64,000 nt of DNA from Pygmaiobacter massiliensis (GTDB taxonomy: Bacteria; Bacillota; Clostridia; Oscillospirales; Ruminococcaceae), in assembly GCF_900199435.1 (NCBI RefSeq), contig NZ_OAML01000002.1, positions 682,001-746,000 on the forward strand, given 5' to 3'. Within the stretch, counting starts at the first letter, position 1; the number at the start of each line of letters is the position of its first letter. The position numbers and the translations under genes were made by a program. A model generated the notes under the pieces. The model made no database searches and was not told where the DNA came from. It saw only the letters and a program-made list of their open reading frames with translations. Below are positions 1 to 64,000 of this stretch, in pieces.

Positions 1-2
1 TC

Positions 3-128
3 GTTCGCCCCCCGGTCACATCCTGCTGTAACGATGCCCCCGACCCGCGCTATGCAGAAATCTCTTTGGCATCTCTTCGTAAGGATATTTCTCAGCGTCT
101 TTTACTCAGCCAACTTTCTCTTAATTAA
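3..128 (+). CDS. C-terminal end of an unidentified protein
   Basis: An open frame enters from the left edge and runs about 41 codons to a TAA at 126-128, directly before a strong terminator. The visible residues include PDPRYAEISLASLRKD and end in LLLSQLSLN. I do not recognise the family. The terminator right behind the stop supports this as the real end of a gene. The other two forward frames are less convincing: one closes early and the other runs through the terminator. Confidence 0.45.
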   Translation, partial: VRPPVTSCCNDAPDPRYAEISLASLRKDISQRLLLSQLSLN

Positions 129-136
129 ATATTTTA

Positions 137-170
137 CCCCCTCGGTTGCCGAGGGGGCTTTTTTGTTTTT
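137..170 (+). terminator. Intrinsic terminator
   Basis: A perfect 9-bp stem, CCCCCTCGG (137-145) with CCGAGGGGG (149-157), has a 3-nt loop and is followed by a T-rich tract. It ends the transcript of the partial gene at the left edge. Confidence 0.9.
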
Positions 171-302
171 ACGGCTCTAAAATGCTGCGGAAATAAAACA
201 AGTAAAACCAAACTTTGGCTTTCGTGCGAAAAACGAAGACTTTTGGCCATAAAATATGATACAATAGCTTAAAAATCACTTTACAGAAAAGAGGTCATCT
301 GT

Positions 303-1127
303 TTGGGCCAGATTCAGGAAATTGTAAATGCAATTCAGCAAAAGGGCAGTTTTGCACCGGAATACGGTATCATTTTAGGTAGCGGATTGGGCGGCCTTGC
401 CGACGAGTTGGAGTCCCCCATTTTTGTGAATTATAATGATTTGCCCGGTTTTCCCATTTCGACGGCACCGGGACATATGGGACGTTTTGTCTTTGGCACC
501 CTTGCTGGCCATCGCGTCGTTTGCATGCAGGGCCGTCTGCATTATTACGAGGGGCACCCGATGTCCTCGCTTGCACTGCCTGTTCGCGTGATGCAGCAGC
601 TGGGCATCCGGGCACTGATTGTCACCAATGCTTGCGGCGGTGTAAACCTCGATTTTGAAGTCGGCGATTTAATGCTGATTGAAGACCATATCAACTTTAT
701 GGGCACCAATCCGCTGATTGGCCCCAATGCCGATGAGTTTGGCCCGCGCTTTTTTGATATGAGCACCGCGTATAACAAGACGCTGCGTGAGGTAGCACGC
801 AAGGCGGCTGCCAGCCTCTCTGTGCCGCTGCGCCAGGGTATTTACCTGGGTTACACCGGTCCAAACTATGAAACCCCTGCTGAGATTCGCGCATTCCGCA
901 TCCTGGGTGCAGACGCGGTGGGGATGAGCACCGTACCGGAGGTGCTGGCAGCGGCGCATTGTGGCCTGCCCGTGCTTGCGATTTCGCTGATTACCAATAT
1001 GGCAGCAGGCATTACCGAAAAGCGGCTTGACGGTGACCATGTTATCGAAATTGCCAACAGCCGTGCACTTGTGCTGCGCAGCCTTGTAAAACAAATTGTA
1101 GCAGATATTCCCCCGCAACTGATATGA
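303..1127 (+). CDS. punA: Purine nucleoside phosphorylase
   Basis: Cytosolic purine-salvage enzyme that splits purine nucleosides with phosphate into base and (deoxy)ribose 1-phosphate. The 274-residue length fits the trimeric PNP-I family. Visible family motifs are the phosphate loop GSGLGG (26-31), RLHYYEGH (78-85), TNACGG (108-113), GPNYETPAE (186-194), the MST after GADAVG (208-210) and TNMAAG (231-236). It starts at TTG, chosen because GAGG lies 8 nt upstream at 291-294. The stop overlaps the ATG of the next gene (ATGA), so the two are translationally coupled. A TACAAT -10-like hexamer lies at 260-265 without a convincing -35. Confidence 0.95.
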   Translation: MGQIQEIVNAIQQKGSFAPEYGIILGSGLGGLADELESPIFVNYNDLPGFPISTAPGHMGRFVFGTLAGHRVVCMQGRLHYYEGHPMSSLALPVRVMQQLGIRALIVTNACGGVNLDFEVGDLMLIEDHINFMGTNPLIGPNADEFGPRFFDMSTAYNKTLREVARKAAASLSVPLRQGIYLGYTGPNYETPAEIRAFRILGADAVGMSTVPEVLAAAHCGLPVLAISLITNMAAGITEKRLDGDHVIEIANSRALVLRSLVKQIVADIPPQLI

Positions 1128-1591
1128 ACCGGAAAGCACCTTTACTTGTTGCGCGGGCGGCGTTGGTGGTTTTAACTTTGCTTGTGCTTTGGTTTATTTT
1201 TTCCAACTCCGCACAGGTAGCCTCTGTTTCTGCCTCCCGCAGCAACACGGTTGCTCAGCAGATAAGCGAAATCCTCTCTCCTTCCGGCGAAGTGCAGCTC
1301 AGCGACAAACTGGTGCGCAAATCTGCTCATTTTACAGAATATGCCGCGCTTGGCATCTGCCTTGCCACTACTATGGGGGCCTTCTTTTTGACGTTTCGGC
1401 TTTGGCCCGCCACCCTGCTGATCGGGGCTTTTACCGCTTTCTGTGACGAAACCATCCAGCTTTTCACTTCAGGCCGTAGTTGCCAACTTAGCGATATGCT
1501 GCTAGATACCTGTGGTGTTGCATTTGGTATTTTCTGTGTTTTCGTCGGCTATAAAATTTTCTCTGCGCTACGGCGCGCATTTATGAATTAA
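1124..1591 (+). CDS. VanZ-family membrane protein
   Basis: A 155-residue protein with about four membrane segments. VanZ-type signatures are visible: RKSAHFTEY near residue 65, then a DETIQLF...GR...D pattern near 108-125. VanZ proteins give low-level teicoplanin resistance in some enterococci, but for most members the role is unknown. It overlaps punA by 4 nt and stops 16 nt before the chosen start of the next gene, so it sits mid-operon. No resistance genes are nearby, so I would not infer glycopeptide resistance. Confidence 0.85.
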   Translation: MNRKAPLLVARAALVVLTLLVLWFIFSNSAQVASVSASRSNTVAQQISEILSPSGEVQLSDKLVRKSAHFTEYAALGICLATTMGAFFLTFRLWPATLLIGAFTAFCDETIQLFTSGRSCQLSDMLLDTCGVAFGIFCVFVGYKIFSALRRAFMN

Positions 1592-1606
1592 AGGATGGTT
1601 AAACGT

Positions 1607-2485
1607 TTGAAAAAGACCAAAGAACAAGCTCGCGCTCCTTTTTTGATGCTGCTATGCGCCGCCCTTTGGAGCCTCGGCGGCATATTCATTAAGCTGATTC
1701 CATGGAACCCTCTTGTCATTGCGGGCTGGCGCAGCCTGTTGGCACTGCTTTGTGTTGCGGCTTATATGAAATTCCGCCATCTTAAATTTCGTATTAACAA
1801 ACACTCGGTATGGGGCGGTATTTTTCAGGCCTTAGTGTTTTTGCTGTTTGTTTCCGCGAATAAACTAACCACAGCGGCAAATGCCATTGTGCTGCAATAC
1901 ACTGCGCCGGTGTTTATCCTTATTATTTCGGTTTTATTTTTACGCCAGCGTATCGAGCGGCGAGATATTATTGCGGTTATCTGCACGTTGGGCGGCATTT
2001 CCCTGTTCTTTTTCGACCAACTCTCTCCCGGCAATCTTCTCGGCAACTTTGTGGCTATTGCAGCAGGCCTGTTCTTTGGCTGTATGATGATTGTGAACAA
2101 CCGCGCCGACGAATCTGGCAGAATGAGTAGCATCTTGCTGGGGCATCTTTTCACCGCTCTGGTAGGCTGCCCGGTGGGTCTTTTTGTGGAAACCCCGATT
2201 ACCTCTACCGCTGTGCTTTCTTTACTGGTGCTTGGTATTGTTCAGCTGGGCATTCCGTATATACTGTATGGGCTTGCCATCAAGCACTGCGAACCGCTTG
2301 TCTGCTCGCTGTTAAGCACGGTAGAGCCGTTGCTAAATCCTGTATGGGTGTTCTTGTTCGACGGAGAGACTCCCGGCGTTTTCGCGCTGCTGGGAGGGCT
2401 GGTCGTCATCGTCACGATTACTGCATGGTGCATTATCCGTGACAAAGCACTTGCCCGCTCTATGACAGAAACTGCCGTGCAGTAA
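1607..2485 (+). CDS. DMT-superfamily (EamA) transporter
   Basis: Inner-membrane carrier with about ten predicted helices in two EamA repeats. It belongs to the drug/metabolite transporter superfamily, whose members export amino acids or other small metabolites; the substrate cannot be told. An in-frame ATG exists at 1595, but the only Shine-Dalgarno-like stretch (AAGGATGG, 1591-1598) overlaps it. The TTG at 1607 lies 8 nt downstream of that stretch, so I start there (292 residues). It is the last gene of the punA operon and ends at a terminator shared with the converging HD gene. Confidence 0.85.
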   Translation: MKKTKEQARAPFLMLLCAALWSLGGIFIKLIPWNPLVIAGWRSLLALLCVAAYMKFRHLKFRINKHSVWGGIFQALVFLLFVSANKLTTAANAIVLQYTAPVFILIISVLFLRQRIERRDIIAVICTLGGISLFFFDQLSPGNLLGNFVAIAAGLFFGCMMIVNNRADESGRMSSILLGHLFTALVGCPVGLFVETPITSTAVLSLLVLGIVQLGIPYILYGLAIKHCEPLVCSLLSTVEPLLNPVWVFLFDGETPGVFALLGGLVVIVTITAWCIIRDKALARSMTETAVQ

Positions 2486-2503
2486 GCTTAAACAAAAAAA
2501 CAC

Positions 2504-2547
2504 AGCGCCCAGCTATGAGAAATCTCCTAGCTGGGCGCTTTTTATTT
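2504..2547. terminator. Bidirectional terminator between converging genes
   Basis: A 12-bp perfect stem, AGCGCCCAGCTA (2504-2515) with TAGCTGGGCGCT (2528-2539), is flanked by A-rich sequence on the left and T-rich sequence on the right. It can therefore end both the eamA transcript and the opposite HD transcript. Confidence 0.9.
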
Positions 2548-3019
2548 AGTTTTCGACAAGGCCGCCCTCTGGCTTTCTTTCAGCCTGCTCCAATGCAGAA
2601 AGATATGCGGTAGCCTCGCGGTAAAGCGCAAGCTTTTGCTCTGCGCCCGGCGGCAAAATGTCAAGGCGGGTGATATCGCTGTTGTGGGCAAGGTCGGCCA
2701 ACTTCACTTTACGGGCAATCGGGTTGTATGCCAGCGCACGGACGTAATCCATATACGGCACTGCTTTATCGTGGGTCAAAAGGCGCAGTGCTTCCATCAC
2801 CTCTTCCGAAAAACCTTCTCTTGCAAGGTCTGCCAGCGTAACATCGGTATCCTCTGCCACATCATGCAGCAGCGCAGCAATTGTGCTGGCTTCATCGGTC
2901 ATTGATTCTGCCAGATGCCACGGGTGAAAGATATAGGGTAAGCCGCTTTTATCCTTCTGCCCATCATGGGCTGCGTATGCAATCATCGTGGCTTTTCGGG
3001 TAAGTGGGGTATAGATCAT
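2546..3019 (-). CDS. Small HD-domain phosphohydrolase (RelA/SpoT-hydrolase-like)
   Basis: A 157-residue stand-alone HD protein. The metal-binding pattern is clear: H32 in IFHP, HD at 52-53 followed by ED at 56-57 (HDVAED), and KLADLAHN at 106-113. This is the pattern of the (p)ppGpp hydrolase half of RelA/SpoT and of small alarmone hydrolases such as MESH1. No synthetase or regulatory TGS/ACT domain is present. The likely role is hydrolysis of a nucleotide, possibly (p)ppGpp; the substrate is inferred. It is transcribed alone. AAAGGA lies about 12 nt before the ATG, slightly far. Confidence 0.8.
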   Translation of the reverse strand: MIYTPLTRKATMIAYAAHDGQKDKSGLPYIFHPWHLAESMTDEASTIAALLHDVAEDTDVTLADLAREGFSEEVMEALRLLTHDKAVPYMDYVRALAYNPIARKVKLADLAHNSDITRLDILPPGAEQKLALYREATAYLSALEQAERKPEGGLVEN

Positions 3020-3161
3020 AAATGGTCATTCCTTTTCTTGGGCACATTGTTGCGTCAGTGATGTATCCAAAGCAATAAAGTAAGTTTTACAGTGTTGCGC
3101 CGCACCAAAATATTGCGTTGTAACAGTCTGTACCAGGCATTTATCTGTTAAATTTTCGCGC

Positions 3162-4427
3162 TTAGCGAAGCGCGGCGTTGCCTTCTTCTATTTTTTTTGC
3201 TGCAAGCAGAATGCCCGCGCGGGAGGCTGCAAAGTTTAATCCGCCCTGCATATAGGCGGTGTAGGGTGCACGCACCGGTCCGTCGCACGAAAGCTCGATG
3301 CTGCTGCCCATCGTAAACGCACCCGCTGCCATAATTACCTCGCTGTCATAACCCGGCATTGCATAGGGTTCGGGTGTCACAAAGCTATCCACCGGGCTGC
3401 CTGCCTGAATACCTGCGCAGACAGCGCAAAGCGCTTCGGCGCTGCCGGTTTCAATGCTGGTGATAATATCGTTTCGCTCGGCGGTATAATGCGGGGTGGT
3501 TGCAAAGCCATACAGCTCAAAAAAGCGGCTTGCATAAATGCTGGTTTTCAGCGCTTCCGCTGTTACGCCCGGCGCGTAGTAAAGGCCTAAGTATAAGTCG
3601 CGCAGCATGTCCATGCCACAGCCCAGTTCTCTGCCGGTGCCCGGTGCAGTCAACCGGTGGCCGCAAAGCTCTACCAAATCTGCGCGGCCCGCAATGTAAC
3701 CACCCGTAGGAGCAATGCCGCCGCCTGCATTTTTGATGAGGCTGCCAATCATCAAATCAGCACCCACGGCAACCGGCTCGGCCTTTTGGGTGAATTCGCC
3801 ATAGCAGTTATCCACCATTACGATAACGTTTGGATTTGCCTCTTTTGCAACGGCAGCAATTTTGCCGATGGTTTCGAGCGAAAGGGCCGGGCGATTTGCG
3901 TAACCGCGGCTACGCTGGATATAACACACCTTGGCTTTGCGCGAGCCCTCTGCAATGGCGGCATAATTCGGCTCGCCATCTACCAGCGGTGTTTCTTCGT
4001 ATGCCACGCCAAACTCTTTCAGGCTGCCATAGTTGCCGCCGTCCAGCCCAATAACGCCTGCAAGGGTGTCATACGGACGCCCGGTTGCAGCAAACAGCAA
4101 ATCCCCTGCTCGCAGCACACCAAACAGGGCTACTGTCAGCGCGTGGGTGCCGGAGAGGAAATTGTGGCGGCAGAGTGCATCCTCGCTGCCTGTTACCGCA
4201 GCAAATACACGATCTAAGGTATCACGTCCGGCATCGTCATAGCCGTAGCCGGTGGTGCCCATCATGTGCATGCCTGCCACACGGCAGTCGGTAAAGGCTT
4301 TGAGCATCTTTACCTGATTGTAATCACGAATCTCTTCTATTTTAGCAAACTCCGGTGCACAATCTGCCATTGCCTGGGCATCCAGTTTCAGCAGACGGTC
4401 GGGAATATCGAAAAATTCTTTCAGCAT
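3162..4427 (-). CDS. PLP-dependent methionine gamma-lyase-like protein (aluminium-resistance family)
   Basis: A 421-residue member of the Met_gamma_lyase family (PF06838), typified by B. subtilis YnbB and annotated historically as aluminium resistance. It has the fold-type I aminotransferase layout: SGTHA near 92-96, D206-N207 before the cofactor lysine, and K232 within GSLIKNAGGG binding PLP. The reaction is not established, but C-S lyase activity is often assumed. It lies 4 nt after the GNAT gene and ends the murD operon. An AAAGGA sits 9 nt before the ATG. Confidence 0.85.
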   Translation of the reverse strand: MLKEFFDIPDRLLKLDAQAMADCAPEFAKIEEIRDYNQVKMLKAFTDCRVAGMHMMGTTGYGYDDAGRDTLDRVFAAVTGSEDALCRHNFLSGTHALTVALFGVLRAGDLLFAATGRPYDTLAGVIGLDGGNYGSLKEFGVAYEETPLVDGEPNYAAIAEGSRKAKVCYIQRSRGYANRPALSLETIGKIAAVAKEANPNVIVMVDNCYGEFTQKAEPVAVGADLMIGSLIKNAGGGIAPTGGYIAGRADLVELCGHRLTAPGTGRELGCGMDMLRDLYLGLYYAPGVTAEALKTSIYASRFFELYGFATTPHYTAERNDIITSIETGSAEALCAVCAGIQAGSPVDSFVTPEPYAMPGYDSEVIMAAGAFTMGSSIELSCDGPVRAPYTAYMQGGLNFAASRAGILLAAKKIEEGNAALR

Positions 4428-4431
4428 TATT

Positions 4432-5139
4432 TTAAATCCTTTTATCTTGGTTGACTTCTTTACGCAGCCGGTAGCCGGCGCGCTCGTAAAAAGGACGCAG
4501 CTCCGGCTCGCAGAGCAGCGTCAGGGTTCGGCCTGTGCTAAAGGTTGCCAGCTTGTCCAGCAGCGCGCGGGCAAAGCCGCGGCATCGGTAGGCTGGGTCA
4601 GTAGCAACCGCGGTAAGGTAAGCAGCATTCTCACGCAGTGCATAAATACCGGCGGTTGCCACATAGTGCCCCTGTGCCTGCGCTGCATAAATTTCTGCAA
4701 GGCCACGGTTTCGGCGCGCGCAGGCATCTGCATACCAGTCCTCAGTCGGCACCTGCAAAAGTCTGGCCGAGGCGAGCTGCCAAAGGTTCGGCACCTCGTC
4801 AATCTCAGCACCTGAAAGCTGTGGCTGTGAGGGTACGCTTTGTTCCGCATACTCCATCTGCAGCAGCTGTGTGCGTCTAAAGCCAGGCAGCAAGTCGGGG
4901 GCACCCTCCAGTTCGGATACCCCCGCAAATGCGCAAAATGTCTCTAACTCTTCGGTATTTGGTGCATCGCCGCAAAGCAGCAAGCTGCTACCCCGCAGCA
5001 AAAGTGCGCCGTTTTCAGAAAGGTAGCACCCCGCCGGAGAACAATTGTAAGCAGCTTCCATACGCAGCCCGGCGCAGTCATCCTGTGCCGTCAGCGCCAA
5101 AAAGCGTGCTTCGTTTGCCGCAGTGACTGCTTCAATCAC
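4432..5139 (-). CDS. GNAT-family N-acetyltransferase
   Basis: A 235-residue protein. The acetyl-CoA-binding motif A is in the C-terminal half (about 178-200): AVATDPAYRCRGFARALLDK, where RCRGFA is the Q/RxxGxG/A loop. The N-terminal 100 residues show no obvious catalytic motif and may be a second, degenerate GNAT half. The substrate is unknown. The start overlaps the murD stop (ATGA), so it is translated from the murD transcript. Confidence 0.8.
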   Translation of the reverse strand: MIEAVTAANEARFLALTAQDDCAGLRMEAAYNCSPAGCYLSENGALLLRGSSLLLCGDAPNTEELETFCAFAGVSELEGAPDLLPGFRRTQLLQMEYAEQSVPSQPQLSGAEIDEVPNLWQLASARLLQVPTEDWYADACARRNRGLAEIYAAQAQGHYVATAGIYALRENAAYLTAVATDPAYRCRGFARALLDKLATFSTGRTLTLLCEPELRPFYERAGYRLRKEVNQDKRI

Positions 5140-6527
5140 AGTGCGTTGACGATGGCTTTAAAGTCTTCGCCGCGTTTTTCAAAGTTGGGATAGCTGTCAA
5201 AGCTGGCAGACGCCGGGGAAAGAATAATGATATCCCCTGCCGCCGCTGCGCCGCGCGCGGTGTCTACCGCATTCTTCATCGTGTCAGCATGCAAAATGGT
5301 AAGCTGCGACTCGTCAAAGCCCTCACAGTCACGCACGCAACGCTCGATGACAGGACCGGTAGCTCCCATCAGCACCAGCGTTTTCACATGAGCGATGATT
5401 TCAGGTGCAAGCGGCTCATACGGAATATGCTTATCGTAACCACCTGCAATGAGGATGAGCTTTTGGTCAAAGCTGCGCAGACCTGCAATGGTGCGGGTAG
5501 GGCTGGTGCCGATGGAATCGTTGTACCACTGCACGCCATCCAGGCAACGCACCGGCTCAATGCGATGCTCTACACCGCTAAAAGTTTTGGCAACCAGTGC
5601 CATTTTGTCAAAGCTGACATCGCCTGCAGTTGCAGCAATGGCATCCAGCAGGTTTTCTACGTTATGCAAACCACGCAGCTTTACTTCGTCTTTGTTTACT
5701 ACCCGGGTCAGCACGCCGTCTTCAATGAAGCACAAATCGCCGTTGTCCTCAAGGTAGGCGCCGCAATCGACTTTTTCAAAACGGGTAAACCAGTAACGCT
5801 TGCCTTTTACGTCTTTTTCAAGGCCGCGGGTAATGTCGTTCTGGTAGCCGAGCACGGTTTTGCTATCTTCCGACTGATAAAGCAGGATATTGCGTTTTGC
5901 ATCGATATACTCCTGCATATCTTTATGGTGGTCGAGATGGTTCGGGGTAATATTGGTGATGACTGCCACATCGGGCGAAGTGTGCATTGAGATGAGCTGG
6001 AAGCTGGAAAGCTCAACCACCGCAATGTCCTCCGGGCGAATCTCGTGCACCAGCGGCAGCAGTGCACGGCCGATATTGCCGCCCAGCCAAACTGTTTTGC
6101 CCATCGCTTTGTGCATTTCTGCAATCAGGCTGCTACTGGTAGTCTTACCGTCCGAACCAGTAATGCCATAAATTTTGCACGGGCAAAGCTCAAAAAAGAG
6201 CTCCATCTCGCTGGTAATCTCACTGCCGGCAGCTTTGGCCTGCTGCAATTCCGGCGTAAAATACTCAAAGCCGGGGGTACGCATAATCATGTCCTGGCCT
6301 TTCAGCCCGTCAAGGTATGCTTCGCCCAGCGAAAACTGAACACCCAACTGCTGCAGCTTTTCGCCCAGCTCGCCAAATGCTTCTACCGATTCTTTTTTAT
6401 CGCAAAGGGTTACCTGTGCCCCCCGCTCTGCAAACTGCACGAGCAAATCTCGGTGCGAGACCCCCGCCCCGATAAATGCGACTTTTTTTCCTTTGATGCT
6501 GTTGTAAAATGCTTCTGCCTTTGTCAC
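5136..6527 (-). CDS. murD: UDP-N-acetylmuramoylalanine--D-glutamate ligase
   Basis: Cytosolic peptidoglycan enzyme adding D-glutamate to UDP-MurNAc-L-Ala with ATP. Motifs visible are the N-terminal Rossmann-like loop GKKVAFIGAG, the ATP loop GITGSDGKTT (about 121-130), NITPNHLDHH and the RIEPV region. The frame extends upstream to 6632, but an excellent promoter (TTGCAC-N17-TATAAT) lies at 6589-6617 inside that extension, so a start there would not be transcribed. I chose the GTG at 6527, preceded by AAGGAG, which gives 463 residues, normal for MurD. The gene stands apart from a usual mur/dcw cluster. Confidence 0.93.
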   Translation of the reverse strand: MTKAEAFYNSIKGKKVAFIGAGVSHRDLLVQFAERGAQVTLCDKKESVEAFGELGEKLQQLGVQFSLGEAYLDGLKGQDMIMRTPGFEYFTPELQQAKAAGSEITSEMELFFELCPCKIYGITGSDGKTTSSSLIAEMHKAMGKTVWLGGNIGRALLPLVHEIRPEDIAVVELSSFQLISMHTSPDVAVITNITPNHLDHHKDMQEYIDAKRNILLYQSEDSKTVLGYQNDITRGLEKDVKGKRYWFTRFEKVDCGAYLEDNGDLCFIEDGVLTRVVNKDEVKLRGLHNVENLLDAIAATAGDVSFDKMALVAKTFSGVEHRIEPVRCLDGVQWYNDSIGTSPTRTIAGLRSFDQKLILIAGGYDKHIPYEPLAPEIIAHVKTLVLMGATGPVIERCVRDCEGFDESQLTILHADTMKNAVDTARGAAAAGDIIILSPASASFDSYPNFEKRGEDFKAIVNAL

Positions 6528-6588
6528 AAAGCTCCAGCTCCTTCTATATATTACTTTATTTATAAGCATTATTGGCGATATGTATTTA

Positions 6589-6617
6589 ATTATAGTATGA
6601 AGCACCCCCTGGTGCAA
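6589..6617 (-). promoter_or_regulatory. Promoter of the murD operon
   Basis: Reading leftward, TTGCAC (6617-6612), a 17-nt spacer and TATAAT (6594-6589). The spacer starts with a short inverted repeat, GCACC-ccct-GGTGC (6602-6615), which could be a regulator site. The position fixes the MurD start downstream of about 6582. Confidence 0.65.
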
Positions 6618-6710
6618 CCACCGATGCGTCAAAATTTTTCATCTAAAGTATCTGTCTTTTGACGGTTCTTTACAAGTTTCGCCAATTGCGATTTTTTTTC
6701 GATTTCTTGC

Positions 6711-6739
6711 TTGCGGCATATCCCGCGCCATGCTACAAT
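6711..6739 (+). promoter_or_regulatory. Possible promoter of the glutamine synthetase gene
   Basis: TTGCGG (6711-6716), a 17-nt spacer and TACAAT (6734-6739). Two further TATAAT hexamers follow at 6750-6761 but lack a matching -35. No GlnR-type palindrome was recognised. Confidence 0.4.
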
Positions 6740-6825
6740 ACTTTCATGTTATAATTATAATATATAACGATTATCTATTACAGGAATAACACCACCATTT
6801 TTGCACGATAAGAGGGGGAACTTTT

Positions 6826-8901
6826 TTGGCTAATATTGATTTGACTCGGCATTTTGGATGTCGTTTGTTCGATGACCGTGTCATGCGCGCACGTCTGCCC
6901 GAAAATATTTATGAGAGTATGCGCCGCATTCGCGACGAAGGCAGCGAGTGGGACCCGGCTGTTGCTGATATTGTGGCAGATGCCATGAAAACCTGGGCAA
7001 TGGAGCTGGGCGCCACCCATTACATTCACTGGTTCGCCCCCATCATTGGCGCTTCCAGCGGCAAGCACGAGTGCTTTATCGACGGCGTAAAAGCTGGCGA
7101 ACCGCTGCTTAATTTTTCCGGCAAGCTGCTTTCTAAAGGCGAGTCTGACGCCTCCAGCTTTCCTTCCGGCGGCCTGCGCGCTACCTTTGAAGCACGCGGC
7201 TACACCACGTGGGACCCGACTTCCCCCGCTTTTGTATTGGGTACTACACTGTACATTCCCACTGCTTTCTGCGCTTACACCGGCGAATCACTGGACCAGA
7301 AAACCCCTGTGCTGCGCAGTATGCAAGCCATCAACAAACAATCGACGCGGGTACTGCGTGCTCTCGGCGATACCGAAACGTCTTCCGTGCATTCCACGGT
7401 TGGCGCAGAGCAGGAATATTTTCTTGTTGACAAAGCACTATTTGAGCAACGCCTTGACCTGAAAGTCTGCGGCCGTACTTTGCTTGGCGCTAAGCCCCCG
7501 AAAGGCCAGGAGCTGGAGGACCATTATTATGGCAGCATCGGCGAGCGCGTGCGTGCCTTTATGCGCGAGCTGGACGAAGAGCTGTGGGCGCTGGGCGTAC
7601 CGGCTAAAACCGAGCACAATGAGGTTGCACCGGGCCAATATGAGCTGGCCAGTGTTTTCTCCGGCAGCAATGTTGCCTGCGACCATAACCAGATCATGAT
7701 GGAGCTGATGCGTAAAGTTGCAGTGCGGCACGGGCTGGCTTGCATCCTGCACGAAAAACCGTTTGCGGGCATCAACGGCAGCGGTAAGCATAACAACTGG
7801 TCGCTTTCCACCGACGGCGGCAGAAATATCTTTAAACCCGGCAAAGATCCTGCCAACAACCTTGAGTTCCTCACCTTTTTGTGTGCGGTACTGCAAGCCG
7901 TTGATACCTATGCAGATATGCTTCGGCTTTCTGCTACCTGCCCGGGCAACGACGAGCGCCTCGGCGGCAACGAAGCACCGCCTGCGATTATCTCGGTATT
8001 CCTTGGCGAGCCGCTGACCCGTATGCTGGAAGCGATTGCAGAAAGCCACGAAACCAGCCCGGCCGAGCGCAAAAAATTGCTGACCGGCGTAAAAAGCCTT
8101 CCGCTGCTTACGCTGGACGATTCTGACCGCAACCGTACCTCTCCGTTTGCTTTTACCGGAAACAAGTTTGAGTTCCGTATGGTCGGCTCCAGCCAGGGTA
8201 TCGGTCTTGTCAACGCTGTAATCAACGCCATTGTTGCCGATACACTGCGCAGCTATGCCGAAGAGCTGGAAACTGCACAGGATAAGCATGCTGCTGTTTA
8301 CGACATTGTGCGCCGCGTTTTCCACGAGCATGGGCGGATTATTTTCAACGGCAACAACTATTCGCAAGAATGGGCTGCCGAAGCTGAGCGCCGTGGCTTG
8401 CCGAATATCTCTTGCATGGTGGATGCTGTGGATGCCTTTATCGCTCCCAAAAACGTAGAAATGTTTGCACGCACCAAAGTTTTCACCCCAGGCGAGTGCC
8501 ATAGCCGCTACGAAATCTTGACCGAGCACTATTCCAAAACCATTCGTATTGATGCAGCTACTATGCTGGAAATGGTCGACCGCGGCATTTTGCCTTCGGC
8601 TGTCGAGTTTTTGGGCAAGGTGGCTCGCTCTAACTACTACAACATGGGCAGCGGTATGACAAGCAACGCAAGCGTGCGCCTGCAAAGCCGTCTGGTGGCT
8701 GCTACCGACGCTGTGGGCGAGCGAAGCGAACGACTGCGCACCAAGCTGAACACTATCTCTCATGAAGATGCGCGGGCTTATCACGCCCTTTGCACCGGCG
8801 AGATGGAGCGTCTGCGCGCGGCTGCCGATGAGCTAGAAACGCTGGTACCAGCGGACCGCTGGCCGTTCCCCGCTTATGCGGAGCTGCTGTTTGGCCTGTA
8901 A
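6826..8901 (+). CDS. glnN: Type III glutamine synthetase
   Basis: ATP-dependent ammonia assimilation enzyme, glutamate plus ammonia to glutamine. The 691-residue length and lack of similarity in size to the 440-470-residue GSI place it in the GSIII family of Bacteroides and Clostridia, a large dodecamer. Signature stretches include the metal-binding EHNEVAPGQYE, the ATP/glutamate-site NGSGKHNNWS and GNEAPPAII. It starts at TTG, supported by AGAGGGGG at 6811-6818. It is a single-gene transcript closed by a strong terminator. No GlnR or PII gene lies next to it. Confidence 0.95.
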   Translation: MANIDLTRHFGCRLFDDRVMRARLPENIYESMRRIRDEGSEWDPAVADIVADAMKTWAMELGATHYIHWFAPIIGASSGKHECFIDGVKAGEPLLNFSGKLLSKGESDASSFPSGGLRATFEARGYTTWDPTSPAFVLGTTLYIPTAFCAYTGESLDQKTPVLRSMQAINKQSTRVLRALGDTETSSVHSTVGAEQEYFLVDKALFEQRLDLKVCGRTLLGAKPPKGQELEDHYYGSIGERVRAFMRELDEELWALGVPAKTEHNEVAPGQYELASVFSGSNVACDHNQIMMELMRKVAVRHGLACILHEKPFAGINGSGKHNNWSLSTDGGRNIFKPGKDPANNLEFLTFLCAVLQAVDTYADMLRLSATCPGNDERLGGNEAPPAIISVFLGEPLTRMLEAIAESHETSPAERKKLLTGVKSLPLLTLDDSDRNRTSPFAFTGNKFEFRMVGSSQGIGLVNAVINAIVADTLRSYAEELETAQDKHAAVYDIVRRVFHEHGRIIFNGNNYSQEWAAEAERRGLPNISCMVDAVDAFIAPKNVEMFARTKVFTPGECHSRYEILTEHYSKTIRIDAATMLEMVDRGILPSAVEFLGKVARSNYYNMGSGMTSNASVRLQSRLVAATDAVGERSERLRTKLNTISHEDARAYHALCTGEMERLRAAADELETLVPADRWPFPAYAELLFGL

Positions 8902-8913
8902 TTTTTGTACGAA

Positions 8914-8960
8914 AAACCGGGGCACCGTCGCAAACGGCGACAGTGCCCCGGTTTAATTTT
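8914..8960 (+). terminator. Terminator after the glutamine synthetase gene
   Basis: A 12-bp perfect outer stem, AAACCGGGGCAC (8914-8925) with GTGCCCCGGTTT (8943-8954), encloses an inner GTCGC/GCGAC helix and is followed by AATTTTATT. Confidence 0.85.
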
Positions 8961-9501
8961 ATTGCGTTTCCATCTCCGTTTACCAGTCTGCTCTTATAGA
9001 TCAGCCAAAGTAACCGCTTTGACCAACAAAAGCACAAAATCGGACTAAAGCAGCATGATAAACAGCATCAGTGGTATGCTATAGACAAGAGCAGGAATGT
9101 CTTTTGTGCTAAGTAAAGGATTTTTATTAGGTTAGATGATGCACCGCCTTTGCAGGGTTGATAGTCGCAATCGGTCAAGAAACGCTTTCATCGCCAGGTG
9201 CAGCACCATGAACAAAGCGCGTGGCCAAAACGATGCAATCATTTTTCAGGGCTTCTTCGATGAGCTGCGGCATATTGTCTTGTTGGCAGTAGCCAAAATG
9301 TGCCCAATTAAATTGGCAGATGCGACAGATGCTGCTCAGCGCAATTGCTTATCGTATATCTAAAAAAGTTCTCAGTCCGCACAACACCGGATAAGCTCTC
9401 TCCCAATGGCTGCGTCAGTGGTTGCGTGGCGCCGTTCCCTTGGGTCCGCCTTATAAAACGCAGCATTTTATAAAGATAGATTCCCCCTATGCCATCTAAT
9501 A
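8961..9501. other. Gene-poor stretch with decayed sequence
   Basis: No intact gene is convincing here. A forward frame at 9136-9363 (75 codons) has no ribosome site and no recognisable product. The reverse strand holds a flavodoxin-like fragment, listed separately. The rest shows nothing I can name. Confidence 0.5.
9175..9348 (-). pseudogene. Remnant of a flavodoxin-like FMN reductase / iron-sulfur flavoprotein
   Basis: A reverse frame bounded by stops reads SSICRICQFNWAHFGYC, then QQDNMPQLIEEALKNDCIVL and ATRFVHGAAPGDE. It resembles the cysteine cluster followed by DDMQEI...ADVIVLATPVYFG of NAD(P)H-dependent FMN reductases and iron-sulfur flavoproteins. The family's N-terminal loop and remaining C-terminus are not readable in the same frame; stops and frame changes flank it on both sides. 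I read it as a decayed gene. Similarity is judged by eye. Confidence 0.35.
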
Positions 9502-10452
9502 TTACAGGTAGCCGAGCACTTTAAAGGCAAAGATAAACAGCGTAAGGCTAACCGAAGCAAACAGCGTGGTAGAAGCAACAATGCTGGAGGCAAGCGCTCC
9601 GTCATTGTTCATATTCTTGGCCATGATGTAACTGCTGACGGCAGTCGGTGCGCCCGCCATAATCAACAACGTAGCAAGTTCTTGCCCGCGAAAGCCCATA
9701 GCAATGGCCACCGGCATCAGCAGAGCGGGAATCAGTACAAGGCGAATTACAGTAGCCACCATCGTGGGCCGCAGTTTTGCAAGCGCTTCTTTACCGCCAA
9801 AGCTTGCGCCGAGTACCAAAAGCGAGAGCGGAGTAGCCAGCGCAGCAACGTTAGAAACCGTTTTGTATACCATTGTGGGCAGCCGCAGACCTACGCCGGA
9901 AACCACAAGTGCCAAAAGTAACGCGAGAATCAATGGGTTTTTGCAAATGTTAAGGCAAGTGGTGCGCATCAGCTCTTTGCGGCTCTGTCCTTTCGCTTCG
10001 TTATCATAAACGCTTAAAATGATAACCGAAAGGATATTGGCCATTGGTACCACCAGCGCAACCATAATTGCTGCCGGTCCCGCATTGCCGTACATGTTTT
10101 GGATAAAAGCAACGCCGAGAATTGCGACATTGGAACGGCAGCTGCCCTGTATAAAACTGCCCCAGAGGGAGCGGTCCTGCATAAATATAACCGTTAGCAA
10201 CCAAAAGAGGCCGTAGCTGATTAACGTACCAAAAACACAAAACAGCATAAACCGCGGGTCGACAATTTCTTTGAAATCGGCATCATATACATTTTTAAAA
10301 AACAGGGTTGGCAACACAACCTGAAAAACCAGTTTATCTGCCACGCGGGTAAATTCTTGGGTCAAAAAACCTTTTTGCATTAGCACATAGCCTAAAACCA
10401 TTACAAAAAATACCGGCAGGGTGGCGTTTAGGCTGAAAATAAATTCACTCAT
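9502..10452 (-). CDS. AEC-family (auxin efflux carrier-like) transporter
   Basis: A 316-residue membrane protein with about ten helices in two five-helix halves. The start, with PVFFVMVLGYVLMQKGFLT, is typical of bacterial AEC permeases such as malate or malonate carriers. The substrate is not deducible and there are no metabolic neighbours. A GGAG lies about 10 nt before the ATG. It is transcribed alone, diverging from the lipoprotein gene at 10644. Confidence 0.88.
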   Translation of the reverse strand: MSEFIFSLNATLPVFFVMVLGYVLMQKGFLTQEFTRVADKLVFQVVLPTLFFKNVYDADFKEIVDPRFMLFCVFGTLISYGLFWLLTVIFMQDRSLWGSFIQGSCRSNVAILGVAFIQNMYGNAGPAAIMVALVVPMANILSVIILSVYDNEAKGQSRKELMRTTCLNICKNPLILALLLALVVSGVGLRLPTMVYKTVSNVAALATPLSLLVLGASFGGKEALAKLRPTMVATVIRLVLIPALLMPVAIAMGFRGQELATLLIMAGAPTAVSSYIMAKNMNNDGALASSIVASTTLFASVSLTLFIFAFKVLGYL

Positions 10453-10570
10453 TGCTCACATACTCCCATTCTTATTGTTTTTATTTTACCATCCGGGAGT
10501 GGTATCTTAAAGTAATTTTTACAAAATATGCCTTATTTCTATTTTAATCGTGTGCAAACTTTGGTGGTTG

Positions 10571-10599
10571 TTGTATTCCCACCTCGTTTTTGCTACAAT
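10571..10599 (+). promoter_or_regulatory. Promoter of the solute-binding lipoprotein gene
   Basis: TTGTAT (10571-10576), a 17-nt spacer and TACAAT (10594-10599), about 45 nt before the start codon. Confidence 0.55.
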
Positions 10600-10643
10600 A
10601 AACACGTATCTGCAATTGCAACCAAACTGCTCAGGAGGCGTTC

Positions 10644-12227
10644 ATGAAACGGCGTTTCAAACTTTGCGCACTTTGCTGTGTGCTTTTATTCTCACTTGCC
10701 GGCTGCGGCAAAGAAGAAGTTAATTTTTTATATTATACCGAGACTGCGATTAAAACACTGGATCCGCAGCTTGCATCTACTTCGGCTGAACTTTCCGCAG
10801 TCAAACATCTGTTTTCCGGTCTTTATCGCGTCGATGCAGAGGGCCAGGCGATTCCCGATGCCGCCACCGATACTAAAATTTCATCGGATGGGCTGACCTA
10901 CACATTTACACTGGACAGCACCGACGTTTTTACTGACGGCAAAGACCGCAGCTTTGCGGTAACAGCGCAAGACTATGTATTTGGCTTGCAGCGTACCGTT
11001 TCCCCTACAACAGGCTCTCCCTATGCGCGTAATTTTCTCGCCATCCGTGGCGCGCGCGAAATTCTAAACGGGCAGGCGGACCCCAAAACCTTAGGTGTGC
11101 GTGCCATCTCTGCCACCCAGCTGGAAATTCGTTTGATCGAGCCTGATGACGGTTTTTTGCTAAAACTCGCCAGCAATGGTGCCATGCCCTGCAACAAAGA
11201 TTTCTTTGAAGACGCAGCCGGCACCTACGGGCTGACTTTAAAATCTATCATTGGTAACGGGCCATTTTACCTCTCCGGTTGGGGCGACACCAATGGCCTC
11301 ACGCTAAGGCGCTCCGGCGAGGCCGAATCCGGCGAAGTCACTCGACTGCGTATCATTCCGGAAAACGGCGACAAAACCGGCTTTGAGCGCTTGATGGATG
11401 GCATGCAGGATGCTGCTGTTATTACCTCGCCAAGCGAAATTGATCAGCTTGCGAAAAAAGGATTTGTTCAGCAAAATTTTGAAAACGGCACCTGTGCTTT
11501 GTTCTTTAACTGTGCAGACCGCTATCTTTCCAGCGCTTCGATACGTCGTGCCCTCTCTGCCAGCGCCTCTGCTTCTGCGGCTCTCGTCCAGCAAACGGCT
11601 TTGGTAAATGCTACAGGGCTTATCCCCGGCAGTATCACCTTAGAGGGCGAGGGCTTCCGCGAAGCGGCAGGCAATGCCCTGCCAGACATTGCTGCAGCAC
11701 AGCGCTATGCCACCTACCAGCTTGGCTTAGCAGAAGTAAATGCCAGCAAGCTATCCGGCGTTACGGTTCTCGTGCCGGAGGGCAGCAACTACGAAGAGCT
11801 GTTCCGGGCGGTAAACCAGGGCTGGCAAAAAGAGCTGGGCGCATTTTTCTCTATTGAAACCTTGTCTTTAGAAGAGATTGAAAAGCGGATGGCAACAGGT
11901 AAATATGACATTGCTCTTTACCCCTATACGGTGACCGAAAACGACCCTGCCGCTTTGCTTCAGCAATTTATGACCGGCAATGCAGCGAACGTTACCGGTT
12001 TTAATGATGCTGAATTCGATGCGCTGCTGTCGCAGGCTTTTCTTGCTACGGGCAATACCCAAAGCCGTGCTTATATTGCAGCAGAAAAAGAGCTGCTGTG
12101 GCAGGCCCCTGTGGCCCCTCTCAAGTTCCAAACCTCCAGCTTTTTCACCAGTGCTAAACTTTCTGGCCTTGTGGCAGACCCATTTGGCCCGGTACTCGAT
12201 GTAAGCTCCGCTGTTTTTAAATCCTAA
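10644..12227 (+). CDS. Peptide-type ABC transporter solute-binding lipoprotein (SBP_bac_5 family)
   Basis: A 527-residue extracytoplasmic binding protein. The signal peptide ends in the lipobox LAGC, so Cys22 or so is lipidated. The mature part opens with the family pattern YYTETAIKTLDPQLAST...HLFSGLYR of OppA/DppA proteins. No permease or ATPase gene is adjacent, so it must work with a transporter encoded elsewhere or as an orphan sensor. AGGAGG sits 5 nt before the ATG. The gene is monocistronic between its own promoter and terminator. Confidence 0.9.
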   Translation: MKRRFKLCALCCVLLFSLAGCGKEEVNFLYYTETAIKTLDPQLASTSAELSAVKHLFSGLYRVDAEGQAIPDAATDTKISSDGLTYTFTLDSTDVFTDGKDRSFAVTAQDYVFGLQRTVSPTTGSPYARNFLAIRGAREILNGQADPKTLGVRAISATQLEIRLIEPDDGFLLKLASNGAMPCNKDFFEDAAGTYGLTLKSIIGNGPFYLSGWGDTNGLTLRRSGEAESGEVTRLRIIPENGDKTGFERLMDGMQDAAVITSPSEIDQLAKKGFVQQNFENGTCALFFNCADRYLSSASIRRALSASASASAALVQQTALVNATGLIPGSITLEGEGFREAAGNALPDIAAAQRYATYQLGLAEVNASKLSGVTVLVPEGSNYEELFRAVNQGWQKELGAFFSIETLSLEEIEKRMATGKYDIALYPYTVTENDPAALLQQFMTGNAANVTGFNDAEFDALLSQAFLATGNTQSRAYIAAEKELLWQAPVAPLKFQTSSFFTSAKLSGLVADPFGPVLDVSSAVFKS

Positions 12228-12230
12228 ATT

Positions 12231-12265
12231 AAAAGAGGACGCCAAAAACTGGTGTCCTCTTTTTG
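12231..12265 (+). terminator. Terminator of the solute-binding lipoprotein gene
   Basis: Stem AAAAGAGGACGCC (12231-12243) with GGTGTCCTCTTTT (12251-12263, one G-U pair), followed by T. Confidence 0.8.
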
Positions 12266-12325
12266 CTGGGCTATTTTCTTTATCGCGCAGCGGTGGCCAG
12301 TACCCCCACAGGCGCGCAAACCAAT

Positions 12326-12366
12326 AAAAAGGAGCGCACTGCAAAAAGCAGTCCGCTCCTTTTTTG
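12326..12366 (-). terminator. Terminator of the proBA operon
   Basis: Stem AAAAAGGAGCG-ACTGC with GCAGT-CGCTCCTTTTT around a 5-nt loop, 11 nt past the stop of the last gene. A and T tracts on both sides let it work in both directions. Confidence 0.8.
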
Positions 12367-12376
12367 ATAGAACAAA

Positions 12377-13186
12377 TTATGCTGCCGGGGTGGAGGATGC
12401 AGCCGAGTTAGCGCTGGCTGCCGCCTCTGCCTTTTGCATGATCTCGCCTGCAATATCACCTTGGTTGGGTGCAGAAGAAGAAACAGCAGTAGTCTGGCCT
12501 TCGGCTTTCTTTTCGCTTTCCTTCATCGCAGAAAGGTAATATCCATCGTCCTGACGAGTAAAGATGAAGTCATAGTATTTGACAGGTTTCGTGTTGTCGG
12601 TAGCACCGTCCATCGAGAAGCCCATCGGCGGGGCCAGATAACCCACGGTAACGCGTTTTTCTTTTACACTGCTGCGGATATGCTCTACCTGCGGCGTGTA
12701 GGAACCGGTGGTGCCGGTAACGGGAATCAAGTAGCTTTTGGTTTCTTCGTTATAAACGAAATCCATGCCGCTGGCGTTGAACGAAGCGTGCTGCAACTTA
12801 TAGCCTTTGCCAAAGAGCAGTGCTGCGTTTTTGTCGATGTCTACGGTCGGCAAAATCAAGGTGCCCAGCTCGTCGCGGTCATACTTCGAAATATCTTCGT
12901 TATAAATGGTTTCCCAAATTGCGGTTTGCAGCAGCATATTCTGGTCTGCCGTTTCCAGCGAATCAAACGGGACGGGATCCAGCATGACGAGCGGGGCAAG
13001 CAGTTTTTGATAGCTCTCTTTTTCTTTGGTGTTGTCAAACAGCTTTGCCACGTTGCGCCCCAACGCACCAACGAGGGTAACTGCACCGACCACGATCAAA
13101 ACGGAGAGAATTCCTCCAATCAATTGGCGGCGGCGTCTGCGACGCATGCGCATATGCTCTTCTTTGGTTTGACGTTTCCATGCCAT
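12377..13186 (-). CDS. Single-pass membrane protein of unknown function
   Basis: A 269-residue protein not assigned to a family. A very basic N-terminus (six arginines in a row at about 15-20) precedes one membrane helix (about 22-42), so the rest should lie outside the cell. The extracellular part is about 170 residues, followed by a Ser/Ala-rich tail from about 235 that looks disordered. It is the third gene of the proB-proA operon, 58 nt after proA. A role linked to proline is not shown and co-transcription may be coincidental. Confidence 0.65.
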   Translation of the reverse strand: MAWKRQTKEEHMRMRRRRRRQLIGGILSVLIVVGAVTLVGALGRNVAKLFDNTKEKESYQKLLAPLVMLDPVPFDSLETADQNMLLQTAIWETIYNEDISKYDRDELGTLILPTVDIDKNAALLFGKGYKLQHASFNASGMDFVYNEETKSYLIPVTGTTGSYTPQVEHIRSSVKEKRVTVGYLAPPMGFSMDGATDNTKPVKYYDFIFTRQDDGYYLSAMKESEKKAEGQTTAVSSSAPNQGDIAGEIMQKAEAAASANSAASSTPAA

Positions 13187-13243
13187 GAGTATTGTCCATT
13201 CCTTTCTGTGGGGACGCTTTCCCCATTTCCTCTGCGGCAGGGT

Positions 13244-14479
13244 TCAGCGCACCTGTCCGTTGCCGTAGATGATGTATTTGTAGGTAGAGATTTCTTCCAA
13301 ACCCATCGGGCCACGAGCGCCCATTTTTTGGGTGGAGATACCCATTTCGCAGCCCAGACCAAACTCTCCGCCATCGGTAAACCGGGTGGAGGCATTCACA
13401 TAGACTGCCGCCGAATCGACCTCGGCCACAAACTGTGCCGCTGCCGCTTCGTTTTCTGTGATGATAACATCGCTGTGGTGGGTAGAGTGCTGTGCAATGT
13501 GTGCAATCGCTTTCTCTTCCGAATCCACAACGCGAACACTCATCTTATAATCCAAAAATTCTGTGTCAAAATCGTGTTCATTTGCAGGAATGCCCGAAAT
13601 AATTTTTGCAGCTCTCGGGCAAAGGTGCAGTTCCACATTGTGTGCGCCAAGCACTTTTTCTGCCATCGGCAAAAATTGCTCTGCCACTGCACTGTGCACC
13701 AGGCAAACCTCTGCGGCGTTGCATACGCTCGGACGGCTGGTTTTGGCATTTTCCAAAATGCGTGCCGCTTTTTCAAGGTCGGCGGCAGCATCTACGTAAA
13801 TATGGCAAATACCAGTACCTGTTTCAATGCAAGGCACCAGCGCATTTTCCACACAGGCGCGGATTAATCCGGCCCCGCCGCGCGGAATCAGCAGGTCAAC
13901 ATAACCCGCTGCACGCATCAGCTCATTGGCGCTGTCACGGGTGGTGTCGGTCACCAGGCAGATGATGTCCTCATCCAGCCCTACCGCTTTTGCACCGCTG
14001 CGCAGTGCTTTTACAATCGCCTTATTGCTGCAGATCGCCTCTTTGCCGCCGCGCAGCACACATACGCTGCCTGCCTTGAGGCAAAGCGCTGCGGCATCTG
14101 CCGTAACGTTGGGGCGGCTTTCATAAATAATGCCAATAACGCCGTAAGGCACAGCGGTTTTTTCAATGCGCAGCCCGTTTGGGCGTGTGACTGTTTTCAG
14201 CACGCGCCTGGTGGGGTCGGGCAATTCCGCGACGGCTTCTATACCGGCAGCCATGCCTTCGATGCGCTCGTCTGTCAAGCGCAGGCGGTCCAGCATGACT
14301 TCGCCAATCGTCTGCCGTGCGGCTTCCAAGTCTTCCGCGTTCGCGGCAAGAATATCTGCTTTTTGCGCGCGCAGCGCAGCGCTCATCGCTCGCAAAAGTT
14401 CATTTTTTTTCGTTGTGTCAGCGGAGGCAATTTGCTTTTTTACAGCAACTGCCCGCTCGAGCAGCGGTTTTATGCTCAT
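13244..14479 (-). CDS. proA: Glutamate-5-semialdehyde dehydrogenase (gamma-glutamyl phosphate reductase)
   Basis: Second step of proline synthesis, NADPH-dependent reduction of gamma-glutamyl phosphate. The 411-residue length is normal. The aldehyde-dehydrogenase fold shows GVIGIIYESRPNVT near 110-126 and the catalytic cysteine in RPSVCNAAE (about Cys253). The frame extends to a TTG at 14506, but AAAGGA is 8 nt before the ATG at 14479, so I start there. It follows proB by 70 nt. Confidence 0.95.
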   Translation of the reverse strand: MSIKPLLERAVAVKKQIASADTTKKNELLRAMSAALRAQKADILAANAEDLEAARQTIGEVMLDRLRLTDERIEGMAAGIEAVAELPDPTRRVLKTVTRPNGLRIEKTAVPYGVIGIIYESRPNVTADAAALCLKAGSVCVLRGGKEAICSNKAIVKALRSGAKAVGLDEDIICLVTDTTRDSANELMRAAGYVDLLIPRGGAGLIRACVENALVPCIETGTGICHIYVDAAADLEKAARILENAKTSRPSVCNAAEVCLVHSAVAEQFLPMAEKVLGAHNVELHLCPRAAKIISGIPANEHDFDTEFLDYKMSVRVVDSEEKAIAHIAQHSTHHSDVIITENEAAAAQFVAEVDSAAVYVNASTRFTDGGEFGLGCEMGISTQKMGARGPMGLEEISTYKYIIYGNGQVR

Positions 14480-14549
14480 AGTTCTGTTCCTTTCCTGGAG
14501 TTTCAAGAAAAAGTACGCTTTCGCTCAGTTTGGGCAAAAAATTCGCACT

Positions 14550-15311
14550 CTATTTACCAAAACGGGTTCCCACCTGTTTTCCTTCTACTGCATCATACAG
14601 CAGTTCCGGCTGGCGGCCGTCCATAATAATCATCGGGATTCCTGCGCCGTTGACAATTTTACCCGCGCGCAGCTTGGTTTCCATGCCACCTGTACCAAAT
14701 GCCGAGCCGGCACCGCCTGCAAGCGCCACAATGTCGTCGGTAATTTCCGGCACATAGGGGATCAGATTTGCATCCGGGTGCGTTTTCGGGTTGGCATCAT
14801 ACAGGCCCTCAATATCGCTCAGCAAAATCAAAAGATCTGCTTTTGCGAGGGTGGCCACAATCGCAGAAAGTGTATCGTTATCGCCGATTTGAATTTCTTC
14901 GGTAGCAACGGTGTCGTTTTCGTTGATGATGGGCAGCACGCGGTAATCTAAAAGGCGCTGCAGCGTATTTTCAATGTTCACACGGTGATGTTCATTTTCA
15001 ATGTCATACCCGGTGATGAGAAGCTGCGCTGTTGCATGGTTGTAGTGTGCAAATTGTCGGTCGTATACATACATCAGCTCGCACTGGCCTACTGCTGCTG
15101 CTGCCTGTTTGCCCGGAATATCGGCTGGTCGCTCGGTAAGACCCAGTTTGCCCGCACCTACGCCAATGGCACCCGAAGATACCAAAATAACCTCGATGCC
15201 GCTGTTTTTAATGTCCGACAAAATCTTGCAAAGCGATTCCACACGGCGGATATTCAGCCTTCCCGTGCTGTGCGCCAGGGTGGACGTACCGACTTTAACA
15301 ACAATACGCAT
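14550..15311 (-). CDS. proB: Glutamate 5-kinase, short form without PUA domain
   Basis: First step of proline synthesis, ATP-dependent phosphorylation of glutamate. The amino-acid-kinase fold is clear: KVGTSTL at the N-terminus, SSGAIGVGAG, NENDTV and a GTGGM segment near the end. At 253 residues it lacks the C-terminal PUA domain found in the roughly 365-residue E. coli enzyme; such short forms are known in other bacteria. The proline feedback site is in the kinase domain, so inhibition may be retained. It heads the proB-proA operon. Confidence 0.93.
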   Translation of the reverse strand: MRIVVKVGTSTLAHSTGRLNIRRVESLCKILSDIKNSGIEVILVSSGAIGVGAGKLGLTERPADIPGKQAAAAVGQCELMYVYDRQFAHYNHATAQLLITGYDIENEHHRVNIENTLQRLLDYRVLPIINENDTVATEEIQIGDNDTLSAIVATLAKADLLILLSDIEGLYDANPKTHPDANLIPYVPEITDDIVALAGGAGSAFGTGGMETKLRAGKIVNGAGIPMIIMDGRQPELLYDAVEGKQVGTRFGK

Positions 15312-15378
15312 TGATACAACTCCTCTACAGTTTAATTGCCGCGATATGCAGCGCCCCTCTTTGCTTTAAAATAAGTAT

Positions 15379-15407
15379 AGTATAGCATAAGCAAAGCAAA
15401 AACGCAA
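15379..15407 (-). promoter_or_regulatory. Promoter of the proBA operon
   Basis: Reading leftward, TTGCGT (15407-15402), a 17-nt spacer and TATACT (15384-15379). A second TATACT overlaps at 15379-15374. No proline-type T-box is present in the leader. Confidence 0.5.
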
Positions 15408-15490
15408 AAAGAAGATAGCGGTAAACCAGCGTCGCTTTGGGGGCTTGCGCACACTTTTTTTCGGGCAGACTATTGTTTACAGTCCATTCA

Positions 15491-15519
15491 TTGAAATTTC
15501 TCCAAAAATCCTCTATAAT
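15491..15519 (+). promoter_or_regulatory. Promoter of the gene at 15608
   Basis: TTGAAA (15491-15496), a 17-nt spacer and TATAAT (15514-15519): five of six and six of six consensus bases. Confidence 0.65.
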
Positions 15520-15607
15520 TACTTACTACAACAATTCTGTCGCATTTTGCGGCGAGGGGCGCGGCTGAAAACAGCACTGCGTTTCCGGAAAGGACAGGTC
15601 ATCGTAA

Positions 15608-17425
15608 ATGAATTTTGGCAAAGACCAGGGCCCCATTGACGTTACTCCTCACAAGGGTGGTTTTCTTAAAATACTAATCAACCTTGGCGTAACGCTGGTA
15701 TTTGGGCTGGTATACTTTTACTTTAAGTTGCCGGCACTCAACTTCCACAATGAGGATTTTTACGTCTTTCTGTTTATCTTGGCGGCAGTCTACTGCTTTA
15801 CCGCCATTATCACCTCCGGCATTTGGAAGCTAAGGGGTGAAGCAGACTTCTTCAAATCCGTCAAAAACCATTGCCGCATCCCGCTTGGCATCTGCGTTTT
15901 GCTGGTTGTTTTGCTGTTGGTCGGCACCTTGCTTTCCAGCGTCATTCTGCGCGCCGGTGCGTACAGCGAGCTGCTGCCCATCGAAAATGGCGATTTTGCA
16001 GCCGATGTAAAAGAGGCTTCGTATGACCAGATTCCCATGCTGGACCGTGCAAGTGCTGAAAAACTGGGCGACCGTAAACTTGGCGAGCTTTCTGATATGG
16101 TAAGCCAGTTTGAGGTTTCCTCCGACAACACTCAAATCAACTACAATGGCCGCCCGGTGCGTGTTGCTCCGCTGGTATACGGTGACCTCATTAAATGGTT
16201 CAACAACCGTTCTGAGGGTCTGCCCGCCTATATCCTCATCGACATGGTGACCCAGAATGTAGAGGTTGTTCGTTTGGAAGAGGGCATGAAATACACCCCC
16301 AACGAGCATTTCTCCCGTAACCTTTACCGTCACCTGCGTTTTGCTTACCCCGGCTTTATGTTCGACGCACCGACTTTTGAAATTGATGAAGATGGCACCC
16401 CGTACTGGATTTGCCCGCGCGTAACCATGACGATTGGCCTGTTCGGCGGTCGTGATATCGACGGCGCAGTGCTGGTCAACGCCATCACCGGTGAATCCAC
16501 TTATTACGATTCTGCCGATGTGCCGAACTGGGTAGACCGCGTTTATACCGCTGAGCTGATTGTGCAGCAGTATGATTACTACGGCCAGTACCACAACGGT
16601 TTCCTCAACTCCATCTTCGGCCAGAAAGATGTAACCGTAACCACCAAAGGTTATAACTACATTGTTATTGGCGATGACGTTTATATGTACACCGGCATCA
16701 CCTCGGTTACCGGCGATCAGTCTAACGTTGGTTTCATCCTCTCTAACCAGCGAACCAAAGAAACCAAATACTACAAGATTGCTGGTGCGGAGGAGTATTC
16801 CGCAATGTCTTCCGCACAGGGTGTGGTGCAGCACCTTAACTACAGCGCAACTTTCCCGCTGCTGCTCAACATCAACAAAGAGCCCACCTACTTTATGGCA
16901 CTGAAAGATGACGCCGGCCTTGTAAAAATGTACGCCATGGTCAACGTGCGCCAGTACCAAATTGTTGCCACCGGGCAAACTGTTGTAGAATGCCAGGAAA
17001 ATTACCGAAAACTGCTTTTGCAGAACAACATCACCAGTGAAGAAATCATCTCCACCACCGATGCTGTCGGCAAAATCATCGAAAAACGTGAGGCTGTGCT
17101 TGAGGGCGACACCTACTACTATATCAAGCTTGACAGCTCTAACAGCTACTACGCAATCTCTGCCAAAGAGAATGAGCTTGCCGTTATCCTCAATGTGGGC
17201 GATGACGTAAAGCTGCACTTCATTGGCGATGCGGGCGGCGAGATTCTGGTCGGCACTTCCATCGAGCGCGCTGGTGCCTCTGCCCCTGCCGCAACTCCGG
17301 CACCGGAAGCCACCCCCGCGCCTGAGGCAAGCCCGGCACCTGAGGCAAGCCCGGCTCCGACCGCACAGCCCCAGCCGGAAGCAAGTGCTTCCCCCGCACC
17401 CGAAGCAACCAAACAGCCTGCATAA
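15608..17425 (+). CDS. Membrane-anchored protein with Pro/Ala/Glu-rich tail, function unknown
   Basis: A 605-residue protein I cannot assign. Three predicted helices lie in the first 125 residues (about 22-42, 50-72 and 92-117). They are followed by a large domain of about 430 residues, rich in Tyr and aromatic strands, probably outside the cell. The last 45 residues are a low-complexity PAPEASPAPEA-type tail, like cell-wall-spanning linkers. GGAAAGGA lies about 14 nt before the ATG. It has its own promoter and a strong terminator, so it is monocistronic. Confidence 0.75.
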   Translation: MNFGKDQGPIDVTPHKGGFLKILINLGVTLVFGLVYFYFKLPALNFHNEDFYVFLFILAAVYCFTAIITSGIWKLRGEADFFKSVKNHCRIPLGICVLLVVLLLVGTLLSSVILRAGAYSELLPIENGDFAADVKEASYDQIPMLDRASAEKLGDRKLGELSDMVSQFEVSSDNTQINYNGRPVRVAPLVYGDLIKWFNNRSEGLPAYILIDMVTQNVEVVRLEEGMKYTPNEHFSRNLYRHLRFAYPGFMFDAPTFEIDEDGTPYWICPRVTMTIGLFGGRDIDGAVLVNAITGESTYYDSADVPNWVDRVYTAELIVQQYDYYGQYHNGFLNSIFGQKDVTVTTKGYNYIVIGDDVYMYTGITSVTGDQSNVGFILSNQRTKETKYYKIAGAEEYSAMSSAQGVVQHLNYSATFPLLLNINKEPTYFMALKDDAGLVKMYAMVNVRQYQIVATGQTVVECQENYRKLLLQNNITSEEIISTTDAVGKIIEKREAVLEGDTYYYIKLDSSNSYYAISAKENELAVILNVGDDVKLHFIGDAGGEILVGTSIERAGASAPAATPAPEATPAPEASPAPEASPAPTAQPQPEASASPAPEATKQPA

Positions 17426-17458
17426 GCGGTTGTTTTTGCTCTGTAAACCACATATGTA

Positions 17459-17500
17459 AAAAGGTACCTGCAACCTAAAGTTGCAGGTACCTTTTGTTTT
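17459..17500. terminator. Bidirectional terminator between converging genes
   Basis: A perfect 16-bp stem, AAAAGGTACCTGCAAC (17459-17474) with GTTGCAGGTACCTTTT (17480-17495), and a 5-nt loop. It ends both the gene at 15608 and the acetyltransferase at 17499. Confidence 0.9.
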
Positions 17501-18050
17501 AGTTTTTCTTAATGTTTTTTCGCCAGTCCTCTTTGGTAATGCAGGTGATATGCTCCGTGTGTATTTCTCCTGTAAGCGGCCAAGGTTTCTCTTTTTCGGT
17601 ACGTTGAAAACAAAACCCGCACTTTTCTTGCACCCGGCGGGATTTTTCATTACCCTCAAAGTAGCCGCACCAGATGCAATCAAGCGCAAGCTCCTCAAAA
17701 CCATACCGAAGCAGCTCACGCACTGCTTCGGGAATAATACCCTGCTCCCAATATGGCACACCAACCCAGTAGCCAATTTCGGCTTCGTTCGCTCCAATCG
17801 AAAGGTTGCTTTGCTCCCTTCGCATCAGCCCTATACTGCCAACCACCCTGCCTTCTTTTTTCAGCTCTACTGCAAAAGTACCCTCTGCAGAGAGCACTTC
17901 GCGGATAATCTGGCGGCTATTTTCTACGCTGGTATGGACTGGCCAGCCTGCTGCGGGTCCAACGCGCGGGTCTTTTGCAAGTTCGTAAAGTTCATCGGCA
18001 TCGTCCTGTCGCCAAGGGCGCAGGCAAAGCCGCTCCGTTTCAAGCCGCAT
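17499..18050 (-). CDS. RimJ/RimL-type GNAT acetyltransferase
   Basis: A 183-residue protein opening with RLETERLCLRPWRQDDADEL, the hallmark of the RimJ/RimL branch, which acetylates protein N-termini or small molecules. It continues with IGYWVGVPYWEQGIIPEA (acetyl-CoA loop) and GNEKSRRVQEKCGF. The frame runs further upstream to 18143, but GGAGGG 6 nt before the ATG at 18050 fixes the start. Substrate unknown; transcribed alone. Confidence 0.88.
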   Translation of the reverse strand: MRLETERLCLRPWRQDDADELYELAKDPRVGPAAGWPVHTSVENSRQIIREVLSAEGTFAVELKKEGRVVGSIGLMRREQSNLSIGANEAEIGYWVGVPYWEQGIIPEAVRELLRYGFEELALDCIWCGYFEGNEKSRRVQEKCGFCFQRTEKEKPWPLTGEIHTEHITCITKEDWRKNIKKN

Positions 18051-18129
18051 CGTAATCCCTCCTATGCGCTTCGTTTTTGCAAGTATAGCAAAAAGTGGCG
18101 CAAGAAACAACTCGATACTCTTACAGCAC

Positions 18130-18165
18130 AAAACAGCACCCACGGCGGTAGGTGCTGTTTTATTT
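18130..18165 (-). terminator. Terminator of the ccdA-tlpA transcript
   Basis: An 11-bp perfect stem, AAAACAGCACC (18130-18140) with GGTGCTGTTTT (18151-18161), 19 nt past the tlpA stop. The leftward T tract is only four bases, so readthrough is possible. Confidence 0.6.
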
Positions 18166-18183
18166 TGGCCAAAAGGCCATGCA

Positions 18184-18777
18184 TTATTTTAAAATATTAT
18201 CCAGCGCACCGATAAGCGCCTCGCTTGAGATGGTGCCATTGGCATAGGCCACAAGGTTACCGTCAGCATCAATGACGTATGTGGCAGGGATTGCAGAAAC
18301 ACCGTAGGTTTTTGCCGCGTCCAGGTCAAGGTCAAAATAAACCGGGAAAGTAAAACCTTCTTTATCAATATGTGCCTGCGCTTTTTCCTGCGTTTCGCGC
18401 TGCCCATCCGTCATGTTAACCATGGCAAAATGAACTTTATCCTTATATTCTGCATATACTTTTTCAAAATCCGGCATTTCACTTTTGCACGGGCCGCACC
18501 AGCTGGCCCAGAAGTTCAGTACAATAGGCTTGCCTTTTAGCGAATCCAGCGTTACGGCATTACCTTTTGCATCATACACTGTAAAACTGGGAGCGGGCTG
18601 CAGCTGCTGGCTGCTGGCGTTTTCTGACGAGGCGGCTCCGGCACTTGGTTTTGTCAGTGTGTCATTGGCATAGCGCGGTTTTAAAATACTGTATCCAAGC
18701 CCTGCTATCAAAAGCAGTAAAACCAAAACCAATACAATCAGCAACGTTTTCTTCTTATCTTCCATAAAATTGCTCAC
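18184..18777 (-). CDS. TlpA/ResA-like membrane-anchored thiol-disulfide oxidoreductase
   Basis: A 197-residue extracytoplasmic thioredoxin-fold protein. A signal anchor at about 11-30 is followed by a Ser/Ala linker and the AhpC/TSA-like fold with WASWCGPCK (Cys94, Cys97) and the cis-proline region SAIPATYV. Such proteins reduce disulfides outside the membrane using electrons passed by CcdA. It lies 42 nt after ccdA, a functional pair. Cytochrome c maturation genes are absent nearby, so its client protein is unknown. Confidence 0.9.
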   Translation of the reverse strand: MSNFMEDKKKTLLIVLVLVLLLLIAGLGYSILKPRYANDTLTKPSAGAASSENASSQQLQPAPSFTVYDAKGNAVTLDSLKGKPIVLNFWASWCGPCKSEMPDFEKVYAEYKDKVHFAMVNMTDGQRETQEKAQAHIDKEGFTFPVYFDLDLDAAKTYGVSAIPATYVIDADGNLVAYANGTISSEALIGALDNILK

Positions 18778-18819
18778 TTTCTTTTACAAATACACAGCAG
18801 AGTTTTATCTGCCGAAGCG

Positions 18820-19488
18820 CTAGAAGCTCAGCACCGCAAGAAGTTTCCCCATGGTGCCCGTCATCATCAATACGCCAACCAACACGAGCAAGCCGCCACA
18901 GATCAGGTTGATAATGCGGTAGTTGTTTTTAATCCAGTCGAAGGTAGCTTTTAGCCGTTCAATCAGCAGAGCACTAAGCAAAAACGGTACCCCAAGCCCC
19001 AGCGAGTACGCCAACAGCATGAACACACCTTTTACTACCGAGCCCTGCTGAGAAGCCAGCATCAGCGCAGAGCCGAGGAACGCACCGACGCAAGGTGTCC
19101 AGCCGATAGAAAACACCATGCCAAACAGTGCCGAAGAGAAAAAGCCCACGGGGCGCATTGTGGTTTGCAGCTTGCGGTTTGCATTTAAAAAGCCTATTTT
19201 GAGCACGCCCATAAAGTTAAGCCCAAAGATAATGACAATAAGCCCTGTTACAATGTTTACCGCTGTTTGATGTCGGGAAAGCACTCCCCCCAGCGATGCA
19301 GCGGCTGCGCCAAGCAAAACAAACAGCGTGGTAAACCCGGCAATAAACCCAACCGCATTGGTCAGGGTTTTGTGGGTGCTGGTTTGTCCCCCGCCTGCAA
19401 AATAAACCAGATAAATTGGGAGCATCGGCAGTAAACAGGGTGAAATGAAAGTAATGATGCCCTCCAAAAATGAGATTAAATATTCCAT
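18820..19488 (-). CDS. ccdA: CcdA-type thiol-disulfide electron carrier
   Basis: A 222-residue polytopic membrane protein of the CcdA/DsbD-beta family. It moves reducing power from cytoplasmic thioredoxin to TlpA/ResA-type proteins outside. Recognisable are EGIITFISPCLLPMLPIYL near the N-terminus, with the first redox cysteine after SP, and SIGWTPCVGAFLGSAL carrying the second. It starts the ccdA-tlpA operon and is preceded by a promoter with a Crp/Fnr-like palindrome. Confidence 0.93.
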   Translation of the reverse strand: MEYLISFLEGIITFISPCLLPMLPIYLVYFAGGGQTSTHKTLTNAVGFIAGFTTLFVLLGAAAASLGGVLSRHQTAVNIVTGLIVIIFGLNFMGVLKIGFLNANRKLQTTMRPVGFFSSALFGMVFSIGWTPCVGAFLGSALMLASQQGSVVKGVFMLLAYSLGLGVPFLLSALLIERLKATFDWIKNNYRIINLICGGLLVLVGVLMMTGTMGKLLAVLSF

Positions 19489-19553
19489 ATACAGCCTTAG
19501 GCCTGCGCAGGGCAGCCGCTCCTTTCTGTGCGTGGCACATATTTATTATTTTT

Positions 19554-19595
19554 ATTATGCCGCATTTTTACTTTTATTTCTGTAACTTTGTCACT
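19554..19595 (-). promoter_or_regulatory. ccdA promoter with Crp/Fnr-type palindrome at about -41
   Basis: Reading leftward, the 15-bp palindrome AGTGAC-aaa-GTTACA (19595-19581), exactly 21 nt, then the -10 box CATAAT (19559-19554). There is no good -35 box, as expected for an activator-dependent class II promoter. The trxA promoter at 23348-23389 has the same layout. Confidence 0.6.
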
Positions 19596-19607
19596 AACAT
19601 TTAATTG

Positions 19608-19636
19608 TTGCCGAAATATGTGAAAGAGGTTATAAT
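19608..19636 (+). promoter_or_regulatory. Promoter of the Crp/Fnr regulator gene
   Basis: TTGCCG (19608-19613), a 17-nt spacer and TATAAT (19631-19636). The ccdA palindrome at 19581-19595 lies about 55 bp upstream of this start and may also be used for autoregulation. Confidence 0.55.
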
Positions 19637-19711
19637 AAGGTAAATCACAGTAGTTTTATAGGAAATTGGCCCGCTGCGAGAAAATCAGCAGGGCGATAAA
19701 GGAGTGGGATT

Positions 19712-20386
19712 ATGGTTTGCGAACGCTGCAAAGCGCTGTTTGCACAGCGTTTTTCTTTTTGGGAGCATCTGTCGGAAGAAGAGCGCAATCTGCTGTGTGA
19801 AAGCACAAATGAAGCCAGCTATAAAAAAGGGCAAACGGTACACAGCGGCGGCGATGACTGCCTTGGCATATTGCTCGTTCGTTCTGGCCAGCTGCGGGTA
19901 TATATGCTTTCTGATGAAGGCCGGGAGATTACCCTGTATCGGCTTTTTGCCGGGGATACCTGTATTCTCGCAGCTTCTTGCGTGCTGAATGCAATCACCT
20001 TTGACGTTGCCATCGACGCAGAAGAAGATACCGAGCTATACCAAATCAATGCTGCTGCTTTTCGCACGCTTTCTGAGCATAATGTTTACGCTGAAAACTT
20101 CGGCTTGCAGATTGTCAGCGCACGTTTTTCGGACGTAATGTGGGCGATGCAGCAGATTTTGTTTATGAGTTTTGATCGCCGTCTTGCCATCTTTTTGATT
20201 GACGAAGTAGCAAAAACCGGCGAAGATACCATTCATCTCACCCATGAGCAGATTGCCAAATATATGGGCAGCGCACGAGAGGTTGTCACCCGTATGCTGA
20301 AATACTTCGCTGGCGAAGGATTGGTAGAGCTATCGCGTGGCGGGGTGAAAATCCTCGACAAAAAGCGCCTGCGCGAACTTATTTAA
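19712..20386 (+). CDS. Crp/Fnr-family transcription regulator
   Basis: A 224-residue regulator. A cyclic-nucleotide-binding-type beta barrel (about 15-130) is followed by a long helix and a winged helix-turn-helix near 170-215 with THEQIAKYMGSAREVVTRML, which matches the recognition-helix pattern of the family. An N-terminal C3-x2-C6 pair, with further cysteines near 29 and 50, could hold an iron-sulfur cluster as in Fnr, or sense thiols; this is inference. It diverges from ccdA and converges on the CoA-disulfide-reductase operon, its probable targets. Confidence 0.92.
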   Translation: MVCERCKALFAQRFSFWEHLSEEERNLLCESTNEASYKKGQTVHSGGDDCLGILLVRSGQLRVYMLSDEGREITLYRLFAGDTCILAASCVLNAITFDVAIDAEEDTELYQINAAAFRTLSEHNVYAENFGLQIVSARFSDVMWAMQQILFMSFDRRLAIFLIDEVAKTGEDTIHLTHEQIAKYMGSAREVVTRMLKYFAGEGLVELSRGGVKILDKKRLRELI

Positions 20387-20404
20387 TATGAACCAACAAA
20401 AAAT

Positions 20405-20440
20405 AAAAGCACCCGGCTTTGCAAAAAGCCGGGTGCTTTT
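20405..20440. terminator. Bidirectional terminator
   Basis: A perfect 16-bp stem, AAAAGCACCCGGCTTT (20405-20420) with AAAGCCGGGTGCTTTT (20425-20440), between the converging regulator and CoA-disulfide-reductase genes. Confidence 0.9.
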
Positions 20441-20448
20441 TCTTTATT

Positions 20449-22890
20449 TTAGATAAACAGGGACATATCGGATTCTTCGGCATTCGCAATCATTGCGGCC
20501 GCACCGCCCAGTTTCACGCCGTCGATAAGTTCCGCCGGGGTAATTCCCATGACGTCCATACTCATCGAGCAGGCCACCAGCTCAACACCGTTTTGTTGAG
20601 CTAAGTGAATCAGATCTTCAAGGCTGGAGATATTTTTGTTTTGCATTACGCCGCGAATCATCTTTGCGCCCATACCGCCCATGTTCATTTTAGAAAGCCC
20701 TAATTTTTTAGAGCCGCGCGGCATCATCTTTCCAAACATGGTAGACATAAAATCTTTTTTGACATGCACTTTTTCGGGTTTGCGCAGCACATTAAGGCCC
20801 CAAAAAGTGAAGAACATGCTCACCTTGCGCCCCATGGCAGCTGCGGCATTTGCGATAATGAAAGATGCAATTGCCTTATCCAGATCCCCTGAGAACACAA
20901 TAATGTTCTTTTTGTCTTTTTCCATCTCGCCCGCCGGCTTAACTGGGCAGGCCGCAGCTTTACGCACCCGGGCAACACAGACACCTTTTTCGCTTTGCAT
21001 GCCGCAAAATTCATTGCCGGTACGGCGGCAAAACCCTTCGAGATCACTTGCAAACGCAGGGTCTGTGGTGGAAATTTCAATCATCTGGCCGGGCGCCGCT
21101 TCTTCGAGTGCACCCGAAAGCCGCACGATAGGTCCGGGGCATTGCAGGCCGCAGGCATCCAGTTTTTTCACCTCTGCAGTAGCCCCAATGTGCTCAATTT
21201 TCGGCGTGGGCGCCTTAGGCAAAGAAGTCGGCGCTTTGCCAAAAATGGAATGATACAGCCGATAACCACCACTCAGGTTATAAACGTCAAACCCATTTTG
21301 AGAAAGAATTCTGGACCCGATATAGCCACGCAAACCAATCTGGCAAGTCAGATAAACTGGCTTTGTAGCATCCAGCTCCTGCAAGCGGTCGCGCAATTCA
21401 TCAAGTGGAATATTGATGAACCCAGGCAATGAGCCGTTTGCGTATTCCAGCGGGGTGCGGGTATCCAGCAAAGTCACACTGCCATCCTGCGGCAACGCAG
21501 CAACATCATGCCAGTGGAACTGTTTGACCTTTCCGGTAAGGACGTTTTCTATCGCAAAGCCAGCCATATTTACCGGGTCTTTGGCAGAGCCATAAGGCGG
21601 CGCATAGCAAAGCTCCAGCTCGGTCAGGTCATATGCCGTCATTCCGGCACGAATGGCAGTTGCAAATACGTCACAGCGTTTGTCTACGCCGTCATAGCCA
21701 ACGACTTGAGCGCCTAAAATTTTACCGGTTTCTTTTTCAAACAGGGTCTTGATGGACATATTAACCGCGCCCGGATAGTAGCCGGCATGATTGGCGGAGT
21801 AGGTGTACATTTTATCGTACGCAACGCCTGCACGCTTGGCGGCTTTTTCATTCAGTCCCGTCGCCGCAACGGTCAAGTCAAATACCTTCAGCACCGAAGA
21901 GCCCTGCGTACCACGGTAGCTTTTGTGCAGGCCGCAGATGTTATCCGCCGCAATACGCCCCTGCTTGTTGGCAGGGCCCGCGAGCGGTACATATCCCGGC
22001 TGCCCGGTAACGAAATCTTTGATGGCAATCGCATCGCCCACCGCAAAAATATCCGGATCAGAGGTGTGCATCTCATCATCTACAATAATGGCGCCTCGCT
22101 CATTGACGCTAAGTCCTGCATCACGTGCCAGCGCACTTTCAGGTCGCACGCCAATGGCCAGTATCACAAAGTCAGCTGTCATCTCTGTGCCCGAAACTTT
22201 AACAGCGAGGTCTTTTTCAGTTTCCCGCACGCCCTCCAGCGATGCACCCAGCCGCAGCGTTACCCCTTTGGCCGTCATATGTGCTTCCACTTCTCGTGCC
22301 ATTTCGGGATCAAGCGGTGCAATTACTTGATCGCTCATCTCTACCAGCGTAACGGCCACCCCTGCGGCAGTCAAGTTTTCGGCCATCTCTACGCCAATAA
22401 AGCCGCCGCCGACCACCACGGCGCGTTTGGGGTGATGGGTATCGATAAATTCGCGAATGCGGTAGGTGTCCGGGATACTGCGTAGTGTGAAAACCCAATC
22501 TCCTGTAAGACCCGGCAGGTTGGGGCGCACCGGCTCTGCACCGGGCGAAAGAATCAATTTGTCATAGCTTTCGGTATAAATTTCTCCGGTGGAGTGGTTT
22601 TTCACCTTTACTTCTTTTTTGCTGCGGTCAATTGCCGTCACCTCTTGCCGGGTGCGCACATCTACTGCAAAACGGGCATAAAAGCTTTGCGGGGTTTGCA
22701 AGGTAAGTGCCGATTTTTGCGTAATTTCACCGCCGATGTAATACGGCAAACCACAGTTTGCAAACGAGATATACTCGCCTTTTTCAAATAAAACAATTTC
22801 AGCCTTTTCATCCAGTCTGCGTAAACGTGCAGCAGCAGAGGCGCCGCCTGCAACACCGCCGACAATCAAAACCTTTTTCGTATGTTCCAT
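20449..22890 (-). CDS. CoA-disulfide reductase-like FAD oxidoreductase fused to rhodanese, TusA and DsrE domains
   Basis: An 813-residue cytosolic fusion. Residues about 1-445 are an FAD/NAD(P) disulfide oxidoreductase with VLIVGGVAGGASAAARL and the single redox cysteine of CoA-disulfide reductases in SFANCGLPYYIGG (Cys46). Next is a rhodanese domain with a catalytic cysteine in YLTCQIGLRGY (about 455-550), then a TusA domain (LDACGLQCPGPI, near 575-645) and a DsrE/F-like domain to the end. These parts handle persulfide sulfur: reduction of CoA or protein persulfides and sulfur relay. The ATG at 22890 has GGAGGG 6 nt upstream. It is 80 nt behind trxA. Confidence 0.92.
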   Translation of the reverse strand: MEHTKKVLIVGGVAGGASAAARLRRLDEKAEIVLFEKGEYISFANCGLPYYIGGEITQKSALTLQTPQSFYARFAVDVRTRQEVTAIDRSKKEVKVKNHSTGEIYTESYDKLILSPGAEPVRPNLPGLTGDWVFTLRSIPDTYRIREFIDTHHPKRAVVVGGGFIGVEMAENLTAAGVAVTLVEMSDQVIAPLDPEMAREVEAHMTAKGVTLRLGASLEGVRETEKDLAVKVSGTEMTADFVILAIGVRPESALARDAGLSVNERGAIIVDDEMHTSDPDIFAVGDAIAIKDFVTGQPGYVPLAGPANKQGRIAADNICGLHKSYRGTQGSSVLKVFDLTVAATGLNEKAAKRAGVAYDKMYTYSANHAGYYPGAVNMSIKTLFEKETGKILGAQVVGYDGVDKRCDVFATAIRAGMTAYDLTELELCYAPPYGSAKDPVNMAGFAIENVLTGKVKQFHWHDVAALPQDGSVTLLDTRTPLEYANGSLPGFINIPLDELRDRLQELDATKPVYLTCQIGLRGYIGSRILSQNGFDVYNLSGGYRLYHSIFGKAPTSLPKAPTPKIEHIGATAEVKKLDACGLQCPGPIVRLSGALEEAAPGQMIEISTTDPAFASDLEGFCRRTGNEFCGMQSEKGVCVARVRKAAACPVKPAGEMEKDKKNIIVFSGDLDKAIASFIIANAAAAMGRKVSMFFTFWGLNVLRKPEKVHVKKDFMSTMFGKMMPRGSKKLGLSKMNMGGMGAKMIRGVMQNKNISSLEDLIHLAQQNGVELVACSMSMDVMGITPAELIDGVKLGGAAAMIANAEESDMSLFI

Positions 22891-22970
22891 TGTTGTCCCT
22901 CCGGTTATTTGTTCAAAACAAGACGAAGCAGGCAAACGGCTACCGCTTACCTGCTTTGCTGCCAAGCAGC

Positions 22971-23282
22971 TTACTGGTTGATAAAACTTTGCAGAGCAGC
23001 CTTGGGCTTTACGCCAACCGAGGTGCCGGTCACTTTGCCATCTTTAAAAAGCAGCAACGTGGGGATGCTCATTACATTGAAAGCTGATGCCAGCATCGGC
23101 TGTTCATCTACATTAATTTTGCCTACTTTCACTGCGTTTTGCTCTTTGGCAAGTTCATCTACCACGGGTGAAAGCATTTTGCACGGGCCACACCAGCTCG
23201 CCCAAAAGTCTACCAAAACAGGCTGGGAAGCGTTCAAAACTTCGGTTTCGAAATTATCTTTTGTAAGCGTAATCACAGACAT
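22971..23282 (-). CDS. trxA: Thioredoxin
   Basis: A 103-residue cytosolic thioredoxin with WASWCGPCK (Cys31, Cys34) and the cis-proline SIPTLLLF. The ATG at 23282 with AGGAG 8 nt upstream is used; the upstream extension to 23306 has no ribosome site. It heads an operon with the CoA-disulfide-reductase-like fusion, so it may reduce the persulfides that enzyme handles. Its promoter carries a Crp/Fnr-type site. No thioredoxin reductase gene is adjacent. Confidence 0.95.
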   Translation of the reverse strand: MSVITLTKDNFETEVLNASQPVLVDFWASWCGPCKMLSPVVDELAKEQNAVKVGKINVDEQPMLASAFNVMSIPTLLLFKDGKVTGTSVGVKPKAALQSFINQ

Positions 23283-23347
23283 ATTTATTTCTCCTTTATT
23301 CGGCAATGCCGTTATGTGTTGTTAAAGAGGTTTTTCTTGATGTTTTT

Positions 23348-23389
23348 AGTATATCCGTTTTGCAAGGCTGCATCTGTGATTACATCACA
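23348..23389 (-). promoter_or_regulatory. trxA promoter with Crp/Fnr-type palindrome at about -41
   Basis: Reading leftward, the perfect 15-bp palindrome TGTGAT-gta-ATCACA (23389-23375), 21 nt, then -10 TATACT (23353-23348). The -35 position (CAGATG) is poor. The palindrome centre falls near -41, the class II activator position for Crp/Fnr proteins. Confidence 0.65.
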
Positions 23390-23405
23390 TACCACAAAAA
23401 ATAAA

Positions 23406-23453
23406 AAAACAAGGCACCCGCAGCAGATTCACCGCTTGCTGATACCTTGTTTT
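23406..23453 (-). terminator. Terminator of the HD-GYP/hydrolase operon
   Basis: Stem AACAAGG with CCTTGTT plus an inner CAGCA/TGCTG helix, followed leftward by a long T run, directly after the hydrolase stop. Confidence 0.7.
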
Positions 23454-23457
23454 TCAT

Positions 23458-24333
23458 TTAATCGATAGCTTTCGACTTTACTGGTGAAAGGCTGTTAAGC
23501 CATTTCCATAAAACTGAAACAAACTCTTCGGGCCGCTCTTTCGGGGCCCAGTGCTTGCACCCGGCCATAAGGTGCAGCGTAGCATTGCAGCTTGCAGCTG
23601 CTTGCTTTACCTCTGCTGTTGGCACCAATGGGTCTTTGTCGCCCTGCACAAATAACACCGGCATCTGCAACTGCGAAAGCTTTGCCCGATAATCCGGCAC
23701 TGCGCTGGTTTTGGTTAGCGAGCTGCGCTGAAAATCCTGCATGGCGCTTTCTGCCCCTTCTGCGCCGCAAAGTTCTTTCAGCTGCTGCACAAGTGTTTCG
23801 CTTACCTTACTCTTATCTCCCAGTAAACTGGAGGTAATGCTCCAACGTACCAGAAAGTTTGATTGCGCCATCCACCGGTAAGATGTTTTCATCAAACCTG
23901 TGTTTACATACCAGTGGTAAAATCTGTGCATCGGCATCTTGCCTACGAGCCCCCAAGAATCTACCGGCACGAGTGCTGTTATCTCGTCCGGATATGCCAA
24001 TGCATAGCCAATGGCAAGCGCACCGCCCATCGAAAGGCCCGCCAGTACAAATTGCTCAAGCTTTAGCTGCTGCACAACCTGGTGCAGTGCCGAAAGGTGC
24101 TTTCCGTAAAACTCCGGGCCTGCAAACCCGACTGCCCGGTCGCTCTTGCCGTAGCCCGGCAAATCTACCGCTATCACACGGCAATGCTGGGCAAGCAGCG
24201 GCATTACCTCTGCCCAGGAGAGCATTGCAGAGTCTAGCCCTGCGCCGTGCAGCAGCATTACCGTAGTGCTGCCTTCCCCCGCTTCATACAGGTGCACCTG
24301 CCCCAGTGTTGTATGTATCTGCTGTTCTCTCAT
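23458..24333 (-). CDS. Alpha/beta-fold hydrolase
   Basis: A 291-residue cytosolic hydrolase. The oxyanion segment LLHGAG (28-32), the nucleophile elbow GLSMGG (Ser101), an acid in QGDKDPLV (Asp232 or 234) and His261 in GCKHWAPKERPEEF form the expected triad. It resembles lipase/esterase or C-C bond hydrolase members; the substrate is unknown. It overlaps the preceding HD-GYP gene by 4 nt (ATGA), so both come from one transcript. Confidence 0.87.
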   Translation of the reverse strand: MREQQIHTTLGQVHLYEAGEGSTTVMLLHGAGLDSAMLSWAEVMPLLAQHCRVIAVDLPGYGKSDRAVGFAGPEFYGKHLSALHQVVQQLKLEQFVLAGLSMGGALAIGYALAYPDEITALVPVDSWGLVGKMPMHRFYHWYVNTGLMKTSYRWMAQSNFLVRWSITSSLLGDKSKVSETLVQQLKELCGAEGAESAMQDFQRSSLTKTSAVPDYRAKLSQLQMPVLFVQGDKDPLVPTAEVKQAAASCNATLHLMAGCKHWAPKERPEEFVSVLWKWLNSLSPVKSKAID

Positions 24334-25268
24334 GCATTTCCCCGCCCTTCACTTTTTATAAGGCCTTTGCGCTGTAGATAGCAACACAGCGCTTCTACAC
24401 ATTTATCGTCGAACTGCACACCGGCGCAGCGTCTGAGTTCTACTGCTGCTTCGGTGGGGGTTTTACCTTTGTTATAAGGCCGCACGGTGACCATGGCATC
24501 GTAAGAATCCGCCACCGCAATGATGGCCGCAGCAGGATGAATTTGTGTTGCGGTAAGCCCCTCCGGGTAACCTTTGCCATCCGGCCTTTCGTGGTGCTCT
24601 TTTACAATGCGTGCAATTTCATCCCCAAACACGGGGCGAACCATTTCTGCTGAAATTGCAGCATGTTCCTTCATCATTTCGTATTCTTTTTCATCCAGCC
24701 TGGCCGGTTTAATTAGTATCTCTTTCGGCACCTTGCATTTGCCCACATCGTGGAAACGAGCTGCAAAAAACAAATCATGCAAACCGCTGGCTGGGTAGTT
24801 CATCTCTCGTGCAATCCGCATGGCAAGTTTTCGCACCCTGTCGCAGTGCATGCGTGTGTCCCCGTCTATTTCTTGCAGCGCTTCCATTACATCCAAAAGC
24901 GCCCGGTTGGTTTCGGCATCCTGCTCAAATCGGCTTTCGTTGCTAAATAGAATCATCTGCAACGGATCCAGTACGTGAAACGGCAGCAATGTTTCGTTTT
25001 CGGTAAAATAAAAAATGTCTCCGGGGCCGAGCGTAATTTCCGGCTCTCCCTGCGGTAACAGTTTAATACGGCCAGATAAAATATAATACGCCTCAGTTTC
25101 ACCCGGGCATTCCAACTCTTGAAAACCACCCTGAACCCCTTGCGGCATAGAATAAAACACCATTTCCATACCCTGCACACTAATCATTTGGCGTGCACAA
25201 TTACCCTGTTCAATGCTATGGGTATGGGCTAGATAATCTCCATTGAGCCTTATGGTAAGTCCTTTCAT
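24330..25268 (-). CDS. Cupin domain fused to an HD-GYP phosphodiesterase
   Basis: A 312-residue protein. Residues about 30-110 look like a cupin (GETEAYYILSGRIKLLPQGE, then GPGDIFYF). From about 120 onward is an HD-GYP domain with HD at 173-174 (ARFHDVGK) and HHERPDGKGYPEGL (225-238). HD-GYP enzymes usually hydrolyse cyclic dinucleotides such as c-di-GMP. The cupin may sense a small ligand and gate the activity. It is the first gene of a two-gene operon with the hydrolase. Confidence 0.85.
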   Translation of the reverse strand: MKGLTIRLNGDYLAHTHSIEQGNCARQMISVQGMEMVFYSMPQGVQGGFQELECPGETEAYYILSGRIKLLPQGEPEITLGPGDIFYFTENETLLPFHVLDPLQMILFSNESRFEQDAETNRALLDVMEALQEIDGDTRMHCDRVRKLAMRIAREMNYPASGLHDLFFAARFHDVGKCKVPKEILIKPARLDEKEYEMMKEHAAISAEMVRPVFGDEIARIVKEHHERPDGKGYPEGLTATQIHPAAAIIAVADSYDAMVTVRPYNKGKTPTEAAVELRRCAGVQFDDKCVEALCCYLQRKGLIKSEGRGNA

Positions 25269-25471
25269 GCTGCAACCTCTTCTTTGCTATTGGCGTTATT
25301 TTTATAGATGATGTGGTTTTAATTTCTAATAACGGAACCGCATTTCGTCTTTTTCGGGCGATACCCTGTTTTTCCTATAATTTTATATTACCATATTTTT
25401 CCTACTATTTTAATATAAATTGCAAGATAATAATACTGATCTATTTCATCTGCTTATTATTTAGGTGGATA

Positions 25472-25510
25472 AAAAAAGCCTTGGCAATTTTGATGCCAAG
25501 GCTTTTTATT
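25472..25510 (-). terminator. Terminator of the amino-acid ABC importer operon
   Basis: A 14-bp stem, AAAAAGCCTTGGCA with TGCCAAGGCTTTTT, around a 7-nt loop. It overlaps the stop of the ATPase gene. Confidence 0.85.
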
Positions 25511-26246
25511 AGAGCACTTTCGATAGAAAATCCTTCAAACGCGGATTTTCCGGATTTATAAAAAACTCTGAAGATGGCTTATCTTCACCAATTTTTCCGT
25601 CGCTGATGAAGATAACCCGGTCGGCAACTTCTCGGGCAAAACCCATCTCGTGGGTAACCACCACCATCGTCATGCCGCTTTCGGCAAGGCCGCGCATAAC
25701 CTCAAGCACTTCGCCGACCATCTCGGGGTCCAGCGCACTTGTAGGCTCGTCAAACAGCATAACGTCCGGGTTCATTGCCAGTGCACGCACAATTGCAACG
25801 CGCTGTTTTTGCCCGCCGGAAAGCTGACTTGGATACGAAGTCGCCTTTTCTTCCAAGCCTACTTTGGCCAGCAGCTCATGGGCAAGCTGTTCCGCTTGTG
25901 CTTTCGACATTTTTTTAATTTTGATGGGCGCCGCTGTGATATTGTCCAGCACTGTCATGTTATTAAACAGGTTAAACTGCTGAAACACCATACCGATTTT
26001 TTGCCGGTGCTGGTTGATGTCTGTCTTTTTGTCACAGATATTCACGCCCTCAAAGACAATTTCGCCTTCGCTCGGGATTTCGAGCAGGTTCATGCAGCGC
26101 AAAAAGGTACTTTTGCCAGAGCCGGACGGGCCGATAACTGCTACAACTTCACCTTTGTGGATTTCGGTATCGATACCGTTTAACACGGTCAGCTTACCAA
26201 AGTTTTTTACGAGTCTGCGGACTTCAATCAGGCTATTTGTTTCCAT
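25509..26246 (-). CDS. Polar amino-acid ABC importer, ATPase subunit
   Basis: A 245-residue GlnQ/HisP-type ATPase. Walker [10 protein letters not shown], signature [10 protein letters not shown], Walker [14 protein letters not shown] and the switch histidine after [10 protein letters not shown] are all present. It powers uptake through the permease at 26233 and binding protein at 27044. The ATG at 26246 lies 14 nt inside the permease gene, with AAGGA 9 nt upstream; this makes translational coupling likely. Confidence 0.95.
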
Positions 26247-26934
26247 TTGCCATTTTCCTTTCTGCGAACGCAATCAATCTCGAGGTAGAGAAGGTCAAAA
26301 TGAAGTAGATGATAGCCGCAATGGCCAGCGATTCCAGCTGAATGTATGTGATAGCGATAACATCGTTGGTGCGGAACATCAGGTCTGCAATGCCGATAAC
26401 CGAAACAATCGAGGATTCTTTGATAACCGTGACAAACTCGTTGCCAAGCGCAGGCAGAATGTTTTTGATTGCCTGTGGCAGAATCACCATCTTCATCGTC
26501 TGCGACTGCTTAAAGCCCAGCGAGCGCGCCGCTTCCATCTGGCCACGGTCTACTGATTGGATGCCGGAACGAATGATTTCAGCCACATATGCGCAGCTGT
26601 TGAGGCTCATTGCAAAGATGCCGGCTGCAAAGCGCGGAAAGTTTGGAATAAAGCCAATGTCAGGAATCTGGATACCTGTCATCGGCAGGCCGTAGAAGAT
26701 AAACATAAGCTGAATCATCAATGGTGTGCCGCGGATAAACTCTATGTAGGCGGTTGCCACCCAGCGCAGCGGCTTTACGTTGCTCATGCGCATTACAGCG
26801 ACCAACGTACCAAGCACAGTGCCGAACAACACTGCGAAAAACGCAATGATAAGTGTATTCTGCACACCTTCTAAAAAGAAGCTTTGGTACCGCGACAGCA
26901 GCTTCGCCATGCGGTCAAAAAATACAAAATCCAT
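26233..26934 (-). CDS. Polar amino-acid ABC importer, permease subunit
   Basis: A 233-residue HisM/GlnP-family inner-membrane permease with about five helices. The conserved EAA loop is visible as [20 protein letters not shown], with [15 protein letters not shown] earlier in the protein. A single permease gene implies a homodimeric channel. It sits between the binding-protein and ATPase genes. Confidence 0.94.
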
Positions 26935-26989
26935 ATTTTCCCTTTCTGCCGGTTTGGCGAAAACGCGCCTACCGCTTTAGACAAGCCAA

Positions 26990-27015
26990 TCCTTGCACAC
27001 TTTCGTGTGCAAGGA
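26990..27015 (-). other. Intercistronic hairpin behind the binding-protein gene
   Basis: A perfect 11-bp stem, TCCTTGCACAC (26990-27000) with GTGTGCAAGGA (27005-27015), and a tetraloop. There is no T tract, so it is probably not a terminator. It may protect the upstream binding-protein message from 3' decay and so give more binding protein than permease. Confidence 0.6.
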
Positions 27016-27043
27016 TGAGCTTAGTGACTGTTTTATTTTAAGG

Positions 27044-27895
27044 TTAAATACCCAGGGTTTTGGAAAGAGCGACTGCATCGTTGTAAGCGGTTTCGAAAGA
27101 GCCGTCTGCGACCACTTTGTCAATAACTTTGTTTACAACTTCTGCGAGGTCATCGCTGCCTTTGGCCATAACGGCTGCTTTGCCAAAGTTGGCTTCTGCC
27201 GGGTCAAACTTAAAGTTTGCAACAGCGATTTTATCGTTGGTGGAGATGAGGCCTTCGCCCACTGCGCCGTCTACTACAAGGCCTGCAATGTTGCCGTTGG
27301 CAACTTCAAGGGCAAGTGCGGGATATTTTGCAAGCTCAAACAGCTCAGAATCGGGCAGAGCAGATTTGATGAGCAAAGACTGGACAGTGCCTTTCTGTGC
27401 GCCAATTTTCTGGCCTGCAAGAGACTCTTTGGTGGTGTAGGTATCTTCTTTGCCTTTCTGGACAATCAGCATCTGCTCGTCGCGCTGGTACACATTAGAG
27501 AAATCAATCTCTTCTGCACGCTCCGGGGTAACGGTGAAAGCTGCAATGCCGATATCCACTTGGCCGGATTTGACTGCCGGAATGATACCGTCGAAAGCCA
27601 TGTCTGTAACTTCCAGTTTTACACCCAGTTCGTCAGCAATCTGCTGAGCGAGCCAGATGTCGCAGCCAGCGAACTGTGCTTTTTCATCTTTAAATTCAAA
27701 CGGTGCATACTGGGCCTCGGTGCCGACAACCAGTTTGCCTTTTGCTTTAATTTTTTCTACCAGGCTTTCTTCTGCCGAAGCAGCAGCGCTGGAAGCGGGT
27801 GCAGAAGCTGCCGGAGCGCTGGATGCAGAACCGCCGCAAGCGACGAGGGAAAGCGCCATTGCCATTGCAAGGGCTACAGTAAGTAATTTTTTCAT
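27044..27895 (-). CDS. Amino-acid ABC importer, solute-binding lipoprotein
   Basis: A 283-residue SBP_bac_3-family protein. The signal peptide MKKLLTVALAMAMALS ends in the lipobox LVAC, so it is a membrane-anchored receptor. Family stretches include LVVGTEAQYAPFEFKDE, CDIWLAQQIADELGV and DIGIAAFTVTPERAEEIDFS. The ligand is a polar or cystine-like amino acid; which one cannot be read. The ATG at 27895 has GGAGGA 6 nt upstream. It heads the importer operon. Confidence 0.94.
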   Translation of the reverse strand: MKKLLTVALAMAMALSLVACGGSASSAPAASAPASSAAASAEESLVEKIKAKGKLVVGTEAQYAPFEFKDEKAQFAGCDIWLAQQIADELGVKLEVTDMAFDGIIPAVKSGQVDIGIAAFTVTPERAEEIDFSNVYQRDEQMLIVQKGKEDTYTTKESLAGQKIGAQKGTVQSLLIKSALPDSELFELAKYPALALEVANGNIAGLVVDGAVGEGLISTNDKIAVANFKFDPAEANFGKAAVMAKGSDDLAEVVNKVIDKVVADGSFETAYNDAVALSKTLGI

Positions 27896-27943
27896 AACAG
27901 TTCCTCCTGTGATGCTTGTTTGTATCTTTATCTCTTGTGTATT

Positions 27944-27971
27944 ATTATACACTTCTTTAAAAGTTTGTAAA
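27944..27971 (-). promoter_or_regulatory. Promoter of the amino-acid importer operon
   Basis: Reading leftward, TTTACA (27971-27966), a 16-nt spacer and TATAAT (27949-27944). Confidence 0.55.
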
Positions 27972-28042
27972 GCATTTTATGAAAAAATATACATATTTGT
28001 GATTCTATACAAAACCTTGCGCTCTCGCCCTGGTCGACACCG

Positions 28043-29197
28043 TCAAAACGCAAGCTTTGCTAACCGATTAAACGCTTTTTCCAGCGTTGCAGTGCCGGTG
28101 GTACAAGCAATACGGACATAGCCTTCTCCCGCTTTACCAAAGGCATTTCCCGGAATCATCGCCACGTGCGCTTCTTCCATTGCGCGGGCACAAAACTCAG
28201 CGGAGGTCAGCCCTGTCTTTTTGATGTTCATAAACAGGTAAAAGGTACCGCGCGGGGCCAATACCGAAGCATATGGCAGTTGGTTAATACGTTTTGCTGC
28301 ATAATATACACGGTTTTTATACTCTTCGGTGTATATTTTCTTTAATTCTTTATGCAGTCCCAATGCATGCAGTGCAGCACGCTGCGAAACAGAGGGTGCT
28401 GCGTAGACCATATTTTCGTTGATGCTCTTCATCGTTGCTGTGAGGTGCGGCTCGGCCACAATATAGCCGATGCGCCAACCCGTCATCATGTAATTTTTCG
28501 AAAAGCTATTGAGCGTGACGGTGCGCTCGGCCATGCCGGGCAATGAACGAAACGGCACAAAAGGCATTTCGTACATGTAATCAGTGTAAATTTCATCGCA
28601 GATTACTATCAGGTCAAACTCGTTTGCTATGCTTGCAATCATCTGGTAGCATTCCATATCGTAAGCGGCACCGGTGGGGTTGCAGGGGTTATTGAGGATG
28701 AGTGCCTTGGTTTTCGGCGTAATGGCCGCACGCAAGCGATCCTCGCGGATTTCAAATCCATCTTCTTCGCTGGTTTCCACCTCTACCGCACAGCCCAGTG
28801 CAAGCTCTACCTGCTGCTTGTAGGGTGTAAAGTAGGGAGAAAACAAAAGCACCTCGTCCTCCGGGTCAAGAATCGTCATCAACACCAGCTCCATGCCCAT
28901 GCAGCTGGAAGTGGTGACAAAGATTTGATTTTTCGCGAGATTCATCTCATATTCAGCCCGGTAAAAATTCTGGATCGCTTCAATCAATTCCGGGTCGCCT
29001 TGCGGGTTGGTATATTTGGTGTGGCCTGCCAACGCATCTTCCATCGCGGCATGAATAATGCGCTCGTCTGTGATAAAATCCGTATCACCAATGGATAAGT
29101 TGATGAGATCATCATACCGCTCCGAGGCATCTGCCGCTGTCTGCATCGGGGTGGCGCCGCTCTGCCAAAAACGTTTTGCTATCTGTTTGTGCTTCAT
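28043..29197 (-). CDS. Class I/II PLP aminotransferase
   Basis: A 384-residue fold-type I aminotransferase of the AspC/PatA type. Signatures are LNNPCNPTGAAY, ICDEIYTDYMY and the cofactor lysine in SFSKNYMMTGWRIGY. The amino-acid substrate is not deducible. I start at the ATG at 29197 (AAGAGA upstream), not the extended frame at 29248. It lies about 70 nt behind the LarA-type gene, so the two are likely co-transcribed and may act on one metabolite. Confidence 0.9.
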   Translation of the reverse strand: MKHKQIAKRFWQSGATPMQTAADASERYDDLINLSIGDTDFITDERIIHAAMEDALAGHTKYTNPQGDPELIEAIQNFYRAEYEMNLAKNQIFVTTSSCMGMELVLMTILDPEDEVLLFSPYFTPYKQQVELALGCAVEVETSEEDGFEIREDRLRAAITPKTKALILNNPCNPTGAAYDMECYQMIASIANEFDLIVICDEIYTDYMYEMPFVPFRSLPGMAERTVTLNSFSKNYMMTGWRIGYIVAEPHLTATMKSINENMVYAAPSVSQRAALHALGLHKELKKIYTEEYKNRVYYAAKRINQLPYASVLAPRGTFYLFMNIKKTGLTSAEFCARAMEEAHVAMIPGNAFGKAGEGYVRIACTTGTATLEKAFNRLAKLAF

Positions 29198-29267
29198 AAA
29201 AATCTCTTTTCTGCCCGGCATGGTGCTTATTTGCATGCCTTTGGCCAAATTCGTATTTTATAATCGA

Positions 29268-30545
29268 TTAAACGCGAGAGGCCAGCTTTGGGATTACCGT
29301 AGAGCCGTTAGGAATCACGTAAATGCTCTTGCCGTCCAAATCCAGCGCTGCCATAAGGTCTTCGGTGTTGTCGTAAGCAGTCATGCCCATCGCCGCAACA
29401 TCCTGCTTTGCAATATCTGAAAGCATGACAATACGATAACGCTGAGCCTGCTCGCAGTTTAGATAAAAGATATAACCGGGGATGGTAAAGCGCTCACGCA
29501 GCGTAGCATCCAGCGTGCCCTCTTTCAGCGGCTTCAGCCAGTCGAAATATTCGGCTGCACCACCGCCTTCACAGCACTGCATCAGCAGCACCAATGTTCC
29601 ACCGGGTTTCAGTGCGGATTCCACATTGTCGATTACCTTGCTGCCCTGATAGAGAGACATATCTTTTGGGTAGCCGCCGCAGCTGGTGATAACCACATCT
29701 GCTTTTTCAGCAATCGGCACCTCGTAAATGCGCTCTGCGGCATCGCAGGCCCGTTGCCATGCGTGCAGCCAGTGGCCCGAAAAAAGATAAGCCAGCTTCA
29801 TTTCTGCATTCATCACCAGGTTGATGATGAAAAGTTCCGGCACCATTGCCGCTGCTTCGCACATATCCTCATTAAGAGGGTTGCCCGGCAATACGCCTAC
29901 GCCAATCAGCGGGTTAGAGCGCGGTGCAAGCGGGTCCAACGAATGGGCATGATTCTGGCGAATCGCTTCCATCGAAGCAACGCCCGGCAGGATACTTTTG
30001 CGTCCGCCACCAAAACCTGCCATGACATGCTGCGTTGCCGCCCCTACACAGATAACTTTGCGGGTGGCAACATACGGGTTGATGGAAACCCGGGTGCCGC
30101 GCGAAGTAGTACCGATATAAACAAGGTCTTCGGCAAGGCAATCATGGTTGACAACTTGTACCCTATCGTAGATTTCAGCGGTGACTAGCTGGCGAAGCTC
30201 CCCTTCGGGGCCACCGATGTGCGTACCATTCGCGATAACAATGACGATATCTTCATCAGGCACGCTGCATTCTTCATTTAAATAAGTAATGAGATGCGGT
30301 ATCACAAGGTCTTGCCGCATCCAAAAACGAGACATATCGCTAACGACAAGCGCGAGCTTGTCTCCTTTTTTTGCATACTCCCGAAGCGGCGGTGCGTCGA
30401 TGGCGTTGTTAAGAGAAGCATAAAGTGCCTTTTTAATATCTTCAATGGGAGGAATCTCATTCCCTTTTAGCTCCGCAAGGACGCCAGCTTCTTCCAGCGG
30501 AAGTTCTACTGCTCCGCGGCCATATTCAAAGTGATAGTTTTTCAA
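29268..30545 (-). CDS. LarA-family nickel-pincer racemase-like protein
   Basis: A 425-residue member of the lactate racemase LarA family (DUF2088). All catalytic positions of the lactobacillus enzyme appear: His109 in NGTHIGG, His173 and Lys183 in QHVMAGFGGGRKS, and His199 in RQNHAHS. Lys183 is the residue expected to hold the nickel pyridinium pincer cofactor. Many family members racemise or epimerise 2-hydroxy acids other than lactate, so the substrate is open. The cofactor genes larB, larC and larE are not in this window. Confidence 0.87.
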   Translation of the reverse strand: MKNYHFEYGRGAVELPLEEAGVLAELKGNEIPPIEDIKKALYASLNNAIDAPPLREYAKKGDKLALVVSDMSRFWMRQDLVIPHLITYLNEECSVPDEDIVIVIANGTHIGGPEGELRQLVTAEIYDRVQVVNHDCLAEDLVYIGTTSRGTRVSINPYVATRKVICVGAATQHVMAGFGGGRKSILPGVASMEAIRQNHAHSLDPLAPRSNPLIGVGVLPGNPLNEDMCEAAAMVPELFIINLVMNAEMKLAYLFSGHWLHAWQRACDAAERIYEVPIAEKADVVITSCGGYPKDMSLYQGSKVIDNVESALKPGGTLVLLMQCCEGGGAAEYFDWLKPLKEGTLDATLRERFTIPGYIFYLNCEQAQRYRIVMLSDIAKQDVAAMGMTAYDNTEDLMAALDLDGKSIYVIPNGSTVIPKLASRV

Positions 30546-30616
30546 TCTTTCCCATGCCTTTCTTTGCTACGCCTTTATTTTATCTAAGCGCATTATAGAT
30601 GTTTGTTTTATACATT

Positions 30617-30645
30617 ATATTAGCGCAATTATGTATATAATGCAA
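30617..30645 (-). promoter_or_regulatory. Promoter of the LarA-type/aminotransferase operon
   Basis: Reading leftward, TTGCAT (30645-30640), a 17-nt spacer and TAATAT (30622-30617). Confidence 0.5.
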
Positions 30646-30706
30646 GTATATACAACAATTCTTAGATTTTCAATTACCCACAAGTTAATTTTCGCAAAAA
30701 TAAAGC

Positions 30707-30765
30707 AAAAACAGGGCTTCGCCTTTTCGTCTTAAAGTACAAAAAGAGAAGTCCTGTTTTATAAA
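30707..30765 (-). terminator. Terminator of the SCIFF operon
   Basis: Stem AAAACAGGGCTTC (30707-30719) with GAAGTCCTGTTTT (30748-30760, one G-U pair) and a long AT-rich loop, 13 nt after the decarboxylase stop. Confidence 0.6.
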
Positions 30766-30777
30766 ATCAAACCAAAG

Positions 30778-32142
30778 CTATTTTGTTCGGTCAGCGGTAA
30801 AGCCTTTCGCAACCACTTCTACCGTTGTGATGTGGTAACGCTCAAACAAAGCAGCATGCGTAAGGGTCAATATCTCGCCGCTGACCGCAATTGGCACCGC
30901 AGGCGGGCAAGAAACTGTGGGGCTACCGCAAATGCGGCCAACCGCCTGCTGTACCGGCAGCTGCTCATGAGGGGCAAAAACAGCCTCGCGCAGCGTCATG
31001 CAGCATTTGGCAGGCGCAAAATCAAATGCAATCGGCGCCCGCGCCGGTTTTACTTTGAGCATCGCAAGTGCCTTTTCTATACGGATAAAATCAAGCTCCG
31101 TATTGTATGGCGTTGCCATCAGCACCAGCTGGTCTGCATCGGCAAATTCGCATTCCACCGCTCCTGCGCGCAGCAAATCTGCAAGCTCATAGCCGGTATA
31201 TCCCATCTGCGCTGCGTCCACAACCAGTTTCAGCGGCTCCGTTTGGCGCACGGCACAACCTGTCTTTTGCAGTTGTTCGCACAGCCCTACCAGACGGTCT
31301 GCGCAGCGTTGCAGACGCTCAGGGTAATCCTGTGCCAAGGCACGATTACAAAGGTCAAGCGACTGCAAAATGAGGTAAGAGGGGCTGGTAGAGCCGAACA
31401 GCGCCAACGCGCTGCGTGCCTCTGCCACCCATTCCGGGCAGGTGTGCCCAATCTGCAAATAGGCGCCTCCCGTCAGTACGGGCAGCGTTTTATGCCCCGA
31501 ATCGCAGCACGCCGCTGCGCCGAGGTCGATAGGATGTGCAGACTGCGGCAAAAACTTGAGGTAAGCCCCATGTGCATTGTCTACCAAAAGTGGCACGTCG
31601 TACGCCGCACACACTTTGGCAAGGCCGGCAATGTCTTGCTGCTGGCCAAGGTAATCGGGCGAAGTCACATAGACAGCCGCCGGGCGCATCTGTTCTTCTG
31701 CCAGTGCTGCTTTTAGCTCGGCCGGGGTAATGGGGCAGCTGCAAAGGCCGCCCGGAGTTGACGGGTATAGCCAGCAGACCTCGGCATCCAGCAACGCACA
31801 GGCATAAATAAAGGTTTTGTGCACATTGCGTGCCGCTAAAATGCGCGGCGCATCTCCTCTGCGCGCCGCACGGCTAACAGCAAGCGAAAGCATTGCGCGA
31901 ATGCACTGAGAAGAACCTTCTGTAGAATAAAAGGTGTGCGCCGTACCAAAAAGTGCCGTTGCATTGCGCTCGCTTTCGGCAATAATACCGTCAGCCTCGT
32001 AAAGTGCATCTGCACCCCTTATTTCAGTGATATCCCACGGCTCGCAGCCCAGCTGTACCGCGCCCTTATGGCCTGGCATATGCAGGCGAGAAGTTTCCGC
32101 TTTCTGATAGCGCTGCACAAAATCCCAGATTGGTGTCGTCAT
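30778..32142 (-). CDS. Orn/Lys/Arg decarboxylase-family PLP enzyme, short form
   Basis: A 454-residue fold-type I PLP enzyme. Typical stretches are RLHMPGHKG near the N-terminus, TSPDYLGQQQDI, VDNAHGAYLKF and the cofactor lysine in DSGHKTLPVLTGGAY. It is much shorter than the 700-residue inducible decarboxylases and close in size to B. subtilis YaaO-like proteins. The substrate is a basic amino acid by family only. It starts 3 nt after the SCIFF maturase stop, so it belongs to that transcript; the biosynthetic arginine decarboxylase is the separate gene at 41952. Confidence 0.85.
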   Translation of the reverse strand: MTTPIWDFVQRYQKAETSRLHMPGHKGAVQLGCEPWDITEIRGADALYEADGIIAESERNATALFGTAHTFYSTEGSSQCIRAMLSLAVSRAARRGDAPRILAARNVHKTFIYACALLDAEVCWLYPSTPGGLCSCPITPAELKAALAEEQMRPAAVYVTSPDYLGQQQDIAGLAKVCAAYDVPLLVDNAHGAYLKFLPQSAHPIDLGAAACCDSGHKTLPVLTGGAYLQIGHTCPEWVAEARSALALFGSTSPSYLILQSLDLCNRALAQDYPERLQRCADRLVGLCEQLQKTGCAVRQTEPLKLVVDAAQMGYTGYELADLLRAGAVECEFADADQLVLMATPYNTELDFIRIEKALAMLKVKPARAPIAFDFAPAKCCMTLREAVFAPHEQLPVQQAVGRICGSPTVSCPPAVPIAVSGEILTLTHAALFERYHITTVEVVAKGFTADRTK

Positions 32143-32145
32143 TGC

Positions 32146-33519
32146 CTAGACTTCACTTTCTGCCACTTTCATCATGATGGCACATTCCATGCGTTTTTTA
32201 AACAGCTCACAGCCGTACTCATAGATGCCCGTAATGCTGCCGGTTGCGTGATAAGCGTTTGCGGCACAGCCACCAGAGCAATACAGTTTTGCCCAGCAAT
32301 CTTTGCACTCAGGGCGTGCATAGGCATTGCACTGTTTAAACTCATCGCGCACCGCGGTATTGGTGACGCCATCCCAAATGTTGCCCATGCTGTATTTTTC
32401 ATCGCCAACAAACTGGTGGCAGGGGTAAAGCTCGCCCCAGGGGGTAACGGCCATATATTCGGTACCGGAGCCACAGCCAGAAATGCGTTTGTAAATGCAA
32501 GGGCCGTGGGTAAGGTCGATCATGTAATGATAAAAAGTAAAGCCGTGGCCCTCTTTTTTACGTTTTAGCATTTCAGTCGCAAGCAGCTCATACTGGCGGA
32601 ACAGCTCCGGCAAATCTTGCTCTGTCAGTGCATACGGGTCTTCGGGAGCACAAACAACCGGCTCCATGCTCAGCTCGGTAAAGCCCATATCGGCCATGTG
32701 GAAAATGTCGTTCGTAAAATCCACATTGGCGTGGGTAAATGTGCCGCGCATATAGTAGCCTTTGCCGCCGCGGCTTTCCACCAGCTTTTTAAACTTGGGC
32801 ACAATGGTGTCATAGCTGCCTTCGCCAGCGTAGTTCACACGCAGGCGGTCATGTACTTCTTTGCGTCCGTCAAGGCTCAACACTACGTTGTGCATCTCTT
32901 TGTTCGCAAATTCAATCACATCGTCATCAATCAGAACACCATTGGTGGTAAGGGTGAAACGAAATTTCTTGTGATGAATCGGTTCCTGCTCACGGGCATA
33001 AGCCACCAGCTGTTTTACTACATCCCAGTTCATCAGCGGTTCGCCGCCGAAGAAATCCACCTCAAGATTGGTACGTGTGCCGGAATGAGCGATAAGAAAA
33101 TCAAGCGCCTGCTTGCCAACTTCAAAGCTCATCAGTGCACGGTCGCCCTGATATTTGCCCTGGCTGGCAAAGCAGTACGAGCAGTTGAGGTTGCAGGTGT
33201 GGGCCACGTGCAGGCAAAGGGCCTTCACGACCTCATTTTTATTTTTAAAGTCAAACGCGAGGTCGGCATAAGTATCCTCGGTGAACAGTTTTTTGTCATT
33301 TTTCAGTGTTTCAATGTCTTCATAGCAGGCGGCAAGCTCTTCGCGGGTAACATCGGCGCGGTCTGCGTATTTCTGAAGCATCGCTGCAACAATTTCCTCA
33401 CGCGGGGTGGTGCTGTAAAGAGCAATCATGTCATAAGCCACTTCGTCCACCACGTGAACAGCGCCGCTGCAGGTATCGAGAACGATATTATATCCGTTGA
33501 GTTGATATTGATGAACCAT
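32146..33519 (-). CDS. scfB: SCIFF peptide maturase (radical SAM, SPASM-type)
   Basis: A 457-residue radical SAM enzyme of the six-cysteine-peptide maturase family, known in CteB and Tte1186 to make a thioether in the SCIFF peptide. An N-terminal peptide-binding region is followed by the SAM-cluster motif HTCNLNCSYC (Cys109, 113, 116), the FFGGEPLMNW motif, and a cysteine-rich SPASM-type tail: CGSGTEYMAV, ELYPCHQF, CKDCWAKLYCSGGC. The ATG at 33519 with AGGAAA upstream is used. The SCIFF gene is 140 nt upstream. Confidence 0.95.
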   Translation of the reverse strand: MVHQYQLNGYNIVLDTCSGAVHVVDEVAYDMIALYSTTPREEIVAAMLQKYADRADVTREELAACYEDIETLKNDKKLFTEDTYADLAFDFKNKNEVVKALCLHVAHTCNLNCSYCFASQGKYQGDRALMSFEVGKQALDFLIAHSGTRTNLEVDFFGGEPLMNWDVVKQLVAYAREQEPIHHKKFRFTLTTNGVLIDDDVIEFANKEMHNVVLSLDGRKEVHDRLRVNYAGEGSYDTIVPKFKKLVESRGGKGYYMRGTFTHANVDFTNDIFHMADMGFTELSMEPVVCAPEDPYALTEQDLPELFRQYELLATEMLKRKKEGHGFTFYHYMIDLTHGPCIYKRISGCGSGTEYMAVTPWGELYPCHQFVGDEKYSMGNIWDGVTNTAVRDEFKQCNAYARPECKDCWAKLYCSGGCAANAYHATGSITGIYEYGCELFKKRMECAIMMKVAESEV

Positions 33520-33614
33520 CTTTGTTTCCTCGTTTCTTATAAAAAAGCGCAAAACTGCAGGGCTTGCAGCGCTGCGCCCATATAAACTGTAAGGGGACGA
33601 AAACCCCTGCACAG

Positions 33615-33646
33615 AAAAACTGCCGCCTCAGTGTAAGGCGGCAGTT
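33615..33646 (-). terminator. Terminator between scfA and scfB
   Basis: An 11-bp perfect stem, AACTGCCGCCT (33646-33636) with AGGCGGCAGTT (33628-33618), ends leftward in TTTTT. It lies between precursor and maturase genes, so it probably gives more precursor than maturase message. Confidence 0.8.
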
Positions 33647-33659
33647 CGTTCCAAAAATC

Positions 33660-33803
33660 TTACTTGTTGTTTTCGCACTCCTGGTTAGCCACGCCGCAGG
33701 AAGTTTTGCAAGCAGACTGGCAGGAAGTCTGGCACTCACCGCAGCCGCCGTTTTTTGCGCTCTCGCAGAGGTTGCGGGTTTCGATCGTTTTGATTCTTTC
33801 CAT
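33660..33803 (-). CDS. scfA: SCIFF ribosomal peptide precursor (six cysteines in forty-five residues)
   Basis: A 47-residue peptide, MERIKTIETRNLCESAKNGG followed by CGECQTSCQSACKTSC and GVANQECENNK. The core matches the nearly universal clostridial SCIFF peptide. Cysteines fall at 13, 21, 24, 28, 32, 36 and 43, seven instead of the usual six, the extra one at 13. Residue 37, a threonine in the studied CteA-type peptides as I recall, is glycine. GGGAGA lies 7 nt before the ATG. It is modified by the maturase at 32146; its final role is unknown. Confidence 0.93.
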   Translation of the reverse strand: MERIKTIETRNLCESAKNGGCGECQTSCQSACKTSCGVANQECENNK

Positions 33804-33998
33804 GATGATATCTCCCATCTTTTTTGCTCTTGCGCTGCGCTGTTGATAGGCCAAACTACTTTCATTTATAGTAAGCCTGTTTCACTTTGCACGCTAAAAT
33901 TCATATTTTTAAATGTAACATATTCCCCCTTTTCTGTCAAGGTGTGCGGGGGCGAAAACGCAGCGCGCAGAGTCTTTTGGAAAAGTTTATGCAGGCAG

Positions 33999-34027
33999 TT
34001 GACAAATTATCGCTTGCCCGCTAAAAT
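33999..34027 (+). promoter_or_regulatory. Promoter of the marR-MATE-acetyltransferase operon
   Basis: TTGACA (33999-34004), a 17-nt spacer and TAAAAT (34022-34027). This is one of the closest matches to consensus in the window, as expected for a promoter controlled by repression. Confidence 0.75.
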
Positions 34028-34064
34028 TAGTTAAGCTATTTTAATTAAATTTGGTTAACTAATT
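34025..34064 (+). promoter_or_regulatory. Probable operator of the MarR-type regulator
   Basis: A perfect 10-bp inverted repeat, AATTAGTTAA (34025-34034) and TTAACTAATT (34055-34064), overlaps the -10 box and reaches the ribosome site. A TTAATTAAATT stretch lies between the arms. The place fits autorepression. Confidence 0.6.
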
Positions 34065-34077
34065 GGAAGGACTGTAT

Positions 34078-34530
34078 ATGGATTTACAAGAAACGCTAAA
34101 CCGCTACTTTTACAACCAAACAATTAACGAGCTGCGGCTGATGAACGAATCTGCTTCTGATTTGACTATCTCTTATAACAGCCTGCTCTACCTTGATATT
34201 ATCTCCTGCATGCCGCAATGCACCGTGAGCGCTCTCGCTTCGGCGCTGCACGTTTCAAAGTCTGCTGTTACAATGAAGATCGGTGAACTCGCAGCACAAG
34301 GATTAATTGTCAAAACACAAAGCAGCGAGGATAAGCGGATTTTTCATTTAACCTTAAGCCCTGAGGCTGGAGAGATTTATAAGTTTTACGATGCCGCTTT
34401 GTATCGCGCTGTGCAAAAGGCGCAAAGCACCTACACCCCGGCAGAACTGGATACGTTTTGCCGCATTTTAAACGACATTGGCGCAGCCTACATTGAAAAA
34501 ACAGCTTCGTCACAGCCTCTTGCGCCCTAA
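34078..34530 (+). CDS. MarR-type transcription regulator
   Basis: A 150-residue winged-helix regulator. The helix-turn-helix is in VSALASALHVSKSAVTMKIG, followed by the wing LIVKTQSSEDKRIFHLTLS, a standard MarR layout. A TTG at 34063 is in frame, but GGAAGG lies 7 nt before the ATG at 34078, so I start there. It heads an operon with the MATE pump and the BltD-like acetyltransferase and probably represses them through the inverted repeat in its promoter, with release by a pump substrate (inferred). Confidence 0.88.
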   Translation: MDLQETLNRYFYNQTINELRLMNESASDLTISYNSLLYLDIISCMPQCTVSALASALHVSKSAVTMKIGELAAQGLIVKTQSSEDKRIFHLTLSPEAGEIYKFYDAALYRAVQKAQSTYTPAELDTFCRILNDIGAAYIEKTASSQPLAP

Positions 34531-34564
34531 GTTTCAAGCACTTTTCGAAAGGATTTTTTATTTT

Positions 34565-35896
34565 ATGCAAAACAAACTTGGGCAGGATTTCACCCTGCCC
34601 CGATTGCTACGTTTTACCGCCCCTTCTGCATTAATGCTGATGTTTATGGCGCTTTACCAGATGGTGGACGGCATCTTCGTTTCCAACTTTGTCGGCGAAA
34701 ACGCACTTTCGGCGTTGAACATCGCCTACCCAATCCCCAGTGTGTTGATTGCAGTTTCCGTCATGCTCTCCACCGGCGGCAGCGCACTGGTTGCCCGTAC
34801 CATGGGCGAGAAAAAGCCCCAACAGGCAAAACAAGACTTTTCACTCATTGTTGTAACTGGTGTAATCATCGGCATTCTTTTTGCGGTTGTCGGGCTATGC
34901 TTTCTCCCCTCGCTGGTGCGCGCCCTCGGTGCAACCGACCTGCTGTATGAGGACTGCTATAATTACCTGTTTCCGCTTATCGTCTCTGCACCGGCGGCAA
35001 TGCTGCAAATGCAGTTTCAGGGCTTTTTGGTCACCGCAGGCAAACCGCATCTCGGCTTGGCGCTCACGGTCATTGGCGGCGTAATCAACCTGCTGCTCGA
35101 CTATCTGTTTATCGTAGAGCTGAAAATGGGCGTTACAGGTGCAGCGCTCGGTACCGCTGCCGGATACATTGTGCCGGCAATGATCGGCCTTTGCTACTTC
35201 GCCTTTGTTAGAAAAGGCTCACTTTGCCTTGTTCGCCCGAAATTTCGGCCTGCGGCCTTGGGCGAAGCCTGCTTTAACGGCTCTTCCGAAATGGTCACCA
35301 ATCTTGCGGTTGCCATTACCACGCTGATGTTTAACAAAATCATGCTTGCCTACCAAGGTGAAAACGGTGTTGCAGCCATTACCATCGTGCTTTATGCGCA
35401 ATTTCTGCTAACGGCAATTTTCATCGGTTTTTCCAGCGGGGTGGCCCCTCTTTTCAGCTATAATCACGGCAATAAAAACTATGTGCAGATTCAAAAATTG
35501 TTCCGCAGCAGTTTATGGCTTATCGGCACTTTTTCAGTGCTGATGTTTGCCGTCGCATTTTTGTTTGCGGTGCCGATTATTTCTGTTTTCACAAGGCCGG
35601 ACAGCGCAGTTTTTGCGTTGACGGTGCGTGGCTTCCACCTGTTTGCTTTCAGCTATTTAATCACCGGCTTTAATATTTTCGCTTCCAGCCTTTTCACCGC
35701 TTTTTCCAACGGCAAAGCCTCGGCGTTTCTATCCTTTTTACGCACCTTTTTATTCCTGATTGCCAGCCTTCTTTTGCTGCCGCGTCTGCTTGGTGCTGAC
35801 GGCATCTGGCTTTCGGTTCCGCTGGCAGAGCTGCTTTCTCTGGTGGTTGCCGTGTGGCTGGTTATAGCAAATCGCGATTATTATCAATACTATTAA
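34565..35896 (+). CDS. MATE-family multidrug efflux transporter
   Basis: A 443-residue inner-membrane exporter with twelve predicted helices in two MatE halves. The start FTLPRLLRFTAPSALMLMFM followed by YQMVDGIFVSNFVGENALSA is typical of the DinF/NorM-like branch. It exports drugs or organic cations against sodium or protons. AAAGGA lies 11 nt before the ATG at 34565. The polyamine acetyltransferase behind it suggests cationic substrates. Confidence 0.9.
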   Translation: MQNKLGQDFTLPRLLRFTAPSALMLMFMALYQMVDGIFVSNFVGENALSALNIAYPIPSVLIAVSVMLSTGGSALVARTMGEKKPQQAKQDFSLIVVTGVIIGILFAVVGLCFLPSLVRALGATDLLYEDCYNYLFPLIVSAPAAMLQMQFQGFLVTAGKPHLGLALTVIGGVINLLLDYLFIVELKMGVTGAALGTAAGYIVPAMIGLCYFAFVRKGSLCLVRPKFRPAALGEACFNGSSEMVTNLAVAITTLMFNKIMLAYQGENGVAAITIVLYAQFLLTAIFIGFSSGVAPLFSYNHGNKNYVQIQKLFRSSLWLIGTFSVLMFAVAFLFAVPIISVFTRPDSAVFALTVRGFHLFAFSYLITGFNIFASSLFTAFSNGKASAFLSFLRTFLFLIASLLLLPRLLGADGIWLSVPLAELLSLVVAVWLVIANRDYYQYY

Positions 35897-35911
35897 AAAA
35901 GAGGGTTTAAT

Positions 35912-36391
35912 ATGGGCTTGCTGCTAAAACCTGTTACGCGAGCTAACCGTGCCGCCGTACTTGCTCTGCGGATTCAAAAGTCACAAGAGGGCTTTGTGGA
36001 AACACCCGCTCGCTGCCTCAAAGAAGCTTTTTGGTGCCGTTTGTGGCGCCCGGTAGGCATCTATGATGCAGAAACACTAATTGGATTTGCAATGTATGGG
36101 CGCTTTCCTTGGGAGGGCTCTGGCGGGCGTGTTTGGCTTGACCGTTTTCTCATTGACGAAAAACATCAGGGCTGCGGGTATGGCAAACAGTCCCTACACT
36201 TACTGGTAGCTACGCTTTTCCACACCTACCGCTGCGATGAGATTTTTCTGAGCATCTATGAAACCAACCAACTTGCCGCGCACCTTTATGCCGAATTTGG
36301 TTTTGCCTATAATGGCGAGCTGGATCTGCACAAAGAAAAAATTATGGTGCTGCAAAAAGAAACTTATCTTTCACGTTTTGGCCCGCTGTAA
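35912..36391 (+). CDS. BltD/PaiA-like spermidine/spermine N-acetyltransferase
   Basis: A 159-residue GNAT protein. It matches the B. subtilis BltD pattern closely: KPVTRANRAAVLALRIQKSQ, RPVGIYDAETLIGFAMYGRF, GRVWLDRFLIDEKHQGCGYG (acetyl-CoA loop QGCGYG, 86-91) and YAEFGFAYNGELDLHKEKIM. BltD acetylates spermidine and is co-transcribed with the Blt efflux pump; here the pump is a MATE protein. It lies 15 nt behind the pump gene. The function is inferred from family and context. Confidence 0.85.
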   Translation: MGLLLKPVTRANRAAVLALRIQKSQEGFVETPARCLKEAFWCRLWRPVGIYDAETLIGFAMYGRFPWEGSGGRVWLDRFLIDEKHQGCGYGKQSLHLLVATLFHTYRCDEIFLSIYETNQLAAHLYAEFGFAYNGELDLHKEKIMVLQKETYLSRFGPL

Positions 36392-36438
36392 TCTAAGCGG
36401 CTGATAACCGGCAGCTCTTATAATACAATATATAAACA

Positions 36439-36473
36439 AAAAAAGAGGCATCTGTTTACGATGCCTCTTTTTT
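36439..36473. terminator. Bidirectional terminator between the efflux and polyamine operons
   Basis: A 14-bp perfect stem, AAAAAAGAGGCATC (36439-36452) with GATGCCTCTTTTTT (36460-36473). It ends the bltD transcript rightward and the aspartate kinase transcript leftward. Confidence 0.9.
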
Positions 36474-36512
36474 ATTTTAGCCATACAGCTCTCGCCCATA
36501 GTGCTGATTTAT

Positions 36513-37823
36513 TTACCGCGCAAACTCTGCGTAAATAGCACGAATAGCTTCTTCCATGCGCGTGTCTTCTACCCCCACCCAGGTGCTCAACTCTCCGCTT
36601 CCCTGGTTTAGCATCACAACCGGAATATCCTGCTGGCGCAGTGCGGTGTAGATGCGGGTAAGTGTGGCGCGGTTGTGGATAATACCATAGCCAACCAGCA
36701 CAATGCCTGCAAGCTGGCGCTCAATGGTAAGCGAATGTAAAATACCAAGCTGCTCAATTTCTTTTACCAGTTGGGTGCGCACTGCATCCAGCTGACGCGT
36801 TTCTGCCATTAAGCAGATGTTATTAATGCCGGAGGGCAGATATTGAAAGTTGAGCCCGCAGTTTTTGGCAGCCTGTAATACGCCTTGGGCAAAGGTTTCG
36901 CTACGGTCGGGCAGTTCTTTTTCTGCCACCAGCAAACTAAAGCCTTTTTTGCCTGCAATGCCTGCAAAAATCGCAAAATCTTCGCGTTGCACCGCGGTGC
37001 AGGTAATCATGGTGCCGGGGTGCTCGGGGCAATTGGTGTTGCGGATATTGGTCGGAATGCCTGCCCGGCTCACCGGATGTACGCTGTCTTCATGCAGCAC
37101 CGTAGCGCCTGCACGGCTCAGCTCGTGCATTTCGTGATAAGTGATGTGGCTGATGGGACGCGGATTAGGAACAATGCGCGGGTCAGCCATCAAAAAGCCC
37201 GAAACATCGGTCCAGTTTTCGTACAGCTCTGCATGTGCAGCACGGGCGGCAATTGCGCCGGTAATGTCGCTGCCCCCGCGGGAGAATACGCAGACAGCCC
37301 CTTCCGGTGTGCTGCCGTAAAAGCCGGGCAACACCACATGCTCATGCGCAGCAAACTGTTTTGCCAGCATTGTGTTGGTTTTTTCGGCATCAAGGCTGCC
37401 GTTTGCATCAAAAAAGATAACGTCAGCAGCGTCCAGAAAGTCATAGCCGAGGTAATCGGCCAGCAGCAATCCGTTTAGGTATTCCCCGCGGCTGGCGCAG
37501 TAGTCCGCCGAGGCACCCGCCTTGATGTTGGCTACAATCTCATCTAAATAAGGAACAAGATCAATCGAAAGGCCCAAGGCTTTCGCAATTTCAGTGTACC
37601 GTTTGCCGATACGCGCAAAGGTTGCCTCAAACGATTCCCCTGCCGCCTGCTCGGCGTGGCAGCGATACAAAAGGTCGGTTACTTTATCGTCTTCATCGAA
37701 GCGGCGACCCGGCGCGCTTGGCACGATGACCGTACGGCGGCTATCCAGTCCGATGATATTTCGCACTTTTTCAAACTGTGCTGCGTCTGCCAGCGAGCTG
37801 CCGCCGAATTTTGCTACGATCAT
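36513..37823 (-). CDS. Aspartate kinase
   Basis: A 436-residue enzyme making aspartyl phosphate, the first step to aspartate semialdehyde and on to lysine, methionine and threonine. It has the N-terminal VAKFGGSSLAD, the catalytic FSRGGSDITGA and C-terminal ACT repeats (from about 285, with FAIFAGIAGKKGFSLL), so feedback control is expected. It is 89 nt behind nspC at the end of the polyamine operon. Carboxynorspermidine synthase uses aspartate semialdehyde, so this kinase may be placed here to supply it. Confidence 0.93.
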   Translation of the reverse strand: MIVAKFGGSSLADAAQFEKVRNIIGLDSRRTVIVPSAPGRRFDEDDKVTDLLYRCHAEQAAGESFEATFARIGKRYTEIAKALGLSIDLVPYLDEIVANIKAGASADYCASRGEYLNGLLLADYLGYDFLDAADVIFFDANGSLDAEKTNTMLAKQFAAHEHVVLPGFYGSTPEGAVCVFSRGGSDITGAIAARAAHAELYENWTDVSGFLMADPRIVPNPRPISHITYHEMHELSRAGATVLHEDSVHPVSRAGIPTNIRNTNCPEHPGTMITCTAVQREDFAIFAGIAGKKGFSLLVAEKELPDRSETFAQGVLQAAKNCGLNFQYLPSGINNICLMAETRQLDAVRTQLVKEIEQLGILHSLTIERQLAGIVLVGYGIIHNRATLTRIYTALRQQDIPVVMLNQGSGELSTWVGVEDTRMEEAIRAIYAEFAR

Positions 37824-37845
37824 CTTAAAATCTCCCTTACCAGCA

Positions 37846-37877
37846 GCAGAGCGGCCAGTAACACCTGCCCGCTCTGC
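37846..37877 (-). other. Hairpin between nspC and the aspartate kinase gene
   Basis: A perfect 9-bp stem, GCAGAGCGG (37846-37854) with CCGCTCTGC (37869-37877), and a 14-nt loop. There is no T tract, so it is likelier to be an mRNA processing or stability element than a full terminator. Confidence 0.5.
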
Positions 37878-37912
37878 CCCGTTTTATTCAATCAAAACAC
37901 ACCGCAGCTTTG

Positions 37913-39043
37913 TTAAGAAAGCCGCCCTTTAAAATCCTGATACCCGAAGCGGCGCACAGTTTCGATGCTGCCGTCGCAGTGCCGCAATGCAATGGAGGGC
38001 AAACACATACCGTTAAAGGTATTGTTTTTCACCATCGAATAAATCGCCATGTCTTCGAAAATGAGTTTATCTCCCACCGCAAGCGGCGCATCAAACGAGT
38101 AGTCGCCAATTACGTCGCCCGCAAGGCAGGTAGCCCCCGCCAACCGGTAGGTATAGGCCTTTTCGTCCGGTTTTCCACTGTGATACAGCGGCGGGCGGTA
38201 AGGCATTTCAATTACATCCGGCATGTGGCAGGCCGCCGAAGCGTCCAGCAGCGCAATATCAATGCCATTGTGCACAATGTCCAGTACTGAAGCCACCAGA
38301 TAACCCGCATTCAGCGCCACCGCCTCGCCAGGTTCAAAATAAACTTCTACGCCGTACTTTTCTTTAAAGCGACGCACACAGGCAATCAGCGCTTCACGGT
38401 CGTAATCGGCACGTGTAATGTGGTGTCCGCCGCCGAAATTAACCCACTTCATCTGGGGTAAAAATGCTCCAAACTTCTCTTCCACCGCAGCCAGTGTTTC
38501 AATCAATGCATCACTGTTCTGCTCGCAGAGGGTGTGAAAGTGCAGCCCTTCGATACCGGCTAAAAGTTCGGGACGAAAGTTTTCGCGGGTTACACCGAGC
38601 CGCGAGCCGTCGGCGCAGGGGTCATAGATGCCATGCTCCTGTGTCGAGTGCTGCGGGTTGATACGGATGCCGCAGCTTTTGCCGGCTGCGAGGGCTTTTT
38701 CGCGATATTTCTGCCACTGTGCAAATGAGTTAAAGCTAATATGGTCGCAAAATTGAAGCACTTCGTCAAACTCATGCTCGAGATAAGCAGCAGAGAAGAT
38801 GTGCGTTTCGCCGCCCATCTCTTCAAAACCCAGCTTTGCTTCAAACAAACCGCTGGCGGTGGTACCCGCAAGATACTTGCCGATGAGCGGATAAATCGCA
38901 AACATCGAAAAGGCCTTTTGTGCAAGCAAAATTTTACAGCCTGCTTTTTCTGCTACATCGCGCAGCAGAGTCAGGTTTTCGGTAAGCCGCGCCTCATCCA
39001 CTACATAGCAGGGCGTGGCAACCTCGTATAAGCTTTTTTCCAT
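37913..39043 (-). CDS. nspC: Carboxynorspermidine/carboxyspermidine decarboxylase
   Basis: A 376-residue PLP enzyme of the alanine-racemase-fold decarboxylases. It removes the carboxyl group from carboxy(nor)spermidine, giving (nor)spermidine. Features are TPCYVVDEARLTENL at the start, the cofactor lysine in KILLAQKAFSMF, GGGHHITRADYD and a C-terminal CLAGDVIGDY segment. It overlaps the end of the upstream synthase gene by one base, so the two steps are coupled. Confidence 0.93.
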   Translation of the reverse strand: MEKSLYEVATPCYVVDEARLTENLTLLRDVAEKAGCKILLAQKAFSMFAIYPLIGKYLAGTTASGLFEAKLGFEEMGGETHIFSAAYLEHEFDEVLQFCDHISFNSFAQWQKYREKALAAGKSCGIRINPQHSTQEHGIYDPCADGSRLGVTRENFRPELLAGIEGLHFHTLCEQNSDALIETLAAVEEKFGAFLPQMKWVNFGGGHHITRADYDREALIACVRRFKEKYGVEVYFEPGEAVALNAGYLVASVLDIVHNGIDIALLDASAACHMPDVIEMPYRPPLYHSGKPDEKAYTYRLAGATCLAGDVIGDYSFDAPLAVGDKLIFEDMAIYSMVKNNTFNGMCLPSIALRHCDGSIETVRRFGYQDFKGRLS

Positions 39044-40245
39044 TAGTCCACCAGTGTCGGGTTAAAATCCTCTTCCCAAGGCAGGCCCCACTTGTTGAGT
39101 GCTGCCATAAACGGATCCGGATCGAACTCTTCGATGTTCCATACACCGGGTTTATTCCAGGTGCCGTTCATTACCAGCATTGCGCCAATCATAGCCGGCA
39201 CACCTGTGGTGTAAGAAATTGCCTGGCTGCCCACTTCTTTATAGCATTCCTGATGGTCGCAGACGTTGTAGAGGTAATAGGTTTTCTCTTTGCCGTCCTT
39301 CACTCCCTGAAAGATGCAGCCAATGTTGGTTTTGCCCACAGTGCGGGGGCCAAGGCTTGCGGGGTCCGGCAGTACTGCTTTGAGGAATTGCAGCGGAACA
39401 ATCTGTTTGCCTTCGTACTCAATCGGCTCAATCGAAGTCATGCCGACATTTTCGAGGCATTTGAGGTGGGTCAGGTAGCTCTGCCCGAAGGTCATGAAAA
39501 AGCGGATACGCTTGATGCCTTTGAGGTTTTGGCCAAGGCTTTCCAGCTCTTCGTGGTGCAGCAGGTACATATCTTTTTTGCCGACCTCTGCAAAGTCGTA
39601 CTCGCGCTTAATCTCCATGGGTTTGGTTTCTACCCACTCGCCGTTCTCCCAATAGCTGCCGTTTGCAGAAACTTCGCGAATGTTAATCTCCGGGTTAAAG
39701 TTGGTCGCAAACGGGTAGCCGTGGTCGCCGCCATTGCAATCGAGGATATCAAGGTAGTGAATCTCATCGAACTGGTGCTTTTGTGCATACGCCGCAAAAA
39801 CGCCGGTCACGCCCGGGTCAAAGCCGCTGCCAAGCAGTGCGCAGATGCCAGCTTCTTTAAATTTCTCGCGGTATGCCCACTGCCATTTGTACTCAAACTT
39901 AGCAGTGTCCAGCGGCTCGTAGTTGGCGGTATCGATATAGTGGGTTTTGGTAGCAAGGCAGGCGTCCATAATGGTGAGGTCCTGATACGGCAGCGCAAGA
40001 TTCAGCACTACATCGGGATTGAATTCGTTGATCAGCGCAATCAGCTCTTCCACATTATCCGCATCCACTTTTGCTGTGTGGATTTTTGTTTTGGTGGTGC
40101 CCTGCAGCTTTTCTTTCAGCGCGTCGCATTTGGATTTGGTGCGGCTCGCAATCATAATCTCTTCAAATACGCTGCTGTTCTGGCAGCATTTGTGGATGGC
40201 AACACTGGCGACACCGCCGCAGCCGATAATCATACATTTTCCCAT
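39043..40245 (-). CDS. Carboxynorspermidine/carboxyspermidine synthase (saccharopine dehydrogenase fold)
   Basis: A 400-residue enzyme with the nucleotide-binding start MIIGCGGVASVAIHKCC and a saccharopine-dehydrogenase-like layout. It condenses putrescine or diaminopropane with aspartate semialdehyde, using NADPH, to carboxyspermidine or carboxynorspermidine. Assignment to the polyamine branch rests on its direct overlap with nspC and its place in the spe operon. It starts 3 nt after the agmatinase stop. Confidence 0.9.
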   Translation of the reverse strand: MGKCMIIGCGGVASVAIHKCCQNSSVFEEIMIASRTKSKCDALKEKLQGTTKTKIHTAKVDADNVEELIALINEFNPDVVLNLALPYQDLTIMDACLATKTHYIDTANYEPLDTAKFEYKWQWAYREKFKEAGICALLGSGFDPGVTGVFAAYAQKHQFDEIHYLDILDCNGGDHGYPFATNFNPEINIREVSANGSYWENGEWVETKPMEIKREYDFAEVGKKDMYLLHHEELESLGQNLKGIKRIRFFMTFGQSYLTHLKCLENVGMTSIEPIEYEGKQIVPLQFLKAVLPDPASLGPRTVGKTNIGCIFQGVKDGKEKTYYLYNVCDHQECYKEVGSQAISYTTGVPAMIGAMLVMNGTWNKPGVWNIEEFDPDPFMAALNKWGLPWEEDFNPTLVD

Positions 40246-40248
40246 GGT

Positions 40249-41106
40249 TTATGCTCCTTTATTTGCAATTTGCAGTAAAATCTCTCGGGTGATTTTGCAA
40301 GCGACTGCCGTAGAGGCACCGCTTTGGTCATAATGGGGAGAAAGCTCGTTGATGTCGCAGCCGACAATGTTCAACCGGTGCAGCTGCAGCACAGCGTCGA
40401 GCAGTTCTTTAAAAGTGATGCCGCCAGCTTCCGGCGTGCCGGTACCGCAGAAAATCGAGGGGTCCAGCACATCAAGGTCCAGCGAAAAATAAACCGGTTT
40501 GCCCTTCAGCGCGGCTACCGTCTGCTCAAAACCGTTCAGGTCAAATTTGTGCAGGTCGGTATGCTGTTTTGCAAACTCAAACTCGTATTTTTCTCCGCTG
40601 CGAATACCAAACTGGTGCAGCCTGCCATCGCCTATCAGATTCCACACCTGTTTCATCACAGTGGAATGGGACAACTGCTCGCCGAGGTAATCTGTGCGCA
40701 GGTCGGTGTGTGCATCAAAGTGGATGACATGCAAATCCGGGTATTGCTCTGCCACTGCGCGCACCGTGCCGAGGGTGACCAGATGCTCACCGCCCAGCAT
40801 CACCGGGCATTTGCCGTCACGCAAAAGCTGTGCTGTGTAATCCCGGGTAAGTTCCAGCACCTTTTCGGCATTGCCAAACGGCAGCTCTAAATCACCGCCG
40901 TCAAAAATGCTGCAATCCACAAGGTCGCGGTCGCTATACGGCGAATAGGTTTCGATGCCGAAGGATTCGCCGCGCATGGCTGCCGGGCCAAAGCGTGTGC
41001 CGGGCCGAAAAGAGGTTGTGCCATCAAACGGTACGCCAAACAGTACGGTATCCGCTTCGCTGTAATCTGCCTCGCAGGCAAGGAAGGTGTGGACATTCTT
41101 ATTCAT
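40249..41106 (-). CDS. speB: Agmatinase
   Basis: A 285-residue ureohydrolase that splits agmatine into putrescine and urea. The binuclear manganese motifs are all visible: GGEHLVTLG, HFDAHTDLRTD and SLDLDVLDPS. Context with arginine decarboxylase favours agmatinase over arginase. It overlaps the spermidine synthase gene by 8 nt. Confidence 0.93.
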   Translation of the reverse strand: MNKNVHTFLACEADYSEADTVLFGVPFDGTTSFRPGTRFGPAAMRGESFGIETYSPYSDRDLVDCSIFDGGDLELPFGNAEKVLELTRDYTAQLLRDGKCPVMLGGEHLVTLGTVRAVAEQYPDLHVIHFDAHTDLRTDYLGEQLSHSTVMKQVWNLIGDGRLHQFGIRSGEKYEFEFAKQHTDLHKFDLNGFEQTVAALKGKPVYFSLDLDVLDPSIFCGTGTPEAGGITFKELLDAVLQLHRLNIVGCDINELSPHYDQSGASTAVACKITREILLQIANKGA

Positions 41107-41950
41107 CTTGCAGCATCTCCTTTACATAGGTTGGCAGACAAAAAGCGCCGGAGTGTAAATCGGTATTATAATAACGGGTACGAATTTTTGCCTCGTTCCA
41201 GTGCTGTGCCTGCAAGTCGCGCATCGGGTGCAGCGTTTTGGTGGCAAAGCCAAACAACCAGTGCCCCGAAGGATAGGTCGGAATATGTGCCTGGTAAACA
41301 AAGCTGCCCGGGAACACCTGTGAAATGCGCCTGTGTGCGGCTTTCATCGCCTTCGCATCGTCCTCGTAAAAGGGACTCTCATGCTGGTTGATTAAAATGC
41401 CCTGCTCAGTAAGCGCAGAAAAGCAGCTGCCGTAAAATTCTTTTGTAAAAAGCACCTCTCCGGGGCCAAACGGATCGGTAGAATCGACAATGATAAGGTC
41501 ATAGGCCGCATCGGTATGGCGGACAAATTTCAGCCCGTCCTGAAAATGTAGATGCACACGCGGGTCATCAAAGCCACAGGCGGTTTGCGGCAGGTACTGC
41601 TGGCAAACCCGTACCACACGCTCATCAATCTCTACAATATCGATGCACTCAATGCCGGGATATTTCGTCAGCTCGCGGGCAACGCCGCCGTCGCCTGCGC
41701 CAATCACCAGTACCCGTTTCATGTCGGGATTCACCGCCATAGCAGGGTGAGTAATCATCTCGTGGTAGATAAATTCGTCCCGCTCGGTCATCATCATAAT
41801 GCCATCCAGTGTTAAAAAGCGGCCAAACTCCGGCGATTCAAAAATGGATATCTCCTGGTAATTGCTTTTCTCATTATGCAGCTGACGCGCTACCTTAATC
41901 GAAAACCGTACGTTGGGGGTATGGTATTCACTGTACCACAAATCGTCCAT
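41099..41950 (-). CDS. speE: Spermidine synthase (aminopropyltransferase)
   Basis: A 283-residue enzyme moving an aminopropyl group from decarboxylated AdoMet to putrescine. Landmarks are LWYSEYHTPNVRFSIKV, the GDGGVARELTKYPGIE AdoMet loop, the VEIDERV acidic motif and the active-site stretch DLIIVDSTDPFGPGEVLF. It is coupled to speB downstream by overlap and lies 1 nt after speA. Confidence 0.94.
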   Translation of the reverse strand: MDDLWYSEYHTPNVRFSIKVARQLHNEKSNYQEISIFESPEFGRFLTLDGIMMMTERDEFIYHEMITHPAMAVNPDMKRVLVIGAGDGGVARELTKYPGIECIDIVEIDERVVRVCQQYLPQTACGFDDPRVHLHFQDGLKFVRHTDAAYDLIIVDSTDPFGPGEVLFTKEFYGSCFSALTEQGILINQHESPFYEDDAKAMKAAHRRISQVFPGSFVYQAHIPTYPSGHWLFGFATKTLHPMRDLQAQHWNEAKIRTRYYNTDLHSGAFCLPTYVKEMLQDE

Positions 41951-41951
41951 T

Positions 41952-43400
41952 TCATTCTCCTTTCAATACATTCAGCCGGCTTACGTCCATACTTTCCGGC
42001 CCGGTAATCACGCAGCCTTTTTCTTTGGCATAGCGGATATAGGCAATCACTTCAGGGGTGATACGCTCACCCGGGGCAAGGATGGGAATGCCCGGTGGAT
42101 AGCACATGACGAACTCGGTGCAAACCTCGCCAGCACATTCGTTAAGTGGCAGGCTGCGCTTTTCTGCGTAAAATGCAGTTTGCGGAGACATCACGACCAC
42201 TGGGCTGATATATTCGCTTTCGAGCATGTCCTTGTTGTCTTTTTTATAAATGCGGCGAATCTCTGCAAGTGCACTGATGAGCCGCTCGATATTTTTGTTT
42301 TTATCGCCAACCGAAATATAGGCAAGAATATTGCCCAGATCACCAAACTCGATTTGAATGCCATACTCGTCGCGCAGCAGGTCATATACTTCGATGCCTG
42401 CAAGACCAAGCGGCAAGGTATTGACCGAAAGCTTGGTGGTATCAAAATCGTACACGCTGTCGCCGTTGACCAGCTCTTTCGAATAAGCGTAGTAATCGCC
42501 TATATCGTTGATTTCTGCACGTGCGTATTCCGCAAAATTTTTCACCTTTTCAAAAATCTCTTCGCCCCGCAGTGCAAGGTTACGGCGAGAAATATCAAGG
42601 CTTGAAAGCAACAGATAGGAGCCGCTGGTAGTCTGCGTGAGATTGATGATTTTGCGCACATAGTCCGCATTCACCTGCGGCCCGCACAGCAACAATGAGC
42701 TTTGGGTCAACGACCCGCCGGATTTGTGCATGCTGACTGCTGCAAGGTCTGCCCCAGCTGCCATGGCAGAGATAGGCATCCCCTTGCCAAAATAAAAATG
42801 GGTGCCATGGGCCTCGTCCGCAAGTACCCGCAAGCCATTTTGGTGCGCAATTGTGGTAATCGTCGCAAGGTCTGAGCAGATGCCGTAATAGGTGGGGTTA
42901 TTGACGAGGATTGCTTTCGCTGCTGGATGCGCAGCAATGGTGCGCTGCACGTCAGCAACCGACATGCCAAGCGAGATGCCAAGCTTTTTATCGGTTTGGG
43001 GATTGATATAAACCGGCACCGCACCGCAGAGCACCAGCGCATTAATCACGCTTTGGTGTACGTTGCGGGGCAGAATAATCTCCTCGCCGCTTTTAACGCT
43101 GGCCAGAATCATTGCCTGCACAGCAGAAGTGGTACCGCCTACCATAAAAAAAGCGTGTGCGGCACCAAATGCCTCAGCTGCAAGCTCTTCTGCTTCTTTA
43201 ATTACGCTGACCGGGTGGCAGAGATTGTCCAGCGGCTTCATCGAGTTAACGTCTACCGAAAGGCACTGCTCGCCCAAAAATGCAGTCAGCTCCGGGTTTC
43301 CTTTGCCGTGTTTATGGCCCGGCACATCAAACGGAACTAGCCGGTCGTGCCGCATGCGCTCCAGCGCTTCCAACAGCGGCGCTCTGGTCTGGTCTTTCAA
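41952..43400 (-). CDS. speA: Arginine decarboxylase (Orn/Lys/Arg family, biosynthetic)
   Basis: A 482-residue PLP enzyme similar in length and pattern to B. subtilis SpeA. It carries [16 protein letters not shown] at the N-terminus, [25 protein letters not shown] and the cofactor lysine in [13 protein letters not shown]. Arginine is chosen as the substrate because agmatinase, which needs agmatine, lies in the same operon. Its start overlaps the speD stop by 4 nt. Confidence 0.9.
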
Positions 43401-44176
43401 CGCGCTACCTCCCCATAAATATTAGAACCGCTGAAAATCTCAATCATTTCGCGGCGCAAAGAGTTGGTAATATCCAGCCGGGTTTTGGGCGGAATTTCAT
43501 AGACATCCGAGTTGAACAGGTAATTTTGCAGTACGATGTCTTTAATGAGCATTTTGGTGTGAAAAATATTCGACTGGTAAACGTTGACGTCGATGGCGTC
43601 GTACTTTTGCAAGGTGGTGTTGTCGATATAATCCTGAATGGAAGTGATGTTATGGTCGATGAACAGCTTTTGACCTTGCATATCCCGCGTAAAGCCGCGC
43701 ACCCGGTAATCCATCGTGATAATATCAGAATCAAAACTGCCGATGAGGAAATCCAGCGTAGAAAGCGGGGTAATCTCACCGCAGGTGGCAACGTCGATAT
43801 CAACGCGGAAGGTTGCAATAGAGGTTTCCGGATGATACTCCGGATAGGTATGCACGGTAACATGGCTCTTGTCCAGGTGCGCAACAACAGTTTCGCCACT
43901 GCGGGTTTTCACCATGCTTTCTTCGGCAATCAAAAAAGTGACGCTCGCGCCCTGCGGCTCATAGTCCTGTTTTGAAATATTCAGCACCGTTGCGCCAATC
44001 ATTTCGGTAAGGCGGGTCAAAATTGCAGTTAAACGCTCAGAGTTGTACTGCTCGTTGATATATTTAATATAATCCTGCTGTTCGCGCGCTGTTTTGGCAT
44101 AACAGATATCGTAGATGTTAAAACTCAACGATTTTGTGAGGTTATTAAAGCCATACAGTTTCATTTTTTCTACCAA
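43397..44176 (-). CDS. speD: S-adenosylmethionine decarboxylase proenzyme (E. coli-type)
   Basis: A 259-residue pyruvoyl enzyme that supplies decarboxylated AdoMet for aminopropyl transfer. The self-cleavage site is [13 protein letters not shown], where Ser104 becomes the pyruvoyl group. Length and the start [20 protein letters not shown] match E. coli SpeD, not the short Bacillus/archaeal form. I start at TTG 44176, because GGAGG lies 8 nt upstream and the ATG at 44164 lies too far from it. It is the first gene of the polyamine operon, directly behind a leader terminator. Confidence 0.92.
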
Positions 44177-44576
44177 TTTCAAAACCTCCAAACAAAAAAA
44201 AGATGTGTCACAGCGTACTGTGGCACATCTTATAAAATCGTTCAATGATTGTATTCTGGTTTGGGTAAGCGCGCAAAGCCCCTGTGAAATAATATCACGT
44301 AAGACGATGCAGAATTCCAGAAATTTTCAGAGTCTATATAGCAAGAACTACTTTTACTACTCTTATTGACCGTTTCACAAGTGTGTACCCGAAGTACACT
44401 TGGTTATGAAGTAACCAACTGGCAATTTAGTTGCCAACTTATAAAAGTTGCGCTTTTAACGCAATCAATAATGCGGAGCAAGCTCCACGATCGGCAGTTG
44501 ACCCGGCTGTCCGTATGGCCTCGAGCTTCTAAAAAAGAAACTGGTCAAAATGTCCTCGCTATATGCGATTGAAAAC
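44177..44576 (-). promoter_or_regulatory. Long structured leader of the polyamine operon
   Basis: About 400 nt lie between the promoter and speD. Reading leftward, the first 120 nt can close with CAATC/GATTG and contain TTGACC/GGTCAA and GGAGC/GCTCC helices. Three small hairpins follow in a row: TTGCCA/TGGCAA (44420-44436), TTGGTTA/TAACCAA (44400-44418) and GTGTAC/GTACAC (44383-44399). A GTG-initiated frame of 14 codons, MKRSIRVVKVVLAI (44334-44378), has no clear ribosome site. The leader ends in an intrinsic terminator. I match it to no known riboswitch class. Confidence 0.6.
44191..44231 (-). terminator. Attenuator-type terminator directly upstream of speD
   Basis: A 14-bp stem with one G-T mispair, AAGATGTGCCACAG (44231-44218) with CTGTGACACATCTT (44213-44200), is followed leftward by seven more T. 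It stops 2 nt before the GGAGG of speD. Upstream, TCACAG in the leader could pair with CTGTGA of the 3' arm as part of an alternative fold. Confidence 0.85.
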
Positions 44577-44582
44577 AAGCTA

Positions 44583-44611
44583 ATTCTACGGGATACTAAA
44601 TGCTTTGTCAA
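44583..44611 (-). promoter_or_regulatory. Promoter of the polyamine operon
   Basis: Reading leftward, TTGACA (44611-44606), a 17-nt spacer and TAGAAT (44588-44583). The start site would be near 44576, leaving the 400-nt leader. Confidence 0.75.
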
Positions 44612-44818
44612 GTGTTTTTTTGTGATTTAAATGTTATCTTTACACCCAAACAGCTATGCGGCACCGGGGCAAACATATAATGTGTACCGATGCAATAAAG
44701 GGATTAAAAACTATTGACCGCAGTGAATTTACAGGGCTACTTTTAATATGGATTTTTATTTCTTCCCGCATTGATGGGTTGGTCATATTCCGGCTGTTTC
44801 ACCTGCGCCGCCAGAAAA
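44612..44818. other. Intergenic stretch behind the HTH regulator gene
   Basis: AT-rich sequence between the end of the regulator gene and the polyamine promoter. Neither a clear gene nor a strong terminator is visible. Confidence 0.4.
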
Positions 44819-45439
44819 TCAGTTCCCTGTTTTGGAGTTCATCTTTTTAATGGCCCAAATTGATGCGGCGAGCATAACAGCGTAAAAGGCCCCAAAAGGC
44901 AGAACAGTAAAAATATCTGTAGGATATGGAGAAATCACTCGTCCTGTCACAAGACTGCTCAGCATCGAAGCCGGCATAAACAGCCCGATCGCAAGATTTG
45001 TTATTTGCAGCCAAACAGCTGGTTCTGCACCAGCCAAAAGCCGCCCGATAAAATACCCGGCAAGGCCCACTACCTGCACAATCATACCGCCTACAATCGC
45101 AACACCGGTCTGCTGGTCGTACCAGCCGCCAAATGCCAGCAGCAGACCAATCAGCAAAAAGCCTGTGGCACCAAAAAAGAGAATTTGTGCAGTTAATGCG
45201 TGATCTTTTTGCACCGGCACGGGTTCGGGCAAGGGGCTTTTCACGTTTTCTTTTAAAAGAAAATCTGTGGTAACATTAAAAAACTCACTAAGCTGAATCA
45301 GATATTCAAGGTCCGGGTTTGATTCGCCCAGCTCCCACTTGGATACAGCTTGCCGGGATACGGAAAGCTCCGCTGCAAGCTGCTCTTGTGACAGCCCTTT
45401 TGTCTTTCTGAGGGTTTGCAATTTTTCGCCGAATGCCAT
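44819..45439 (-). CDS. XRE-family regulator with C-terminal membrane helices
   Basis: A 206-residue protein. Residues 1-65 are an HTH_3 domain (LRKTKGLSQEQLAAELSVSR, QAVSKWELGES). A short linker leads to about four membrane helices (roughly 83-200). Such membrane-bound XRE proteins often respond to envelope or small-molecule signals; the target is not known. AGGAGG sits just before the ATG. It is a single gene upstream of, and in the same direction as, the polyamine leader. Confidence 0.85.
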   Translation of the reverse strand: MAFGEKLQTLRKTKGLSQEQLAAELSVSRQAVSKWELGESNPDLEYLIQLSEFFNVTTDFLLKENVKSPLPEPVPVQKDHALTAQILFFGATGFLLIGLLLAFGGWYDQQTGVAIVGGMIVQVVGLAGYFIGRLLAGAEPAVWLQITNLAIGLFMPASMLSSLVTGRVISPYPTDIFTVLPFGAFYAVMLAASIWAIKKMNSKTGN

Positions 45440-45625
45440 AAAGCACCTCCTGTATTGTTTGCCCCAAGTTTAGCGTATTATGTGGTTGCGCGCCACCATT
45501 TTAAACTGGAACTTTCGCAACCAGCCGTTGCATCGCTTGATTTTAGCCACTTTTTTCAGCTTACTGCTGCACTTAGGCCACCCATACAATCAGCTCGGCA
45601 AAATGCACACCTCAACCCGTTTTTT

Positions 45626-46963
45626 TTAAAGCACCTCGTTAATCGAAGCAACACAGCGGCGCACCGCTTCATCAATTTCTTCTTTGCTGATGACAAGCGG
45701 CGGGTTAAAGTACAGCACGTTACCCAGCGGGCGCAAAATGAGACCGTTCGCCAGTGCTTTTTTATAAATTTGATAACCCATGCGCAAGGAGGAGTCAAAT
45801 TCGGTTTTGGTTTTTTTATCGCTCACCAGCTCAATTGCGTTGATGAGACCAATGTGTCGAATTTCGCCAACATTTGGGTGGTCTAGCAATGCATTGCAAA
45901 GCTGCTCATGCAGGTATTCTGCCTGCACCGCTGCCTTTTCAAGAATCTGCTCTTCACGCAGAATTTTCTGCACTGCCAGTGCTGCGCGGCAGCCCAGCGG
46001 GTTACCGCTGTAGGTGTGGCTGTGCATAAAGGCTTTGCCTTCATTATAGTCTGCATAAAAGGCATTGTAAACCTCGTTGGTGGTAACGGTGATGGCCATT
46101 GGCATATAACCACCGGTAAGGCCTTTAGAGATACAGATAATATCCGGCGAAATGCCCGCATGGTCGCAGGCAAACATTTTACCGGTACGTCCAAAACCGG
46201 TTGCAATTTCGTCCGCAATCAGCAGCACATGATAACTGTCGCACAAGGCGCGCAGCTTTTTCAGGTAAACCGGTGGGTAAATACGCATACCGGCGCTGCC
46301 CTGCAACAGCGGCTCAATAATAATGCCACAGGTTTCGTGTGCGTGCTGTTCAAACATTTTTTCTGCGTGTTCAAAGCACTCGGCATCGCAATTATCACGG
46401 CACTTGCCGTAGGGGCAGCGGTAGCAATCGGGTGCTTCTACATGCAGTACATCCATTAGCATCGGTTTATAGATTTTTGCATACAGATCCATGCTGCCCA
46501 CTGAAAGTGCGCCGATTGTTTCGCCGTGGTAGCCTTCGGAAAGGCACATAAATCGCTTTTTCTCTTGGTGTCCGGTTTGGTACTGGTACTGAAACGCCAT
46601 TTTCAGAGCACACTCTACCGCCGCCGAGCCGTTGTCTGAAAAATTAAACTTTTCAAGGCCTGCGGGCAAAACCTTGCTCAGCTCTTCGCAAAGACGAATG
46701 GCAGGCTCGTGGGTGAGATTTGCAAAAATCACATGCTCCAGCTTGTCCAGTTGGTCTTTGATTTCGGCATTAATTTTCGGGTTGCAGTGCCCCAGCAGGT
46801 TGCACCACCACGAGCTCACCACGTCAATATAGTCTTTACCGTTTTCGTCATAAAGCATCACGCCTTTTGCATGGTCGATGACAATAGGAGCAAGCTCCTC
46901 GTAATCCTTCATCTGCGAACAGGGATGCCAAATGTACTTTAGGTCTTTTTCAACTAAATTCAT
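45626..46963 (-). CDS. bioA: Adenosylmethionine-8-amino-7-oxononanoate aminotransferase
   Basis: A 445-residue class III aminotransferase making 7,8-diaminopelargonic acid in biotin synthesis. It shows YIWHPCSQMKDYE at the start, WWCNLLGHCNP, LIADEIATGFGRTGKMF and the cofactor lysine in ISKGLTGGYMPM (about Lys280). A cysteine-rich insert, CYRCPYGKCRDNC (about 180-192), may bind a metal. bioB, bioD and bioF are not in the window, so this is a partial pathway here. It follows bioY under a BirA-type operator. Confidence 0.9.
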   Translation of the reverse strand: MNLVEKDLKYIWHPCSQMKDYEELAPIVIDHAKGVMLYDENGKDYIDVVSSWWCNLLGHCNPKINAEIKDQLDKLEHVIFANLTHEPAIRLCEELSKVLPAGLEKFNFSDNGSAAVECALKMAFQYQYQTGHQEKKRFMCLSEGYHGETIGALSVGSMDLYAKIYKPMLMDVLHVEAPDCYRCPYGKCRDNCDAECFEHAEKMFEQHAHETCGIIIEPLLQGSAGMRIYPPVYLKKLRALCDSYHVLLIADEIATGFGRTGKMFACDHAGISPDIICISKGLTGGYMPMAITVTTNEVYNAFYADYNEGKAFMHSHTYSGNPLGCRAALAVQKILREEQILEKAAVQAEYLHEQLCNALLDHPNVGEIRHIGLINAIELVSDKKTKTEFDSSLRMGYQIYKKALANGLILRPLGNVLYFNPPLVISKEEIDEAVRRCVASINEVL

Positions 46964-47023
46964 GGTTTCCTCTCTTTCTAGCGGTGCGTTGCATCGCTGC
47001 ATGGTCTAACGTATCAAAATAAA

Positions 47024-47581
47024 TTAGGCAGTAATTGAACCAAAGCGTCCGCGCAGTATCGGAATCAAACGTTTTGCAAGCACCGCTGCTACCACGCAAA
47101 GCAGAATATCGCCAGGCACTGCCAGTACAAAGCAATATAAAAACAGTGTCCACAGCCCAATGCCGGTGCCAAGGTAGAAGGTGCTGATGGCCCAGTAATA
47201 TACCATACCTGCTGCATAGACAATCAAAAGGCCGATGAAGTTTGCTGCAAGTAGCCGCTTGTAAGATGGATTTTCGGTTTTGTTGGCAATTTTACCGGTG
47301 ACATAAGCAGCAATGCAAAAGCCGATGATGTAACCAAAAGTGGGCTGAAAAATATAGCCAATACCACCACCGCTGGTAAACACCGGCAACCCCAGCAAAC
47401 CGAGAATGATATAAACCAGCACACTGGTTGCACCCAGCGTGCCACCCAAAAGCAACCCTGCAAGCATGGTAAACAAAAACTGCAAAGTAAAGGGCACTAC
47501 CGGCACCGGAATACGAATAAAGGCCCCTACTGCGGTGAGCGCTGTAAACAAAGCTACTAAAATAAGATTTTTCGTTTTCAT
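47024..47581 (-). CDS. bioY: Biotin transporter substrate-binding subunit BioY
   Basis: A 185-residue S component of an ECF-type biotin importer, with six predicted helices. The family stretch IPVPVVPFTLQFLFTMLAGL, then LGATSVLVYIILGLLGLPVF, is clear. No EcfA/EcfT genes are adjacent, so it would use a shared energising module. The ATG at 47581 has AGGAG 7 nt upstream. It is the first gene of the biotin operon. Confidence 0.94.
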   Translation of the reverse strand: MKTKNLILVALFTALTAVGAFIRIPVPVVPFTLQFLFTMLAGLLLGGTLGATSVLVYIILGLLGLPVFTSGGGIGYIFQPTFGYIIGFCIAAYVTGKIANKTENPSYKRLLAANFIGLLIVYAAGMVYYWAISTFYLGTGIGLWTLFLYCFVLAVPGDILLCVVAAVLAKRLIPILRGRFGSITA

Positions 47582-47693
47582 AAAAAGGCTCCTGTTTCTT
47601 TTTCTCAATTCGGCACGGTACGCTAAGGGCTGGTGCAGACGTCTTTACACCGGCCTTTGGATTTTTGATTGCCGCAACTATGCCGCGCTGTTT

Positions 47694-47722
47694 ATTATAT
47701 GAAAAAAAAATCCATATGTCAA
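47694..47722 (-). promoter_or_regulatory. Promoter of the bioY-bioA operon
   Basis: Reading leftward, TTGACA (47722-47717), a 17-nt spacer and TATAAT (47699-47694), a full consensus match. Confidence 0.8.
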
Positions 47723-47749
47723 CCAATTTAACGATAATGGTTGACATAT
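47714..47749. promoter_or_regulatory. BirA-type biotin operator
   Basis: A perfect 11-bp inverted repeat, ATATGTCAACC (47714-47724) and GGTTGACATAT (47739-47749), with a 14-nt spacer. It matches the Firmicutes BirA layout (TGTNAACC, N14-15, GGTTNACA) and covers the -35 box, so biotin-loaded BirA should block transcription. Confidence 0.8.
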
Positions 47750-47864
47750 AGATTTTCAGGTTTTTATCTTACCCTCTTTACAAAATATTTTTGTCTGCTA
47801 TTGACAAATCCTGCTTGCTGCTTTAGAATGAAACAAATCAAAACCGCAGCCTTACGGGCTGTGC

Positions 47865-48150
47865 ATACTACAAAAGCTGTGAGGAAGAGGGCCGGGCAAA
47901 GGCGCTTTCAGAGAGTCGGCGGCAGGTGTGAGCCGACAGTAAATTTGTCCAATGGTCTATGGCTTCTGAGCTGAGGATTCGAGGGTGATGTTTCACCGTT
48001 AGGGTTTCTTCGTGATTGCTGCGTCAAGGCATAGGGCTTCAATAAGTGAGCCTGAAAGTGGTGGCTTTTCGGCCGCAATTTGAGTGGTACCGCGGGTGCT
48101 TTTTAAGCTCTCGTCTCAAAGGTTAATTCTTTTGAGGCGGGGGCTTTTTT
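47865..48150 (+). promoter_or_regulatory. T-box leader, probably tRNA-Met responsive
   Basis: The conserved T-box TGGTACCGCG lies at 48085-48094, after a long stem I region that includes GTCGGC/GCCGAC. The T-box base complementary to the tRNA discriminator is T, calling for A73. ATG triplets at 47952-47954 and 47959-47961, on the 3' side of stem I, are candidate specifier codons. The genes behind it make methionine, supporting tRNA-Met. Uncharged tRNA would stabilise the antiterminator and let metY-metA be transcribed. Confidence 0.85.
48106..48150 (+). terminator. Terminator of the T-box leader
   Basis: AGCTCTCGTCTCAAA (48106-48120) pairs with TTTTGAGGCGGGGGCT (with G-U pairs), followed by T6. 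It competes with the T-box antiterminator. Confidence 0.85.
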
Positions 48151-48241
48151 GTATTTGTTTTGATTTTTTCGGGAAACGGCTGCGTTGCAGCCAAATGCAG
48201 CTGTTGTGCAAAGCAACAGCAATTTAGAGGGAGTGTTAAAA

Positions 48242-49525
48242 ATGAAAAACTATCACATCGAAACCAAATGTGTACAGGGCGGTTATACCCCGGGCAACGG
48301 CGAGCCTCGCCAGATTCCTATTATCCAAAGCACCACGTTTAAATACAGCACCAGCGAAGATATGGGCAAGCTGTTCAATCTGGAAGCAAGCGGATATTTT
48401 TACTCTCGTCTGCAAAACCCCACCTGCGACACCGTAGCCGCTAAAATTTGCGAATTAGAGGGCGGCAGCGCCGCAATGCTGCTGGCTTCCGGCCAGGCAG
48501 CATCCTTTTACAGTGTTTTCAACATTGCCTCCTGCGGAGATCATGTGGTTTCCTCCTCTACTATTTACGGCGGCACCTATAACCTGTTCGCTGTCACGAT
48601 GAAGCGCATGGGCGTAGAGTTTACCTTTGTTTCGCCAGATTGCACCGAGGAAGAGCTCGCCGCTGCATTTCGCCCCAACACCAAAGCTGTTTTCGGCGAA
48701 ACCATCGCAAATCCTGCACTGACTGTGCTGGACATCGAAAAATTCGCCAATGCCGCGCATGCCCACGGTGTTCCCCTCATCATTGACAACACCTTTGCAA
48801 CCCCCTACAACTGCCGCCCCATCGAGTGGGGTGCTGATATCGTCACCCATTCCACCACCAAATACATGGACGGTCATGCTTCTGCTGTGGGCGGTTGCAT
48901 TGTGGATGCCGGCAAATTTGACTGGACAAAATATGCCGAAAAATACCCCGGCCTTTGCACCCCGGACGACAGCTACCACGGTGTGGTTTATACCGAGCGC
49001 TTTGGCCTTGCAGGCGCATATATTACCAAAGCGACTGTACAGCTGATGCGCGACCTCGGTTCTTCCCAGTCTCCGCAGAGCGCGTTTTTGCTGAATCTCG
49101 GTCTCGAAAGCCTACATGTAAGAATGCAGCGTCATTGCGAAAATGGCCAAAAAGTAGCAGAGTTTTTAGAGGCACACCCGCAAGTCAGCTGGGTCAACTA
49201 CCCGGGCCTTGCTTCCAGCCCGTACCATGCGTTGGCGCAAAAATATCTGCCCCAGGGCAGCTGCGGCGTAGTAAGCTTTGGTGTAAAAGGTGGCCGCGCC
49301 GCTGCTGAAAAAATGATGCAGCATCTCGAAATTGCCGCGATTGAAACGCACGTGGCGGATGCACGCTCCTGCTGCCTGCACCCCGCCAGCTCTACCCACC
49401 GCCAGATGAATGATGCAGAACTTGCAGCCGCAGGCGTTTCCGGCGACCTCATCCGCCTTTCTTGCGGGCTGGAAAGCGCAGAGGATTTGATTGCAGACCT
49501 CGATAACGCGCTTAGCCAGATTTAA
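48242..49525 (+). CDS. metY: O-acetylhomoserine sulfhydrylase (PLP)
   Basis: A 427-residue Cys/Met-metabolism PLP enzyme turning O-acetylhomoserine and sulfide into homocysteine. Features are YSRLQNPTCDTVAAKI, ASGQAASFY, DNTFATPYNCRPIEWGADIV and the cofactor lysine in HSTTKYMDGHASAVGG (Lys207). The length above 420, with the typical OAH-sulfhydrylase insertions, separates it from cystathionine synthases. The ATG at 48242 has GAGGGAG upstream. Expression is set by the T-box before it. Confidence 0.93.
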   Translation: MKNYHIETKCVQGGYTPGNGEPRQIPIIQSTTFKYSTSEDMGKLFNLEASGYFYSRLQNPTCDTVAAKICELEGGSAAMLLASGQAASFYSVFNIASCGDHVVSSSTIYGGTYNLFAVTMKRMGVEFTFVSPDCTEEELAAAFRPNTKAVFGETIANPALTVLDIEKFANAAHAHGVPLIIDNTFATPYNCRPIEWGADIVTHSTTKYMDGHASAVGGCIVDAGKFDWTKYAEKYPGLCTPDDSYHGVVYTERFGLAGAYITKATVQLMRDLGSSQSPQSAFLLNLGLESLHVRMQRHCENGQKVAEFLEAHPQVSWVNYPGLASSPYHALAQKYLPQGSCGVVSFGVKGGRAAAEKMMQHLEIAAIETHVADARSCCLHPASSTHRQMNDAELAAAGVSGDLIRLSCGLESAEDLIADLDNALSQI

Positions 49526-49553
49526 AGTATTATAAATAAAGGAGAACGCCCTC

Positions 49554-50498
49554 GTGCCTATCAAGATACCGAACGATTTGCCCGCCACCCGCGTGCTTTG
49601 CAACGAAAACATCTTTGTGATGACCGAGATGCGCGCCATGACGCAGGACATTCGTCCGTTGCAAATTTTGCTGCTGAACTTAATGCCCAAAAAGATAGAA
49701 ACCGAAACACAGCTTTCGCGCCTGCTGGGGAATACGCCTCTGCAGGTCGAGCTGGAGCTGATTCACACCGAAACTTACGAGTCCAAAAACACCTCTGCCG
49801 AACATCTGCTTTCTTTTTATAAGTCTTTTGCAGAGGTACGCGACCGCAACTTCGACGGGTTGATTATTACTGGCGCACCGGTAGAACAGATGCCGTTTGA
49901 AGAGGTGGAATATTGGCCGGAGCTTTGCGAAATTATGGAGTGGAGCAAAACTCATGTGCACAGCACTTTCCATATTTGCTGGGGCGCACAGGCTGGCCTT
50001 TACTATCATTTCGGCATTCAAAAACAGCCGCTGCCCGAAAAGATGTTCGGCATTTTTCCGCACCGGGTAGATTACACTCGTTCAATTTTATTTCGCGGCT
50101 TTGATGAAACCTTTATGGTTCCCCACTCGCGCCACACTACTGTAAAACGTGAGGACCTGGAAGCCATAGACGGGCTAAAGATTCTTGCTTCTTCTGACGA
50201 GGCCGGTGTATATGCCGCTTCTACCGCAAATGGCAAGCAGATTTTTGTAATGGGGCATTCAGAATACGACCCGCTGACCCTGCAAAACGAATATCTACGC
50301 GATGTTGCTGCCGGCAAAAGCATCGCAATACCGAAGAACTATTACCCGCAGGACGACCCTTCGCGCGCCCCGGTGTTAAGCTGGCGCGCCCATGCAAATT
50401 TGCTGTATAGCAACTGGCTGAACTATTTTGTTTACCAAACTACGCCGTACGACATCGGGTCAATCCCCAAAATTCTTCCGTCAGATTCACAAGAATAA
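49554..50498 (+). CDS. metAA: Homoserine O-acetyltransferase (MetA family)
   Basis: A 314-residue MetA-fold enzyme activating homoserine. The nucleophile is Cys142 in [14 protein letters not shown]. Residue 111 is Glu ([15 protein letters not shown]), the residue that marks acetyl-CoA use in the B. cereus enzyme, whereas glycine there goes with succinyl-CoA. Acetylation also fits the O-acetylhomoserine enzyme upstream. It starts at GTG with AAGGAG 9 nt upstream, 28 nt behind metY. Confidence 0.93.
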
Positions 50499-50549
50499 AA
50501 GCTGCATCAAAATCGGATTTTACATTTATTACAAAATTTGTCATTTTTG

Positions 50550-50579
50550 TTGACAATCAAAAACGAAATGTGTTATCGT
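50550..50579 (+). promoter_or_regulatory. Promoter of the ilvE operon leader
   Basis: TTGACA (50550-50555), an 18-nt spacer and TATCGT (50574-50579). The start would be near 50586, just before the leader frame. Confidence 0.55.
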
Positions 50580-50611
50580 GTAAAAAATCAAATTTTTCGG
50601 GAGCGTTCAAT

Positions 50612-50776
50612 ATGGGCCTTTCAACTTTTTACAACGTAGTAGTCGTAATTAGCGTTATTATTAGCCTGTTCGTAGTAGTCGTACTGATTATTGCGGCAGG
50701 TGAAAATAGCGCTGTTCGTCGTGCTTCGGGTAGAAAGTTGATAGTTCAGACCGGTAGCGTACCGGTCGCGGCTTAG
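50612..50776 (+). CDS. Putative branched-chain leader peptide (or small membrane protein)
   Basis: A 54-residue frame with GGAG 9 nt before its ATG. Residues 9-27 contain nine Val, five Ile and two Leu out of nineteen, including two runs of four valines (VVVVISVIISLFVVVVLII). This recalls the E. coli IvbL and IlvL leader peptides. A GACCGGT/ACCGGTC hairpin lies at 50749-50767 near its end and a terminator at 50812, directly before ilvE. The hydrophobic stretch could also be a real membrane helix, so a small membrane protein is the alternative. Confidence 0.6.
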   Translation: MGLSTFYNVVVVISVIISLFVVVVLIIAAGENSAVRRASGRKLIVQTGSVPVAA

Positions 50777-50811
50777 CATACAGCCGTTAAAACGTCAAAC
50801 CGTGAAACCAG

Positions 50812-50848
50812 AAAGCCTTTGGCAGCAGCCAAAGGCTTTTTTGTTTTT
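50812..50848 (+). terminator. Terminator between the leader frame and ilvE (possible attenuator)
   Basis: A perfect 12-bp stem, AAAGCCTTTGGC (50812-50823) with GCCAAAGGCTTT (50828-50839), a tetraloop and a T-rich tail. No separate promoter is evident between it and ilvE, so ilvE would depend on readthrough. Confidence 0.85.
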
Positions 50849-50882
50849 ATAAAATTCGTCGATAAAAAAGGAGAGATTTGGG

Positions 50883-51908
50883 ATGGAAAAACAAAACATC
50901 GATTGGAGTAACCTCGGATTTGGTTACATGGCAACTGACAAGCGCTTTTCTGCAATGTACCGCAATGGCGCATGGGAGGAAGGCCGTCTGGTAGATGACC
51001 CGATGCTGCACGTTTCTGAAAGCGCCGGTGTGTTGCAGTATGCACAGACCTGCTTTGAGGGACTGAAGGCCTACACTACCAAAGACGGACACATCGTCAC
51101 CTTCCGCCCGGAGCTGAATGCTGCCCGTATGGACGACAGCTGCGAGCGTCTTGAAATTCCGAAATTGCCGGAGGGAATGTTCCTGCGCGCAGTAGAAGAA
51201 ACCGTACGTGCAAACGCCGCTTTCGTGCCGCCTTATGGCTCTGGCGCCACTTTATACCTGCGCCCTTTCATTGCCGGTACCGGCCCTGTCATCGGCGTTG
51301 CCCCGGCACCCGAGTATGAGTTCCGGGTCTTTTGCACCCCGGTTGGCCCGTACTTCAAAGGCGGTGCAAAACCCATCAAACTGATGGTAAGCGATTTTGA
51401 CCGCGCTGCCCCGAACGGCACCGGCCACATCAAAGCAGGCCTTAACTATGCAATGAGCCTGTACGCTTCTCATTACGCCAAAAGCCGCGGCTTTGCAGAA
51501 AATCTTTATCTCGATGCTGCAACCCGTACCAAAGTAGAAGAGACCGGCGGCGCAAACTTTATCTTTGTCACCCGTGACAATAAACTGGTCACCCCCAAAT
51601 CTCCCTCCATCCTTCCTTCCATCACCCGTCGTTCTCTGCTAACCGTTGCAAAGGATTACCTTGGCATGGAAGTGGAAGAACGTGAAGTACCGTTTGAAGA
51701 AGTAAAAGATTTTGCCGAATGCGGCCTTTGCGGCACAGCGGCTGTCATCTCTCCTGTCGGGCTAATCGACGACCACGGCAGTGAGATTCGTTTCTCTTCC
51801 GGCATGGAAGAAATGGGCCCTGTTCTGCGCCGTCTGTATGATGCACTCACCGGCATTCAAATGGGCTCTCTGCCTGCGCCGGAAGGCTGGCTGCACACCA
51901 TAATTTGA
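50883..51908 (+). CDS. ilvE: Branched-chain amino-acid aminotransferase
   Basis: A 341-residue fold-type IV PLP enzyme interconverting Val/Ile/Leu with their 2-oxoacids. The cofactor lysine is Lys184 in GHIKAGLNYAMS. GSGATLYLRPFIAGTGP and VEETGGANFIFV match the long (type II) branched-chain aminotransferases. AAGGAGAG lies 7-10 nt before the ATG. It is followed within 55 nt by a transporter and a dehydrogenase, forming an operon. Confidence 0.94.
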   Translation: MEKQNIDWSNLGFGYMATDKRFSAMYRNGAWEEGRLVDDPMLHVSESAGVLQYAQTCFEGLKAYTTKDGHIVTFRPELNAARMDDSCERLEIPKLPEGMFLRAVEETVRANAAFVPPYGSGATLYLRPFIAGTGPVIGVAPAPEYEFRVFCTPVGPYFKGGAKPIKLMVSDFDRAAPNGTGHIKAGLNYAMSLYASHYAKSRGFAENLYLDAATRTKVEETGGANFIFVTRDNKLVTPKSPSILPSITRRSLLTVAKDYLGMEVEEREVPFEEVKDFAECGLCGTAAVISPVGLIDDHGSEIRFSSGMEEMGPVLRRLYDALTGIQMGSLPAPEGWLHTII

Positions 51909-51962
51909 CCCTATAAATTTTGACGGATATTTTCAATTAAAACAAAATTTAAGGAGTCAATT

Positions 51963-52976
51963 ATGAAATACATCAACAAACTCAGTGACGTTCTCGGCAA
52001 AAAAATGGCATTTTTAAGCCTTGGCGCAGCACTTTTTGCGCTCGTTTTTCCGCAGCTTGTGCTGCCCCTTACCAAGGTACGCATTGCCAGCCTTTCGCTA
52101 ACCAACGTCTTACTCGGCGTTATCATGTTCGGCATGGGTCTTACGCTGAAAGGTGAGGATTTTGCACTCATCCTAAAGCGCCCCAAAGACGTACTCATTG
52201 GCGTTTTGGCGCAATACACCGTCATGCCGCTGGGCGCGCTGCTGGTAGCAAAGCTGCTCAACCTGCCGCCGGACCTTGCTTTCGGTCTGATTCTGCTTGG
52301 CTGCGTACCCGGCGGTACCGCCAGCAACGTTATGACCTTTCTTGCAAAAGGCGACGTGGCACTTTCTGTCACTGTCACTACCTGCACCACGCTGCTTGCC
52401 CCTGTTCTGACCCCTGCACTTTCGCTCTACCTTGGTGGCGAATGGGTCAGTGTTAATTTCTTTGATATGCTCAAAAGCATCGTCATTGTGGTGCTTCTGC
52501 CGATCCTTATGGGTTTGTTGGTGCGTTTTTTAGTCGGCGAAAGCTGCAAAAAAATCCAAAAGCTCCTCGTTCTCATCTCGGTTCTTTCCATTGTCACCAT
52601 TGTTGCTATGTGCGTTGCACCCAACGTGGATAAAGTCCTTTCCGCCAGCTCTATCGTGGTTGTTTTTGCGGTATTTTTGCATCATCTGCTCGGCCTTACG
52701 GCGGGGTACGGCATCTGCAAACTGGCAAAAATGGACACCAAAAAAGTCCACGCACTCTCCATCGAAGTCGGTCTGCAAAACTCCGGCCTGGCAGTAGGCC
52801 TTGCAGGTGGCTTTTCTTCCACCCTGCCGATGGCAGTGCTGCCCTCCGCAGTAGCGACTGTTGTTCATCAGATTTTCGGTTCTATCGTCGCAAACTTTTT
52901 TGCATCCCGCGATCAGGGTGACGATGCTGAAGTTGAAACCATCCCCACAGAAGAAGTAAAAGGAGCTTTATCATGA
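51963..52976 (+). CDS. BASS-family (bile acid:sodium symporter-like) transporter
   Basis: A 337-residue membrane protein with about ten helices. Family stretches are LTNVLLGVIMFGMGLTLKGE, LGCVPGGTASNVMTFLAKGD and the sodium-site-like IEVGLQNSGLAVGLA. BASS proteins carry bile acids, pantothenate or 2-oxo acids such as pyruvate; bacterial members are usually misnamed bile-acid carriers. Next to ilvE and a 2-oxoacid-type dehydrogenase, a branched 2-oxo or 2-hydroxy acid is a reasonable guess. It overlaps the dehydrogenase gene by 4 nt. Confidence 0.85.
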   Translation: MKYINKLSDVLGKKMAFLSLGAALFALVFPQLVLPLTKVRIASLSLTNVLLGVIMFGMGLTLKGEDFALILKRPKDVLIGVLAQYTVMPLGALLVAKLLNLPPDLAFGLILLGCVPGGTASNVMTFLAKGDVALSVTVTTCTTLLAPVLTPALSLYLGGEWVSVNFFDMLKSIVIVVLLPILMGLLVRFLVGESCKKIQKLLVLISVLSIVTIVAMCVAPNVDKVLSASSIVVVFAVFLHHLLGLTAGYGICKLAKMDTKKVHALSIEVGLQNSGLAVGLAGGFSSTLPMAVLPSAVATVVHQIFGSIVANFFASRDQGDDAEVETIPTEEVKGALS

Positions 52977-54064
52977 GCAAAGCAAACGTTTTTCTCCCCA
53001 GTTGCAGTGTTGGCACCGACTGCTATGAAGAGGTGCGTTATGTTACCCGCCGTTTTGGCAAAAAGGCTGTCGTCATTGGCGGCAAAACCGCAATGGAAAA
53101 AGGCCGCCCTGCACTGGAAGCATCTCTGGCTGGCACCGACCTTACCATCACTGATTTTGTTTGGTACGGCGATAATGCAACCTATGCAAATGCTGAGGCG
53201 TTGATGGCAACCCCGGCTGTGCAGGAAGCTGATATGATTTTCGGCATGGGCGGCGGTCGCGCCATCGACACCTGTAAGGTAGTCGCAACCCGTTTGGATA
53301 AACCGCTGTTCTCTTTCCCGACCATCGCTTCCAACTGCGCTCCCTGCACCGCCATTGCTGTTATCTACAAACAGGACGGCACGCTAGATGGCTACTTCTA
53401 CCCGCAGGAGCCGGCTGTGCATACCTTCATCAACACCAAAATCATCGCCGAAGCACCGGAAAAGCTGCTCTGGGCTGGCATTGGCGATGCGCTTTCCAAA
53501 GAATACGAAGTGCTGCTTGCCACCCGTGACAAAACACTTTCTCACACTCCGCTGTTGGGCAAACAGCTTGCCGGTGCCTGTGCAGAACCGCTGCTGCGCT
53601 TTGGTGCCAAAGCGCTGGAGGACTGCCGCTCGAACACTCCGTCTTATGAGCTGGAGCAGGTTGCACTGGACATTGTTATGAGCACCGGTCTGGTTTCCAA
53701 CTTCACTACCACGCCCGACGCTGACTATTACAACAGCAGTCTGGCACACGCTTTCTATAACGGCTCCACCGTTATTCCGGCAATCGAGCGTCATCTGCAC
53801 GGCGAAGTGGTCTCCTTTGGCGTATTGTTCTTGATGACCTACGACAAGCAGTATGCGCTGCGCGATGAGCTGATGGCTTTCAACCAATCCATCGGACTGC
53901 CCATCTGCCTTGCAGATCTGGAGCTGACCCCTGCTGACCTCGCACCGCTTGCCGCCAAAGCAAAAACAGTTACAGAGTGGCACTGCGCCCCCTACGAATT
54001 AACAGAGGCAGCCTTTATTGCAGCGGCGCTGGAATGCGACGAGGCAGGCAAAGCCAGAAAATAA
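52973..54064 (+). CDS. Iron-type alcohol dehydrogenase (GldA/HcxA-like)
   Basis: A 363-residue member of the iron-containing/glycerol dehydrogenase family. The NAD loop is FGMGGGRAIDTCKV, followed by FPTIASNCAPCTA. Metal ligands are expected in GDALSKEYE, SLAHAFYNGS and HLHGEVVSFG. It resembles E. coli YbdH/HcxA, a 2-oxoacid (hydroxycarboxylate) dehydrogenase, more than true glycerol dehydrogenase. With ilvE and the BASS carrier it may reduce branched 2-oxo acids to 2-hydroxy acids; that is inference. Confidence 0.82.
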   Translation: MSKANVFLPSCSVGTDCYEEVRYVTRRFGKKAVVIGGKTAMEKGRPALEASLAGTDLTITDFVWYGDNATYANAEALMATPAVQEADMIFGMGGGRAIDTCKVVATRLDKPLFSFPTIASNCAPCTAIAVIYKQDGTLDGYFYPQEPAVHTFINTKIIAEAPEKLLWAGIGDALSKEYEVLLATRDKTLSHTPLLGKQLAGACAEPLLRFGAKALEDCRSNTPSYELEQVALDIVMSTGLVSNFTTTPDADYYNSSLAHAFYNGSTVIPAIERHLHGEVVSFGVLFLMTYDKQYALRDELMAFNQSIGLPICLADLELTPADLAPLAAKAKTVTEWHCAPYELTEAAFIAAALECDEAGKARK

Positions 54065-54091
54065 TCTATTTCTCTTTTATAAGCCTTTTGT

Positions 54092-54137
54092 AAAAATCGG
54101 GCAGCACTTCTTTAGATGTGGCTGTCCGATTTTTTAT
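54092..54137 (+). terminator. Terminator of the ilvE operon
   Basis: Stem AAAAATCGGGCAGC (54092-54105) with GCTGTCCGATTTTTT (54121-54135), one mispair, and a T-rich end. Confidence 0.85.
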
Positions 54138-54168
54138 GCTTTTTATGCTGTACTGGGACTTTTGTGGG

Positions 54169-54197
54169 TTGAAGCGCTATCAAAATGCTGCTATAGT
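54169..54197 (+). promoter_or_regulatory. Promoter of the glycosidase gene
   Basis: TTGAAG (54169-54174), a 17-nt spacer and TATAGT (54192-54197). No catabolite-response element was recognised. Confidence 0.55.
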
Positions 54198-54247
54198 AAA
54201 AGAAACTTAAACTACACTTTCGCCACCTGTTTTTAAAGGAGCGTTAT

Positions 54248-55924
54248 ATGGAACATTCGATTGCATCCCGCTGGCAGCAGGAATACCCTCGCCCTCAGCA
54301 TAAGCGTAACAGCTTTTTCTGCTTAAACGGTGAATGGGAGCTGAACGGTGTACCCATTCAGGTTCCGTTTCCGCCCGAAGCACCTCTGGCACACTATCCG
54401 CTGCCACACGATGGTCAGCTTTGCTACCAAAAGCAATTTTCGCTGCCCACCGGCTTTGCACGTTCTACAGATCGCGTGCTACTGCATTTCGGCGCAGTCG
54501 ACCAAATCGCGGAAGTTGTGCTAAACGGGCAGTCGCTTGCACGGCATGAGGGAGGCTATCTGCCTTTTAGCGTAGATATTACCGAGGCTTTGCTGGACGA
54601 AAACCAACTGACTGTGAATGCACTGGATACCCTCTCGACCGACTACCCTTATGGCAAGCAGTGTAAAAATCGGGGCGGCATGTGGTACACCCCGGTCTCC
54701 GGCATCTGGCAAACGGTATGGTTAGAAGCGGTACCGCCCCATGCAGTCAACGCTGTGCGCATTACGCCCTCCCTTACCGGTATTGCGCTTTCGGTTGAAA
54801 CAGACGCGCCGGAATACACCATTGAGATTCCGTTGAAAGAGGGATTACTGCGACGCACCTTTGCGCAAAAGCAAATCGAGATTGACCTTTTAAAAGAGGA
54901 CGAAATTCCTCATCTTTGGACACCACAAGACCCATTTTTATATCCCCTTTTCATCGAAACTGACACCGACCGTATAGAAAGTTATTTTGCTTTGCGCACC
55001 GTACAGCTTCGTAGCATTGGCGCACAGCAATGCATCTGCCTGAATGGCGAGCCGCTTTTCTTGCACGGGGTGCTTGACCAGGGCTATTTTGCTGATGGCA
55101 TCTACCTGCCCGAGCAGCCGGTAGAATATGAACGCGATGTTGCACGTATGCAAGAGCTTGGTTTCAATCTGCTGCGCAAACACATTAAAGTAGAACCTGA
55201 AACCTTTTATTATGCGTGTGACCGCAGCGGAATGCTGGTACTGCAAGACATGGTGAACAGCGGCAGCTATCATTACTTAAAAGATACGGTATTGCCAACG
55301 CTGGGCTTTTTACGCCGCGCTGACCACACCGCCGGAGAAGAAAAGCGAAAAGCCTTTTTTGAGGGGCATGCACTTGCAACACAGCAGCATTTATATAATC
55401 ATCCTTGTATCGTCGGCTATACCATTTTTAACGAGGGATGGGGGCAGTTTGATGCTGATCGTATCTACCGCACCTGCAAAGCCGCTGACCCTACCCGCTT
55501 TTACGATGCCACCTCCGGCTGGTTCGCCCAACAGGAAAGTGACCTCGACAGCCGCCACTTGTATTTCCGCACCAAAGTAATGCGTGCCAGTAAGCGACCA
55601 CTGTTTCTTTCGGAATGCGGTGGATATGCCCGCCCTGTGCCTGGGCACCTGTTTCAGCCCAATGCAAAGTACGGTTACGGTACGGTAAAAACGCAAGAGC
55701 CTTTGACTGAAAAAATTACTGCACTCTACCGCAAAATGGTGCTGCCCTCTATTCCGTTAGGGCTTTGCGGTTGCATCTATACCCAGCTTTCTGATGTGGA
55801 AGACGAAATCAACGGCATGTATACTTACGACCGCAACGTTTGCAAGGTCGACACTGCCCAGATGCAGACAATTGCCAACGATATTTTTGCAGAGTTTTGC
55901 CACCATGTCAAACAACTAAAATAG
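54248..55924 (+). CDS. Glycoside hydrolase family 2 protein
   Basis: A 558-residue enzyme of the beta-galactosidase/glucuronidase family. It has the order jelly-roll sugar-binding domain (to about 160), Ig-like domain, then the TIM barrel. The acid/base is in YTIFNEGWGQF (Glu396) and the nucleophile in PLFLSECGGY (Glu456). No signal peptide is visible, so it acts inside the cell on imported oligosaccharides. It is shorter than LacZ and has no sugar transporter beside it. AAAGGAG is 7 nt before the ATG. Confidence 0.9.
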   Translation: MEHSIASRWQQEYPRPQHKRNSFFCLNGEWELNGVPIQVPFPPEAPLAHYPLPHDGQLCYQKQFSLPTGFARSTDRVLLHFGAVDQIAEVVLNGQSLARHEGGYLPFSVDITEALLDENQLTVNALDTLSTDYPYGKQCKNRGGMWYTPVSGIWQTVWLEAVPPHAVNAVRITPSLTGIALSVETDAPEYTIEIPLKEGLLRRTFAQKQIEIDLLKEDEIPHLWTPQDPFLYPLFIETDTDRIESYFALRTVQLRSIGAQQCICLNGEPLFLHGVLDQGYFADGIYLPEQPVEYERDVARMQELGFNLLRKHIKVEPETFYYACDRSGMLVLQDMVNSGSYHYLKDTVLPTLGFLRRADHTAGEEKRKAFFEGHALATQQHLYNHPCIVGYTIFNEGWGQFDADRIYRTCKAADPTRFYDATSGWFAQQESDLDSRHLYFRTKVMRASKRPLFLSECGGYARPVPGHLFQPNAKYGYGTVKTQEPLTEKITALYRKMVLPSIPLGLCGCIYTQLSDVEDEINGMYTYDRNVCKVDTAQMQTIANDIFAEFCHHVKQLK

Positions 55925-56033
55925 CATTTACGCACGGGAACTCGCTTTAGTACTCTTTTTGAAATCTGTGTTTTATAGAAAGCCCATACGGCACAGCAAT
56001 ACTTCTTTTCTAACATTTTATATTTTTCGTAAA

Positions 56034-56072
56034 AAAGCGAGCCGGTCGATATAATTTCGACCGGCTCGCTTT
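56034..56072. terminator. Bidirectional terminator between glycosidase and chemoreceptor genes
   Basis: A perfect stem of about 15-16 bp, AAAGCGAGCCGGTCGA with TCGACCGGCTCGCTTT, around a 7-nt loop. Confidence 0.88.
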
Positions 56073-56081
56073 ACTGTTTGT

Positions 56082-57755
56082 TTAATATGTAATCTTTTCT
56101 ACCATTTGTTTGAGAATTACCGCTTGTCCGTTCAATTCCTGGCAAGCAGCAGAGCTTTCTTCTGCGGTAGCACTGTTCTGCTGTACCACCTGAGAAATCT
56201 GCTCCAGCGCTAATGTCATCTGGTTCATTGCAGTTGCTTCCTGCTCAATCTGGTTGGTAATTTTGCCAATCAGTGAAGTGGTCTGGCAAGACTTATCAAT
56301 CACCTCACCGAGCGAATCTGCCGCACCCTCGACAATGCCGGAGCCGTTTTGTACCGCTTCGATGGTGGATTTAATGAGTGTCGCAGTTTCTTTAGCAGCC
56401 TCGGCAGATTTGCCTGCCAGGTTGCGTACCTCGTCCGCAACTACTGCAAAGCCCTTGCCGGCATCGCCTGCACGTGCAGCTTCTACTGCGGCGTTCAATG
56501 CCAGAATATTGGTCTGGAACGCAATGTCATCAATTGTCTTGATAATCTTTTCGATTTCATTCGATTTTTCTTCAATATCATGCATGGCAGAAAGCATCTG
56601 TGCCATCTGCTCGCTCTGGTGGTCAATTTTTTCTGCCACCTGTAGCGAAAAGCCGTTTACATTTGCGGCATGCTCGCTGTTTTCTTCAATTTGCCCATTA
56701 ATGGTCTGAATGGTTGCGGCAAGCTCTTCTACTGTAGAAGCCTGTTCGGTAGCGCCTTGGCTAAGCGCCATAGAGCCATCGGCGATTTGACTGGAACCTG
56801 CCTCTACCTGACCCGCAATAGCATTCATGTTAGAGAAGACTTCGCGCAGTTTAAAGTTGATTTGGCTAAGTGCGGAAAGAATATCACTATACTCGCCCAC
56901 ATACGATTCGCTGCAAGAAGAAGCGACCGAGAAATTGCCGTTGCTCATCTCAGTTAAAATACCGCAGAGATCTGCAATAATTTGCTGAGTGGTTTGCGCC
57001 ATCTGCATAAACGAGCGAGTCATTTGGGCAAGCTCGTCGTTTCCATTTGGCTGCAAGTCAATGTCAAAAGAGCCGCTTTCCATTGACCGTACCGCGCTCT
57101 CCATCTGCACCACATTTTTTGTAATGCCACGTGAAAGCTTTTTAAACAGCACCGTGCAAAGTGCGACACACGCTACACCAGTTACCAAAAGCGCAATCGT
57201 TGCCTGGTGTTTGATGGCAATGCTCTCCTGATATTTTTGCTCGGCCTGCTCATCAGAAGCATCGCCTACCGCTGAGAGTGCCGCAACAAATCGCTCTGAA
57301 ATCACATCGTTAAACGTGGTATTGTAAAAGGTCAACGCTTCTGCGCTTTGTCCTGCTTCTATCATGTCCATTAGGCGATAGGTTTCCGATTTTAAGTCGT
57401 CGAACGATGCCTGCATTTCCGCAATCATTTCAGGCTGGCCCAGTGTTTGGTTCATATCCTGAATCAATCCATCGATTTTGACAAACCGCTCGTCAAAATC
57501 TGCCACCTGCTCCTCAGTCACCTTATTGTCGTTGCTGATAAACGCCACCAAAATGCGTTTATTAATCGTCTGAATATCTTTTCGAATTTCCATCTGATTT
57601 TTGGTGTTTGCATATTGAATGCGATAGAAAGTATCCATGATATTGCTTGCATGGTTAAAAGAATTATAAGCCAGTGCTACCATCACCAATATCGAAACTA
57701 AAATGACTAGAAATACTGATTGAAACTTGTATTTAATCTTCATATTTTTCAACAT
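56082..57755 (-). CDS. Methyl-accepting chemotaxis protein
   Basis: A 557-residue transmembrane receptor. One helix near residue 12-30, a 150-residue extracellular four-helix-bundle-type sensor (4HB_MCP-like, [20 protein letters not shown]), a second helix near 185-205, HAMP, then a long coiled-coil signalling domain. The conserved hairpin tip [20 protein letters not shown] is intact. It ends in ITY with no CheR-docking pentapeptide. No che or flagellar genes are in the window. The ATG at 57755 has GGAGGA upstream; the frame extends to 57821 without ribosome-site support. Confidence 0.93.
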
Positions 57756-57786
57756 TCTTTTTCCTCCACCATTCCTGTTAAATACG

Positions 57787-57816
57787 ATGATAGCATTTTC
57801 GACATAATTTTGCCAA
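57787..57816 (-). promoter_or_regulatory. Promoter of the chemoreceptor gene
   Basis: Reading leftward, TTGGCA (57816-57811), an 18-nt spacer and TATCAT (57792-57787). It does not resemble a sigma-D flagellar promoter. Confidence 0.45.
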
Positions 57817-57986
57817 TTCAAATAAGTTATGACATGTATACAAAAATAGAATCGCTTTCATTGCATAGTTCGAGTAAAAAATTGGTGCCTGTGTGGCGCG
57901 AAAACGCTTATCCACGCCTTCCTCATACTGCTTTTTATATTGCTGCATCAGTTAACGCTAGTTGCACTTTATAAAAAGGGAAAAAG

Positions 57987-58029
57987 AAAAACCGCAGAGG
58001 CTAGCTGTTTTGCTGAACTCTGCGGTTTT
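57987..58029 (-). terminator. Former terminator of the host tRNA gene
   Basis: A perfect 12-bp stem, AAAACCGCAGAG with CTCTGCGGTTTT, followed leftward by TTTTTCTTTTT. It begins 4 nt after the tRNA CCA end at 58034, which fits the original tRNA transcript terminator left on the host side of the insertion. Confidence 0.7.
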
Positions 58030-58033
58030 GTTT

Positions 58034-58060
58034 TGGAGCAGATAGCGGGAATCGAACCCG
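58034..58060 (-). other. Attachment site: 3' end of a tRNA gene (probably tRNA-Gly)
   Basis: Reading leftward, CGGGTTCGATTCCCG (T arm) is followed by CTATCTGCTCCA, an acceptor 3' strand with a T discriminator and encoded CCA. A T discriminator with GC at the acceptor end fits tRNA-Gly. No tRNA body precedes it; the sequence to the right does not fold into D and anticodon arms. It is therefore a duplicated core left by integration, with the restored full tRNA expected at the far right end of the element, outside the window. Confidence 0.75.
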
Positions 58061-58114
58061 AAAACAAACGCTTAATAAAGCCGTTTTAACAGTGCTGACG
58101 AATCACTGACGAAA

Positions 58115-59134
58115 TTAGAAATCAAATTGATTTAGCTTAGCTGCTGCATTATCCAAGCGCCCAGAACGCCAATCTGTATAAATGTCCATCGTTGTGCTGA
58201 TGTTCGCATGACCTAAAATATGCTGTACGTCTTTTGGCTCTAGTCCGGCCTCAAAGCAGATTGTGGCAAAGGCGTGCCGAAGCTGATGAAACGTTGCATT
58301 CACTCCGGTCGCCCTACTATATCGCTTAATCTTCATCAACAAATGGCTTTCCGTTATAATGCTACCATCTGGCTCTGCGAATATTCTTCCGCTTTTTTTC
58401 CTGCGAAGCTTTAAATTTTTGGAAAGCTTGTCCAGCAATGGCACGGTACGTTCTCCGGCCTTTGTTTTTGGCGATTTCACAAAAGCTCCAAGCTGGGTAT
58501 AGGTGACTGACTTGTTTACGTTTATTATTTTATTCTCCCAGTCTATATCGCTCCACTCTATTGCCAATGCTTCACCGCGGCGCATACCAGTATAAAGTAA
58601 AAAGAAAAAGAAGTCTCCGAATGGAACGTCCGTGTTTTCCTTTATAATATCTATTTGGGACTGATTGGGAGATACGCGCTTTTTTCTCGGCAGGCTACGC
58701 GGCACTTTTACCAGTGCCGCCGGGTTGTTGTAGCAGTTATAGTCTATACACGCCTTTTGAAAAATCATTTGTAAAACATTCAAGTTGTTGCAAACAGTTT
58801 TATATGATAAGCCTTTAGCAACAAACGTATTTACGTATGCCGCACAATCTTGTGTGGTAATATCTTTAAATGGTATCCCGCGAAAATAGTTAACTGCTTT
58901 ATTGTATGCAGACACATAGCCGCCTTCCCATGTCTTGGCGGTGACACGCTCTTCGGTTTCCGTGTACCAGGCATCGGCTATAACGTCAAATAAAACTCCT
59001 GTTTCCTTTTTTTCTTGAAAGCTTTTAATTTTGCGTAACAGTTCTTTTTCCGTTCTACCGTAAAAATGGTGTCCGTCAACTACTTTCTCCATTCGTCCAT
59101 CTTTACGCATTTTAATGTCTGTTTTTTTTGCCAT
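58115..59134 (-). CDS. Tyrosine-family site-specific integrase
   Basis: A 339-residue phage-type integrase. An N-terminal arm-binding part and SAM-like domain lead to the catalytic domain. All active-site residues are visible: Arg185 in TGMRRGEAL, Lys in KTKAGERTV, HQLRHAF (His283, Arg286), LGHANIST (His309) and the nucleophile Tyr319 in TTMDIYTD. The ATG at 59134 with AGAGGTG upstream is preferred to the GTG at 59146. It reads toward the tRNA-derived attachment site 55 nt away. Confidence 0.95.
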   Translation of the reverse strand: MAKKTDIKMRKDGRMEKVVDGHHFYGRTEKELLRKIKSFQEKKETGVLFDVIADAWYTETEERVTAKTWEGGYVSAYNKAVNYFRGIPFKDITTQDCAAYVNTFVAKGLSYKTVCNNLNVLQMIFQKACIDYNCYNNPAALVKVPRSLPRKKRVSPNQSQIDIIKENTDVPFGDFFFFLLYTGMRRGEALAIEWSDIDWENKIINVNKSVTYTQLGAFVKSPKTKAGERTVPLLDKLSKNLKLRRKKSGRIFAEPDGSIITESHLLMKIKRYSRATGVNATFHQLRHAFATICFEAGLEPKDVQHILGHANISTTMDIYTDWRSGRLDNAAAKLNQFDF

Positions 59135-59149
59135 TATTTTTTTCACCTC

Positions 59150-59179
59150 TTGCTAAGCCTACCACAGAGGTGATACAAT
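59150..59179 (+). promoter_or_regulatory. Possible promoter of a small RNA
   Basis: TTGCTA (59150-59155), an 18-nt spacer and TACAAT (59174-59179), pointing away from the integrase start. Confidence 0.4.
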
Positions 59180-59185
59180 ACAGTT

Positions 59186-59258
59186 GTGGACTGCGTATCC
59201 TTCTGGGTAAGCTGTTCTTTATGTCCCCTGCCGGTTGCGCCCGGTGGGGGATTTTTTT
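59186..59258 (+). ncRNA. Possible small RNA ending in an intrinsic terminator
   Basis: About 73 nt between the promoter-like sequence and a terminator hairpin (CCCCTGCCGG with CCGGTGGGGG, one mispair) plus T7 at about 59224-59257. No reading frame with a ribosome site fits, and no rightward gene precedes the terminator, so the terminator has no other evident use. The two neighbouring genes both point leftward, so the RNA would be antisense to neither coding region. Confidence 0.4.
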
Positions 59259-59260
59259 GT

Positions 59261-60490
59261 TTAATAAATTGGTGCGCGCTCAAGAAATTCAATTAAATAT
59301 AAAATAGATACCATGCTAAGAGGAACTAATACCAATGCCTTGCGAATTGGCGTGCGTAATTTGTCTGCAATGGATAGGTGCACAAACGGCAAACACAAAG
59401 CGTATCGGGGCGCGCTTAGCAGCCATGTGGCACCGTCCACTAGCGCAATATAAGCCAATGAGTAAAATCCTAAATGAGTAGGCACCTTTTTTGAACCCCA
59501 CCAAGTCGATATCAATTGCGCCATGATTACTAAGACAGCCATCAACGAAACCAGAACCGCAAATTTTATATTGTCTTTTAGCCCACCCCAAAAATATTCT
59601 TGATGATATTTTATAGTGTTACAAAAAATCCCCAGTCCTTGCCCCCAATGGTCACGCTGAAATTCAGAATACGCCAACCAATTTCCATACACTTTAAAAT
59701 TAATCAGTAAATACGTTGCAATGCCTAATACCGGCCCGCTTGCTGACACAAGATAAGTTCCCCACCGTGCAATTCCACTTTTATTTTTAAATCCTTGAGC
59801 GGCCATTATTATTGCAGGAACAGCCAGCAATACGCCTGGACTGCGCGTTAATGCCGCCGCATAGCTAGCAATTACAAAAACCCAAAGCTTTCTGCTTTGA
59901 AGCGCCCAAAGCGATACCATGCATAAAGCAAAAAACAAGCTTTCCGTCATTGGAGATAAAAAGAAAAATGCGCCCGGAGATACCAATAATAAAATCAATG
60001 CAAGTTTTGATGTGGGTTGATCATAATATTTTGATGCTACCACATAAAACATTGTCATTCCAACGATAAATATTGGAATTTGCAAAAGAGTGCCTAATAC
60101 ATACCATCCAATAGGGATGATAAAATGCACAAGCTTTAGTAGCAGCGGCCACAGTGGAAAGAACGCAATCATTAACTCTTGCTCGTGGAAAGCTTCGCCG
60201 GTACCATATCCAAACTGTGCGATATTAACGTAATGGTTCACATCAAGCTGGATAAAAACGTCTTTAAGCGATTCATCTAAAGTATAGCTTGGGTTTTTTA
60301 GCATTGCGTAAAGAAATATAAACGCTACCCATGCCACGCTTACAATCGCCATCAAAGCCGAAACCGTTTTCCAGTCTAATTTATCATCCGATGTATTCGG
60401 CGCATCTTCTGGCTTAAATAAACGGATAGTAAATCGATATATGCAAAGCAAAAATATAATACCAGATAGCACTGGCAAAATTAATTTCAT
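59261..60490 (-). CDS. PIG-V-like membrane glycosyltransferase (element cargo)
   Basis: A 409-residue integral membrane protein with about ten helices. The pattern resembles the PIG-V/mannosyltransferase families that use polyprenyl-phosphate sugars: an acidic pair after the first helices (FIQLDVNHYVNIAQFG), AFFPLWPLLLKL, LLVSPGAFFFLSPMTESLFF and ALTRSPGVLLAVPAI. The sugar and acceptor are unknown. Lying between integrase and immunity genes with its own GGAGGG site, it looks like a cargo gene changing the host surface. Confidence 0.75.
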   Translation of the reverse strand: MKLILPVLSGIIFLLCIYRFTIRLFKPEDAPNTSDDKLDWKTVSALMAIVSVAWVAFIFLYAMLKNPSYTLDESLKDVFIQLDVNHYVNIAQFGYGTGEAFHEQELMIAFFPLWPLLLKLVHFIIPIGWYVLGTLLQIPIFIVGMTMFYVVASKYYDQPTSKLALILLLVSPGAFFFLSPMTESLFFALCMVSLWALQSRKLWVFVIASYAAALTRSPGVLLAVPAIIMAAQGFKNKSGIARWGTYLVSASGPVLGIATYLLINFKVYGNWLAYSEFQRDHWGQGLGIFCNTIKYHQEYFWGGLKDNIKFAVLVSLMAVLVIMAQLISTWWGSKKVPTHLGFYSLAYIALVDGATWLLSAPRYALCLPFVHLSIADKLRTPIRKALVLVPLSMVSILYLIEFLERAPIY

Positions 60491-60524
60491 ATGTCCCTCC
60501 TCTCACTATTAAGCTTGCTTAAGA

Positions 60525-60743
60525 TTATCTTCCATAACCCGCCTCAAGCTCATCGTGTATTACTGGCTCTTCATTAAAAAAATGGTCTTTTTTGATATGC
60601 ATAAGCTCATGCTCTGCTGCACATCTTTGGCATTCTGGCGATAATACCGTATTTACAAATACAAAAAAATCATCTTCTATTTTCACCACATTGCCGCGCA
60701 CCCGCGCCGGAAGCTCTATTCCTTTAATGTAAATATCATTCAC
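60525..60743 (-). CDS. Mini ImmA/IrrE-type metallopeptidase
   Basis: A 72-residue protein with the zinc-protease motif HELMHIKKDH (HExxH at 45-49). ImmA-type proteases cleave phage repressors after a stress signal. Most are twice as long, so this is a short form lacking usual C-terminal parts. It starts at GTG only 6 nt behind the repressor stop, the usual repressor-immA pairing. The start is weakly supported, as only a GGGGAAG is nearby. Confidence 0.75.
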   Translation of the reverse strand: MNDIYIKGIELPARVRGNVVKIEDDFFVFVNTVLSPECQRCAAEHELMHIKKDHFFNEEPVIHDELEAGYGR

Positions 60744-60749
60744 CGACTA

Positions 60750-61115
60750 TCACTTCCCCAAATAAGCCTCAATGATTTTCACTGCTTTTTCAACGTCCTC
60801 TTTGGTTGCGCCTTTAGCCAAACTAAAAAGCATTTTCATTTCCGGCCTTGTTTTTAATAATTCAAGATACTCTGTAAGCTCTTCGTCACCATTGACGAGG
60901 GGCTTTTCTTTTTCTTCGCTACCAAGCAAGTAATCGACGGTGACTTCAAAATAGTCTGCTATTTTAGACAACGTTTCGACTGACAAGGTTTGTTTCCTGC
61001 CCATTTTCAAATCTGTCATCATGCCTCTACTAAGTCCTATGTCGTTACACATTTTACCCGGCTTAATTCCCTTTTCCTCGCAAAGTGAAAACAATATGTC
61101 GTACAAGTTGTGCAT
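60750..61115 (-). CDS. CI-like XRE-family repressor
   Basis: A 121-residue regulator. The HTH covers about 6-60: ILFSLCEEKGIKPGKMCNDI, GLSRGMMTDLKMGRKQTLSV and ETLSKIADYFEVTVDYLLG. The C-terminal 60 residues are charged and helical without a LexA-type peptidase. Control by ImmA cleavage fits the gene behind it. The ATG at 61115 has AGGAG 9 nt upstream. It faces the Cro-like gene across an array of GTAC-centred sites. Confidence 0.9.
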   Translation of the reverse strand: MHNLYDILFSLCEEKGIKPGKMCNDIGLSRGMMTDLKMGRKQTLSVETLSKIADYFEVTVDYLLGSEEKEKPLVNGDEELTEYLELLKTRPEMKMLFSLAKGATKEDVEKAVKIIEAYLGK

Positions 61116-61120
61116 ATTAC

Positions 61121-61273
61121 AGTACTCCTTTTGTGCAGTTAGCCAAAAGTACTTTGAAAAGTGAAAGTACCATTGACTTGTACTTGCAGAAGTACTATAA
61201 TTCAATCACGGAAGTACTTTCGCAAGTATTAATTTCAGTTAGCACCTTTATATTAGTACTTATTGACGTACTT
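61121..61273. promoter_or_regulatory. Array of AAGTACTT-type operators
   Basis: Eight GTAC-centred sites, most extended to AAGTACT or AGTACTT, lie at about 61121, 61146 (perfect AAAGTACTTT), 61164, 61180, 61190, 61212 (AAGTACTT), 61255 and 61268. A ninth GTAC lies inside the repressor gene at 61101. The spacing is uneven. They cover both promoters of this switch and are the likely repressor and Cro sites. Confidence 0.8.
61173..61201 (+). promoter_or_regulatory. Rightward lytic promoter (PR-like)
   Basis: TTGACT (61173-61178), a 17-nt spacer and TATAAT (61196-61201). GTAC operators sit in the spacer and next to the -10 box. Confidence 0.75.
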
Positions 61274-61278
61274 GTCAA
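61250..61278 (-). promoter_or_regulatory. Leftward repressor promoter
   Basis: Reading leftward, TTGACA (61278-61273), a 17-nt spacer and TAATAT (61255-61250). Two GTAC operators fill the spacer. It fires toward the PR-like promoter, so the two transcripts collide. Confidence 0.7.
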
Positions 61279-61306
61279 CCTTTATACAAAAGAAAGGAGG
61301 ATTTTT

Positions 61307-61552
61307 TTGAGCAGACAAAAACGCACTGATTTTGGAAAGCAGGTAAAGCATAAGCTTGACGACAAAGAAATGCTGCAAAAAGATTTGATGGCTAAAATCC
61401 ATGAAGAAACTGGGCGGTACATTGACAGCGGATACATGAACAAAATTTTGACTGGCAAACGTACTCCCCAAGTTATTATTGCGAGCATCTGTCACATTCT
61501 TGATATGCCTATTCCGCAGCCTCACGAGCTGCAGCTCGAAAACAATTTGTAA
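61307..61552 (+). CDS. Cro-like small regulator
   Basis: An 81-residue protein with an HTH-like region: MLQKDLMAKIHEETGRYIDS followed by GYMNKILTGKRTPQVIIASI, similar to phage XRE/Cro-type proteins. It starts at TTG with AAAGGAGG 6 nt upstream. The frame is open back to 61085, but that part overlaps the operators and lacks a ribosome site. As the first gene from the rightward promoter it probably competes with the repressor for the same sites. Confidence 0.82.
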   Translation: MSRQKRTDFGKQVKHKLDDKEMLQKDLMAKIHEETGRYIDSGYMNKILTGKRTPQVIIASICHILDMPIPQPHELQLENNL

Positions 61553-61565
61553 GAAAGGACAAACT

Positions 61566-62306
61566 ATGAATGAACTTATCAAAATCAATTACGATTCTGA
61601 ACAACCCACAGTGAGCGGTAGGGAGCTGCATGAGTTTTTGCAGGTCGGTACCGAATACAAAAAGTGGTTTGAGAGAATGAGTGAATACGGATTCTCCGAA
61701 AACACCGATTTTGCAAGGGTGACCCAAAAATGTCCTACCCTTGGCGGTATGCAAAATATGACCGACCACCAACTCACGGTCCCCATGGCAAAAGAAATCT
61801 GCATGTTGCAACGCAACGAGAAAGGCAAGCAGGCTCGTCAGTATTTCATTCAGCTTGAAAACGCCTGGAACACCCCAGAGCAGGTCATGGCGCGGGCACT
61901 CAAACTTGCGGACAAGCAGATGCACGCCCTGCAAATCGAAAACTCCGAGCTTACATATCAAAACCAGCTTATGCACCCTAAGGCCCTCTTTGCAGATGCG
62001 GTAGCCGCAAGCAAGACCAGCATCCTTGTTGGAGAACTCGCTAAGCTGCTGCGGCAGAACGGCGTAGACATCGGCGAAAAGCGTTTGTTCGATTACCTGC
62101 GCGACAATGGCTACCTTATCAAGCGCATTGGTACGGACCGCAACATGCCCACACAGCGCAGCGTTGATGCAGGCTGGTTCACAATTAAAGAAACTACCAT
62201 TACTAGACCAGACGATGCGCCGTTAATCAACAAGACCCCAAAAGTCACCGGCAAAGGACAAGCATATTTTATCAACCTCTTTCTCTCTGGAAAGGCTAAA
62301 TTTTAG
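61566..62306 (+). CDS. Phage antirepressor (AntA/AntB and KilAC domains)
   Basis: A 246-residue protein. The N-terminal AntA/AntB-type domain reads VSGRELHEFLQVGTEYKKWF then ERMSEYGFSENTDF. The C-terminal half, from about 135, is a KilAC/ANT domain with LVGELAKLLRQNGVDIGEKR, LFDYLRDNGYLI and QRSVDAGWFTIKE. Antirepressors bind and neutralise phage repressors or act in lytic growth. The ATG at 61566 with AAAGGA upstream is used; it lies 13 nt behind the Cro-like gene. Confidence 0.93.
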   Translation: MNELIKINYDSEQPTVSGRELHEFLQVGTEYKKWFERMSEYGFSENTDFARVTQKCPTLGGMQNMTDHQLTVPMAKEICMLQRNEKGKQARQYFIQLENAWNTPEQVMARALKLADKQMHALQIENSELTYQNQLMHPKALFADAVAASKTSILVGELAKLLRQNGVDIGEKRLFDYLRDNGYLIKRIGTDRNMPTQRSVDAGWFTIKETTITRPDDAPLINKTPKVTGKGQAYFINLFLSGKAKF

Positions 62307-62369
62307 CTGCTATCCAGATATTACCACAATCATTGTCCAATAAACAGGACTTTAGAAAGGACAAGCCAA

Positions 62370-62579
62370 ATGCCAAGAGAAAAAGAATTATATCGTGATA
62401 CGCTCGAAAGGTTGCGTTACATAGCTGAAAAGCAGTGCGGATTAAAATTGTTGTACAACTACGAAGAAGCTTCTAAAATGACAGGCTACAATATCGGCAC
62501 ATTGCGAAACAACCCACAACGTTTTGGATTTCAAGACGCACGCGTCACTTTGGAGCGTTTGGCGAGGGCACTTACATGA
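62370..62579 (+). CDS. Small phage protein, possible DNA-binding (excisionase-like)
   Basis: A 69-residue protein, function unknown. The centre, YNYEEASKMTGYNIGTLRNN, resembles the short winged-helix of phage excisionase or MerR-like small regulators. AAAGGAC lies 7 nt before the ATG. The TGA overlaps the start of the next small gene (ATGA), so the two are coupled. Confidence 0.65.
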   Translation: MPREKELYRDTLERLRYIAEKQCGLKLLYNYEEASKMTGYNIGTLRNNPQRFGFQDARVTLERLARALT

Positions 62580-62749
62580 AATGTGATTTAAATTGCTTAA
62601 TGTGCACACGCCCGGAAGATAAGTGTACCGGCGGCAGCTATCGCAAAGCTACCCCATGGAAAGGCGCAACCAAAGCTGCGGACAAGCCCGCAATATCCGG
62701 TCGTCAGATGCCCGCTAAAAACCGCTGTGGCCGGAGGATAGGCCGATGA
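62576..62749 (+). CDS. Small cysteine-rich phage protein
   Basis: A 57-residue frame, MKCDLNCLMCTRPEDKC at the start, with cysteines at 3, 7, 10, 17 and 51. The first four could form a zinc site. It overlaps the gene before and the gene after by 4 nt each (ATGA at both ends), which argues strongly that it is translated. I do not recognise a family. Confidence 0.6.
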   Translation: MKCDLNCLMCTRPEDKCTGGSYRKATPWKGATKAADKPAISGRQMPAKNRCGRRIGR

Positions 62750-63246
62750 AGCGAAACTACTTATCGCTTGCCGCGGTCGCCCTGTTAGCCATAGGATTCG
62801 CGCTTACTGCGCAAGGCTACGAGAGTGACACTCTACAAGCCCAATGACGCGCCGCAGTGCTTGAACGGCAATTAGACGAGGCAACAACTCAACACGCGCT
62901 TATGGCTGCCCAGCTTGCGGACAAGCTACCTCTCGACACTGAATACATAGGTGAGTTTCTTACCACCAGCTATTGCAAAAACTGCCCTAAATGCGGCACC
63001 ACAGACATCTGTTATTCCGGCGAACCATTTGCAGCTGATGTGTCCTGTGCGCTGGCTAAATCAATGTTGGACAAGTACCCGCTCGGCACATGGCTTTATA
63101 TTGATGGCATTGGCATACGGCGCGTAAGTGACATCGGCGGCGGGGTTGCTGAAAATCAAATTGATGTAGCCGTGTCCGGCACGCATGAAGATGCGCTGAA
63201 CTGGGGCGGTTATGGTATGCACCGCGTATGGGTGCTGAAAGGATAG
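62746..63246 (+). pseudogene. 3D-domain secreted/membrane protein interrupted by an in-frame TGA
   Basis: The frame starts MKRNYLSLAAVALLAIGFAL (signal or anchor helix), reaches TGA at 62845-62847, then continues in the same frame to 63246. The second part has a coiled stretch (VLERQLDEATTQHALMAAQL) and a 3D-type domain: TTSYCKNCPKCGTT, GTWLYIDGIGIRRVSDIGGG and ENQIDVAVSGTHEDALNWGG, carrying the expected aspartates. Joined, it would be about 165 residues. No ribosome site precedes the GTG at 62857, so the rear half is probably not made alone. A nonsense mutation, sequence error or readthrough are possible. Confidence 0.7.
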
Positions 63247-63251
63247 TGAAA

Positions 63252-63425
63252 ATGGAAACCGTTAGCCCTCTAGCTTTTATTCTACTGCTTGCCATGCAGC
63301 CCACAAACCGCGTGCTGTGGTTGCTGCTGCTCTTTGCCGCTGGTATCTGCACCTACATATTCACAATCGCAGAAAAAGAAAAATCGCCTGCACGGGCTGG
63401 AACCCCGCACAAGCGAAATAGGTAA
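63252..63425 (+). CDS. Small phage membrane protein
   Basis: A 57-residue protein with hydrophobic stretches at about 6-15 and 20-38 (VLWLLLLFAAGICTYIFTIA) and a basic tail. AAAGGA lies 9 nt before the ATG. It comes 5 nt after the 3D-domain gene. Function unknown. Confidence 0.6.
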   Translation: METVSPLAFILLLAMQPTNRVLWLLLLFAAGICTYIFTIAEKEKSPARAGTPHKRNR

Positions 63426-63473
63426 GACTGGGAGTCTTGCCTTCATATTAAAACGAAATGGAGGATTTGTCAA

Positions 63474-63584
63474 ATGTCACAAACCGAATTTGTAGAATCC
63501 TTGGACACCAAAAACCTCACTCCCATCGAAATTGGTGGAGAGTACGACCCATTTAGAAAGGACGATACATATGAAACTATTTGA
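63474..63584 (+). CDS. Very small phage protein
   Basis: A 36-residue frame beginning MSQTEFVESLDTKNLTPIEI, with GGAGGA 8 nt before its ATG. It overlaps the start of the next gene by 14 nt. I recognise no family; the good ribosome site and coupling support translation. Confidence 0.5.
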   Translation: MSQTEFVESLDTKNLTPIEIGGEYDPFRKDDTYETI

Positions 63585-64000
63585 AATTGATGCAAAAATT
63601 GCCGCTCTTATTGACACCGAAACCGGTGAAATTGCGGACTTTGAAGCGTTTGAAGCGCTGAACATGGAAAAAGAGCAAAAGGTCGAAAACATCGCTTTGG
63701 CATATAAAAACGCTCTTTCCGACGCAGAAGCGCTTAAGGCTGAAAAAAACTCTTTCGCGGAGCGTGAGAAAAGCGCCAAGGCAAACGCCGACCGGCTTAA
63801 AGCATACCTTGATTTCGCTTTAGGCGGTGCTGGGTTCAAAACTCCAAAAGTCAACATCAGCTACCGCAAAAGCACTGCCTTGGTAGTTGATGATATTTCC
63901 AAAATCCCTGCAAATTATCTTGTCACTAAGCCGGCCGAGGCAGACAAAACAGCATTGAAAGCTGCAATTTCCGATGGCGCTGAAATTGGCGGTTGCCATA
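63571..64000 (+). CDS. Siphovirus Gp157-family protein, N-terminal part
   Basis: An incomplete gene, 143 codons visible and open at the window edge. It starts MKLFEIDAKIAALIDTETGE and has a coiled-coil stretch (AYKNALSDAEALKAEKNSFA) followed by KAYLDFALGGAGFKTPKVNI, the pattern of Gp157 proteins (PF05565). These lie among phage DNA-replication or recombination genes and have been linked to phage resistance in Streptococcus; the mechanism is unclear. AAAGGAC lies 7 nt before the ATG. Confidence 0.85.
   Translation, partial: MKLFEIDAKIAALIDTETGEIADFEAFEALNMEKEQKVENIALAYKNALSDAEALKAEKNSFAEREKSAKANADRLKAYLDFALGGAGFKTPKVNISYRKSTALVVDDISKIPANYLVTKPAEADKTALKAAISDGAEIGGCH

What the first reader, a model, noticed from the sequence alone, without database searches (positions are those of the whole stretch)
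44177..44611. Uncharacterised 400-nt structured leader with attenuator before a polyamine operon
A near-consensus promoter (44583-44611) is separated from speD by about 400 nt. The leader has a possible closed domain of about 120 nt, three consecutive small hairpins (44383-44436) and a strong intrinsic terminator whose T run ends just before the speD ribosome site. Such a layout is built for transcription attenuation. It matches no riboswitch consensus I know. The sensed ligand could be a polyamine, AdoMet or arginine, or a stalled ribosome on the basic 14-codon frame at 44334-44378.
Basis: partly seen in the sequence, partly recalled or inferred. Interest (0 to 1): 0.8.

Follow-up and report, generated by a model that had tools for sequence, protein, structure and literature searches.

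The report
Candidate polyamine RNA switch
The start of this polyamine-gene message is a large folded RNA, shared by many distantly related Gram-positive bacteria in front of polyamine-making and polyamine-import genes, that appears to choose between stopping and continuing transcription; the databases know only a 54-base piece of it, filed as a Streptococcus small RNA, so it is probably an unrecognised type of polyamine-sensing switch.

Summary
A near-consensus promoter (44583-44611, minus strand) opens a ~400-nt leader ending in an intrinsic terminator just before the speD ribosome site. The operon is speD-speA-speE-speB-CANSDH-nspC. The leader is not wholly unknown: 44491-44547 matches Rfam RF02440 (SpF59_sRNA, a 54-nt 'Streptococcus sRNA'; 67.5 bits). 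That is only one piece of a conserved ~230-nt RNA. A covariance model built without the window hits it at 149.6 bits. Among 118 pattern matches collected without using gene context, 109 of the 111 with enough downstream sequence precede speD (34), speA (33), potA (26) or CANSDH (16); the other two are chance matches. Helices covary (26 of 38 pairs with changes on both sides against 9.2 shuffled). A terminator follows in 104 of 107 loci, and its 5' arm pairs with the same aptamer strand (P6/P8 3') locus by locus (z about 11), giving mutually exclusive antiterminator and terminator. Best reading: a polyamine-responsive (probably spermidine) 'off' riboswitch class, unrelated by Rfam search to the known SAM-I-derived spermidine riboswitch. 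Attenuation is well supported by sequence; ligand and direct binding are inferred. The proposed upstream reading frame is not conserved. Rare relatives lack the SpF59 core but keep the 3' pseudoknot module.

The parts
44583..44611 (-). sigma-70-type promoter TTGACA-17 nt-TAGAAT
   Evidence: 11/12 matches; in related loci the best promoter-like site most often has its -10 about 46-65 nt before the P2 strand (window: 42 nt)
44337..44563 (-). whole conserved structured leader RNA, P1 to P1 (about 227 nt)
   Evidence: fold z -4.2; R1 covers 44347-44547 at 149.6 bits; P1 own-strand duplex score 31.6 against 26.5 for swapped loci
44491..44547 (-). Rfam RF02440 SpF59_sRNA match (P2, P2a, P2b hairpin with loop CAUACGGACA)
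   Evidence: 67.5 bits, gathering score 37.2; P2 first pair UA/GC/CG covaries
44548..44563 (-). P1 5' strand TATAGCGAGGACATTT
   Evidence: coordinates; pairing
44337..44355 (-). P1 3' strand AAAAGTAGTTCTTGCTATA
   Evidence: coordinates; pairing
44471..44488 (-). P3 hairpin
   Evidence: P3 segment more stable than its shuffles in 98% of loci
44462..44470 (-). P4 5' strand UAUUGAUUG
   Evidence: pairs 44372-44362
44362..44372 (-). P4 3' strand CGGUCAAUAAG
44448..44464 (-). P5 hairpin
44435..44446 (-). P6 5' strand UUUUAUAAGUUG
44373..44383 (-). P6 3' strand CACUUGUGAAA (shared by P6 and the antiterminator)
44420..44437 (-). extra hairpin within P6, seen here and in L021
44402..44416 (-). P7 hairpin
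44383..44399 (-). P8 hairpin
   Evidence: P7/P8 region more stable than shuffles
44359..44363 (-). AGAGU, 5' side of a proposed pseudoknot helix that encloses the P1 3' strand
   Evidence: AGAGU/ACUCU nearly invariant, UGAGC/GCUCA in two related loci
44329..44333 (-). ACUCU, 3' side of the proposed pseudoknot helix
44373..44389 (-). antiterminator 5' strand GGUACACACUUGUGAAA
   Evidence: complementary to 44237-44222; duplex -13.1 kcal/mol against -7.3 for P6
44222..44237 (-). antiterminator 3' strand UUUUAUAAGAUGUGCC; its UUUUAUAAG repeats the P6 5' strand and it overlaps the terminator 5' arm
44194..44230 (-). intrinsic terminator: stem 44230-44201, T-run 44201-44194
   Evidence: -15.0 kcal/mol
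43397..44176 (-). speD, S-adenosylmethionine decarboxylase (ribosome site 44189-44185)
   Evidence: TIGR03331 405.7 bits
41952..43400 (-). speA-type basic amino acid decarboxylase (Orn/Lys/Arg fold)
41099..41950 (-). speE, polyamine aminopropyltransferase
40249..41106 (-). speB, agmatinase
39043..40245 (-). carboxynorspermidine synthase (CANSDH)-like
   Evidence: NF043000 415 bits, below its curated cut-off of 800
37913..39043 (-). nspC, carboxynorspermidine decarboxylase
   Evidence: TIGR01047 500 bits

Best explanation
The leader is a cis-acting transcription attenuator, most likely a riboswitch that senses a polyamine (spermidine or a close relative) and turns the operon off when polyamine is plentiful. 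RNA polymerase first makes a ~230-nt folded domain (P1-P8 plus a 3' pseudoknot-like module). When the folded form is stable (inferred: ligand bound), the P6/P8 3' strand is held inside the domain, the terminator downstream forms and transcription stops before speD. When it is not (inferred: ligand absent), the same strand (44389-44373) pairs with the 5' arm of the terminator (44237-44222), the terminator cannot form and the operon is read. Shown from sequence: the conserved covarying fold, the terminator, the mutually exclusive pairing and the polyamine gene context. Inferred: direct ligand binding, the ligand, and the 'off' polarity.
For: Independent model R1, built without the window, hits it at 149.6 bits, E 1e-33, single copy in the genome. 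Covariation: 36 loci, 97.3% of cells paired, 12 pairs changed on both sides against 4.6 shuffled, slid controls 24-47%; 100 loci, 26 pairs against 9.2 (alignment fitted to the model). P1 own against swapped loci 31.6 against 26.5, sd of swapped means 0.27. Terminator in 104 of 107 loci. Terminator 5' arm against P6/P8 3' strand: own 25.1, swapped 21.5 (sd 0.3, z about 11), shuffled 15.2; 11 other leader segments at most 17.7, z at most 3. The antiterminator is more stable than P6 in 90 of 104 loci. Gene context: 109 of 111 informative pattern loci precede speD, speA, CANSDH or potA; all 22 model hits in 398 phylum genomes lie before speD, speA or CANSDH; potABCD confirmed by curated models.
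Against: No ligand binding or expression data. Several helix pairs (P2, P4, P6) are nearly invariant, so their covariation is limited. The RNA is absent or unseen upstream of speD in 7 of 18 speD-bearing relatives. The swap tests treat related loci as independent. Nothing in the sequence excludes a protein as the sensor. A few relatives (L070, L078, L105) show no convincing terminator.
Confidence: 0.7

Rival explanations
1. The leader attenuates transcription, but the sensor is an RNA-binding protein (or another trans factor) that stabilises the folded domain, rather than a directly bound small molecule.
For: The attenuation logic does not depend on what stabilises the fold; the RNA is large for a small ligand.
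Against: Long nearly invariant single-stranded and junction sequences kept from Paenibacillus to Faecalibacterium are typical of aptamers; no regulator gene was found as a constant neighbour, though this was not searched systematically.
Confidence: 0.14
2. It is a riboswitch, but for a polyamine-pathway intermediate or precursor (AdoMet, decarboxylated AdoMet, MTA, agmatine, arginine, lysine) and not for a polyamine.
For: speD or speA is often the first gene.
Against: The same RNA precedes CANSDH-nspC operons without a speD or speE match among the genes seen and potABCD uptake operons, where a polyamine is the shared product or substrate. No SAM riboswitch match in the leader.
Confidence: 0.1
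3. It is a trans-acting small RNA, as its Rfam entry says, made from its own promoter and terminator.
For: A 54-nt part is RF02440 SpF59_sRNA; the pneumococcal transcript (F59/srn235) is listed among sRNA candidates (PMC3395615; PMC12323649). Terminated leaders could act in trans as by-products.
Against: Nearly constant position on the same strand 215-650 nt before polyamine genes, and a terminator whose arm co-evolves with the leader, point to cis control.
Confidence: 0.04
4. Ribosome stalling on the short basic frame at 44334-44378 controls attenuation.
Against: Frame length varies from 4 to more than 29 codons, with 14 codons in only 18 loci; it is made of conserved RNA structure (P6 3', P4 3', P1 3'), which explains the conserved GTG.
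Confidence: 0.02

Closest known systems
Rfam RF02440 SpF59_sRNA ('ldcC RNA'; pneumococcal F59 / srn235 / Spd_sr49)
   Same: 44491-44547 matches the full 54-nt model at 67.5 bits. In pneumococcus it lies between SP0915 and SP0916 (PMC3395615).
   Different: Rfam covers only the P2 domain and calls it a Streptococcus sRNA. The RNA here is about 230 nt, lies in cis before polyamine operons across many Bacillota, and carries a terminator/antiterminator. Core-less relatives (L203, L181, L157) are not found by RF02440.
Spermidine riboswitch, a variant of SAM-I (Salvail et al., PMC10853860)
   Same: Precedes polyamine genes; works by transcription termination; reported as a spermidine 'off' switch.
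   Different: No SAM-I match in this leader even at E up to 1; the only RF00162 match in this genome is elsewhere (C1:95091-95190). Size, helices and invariant nucleotides differ. Described there as rare; this RNA is widespread.
potE motif and odc1 motif (weak riboswitch / uORF candidates, PMC8632094)
   Same: Leader RNAs associated with polyamine genes.
   Different: Other phylogenetic groups (Veillonella; alpha-proteobacteria) and other architectures. No conserved uORF here.

Membership tests
RF02440 SpF59_sRNA | Match to the covariance model above the gathering score | tested here: met
   67.5 bits against 37.2, full length 1-54
RF02440 SpF59_sRNA | Independent trans-acting sRNA | not testable with these tools
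   Gene context and co-evolving terminator argue for cis action
SAM-I-derived spermidine riboswitch | SAM-I-like aptamer fold and sequence (RF00162 relative) | tested here: not met
   No match in the leader at gathering or at E up to 1
SAM-I-derived spermidine riboswitch | Terminator-based expression platform before polyamine genes | tested here: met
Riboswitch (general) | Conserved, covarying structured domain in distant lineages | tested here: met
Riboswitch (general) | Expression platform mutually exclusive with the conserved fold | tested here: met
Riboswitch (general) | Consistent association with one metabolic theme | tested here: met
   109 of 111 informative loci before polyamine synthesis or uptake genes
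Riboswitch (general) | Direct and selective ligand binding that alters expression | not testable with these tools
   Needs in-line probing and transcription assays
uORF / leader-peptide attenuator | Conserved upstream reading frame | tested here: not met
   Frame length not conserved
T-box leader | Match to the T-box family model | tested here: not met
   No T-box match among 4227 Rfam families

The most novel reading that the evidence does not exclude
A widespread riboswitch class for spermidine or a related polyamine, unrelated to SAM-I, that controls both polyamine synthesis and uptake in Bacillota. It is modular: the SpF59 domain is missing in some species (L203/L158, L204, L215, L181) and the 3' pseudoknot module is altered or missing in others (such as L025, L028), yet both kinds feed the same antiterminator strand, so it may be a natural two-module sensor.
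Probability: 0.55. Interest if true: 0.9.

Novelty: new variant of a known kind. Interest (0 to 1): 0.82.

Why it matters
Polyamine riboswitches were long claimed and doubted; in the papers available here the only accepted class is a rare SAM-I offshoot (PMC10853860). A separate, larger and widely distributed RNA before speD, speA, CANSDH and potABCD, with a clear terminator/antiterminator, would be a second solution and a main route of polyamine control in gut Clostridia, Paenibacillus, Bacillus relatives, lactococci and streptococci. It would also correct an Rfam entry that treats a piece of it as an sRNA. It can be tested at once in vitro and in B. subtilis.

Tried and rejected
Global MAFFT alignment of about 100 full leaders gave 596 columns and a poor RNAalifold consensus; replaced by anchored parsing and a 36-sequence subset of similar hairpin lengths. 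SAM riboswitch, T-box and other Rfam families: no match in the leader. The uORF hypothesis was tested and rejected. P1 as the antiterminator partner was tested and rejected: terminator arm against the P1 3' strand own 16.2, swapped 16.3. RNAalifold's CGG/CCG pairing in the core was replaced by GGC/GCC because of AGCC/GCU double changes in L018, L030 and L059. Loci L066 and L087 (actinobacteria) were rejected as chance pattern matches: no model hit. L171 and L172 (33 bits, about 62% GC) were not counted: no polyamine gene beside them. A search of the Spirochaete phylum around L078 could not be run. Literature searches on polyamine riboswitches, speD/speA/potA/ldcC leaders, srn235 and RF02440 found no description of this RNA as a polyamine leader; bioRxiv and most subscription journals are not in the library.

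Full report
WHAT IS THERE. On the minus strand a near-consensus promoter (44611-44583, 11 of 12) is followed by a ~400-nt leader, an intrinsic terminator (44230-44194) and, four bases on, the ribosome site of speD (44189-44185). Downstream genes are speD, a speA-type decarboxylase, speE, speB, a carboxynorspermidine synthase homologue (below that family's curated cut-off) and nspC. The leader folds far better than shuffles (z -4.2 and -5.4).

A KNOWN FRAGMENT OF SOMETHING LARGER. Rfam has one family in the whole window: RF02440 SpF59_sRNA at 44547-44491, 67.5 bits. It is a 54-nt model named for a pneumococcal sRNA. In the literature available it appears only in lists of sRNA candidates, located between SP0915 and SP0916 (PMC3395615; PMC12323649, where the candidate is 327 nt long). 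Genomes carrying it share sequence far beyond these 54 nt. Named carriers include Bacillus, Neobacillus, Alkalihalobacillus, Paenibacillus, Acidaminococcus, Phascolarctobacterium, Acetobacterium, Blautia, Faecalibacterium, Gemmiger and Flavonifractor; Lactococcus lactis carries the RF02440 part.

GENE CONTEXT. Seven end too soon to tell. Of the other 111, the first recognised gene is speD in 34, speA in 33, potA in 26 and CANSDH in 16, with starts 215-650 nt downstream of the core. The last two are chance matches without model support. In one sample (L024) the potA operon encodes all of PotABCD, and potA genes of four other loci also score best against spermidine/putrescine transporter models. 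In a sample of 398 genomes of the phylum, the full model finds 22, all before speD, speA or CANSDH. The reverse is weaker: of 18 relatives with speD, nine have the RNA directly before it, one more (G418, L181) has a core-less form, one (G441) has it before speA instead, and in the other seven no match was seen, two of them with incomplete upstream sequence. The RNA is therefore lost or replaced in some lineages.

STRUCTURE. From 36 diverse loci, window excluded, RNAalifold recovers P2, P2a, P4, P5, P6 and P7. With the core hairpin written as GGC/GCC, 97.3% of cells pair, 12 pairs show changes on both sides against 4.6 shuffled, and sliding the strands drops pairing to 24-47%. On 100 loci, in an alignment fitted to the model and so leaning towards it, 26 of 38 pairs show changes on both sides against 9.2. 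P1, not in the model, pairs better within loci (31.6) than between loci (26.5, sd of means 0.27). A further pairing, AGAGU (44363-44359) with ACUCU (44333-44329), would make a pseudoknot with P1. It is nearly invariant and has one apparent compensated form, UGAGC/GCUCA, in two related loci, so it is likely but weakly tested. The model built without the window hits it at 149.6 bits as the only copy in the genome.

ATTENUATION. A terminator was found after the RNA in 104 of 107 loci. Its 5' arm complements the P8/P6 3' strand (consensus ...AACUUGUGAAA) in each locus: over 91 loci with clean terminators the mean score is 25.1, against 21.5 when arms are swapped between loci (sd 0.3) and 15.2 for shuffled letters. 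Eleven other parts of the leader score at most 17.7 and gain at most 3 standard deviations over swaps. Both the constant part and the variable part therefore fit each other locus by locus. In the window, 44389-44373 pairs with 44237-44222; the latter repeats the P6 5' strand (UUUUAUAAG). The antiterminator duplex (-13.1 kcal/mol) exceeds P6 (-7.3), and in 90 of 104 loci likewise. The folded domain and the antiterminator are mutually exclusive, and the antiterminator excludes the terminator.

HOW IT WORKS. Inference: ligand binding stabilises the folded domain, P6 keeps its 3' strand, the terminator forms and the operon is off; without ligand the antiterminator wins. 'Off' follows from the genes: synthesis and uptake should both fall when polyamine is abundant. 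A polyamine is preferred over AdoMet, MTA or arginine because the same RNA precedes CANSDH-nspC operons (a route that from general knowledge uses aspartate semialdehyde, not AdoMet) and the potABCD importer. Spermidine is the simplest common compound. I put the cis-attenuator at about 0.92, a directly bound small ligand at about 0.78, and a polyamine as that ligand at about 0.7 overall.

ALTERNATIVES. The 14-codon frame proposed as a stalling peptide lies inside P6 3', P4 3' and P1 3', and its length is not kept. The known spermidine riboswitch is a SAM-I variant (PMC10853860); this leader has no SAM match even at E up to 1, and the one SAM-I riboswitch in this genome is elsewhere. Two Breaker-group surveys do not describe a matching motif in the passages searched. 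A protein sensor cannot be excluded.

UNEXPECTED MODULARITY. Three genomes of one genus (L203/L158, L204, L215) carry, before speD where checked, a short form that keeps P1, the AAUAAGAGUAGUAAAAGUA...UUGCUAUAUAGACUCU module, the ACUUGUGAA strand and a terminator with CGCAAGUG, but has no SpF59 domain. L181 also lacks it. Conversely a minority of loci keep the SpF59 domain and lack or alter the 3' module. This suggests that the 3' pseudoknot module, not the Rfam fragment, may be the essential sensor, and it gives natural minimal constructs to test.

LIMITS. No wet-lab data; swap tests do not correct for shared ancestry, though the other leader segments serve as a control; literature held here excludes bioRxiv and most subscription journals, so a recent description could have been missed.

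Noticed in passing
L203:~1450-1640, L204, L215 (G220, G195, G455): Minimal relatives of the leader without the SpF59 core, with P1, the AGAGUAGUAAAAGUA...ACUCU module and a terminator; L203 and L204 lie before speD.
   Followed up: partly
L181:1233-1391 (G418): Divergent speD leader (16.5 bits) that keeps P4 and the 3' module but lacks the GGCCAUACGG core.
   Followed up: partly
L094:5855-6188 and L129:4151-4471: Two model hits in a row on the same strand: the RNA looks split by an insertion inside P6, before potA.
   Followed up: no
L096, about 190-590 nt downstream of the core: First open frame between the RNA and potA looks by eye like a P-II (GlnB) protein, which would hint at a nitrogen link.
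   Followed up: no
G000:C1:853691-854626 and three other strong potA-like genes: The window's genome has potA-like genes but only one copy of this RNA, so uptake is not under its control here.
   Followed up: partly
L078:3374-3554: A contig labelled Spirochaetes carries the RNA before a speD-speA-speE-speB-CANSDH operon; transfer or mis-binning.
   Followed up: no
window:37913-44176: The operon holds both speD/speE and CANSDH/nspC, i.e. genes of two spermidine routes.
   Followed up: no
window:44819-45439: XRE-type regulator (RstR-like) with membrane segments by eye, between bioA (45626-47002) and the polyamine operon.
   Followed up: no
window:36513-37823: Aspartate kinase gene directly downstream of nspC on the same strand; it would feed the aspartate semialdehyde used by CANSDH.
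   Followed up: no
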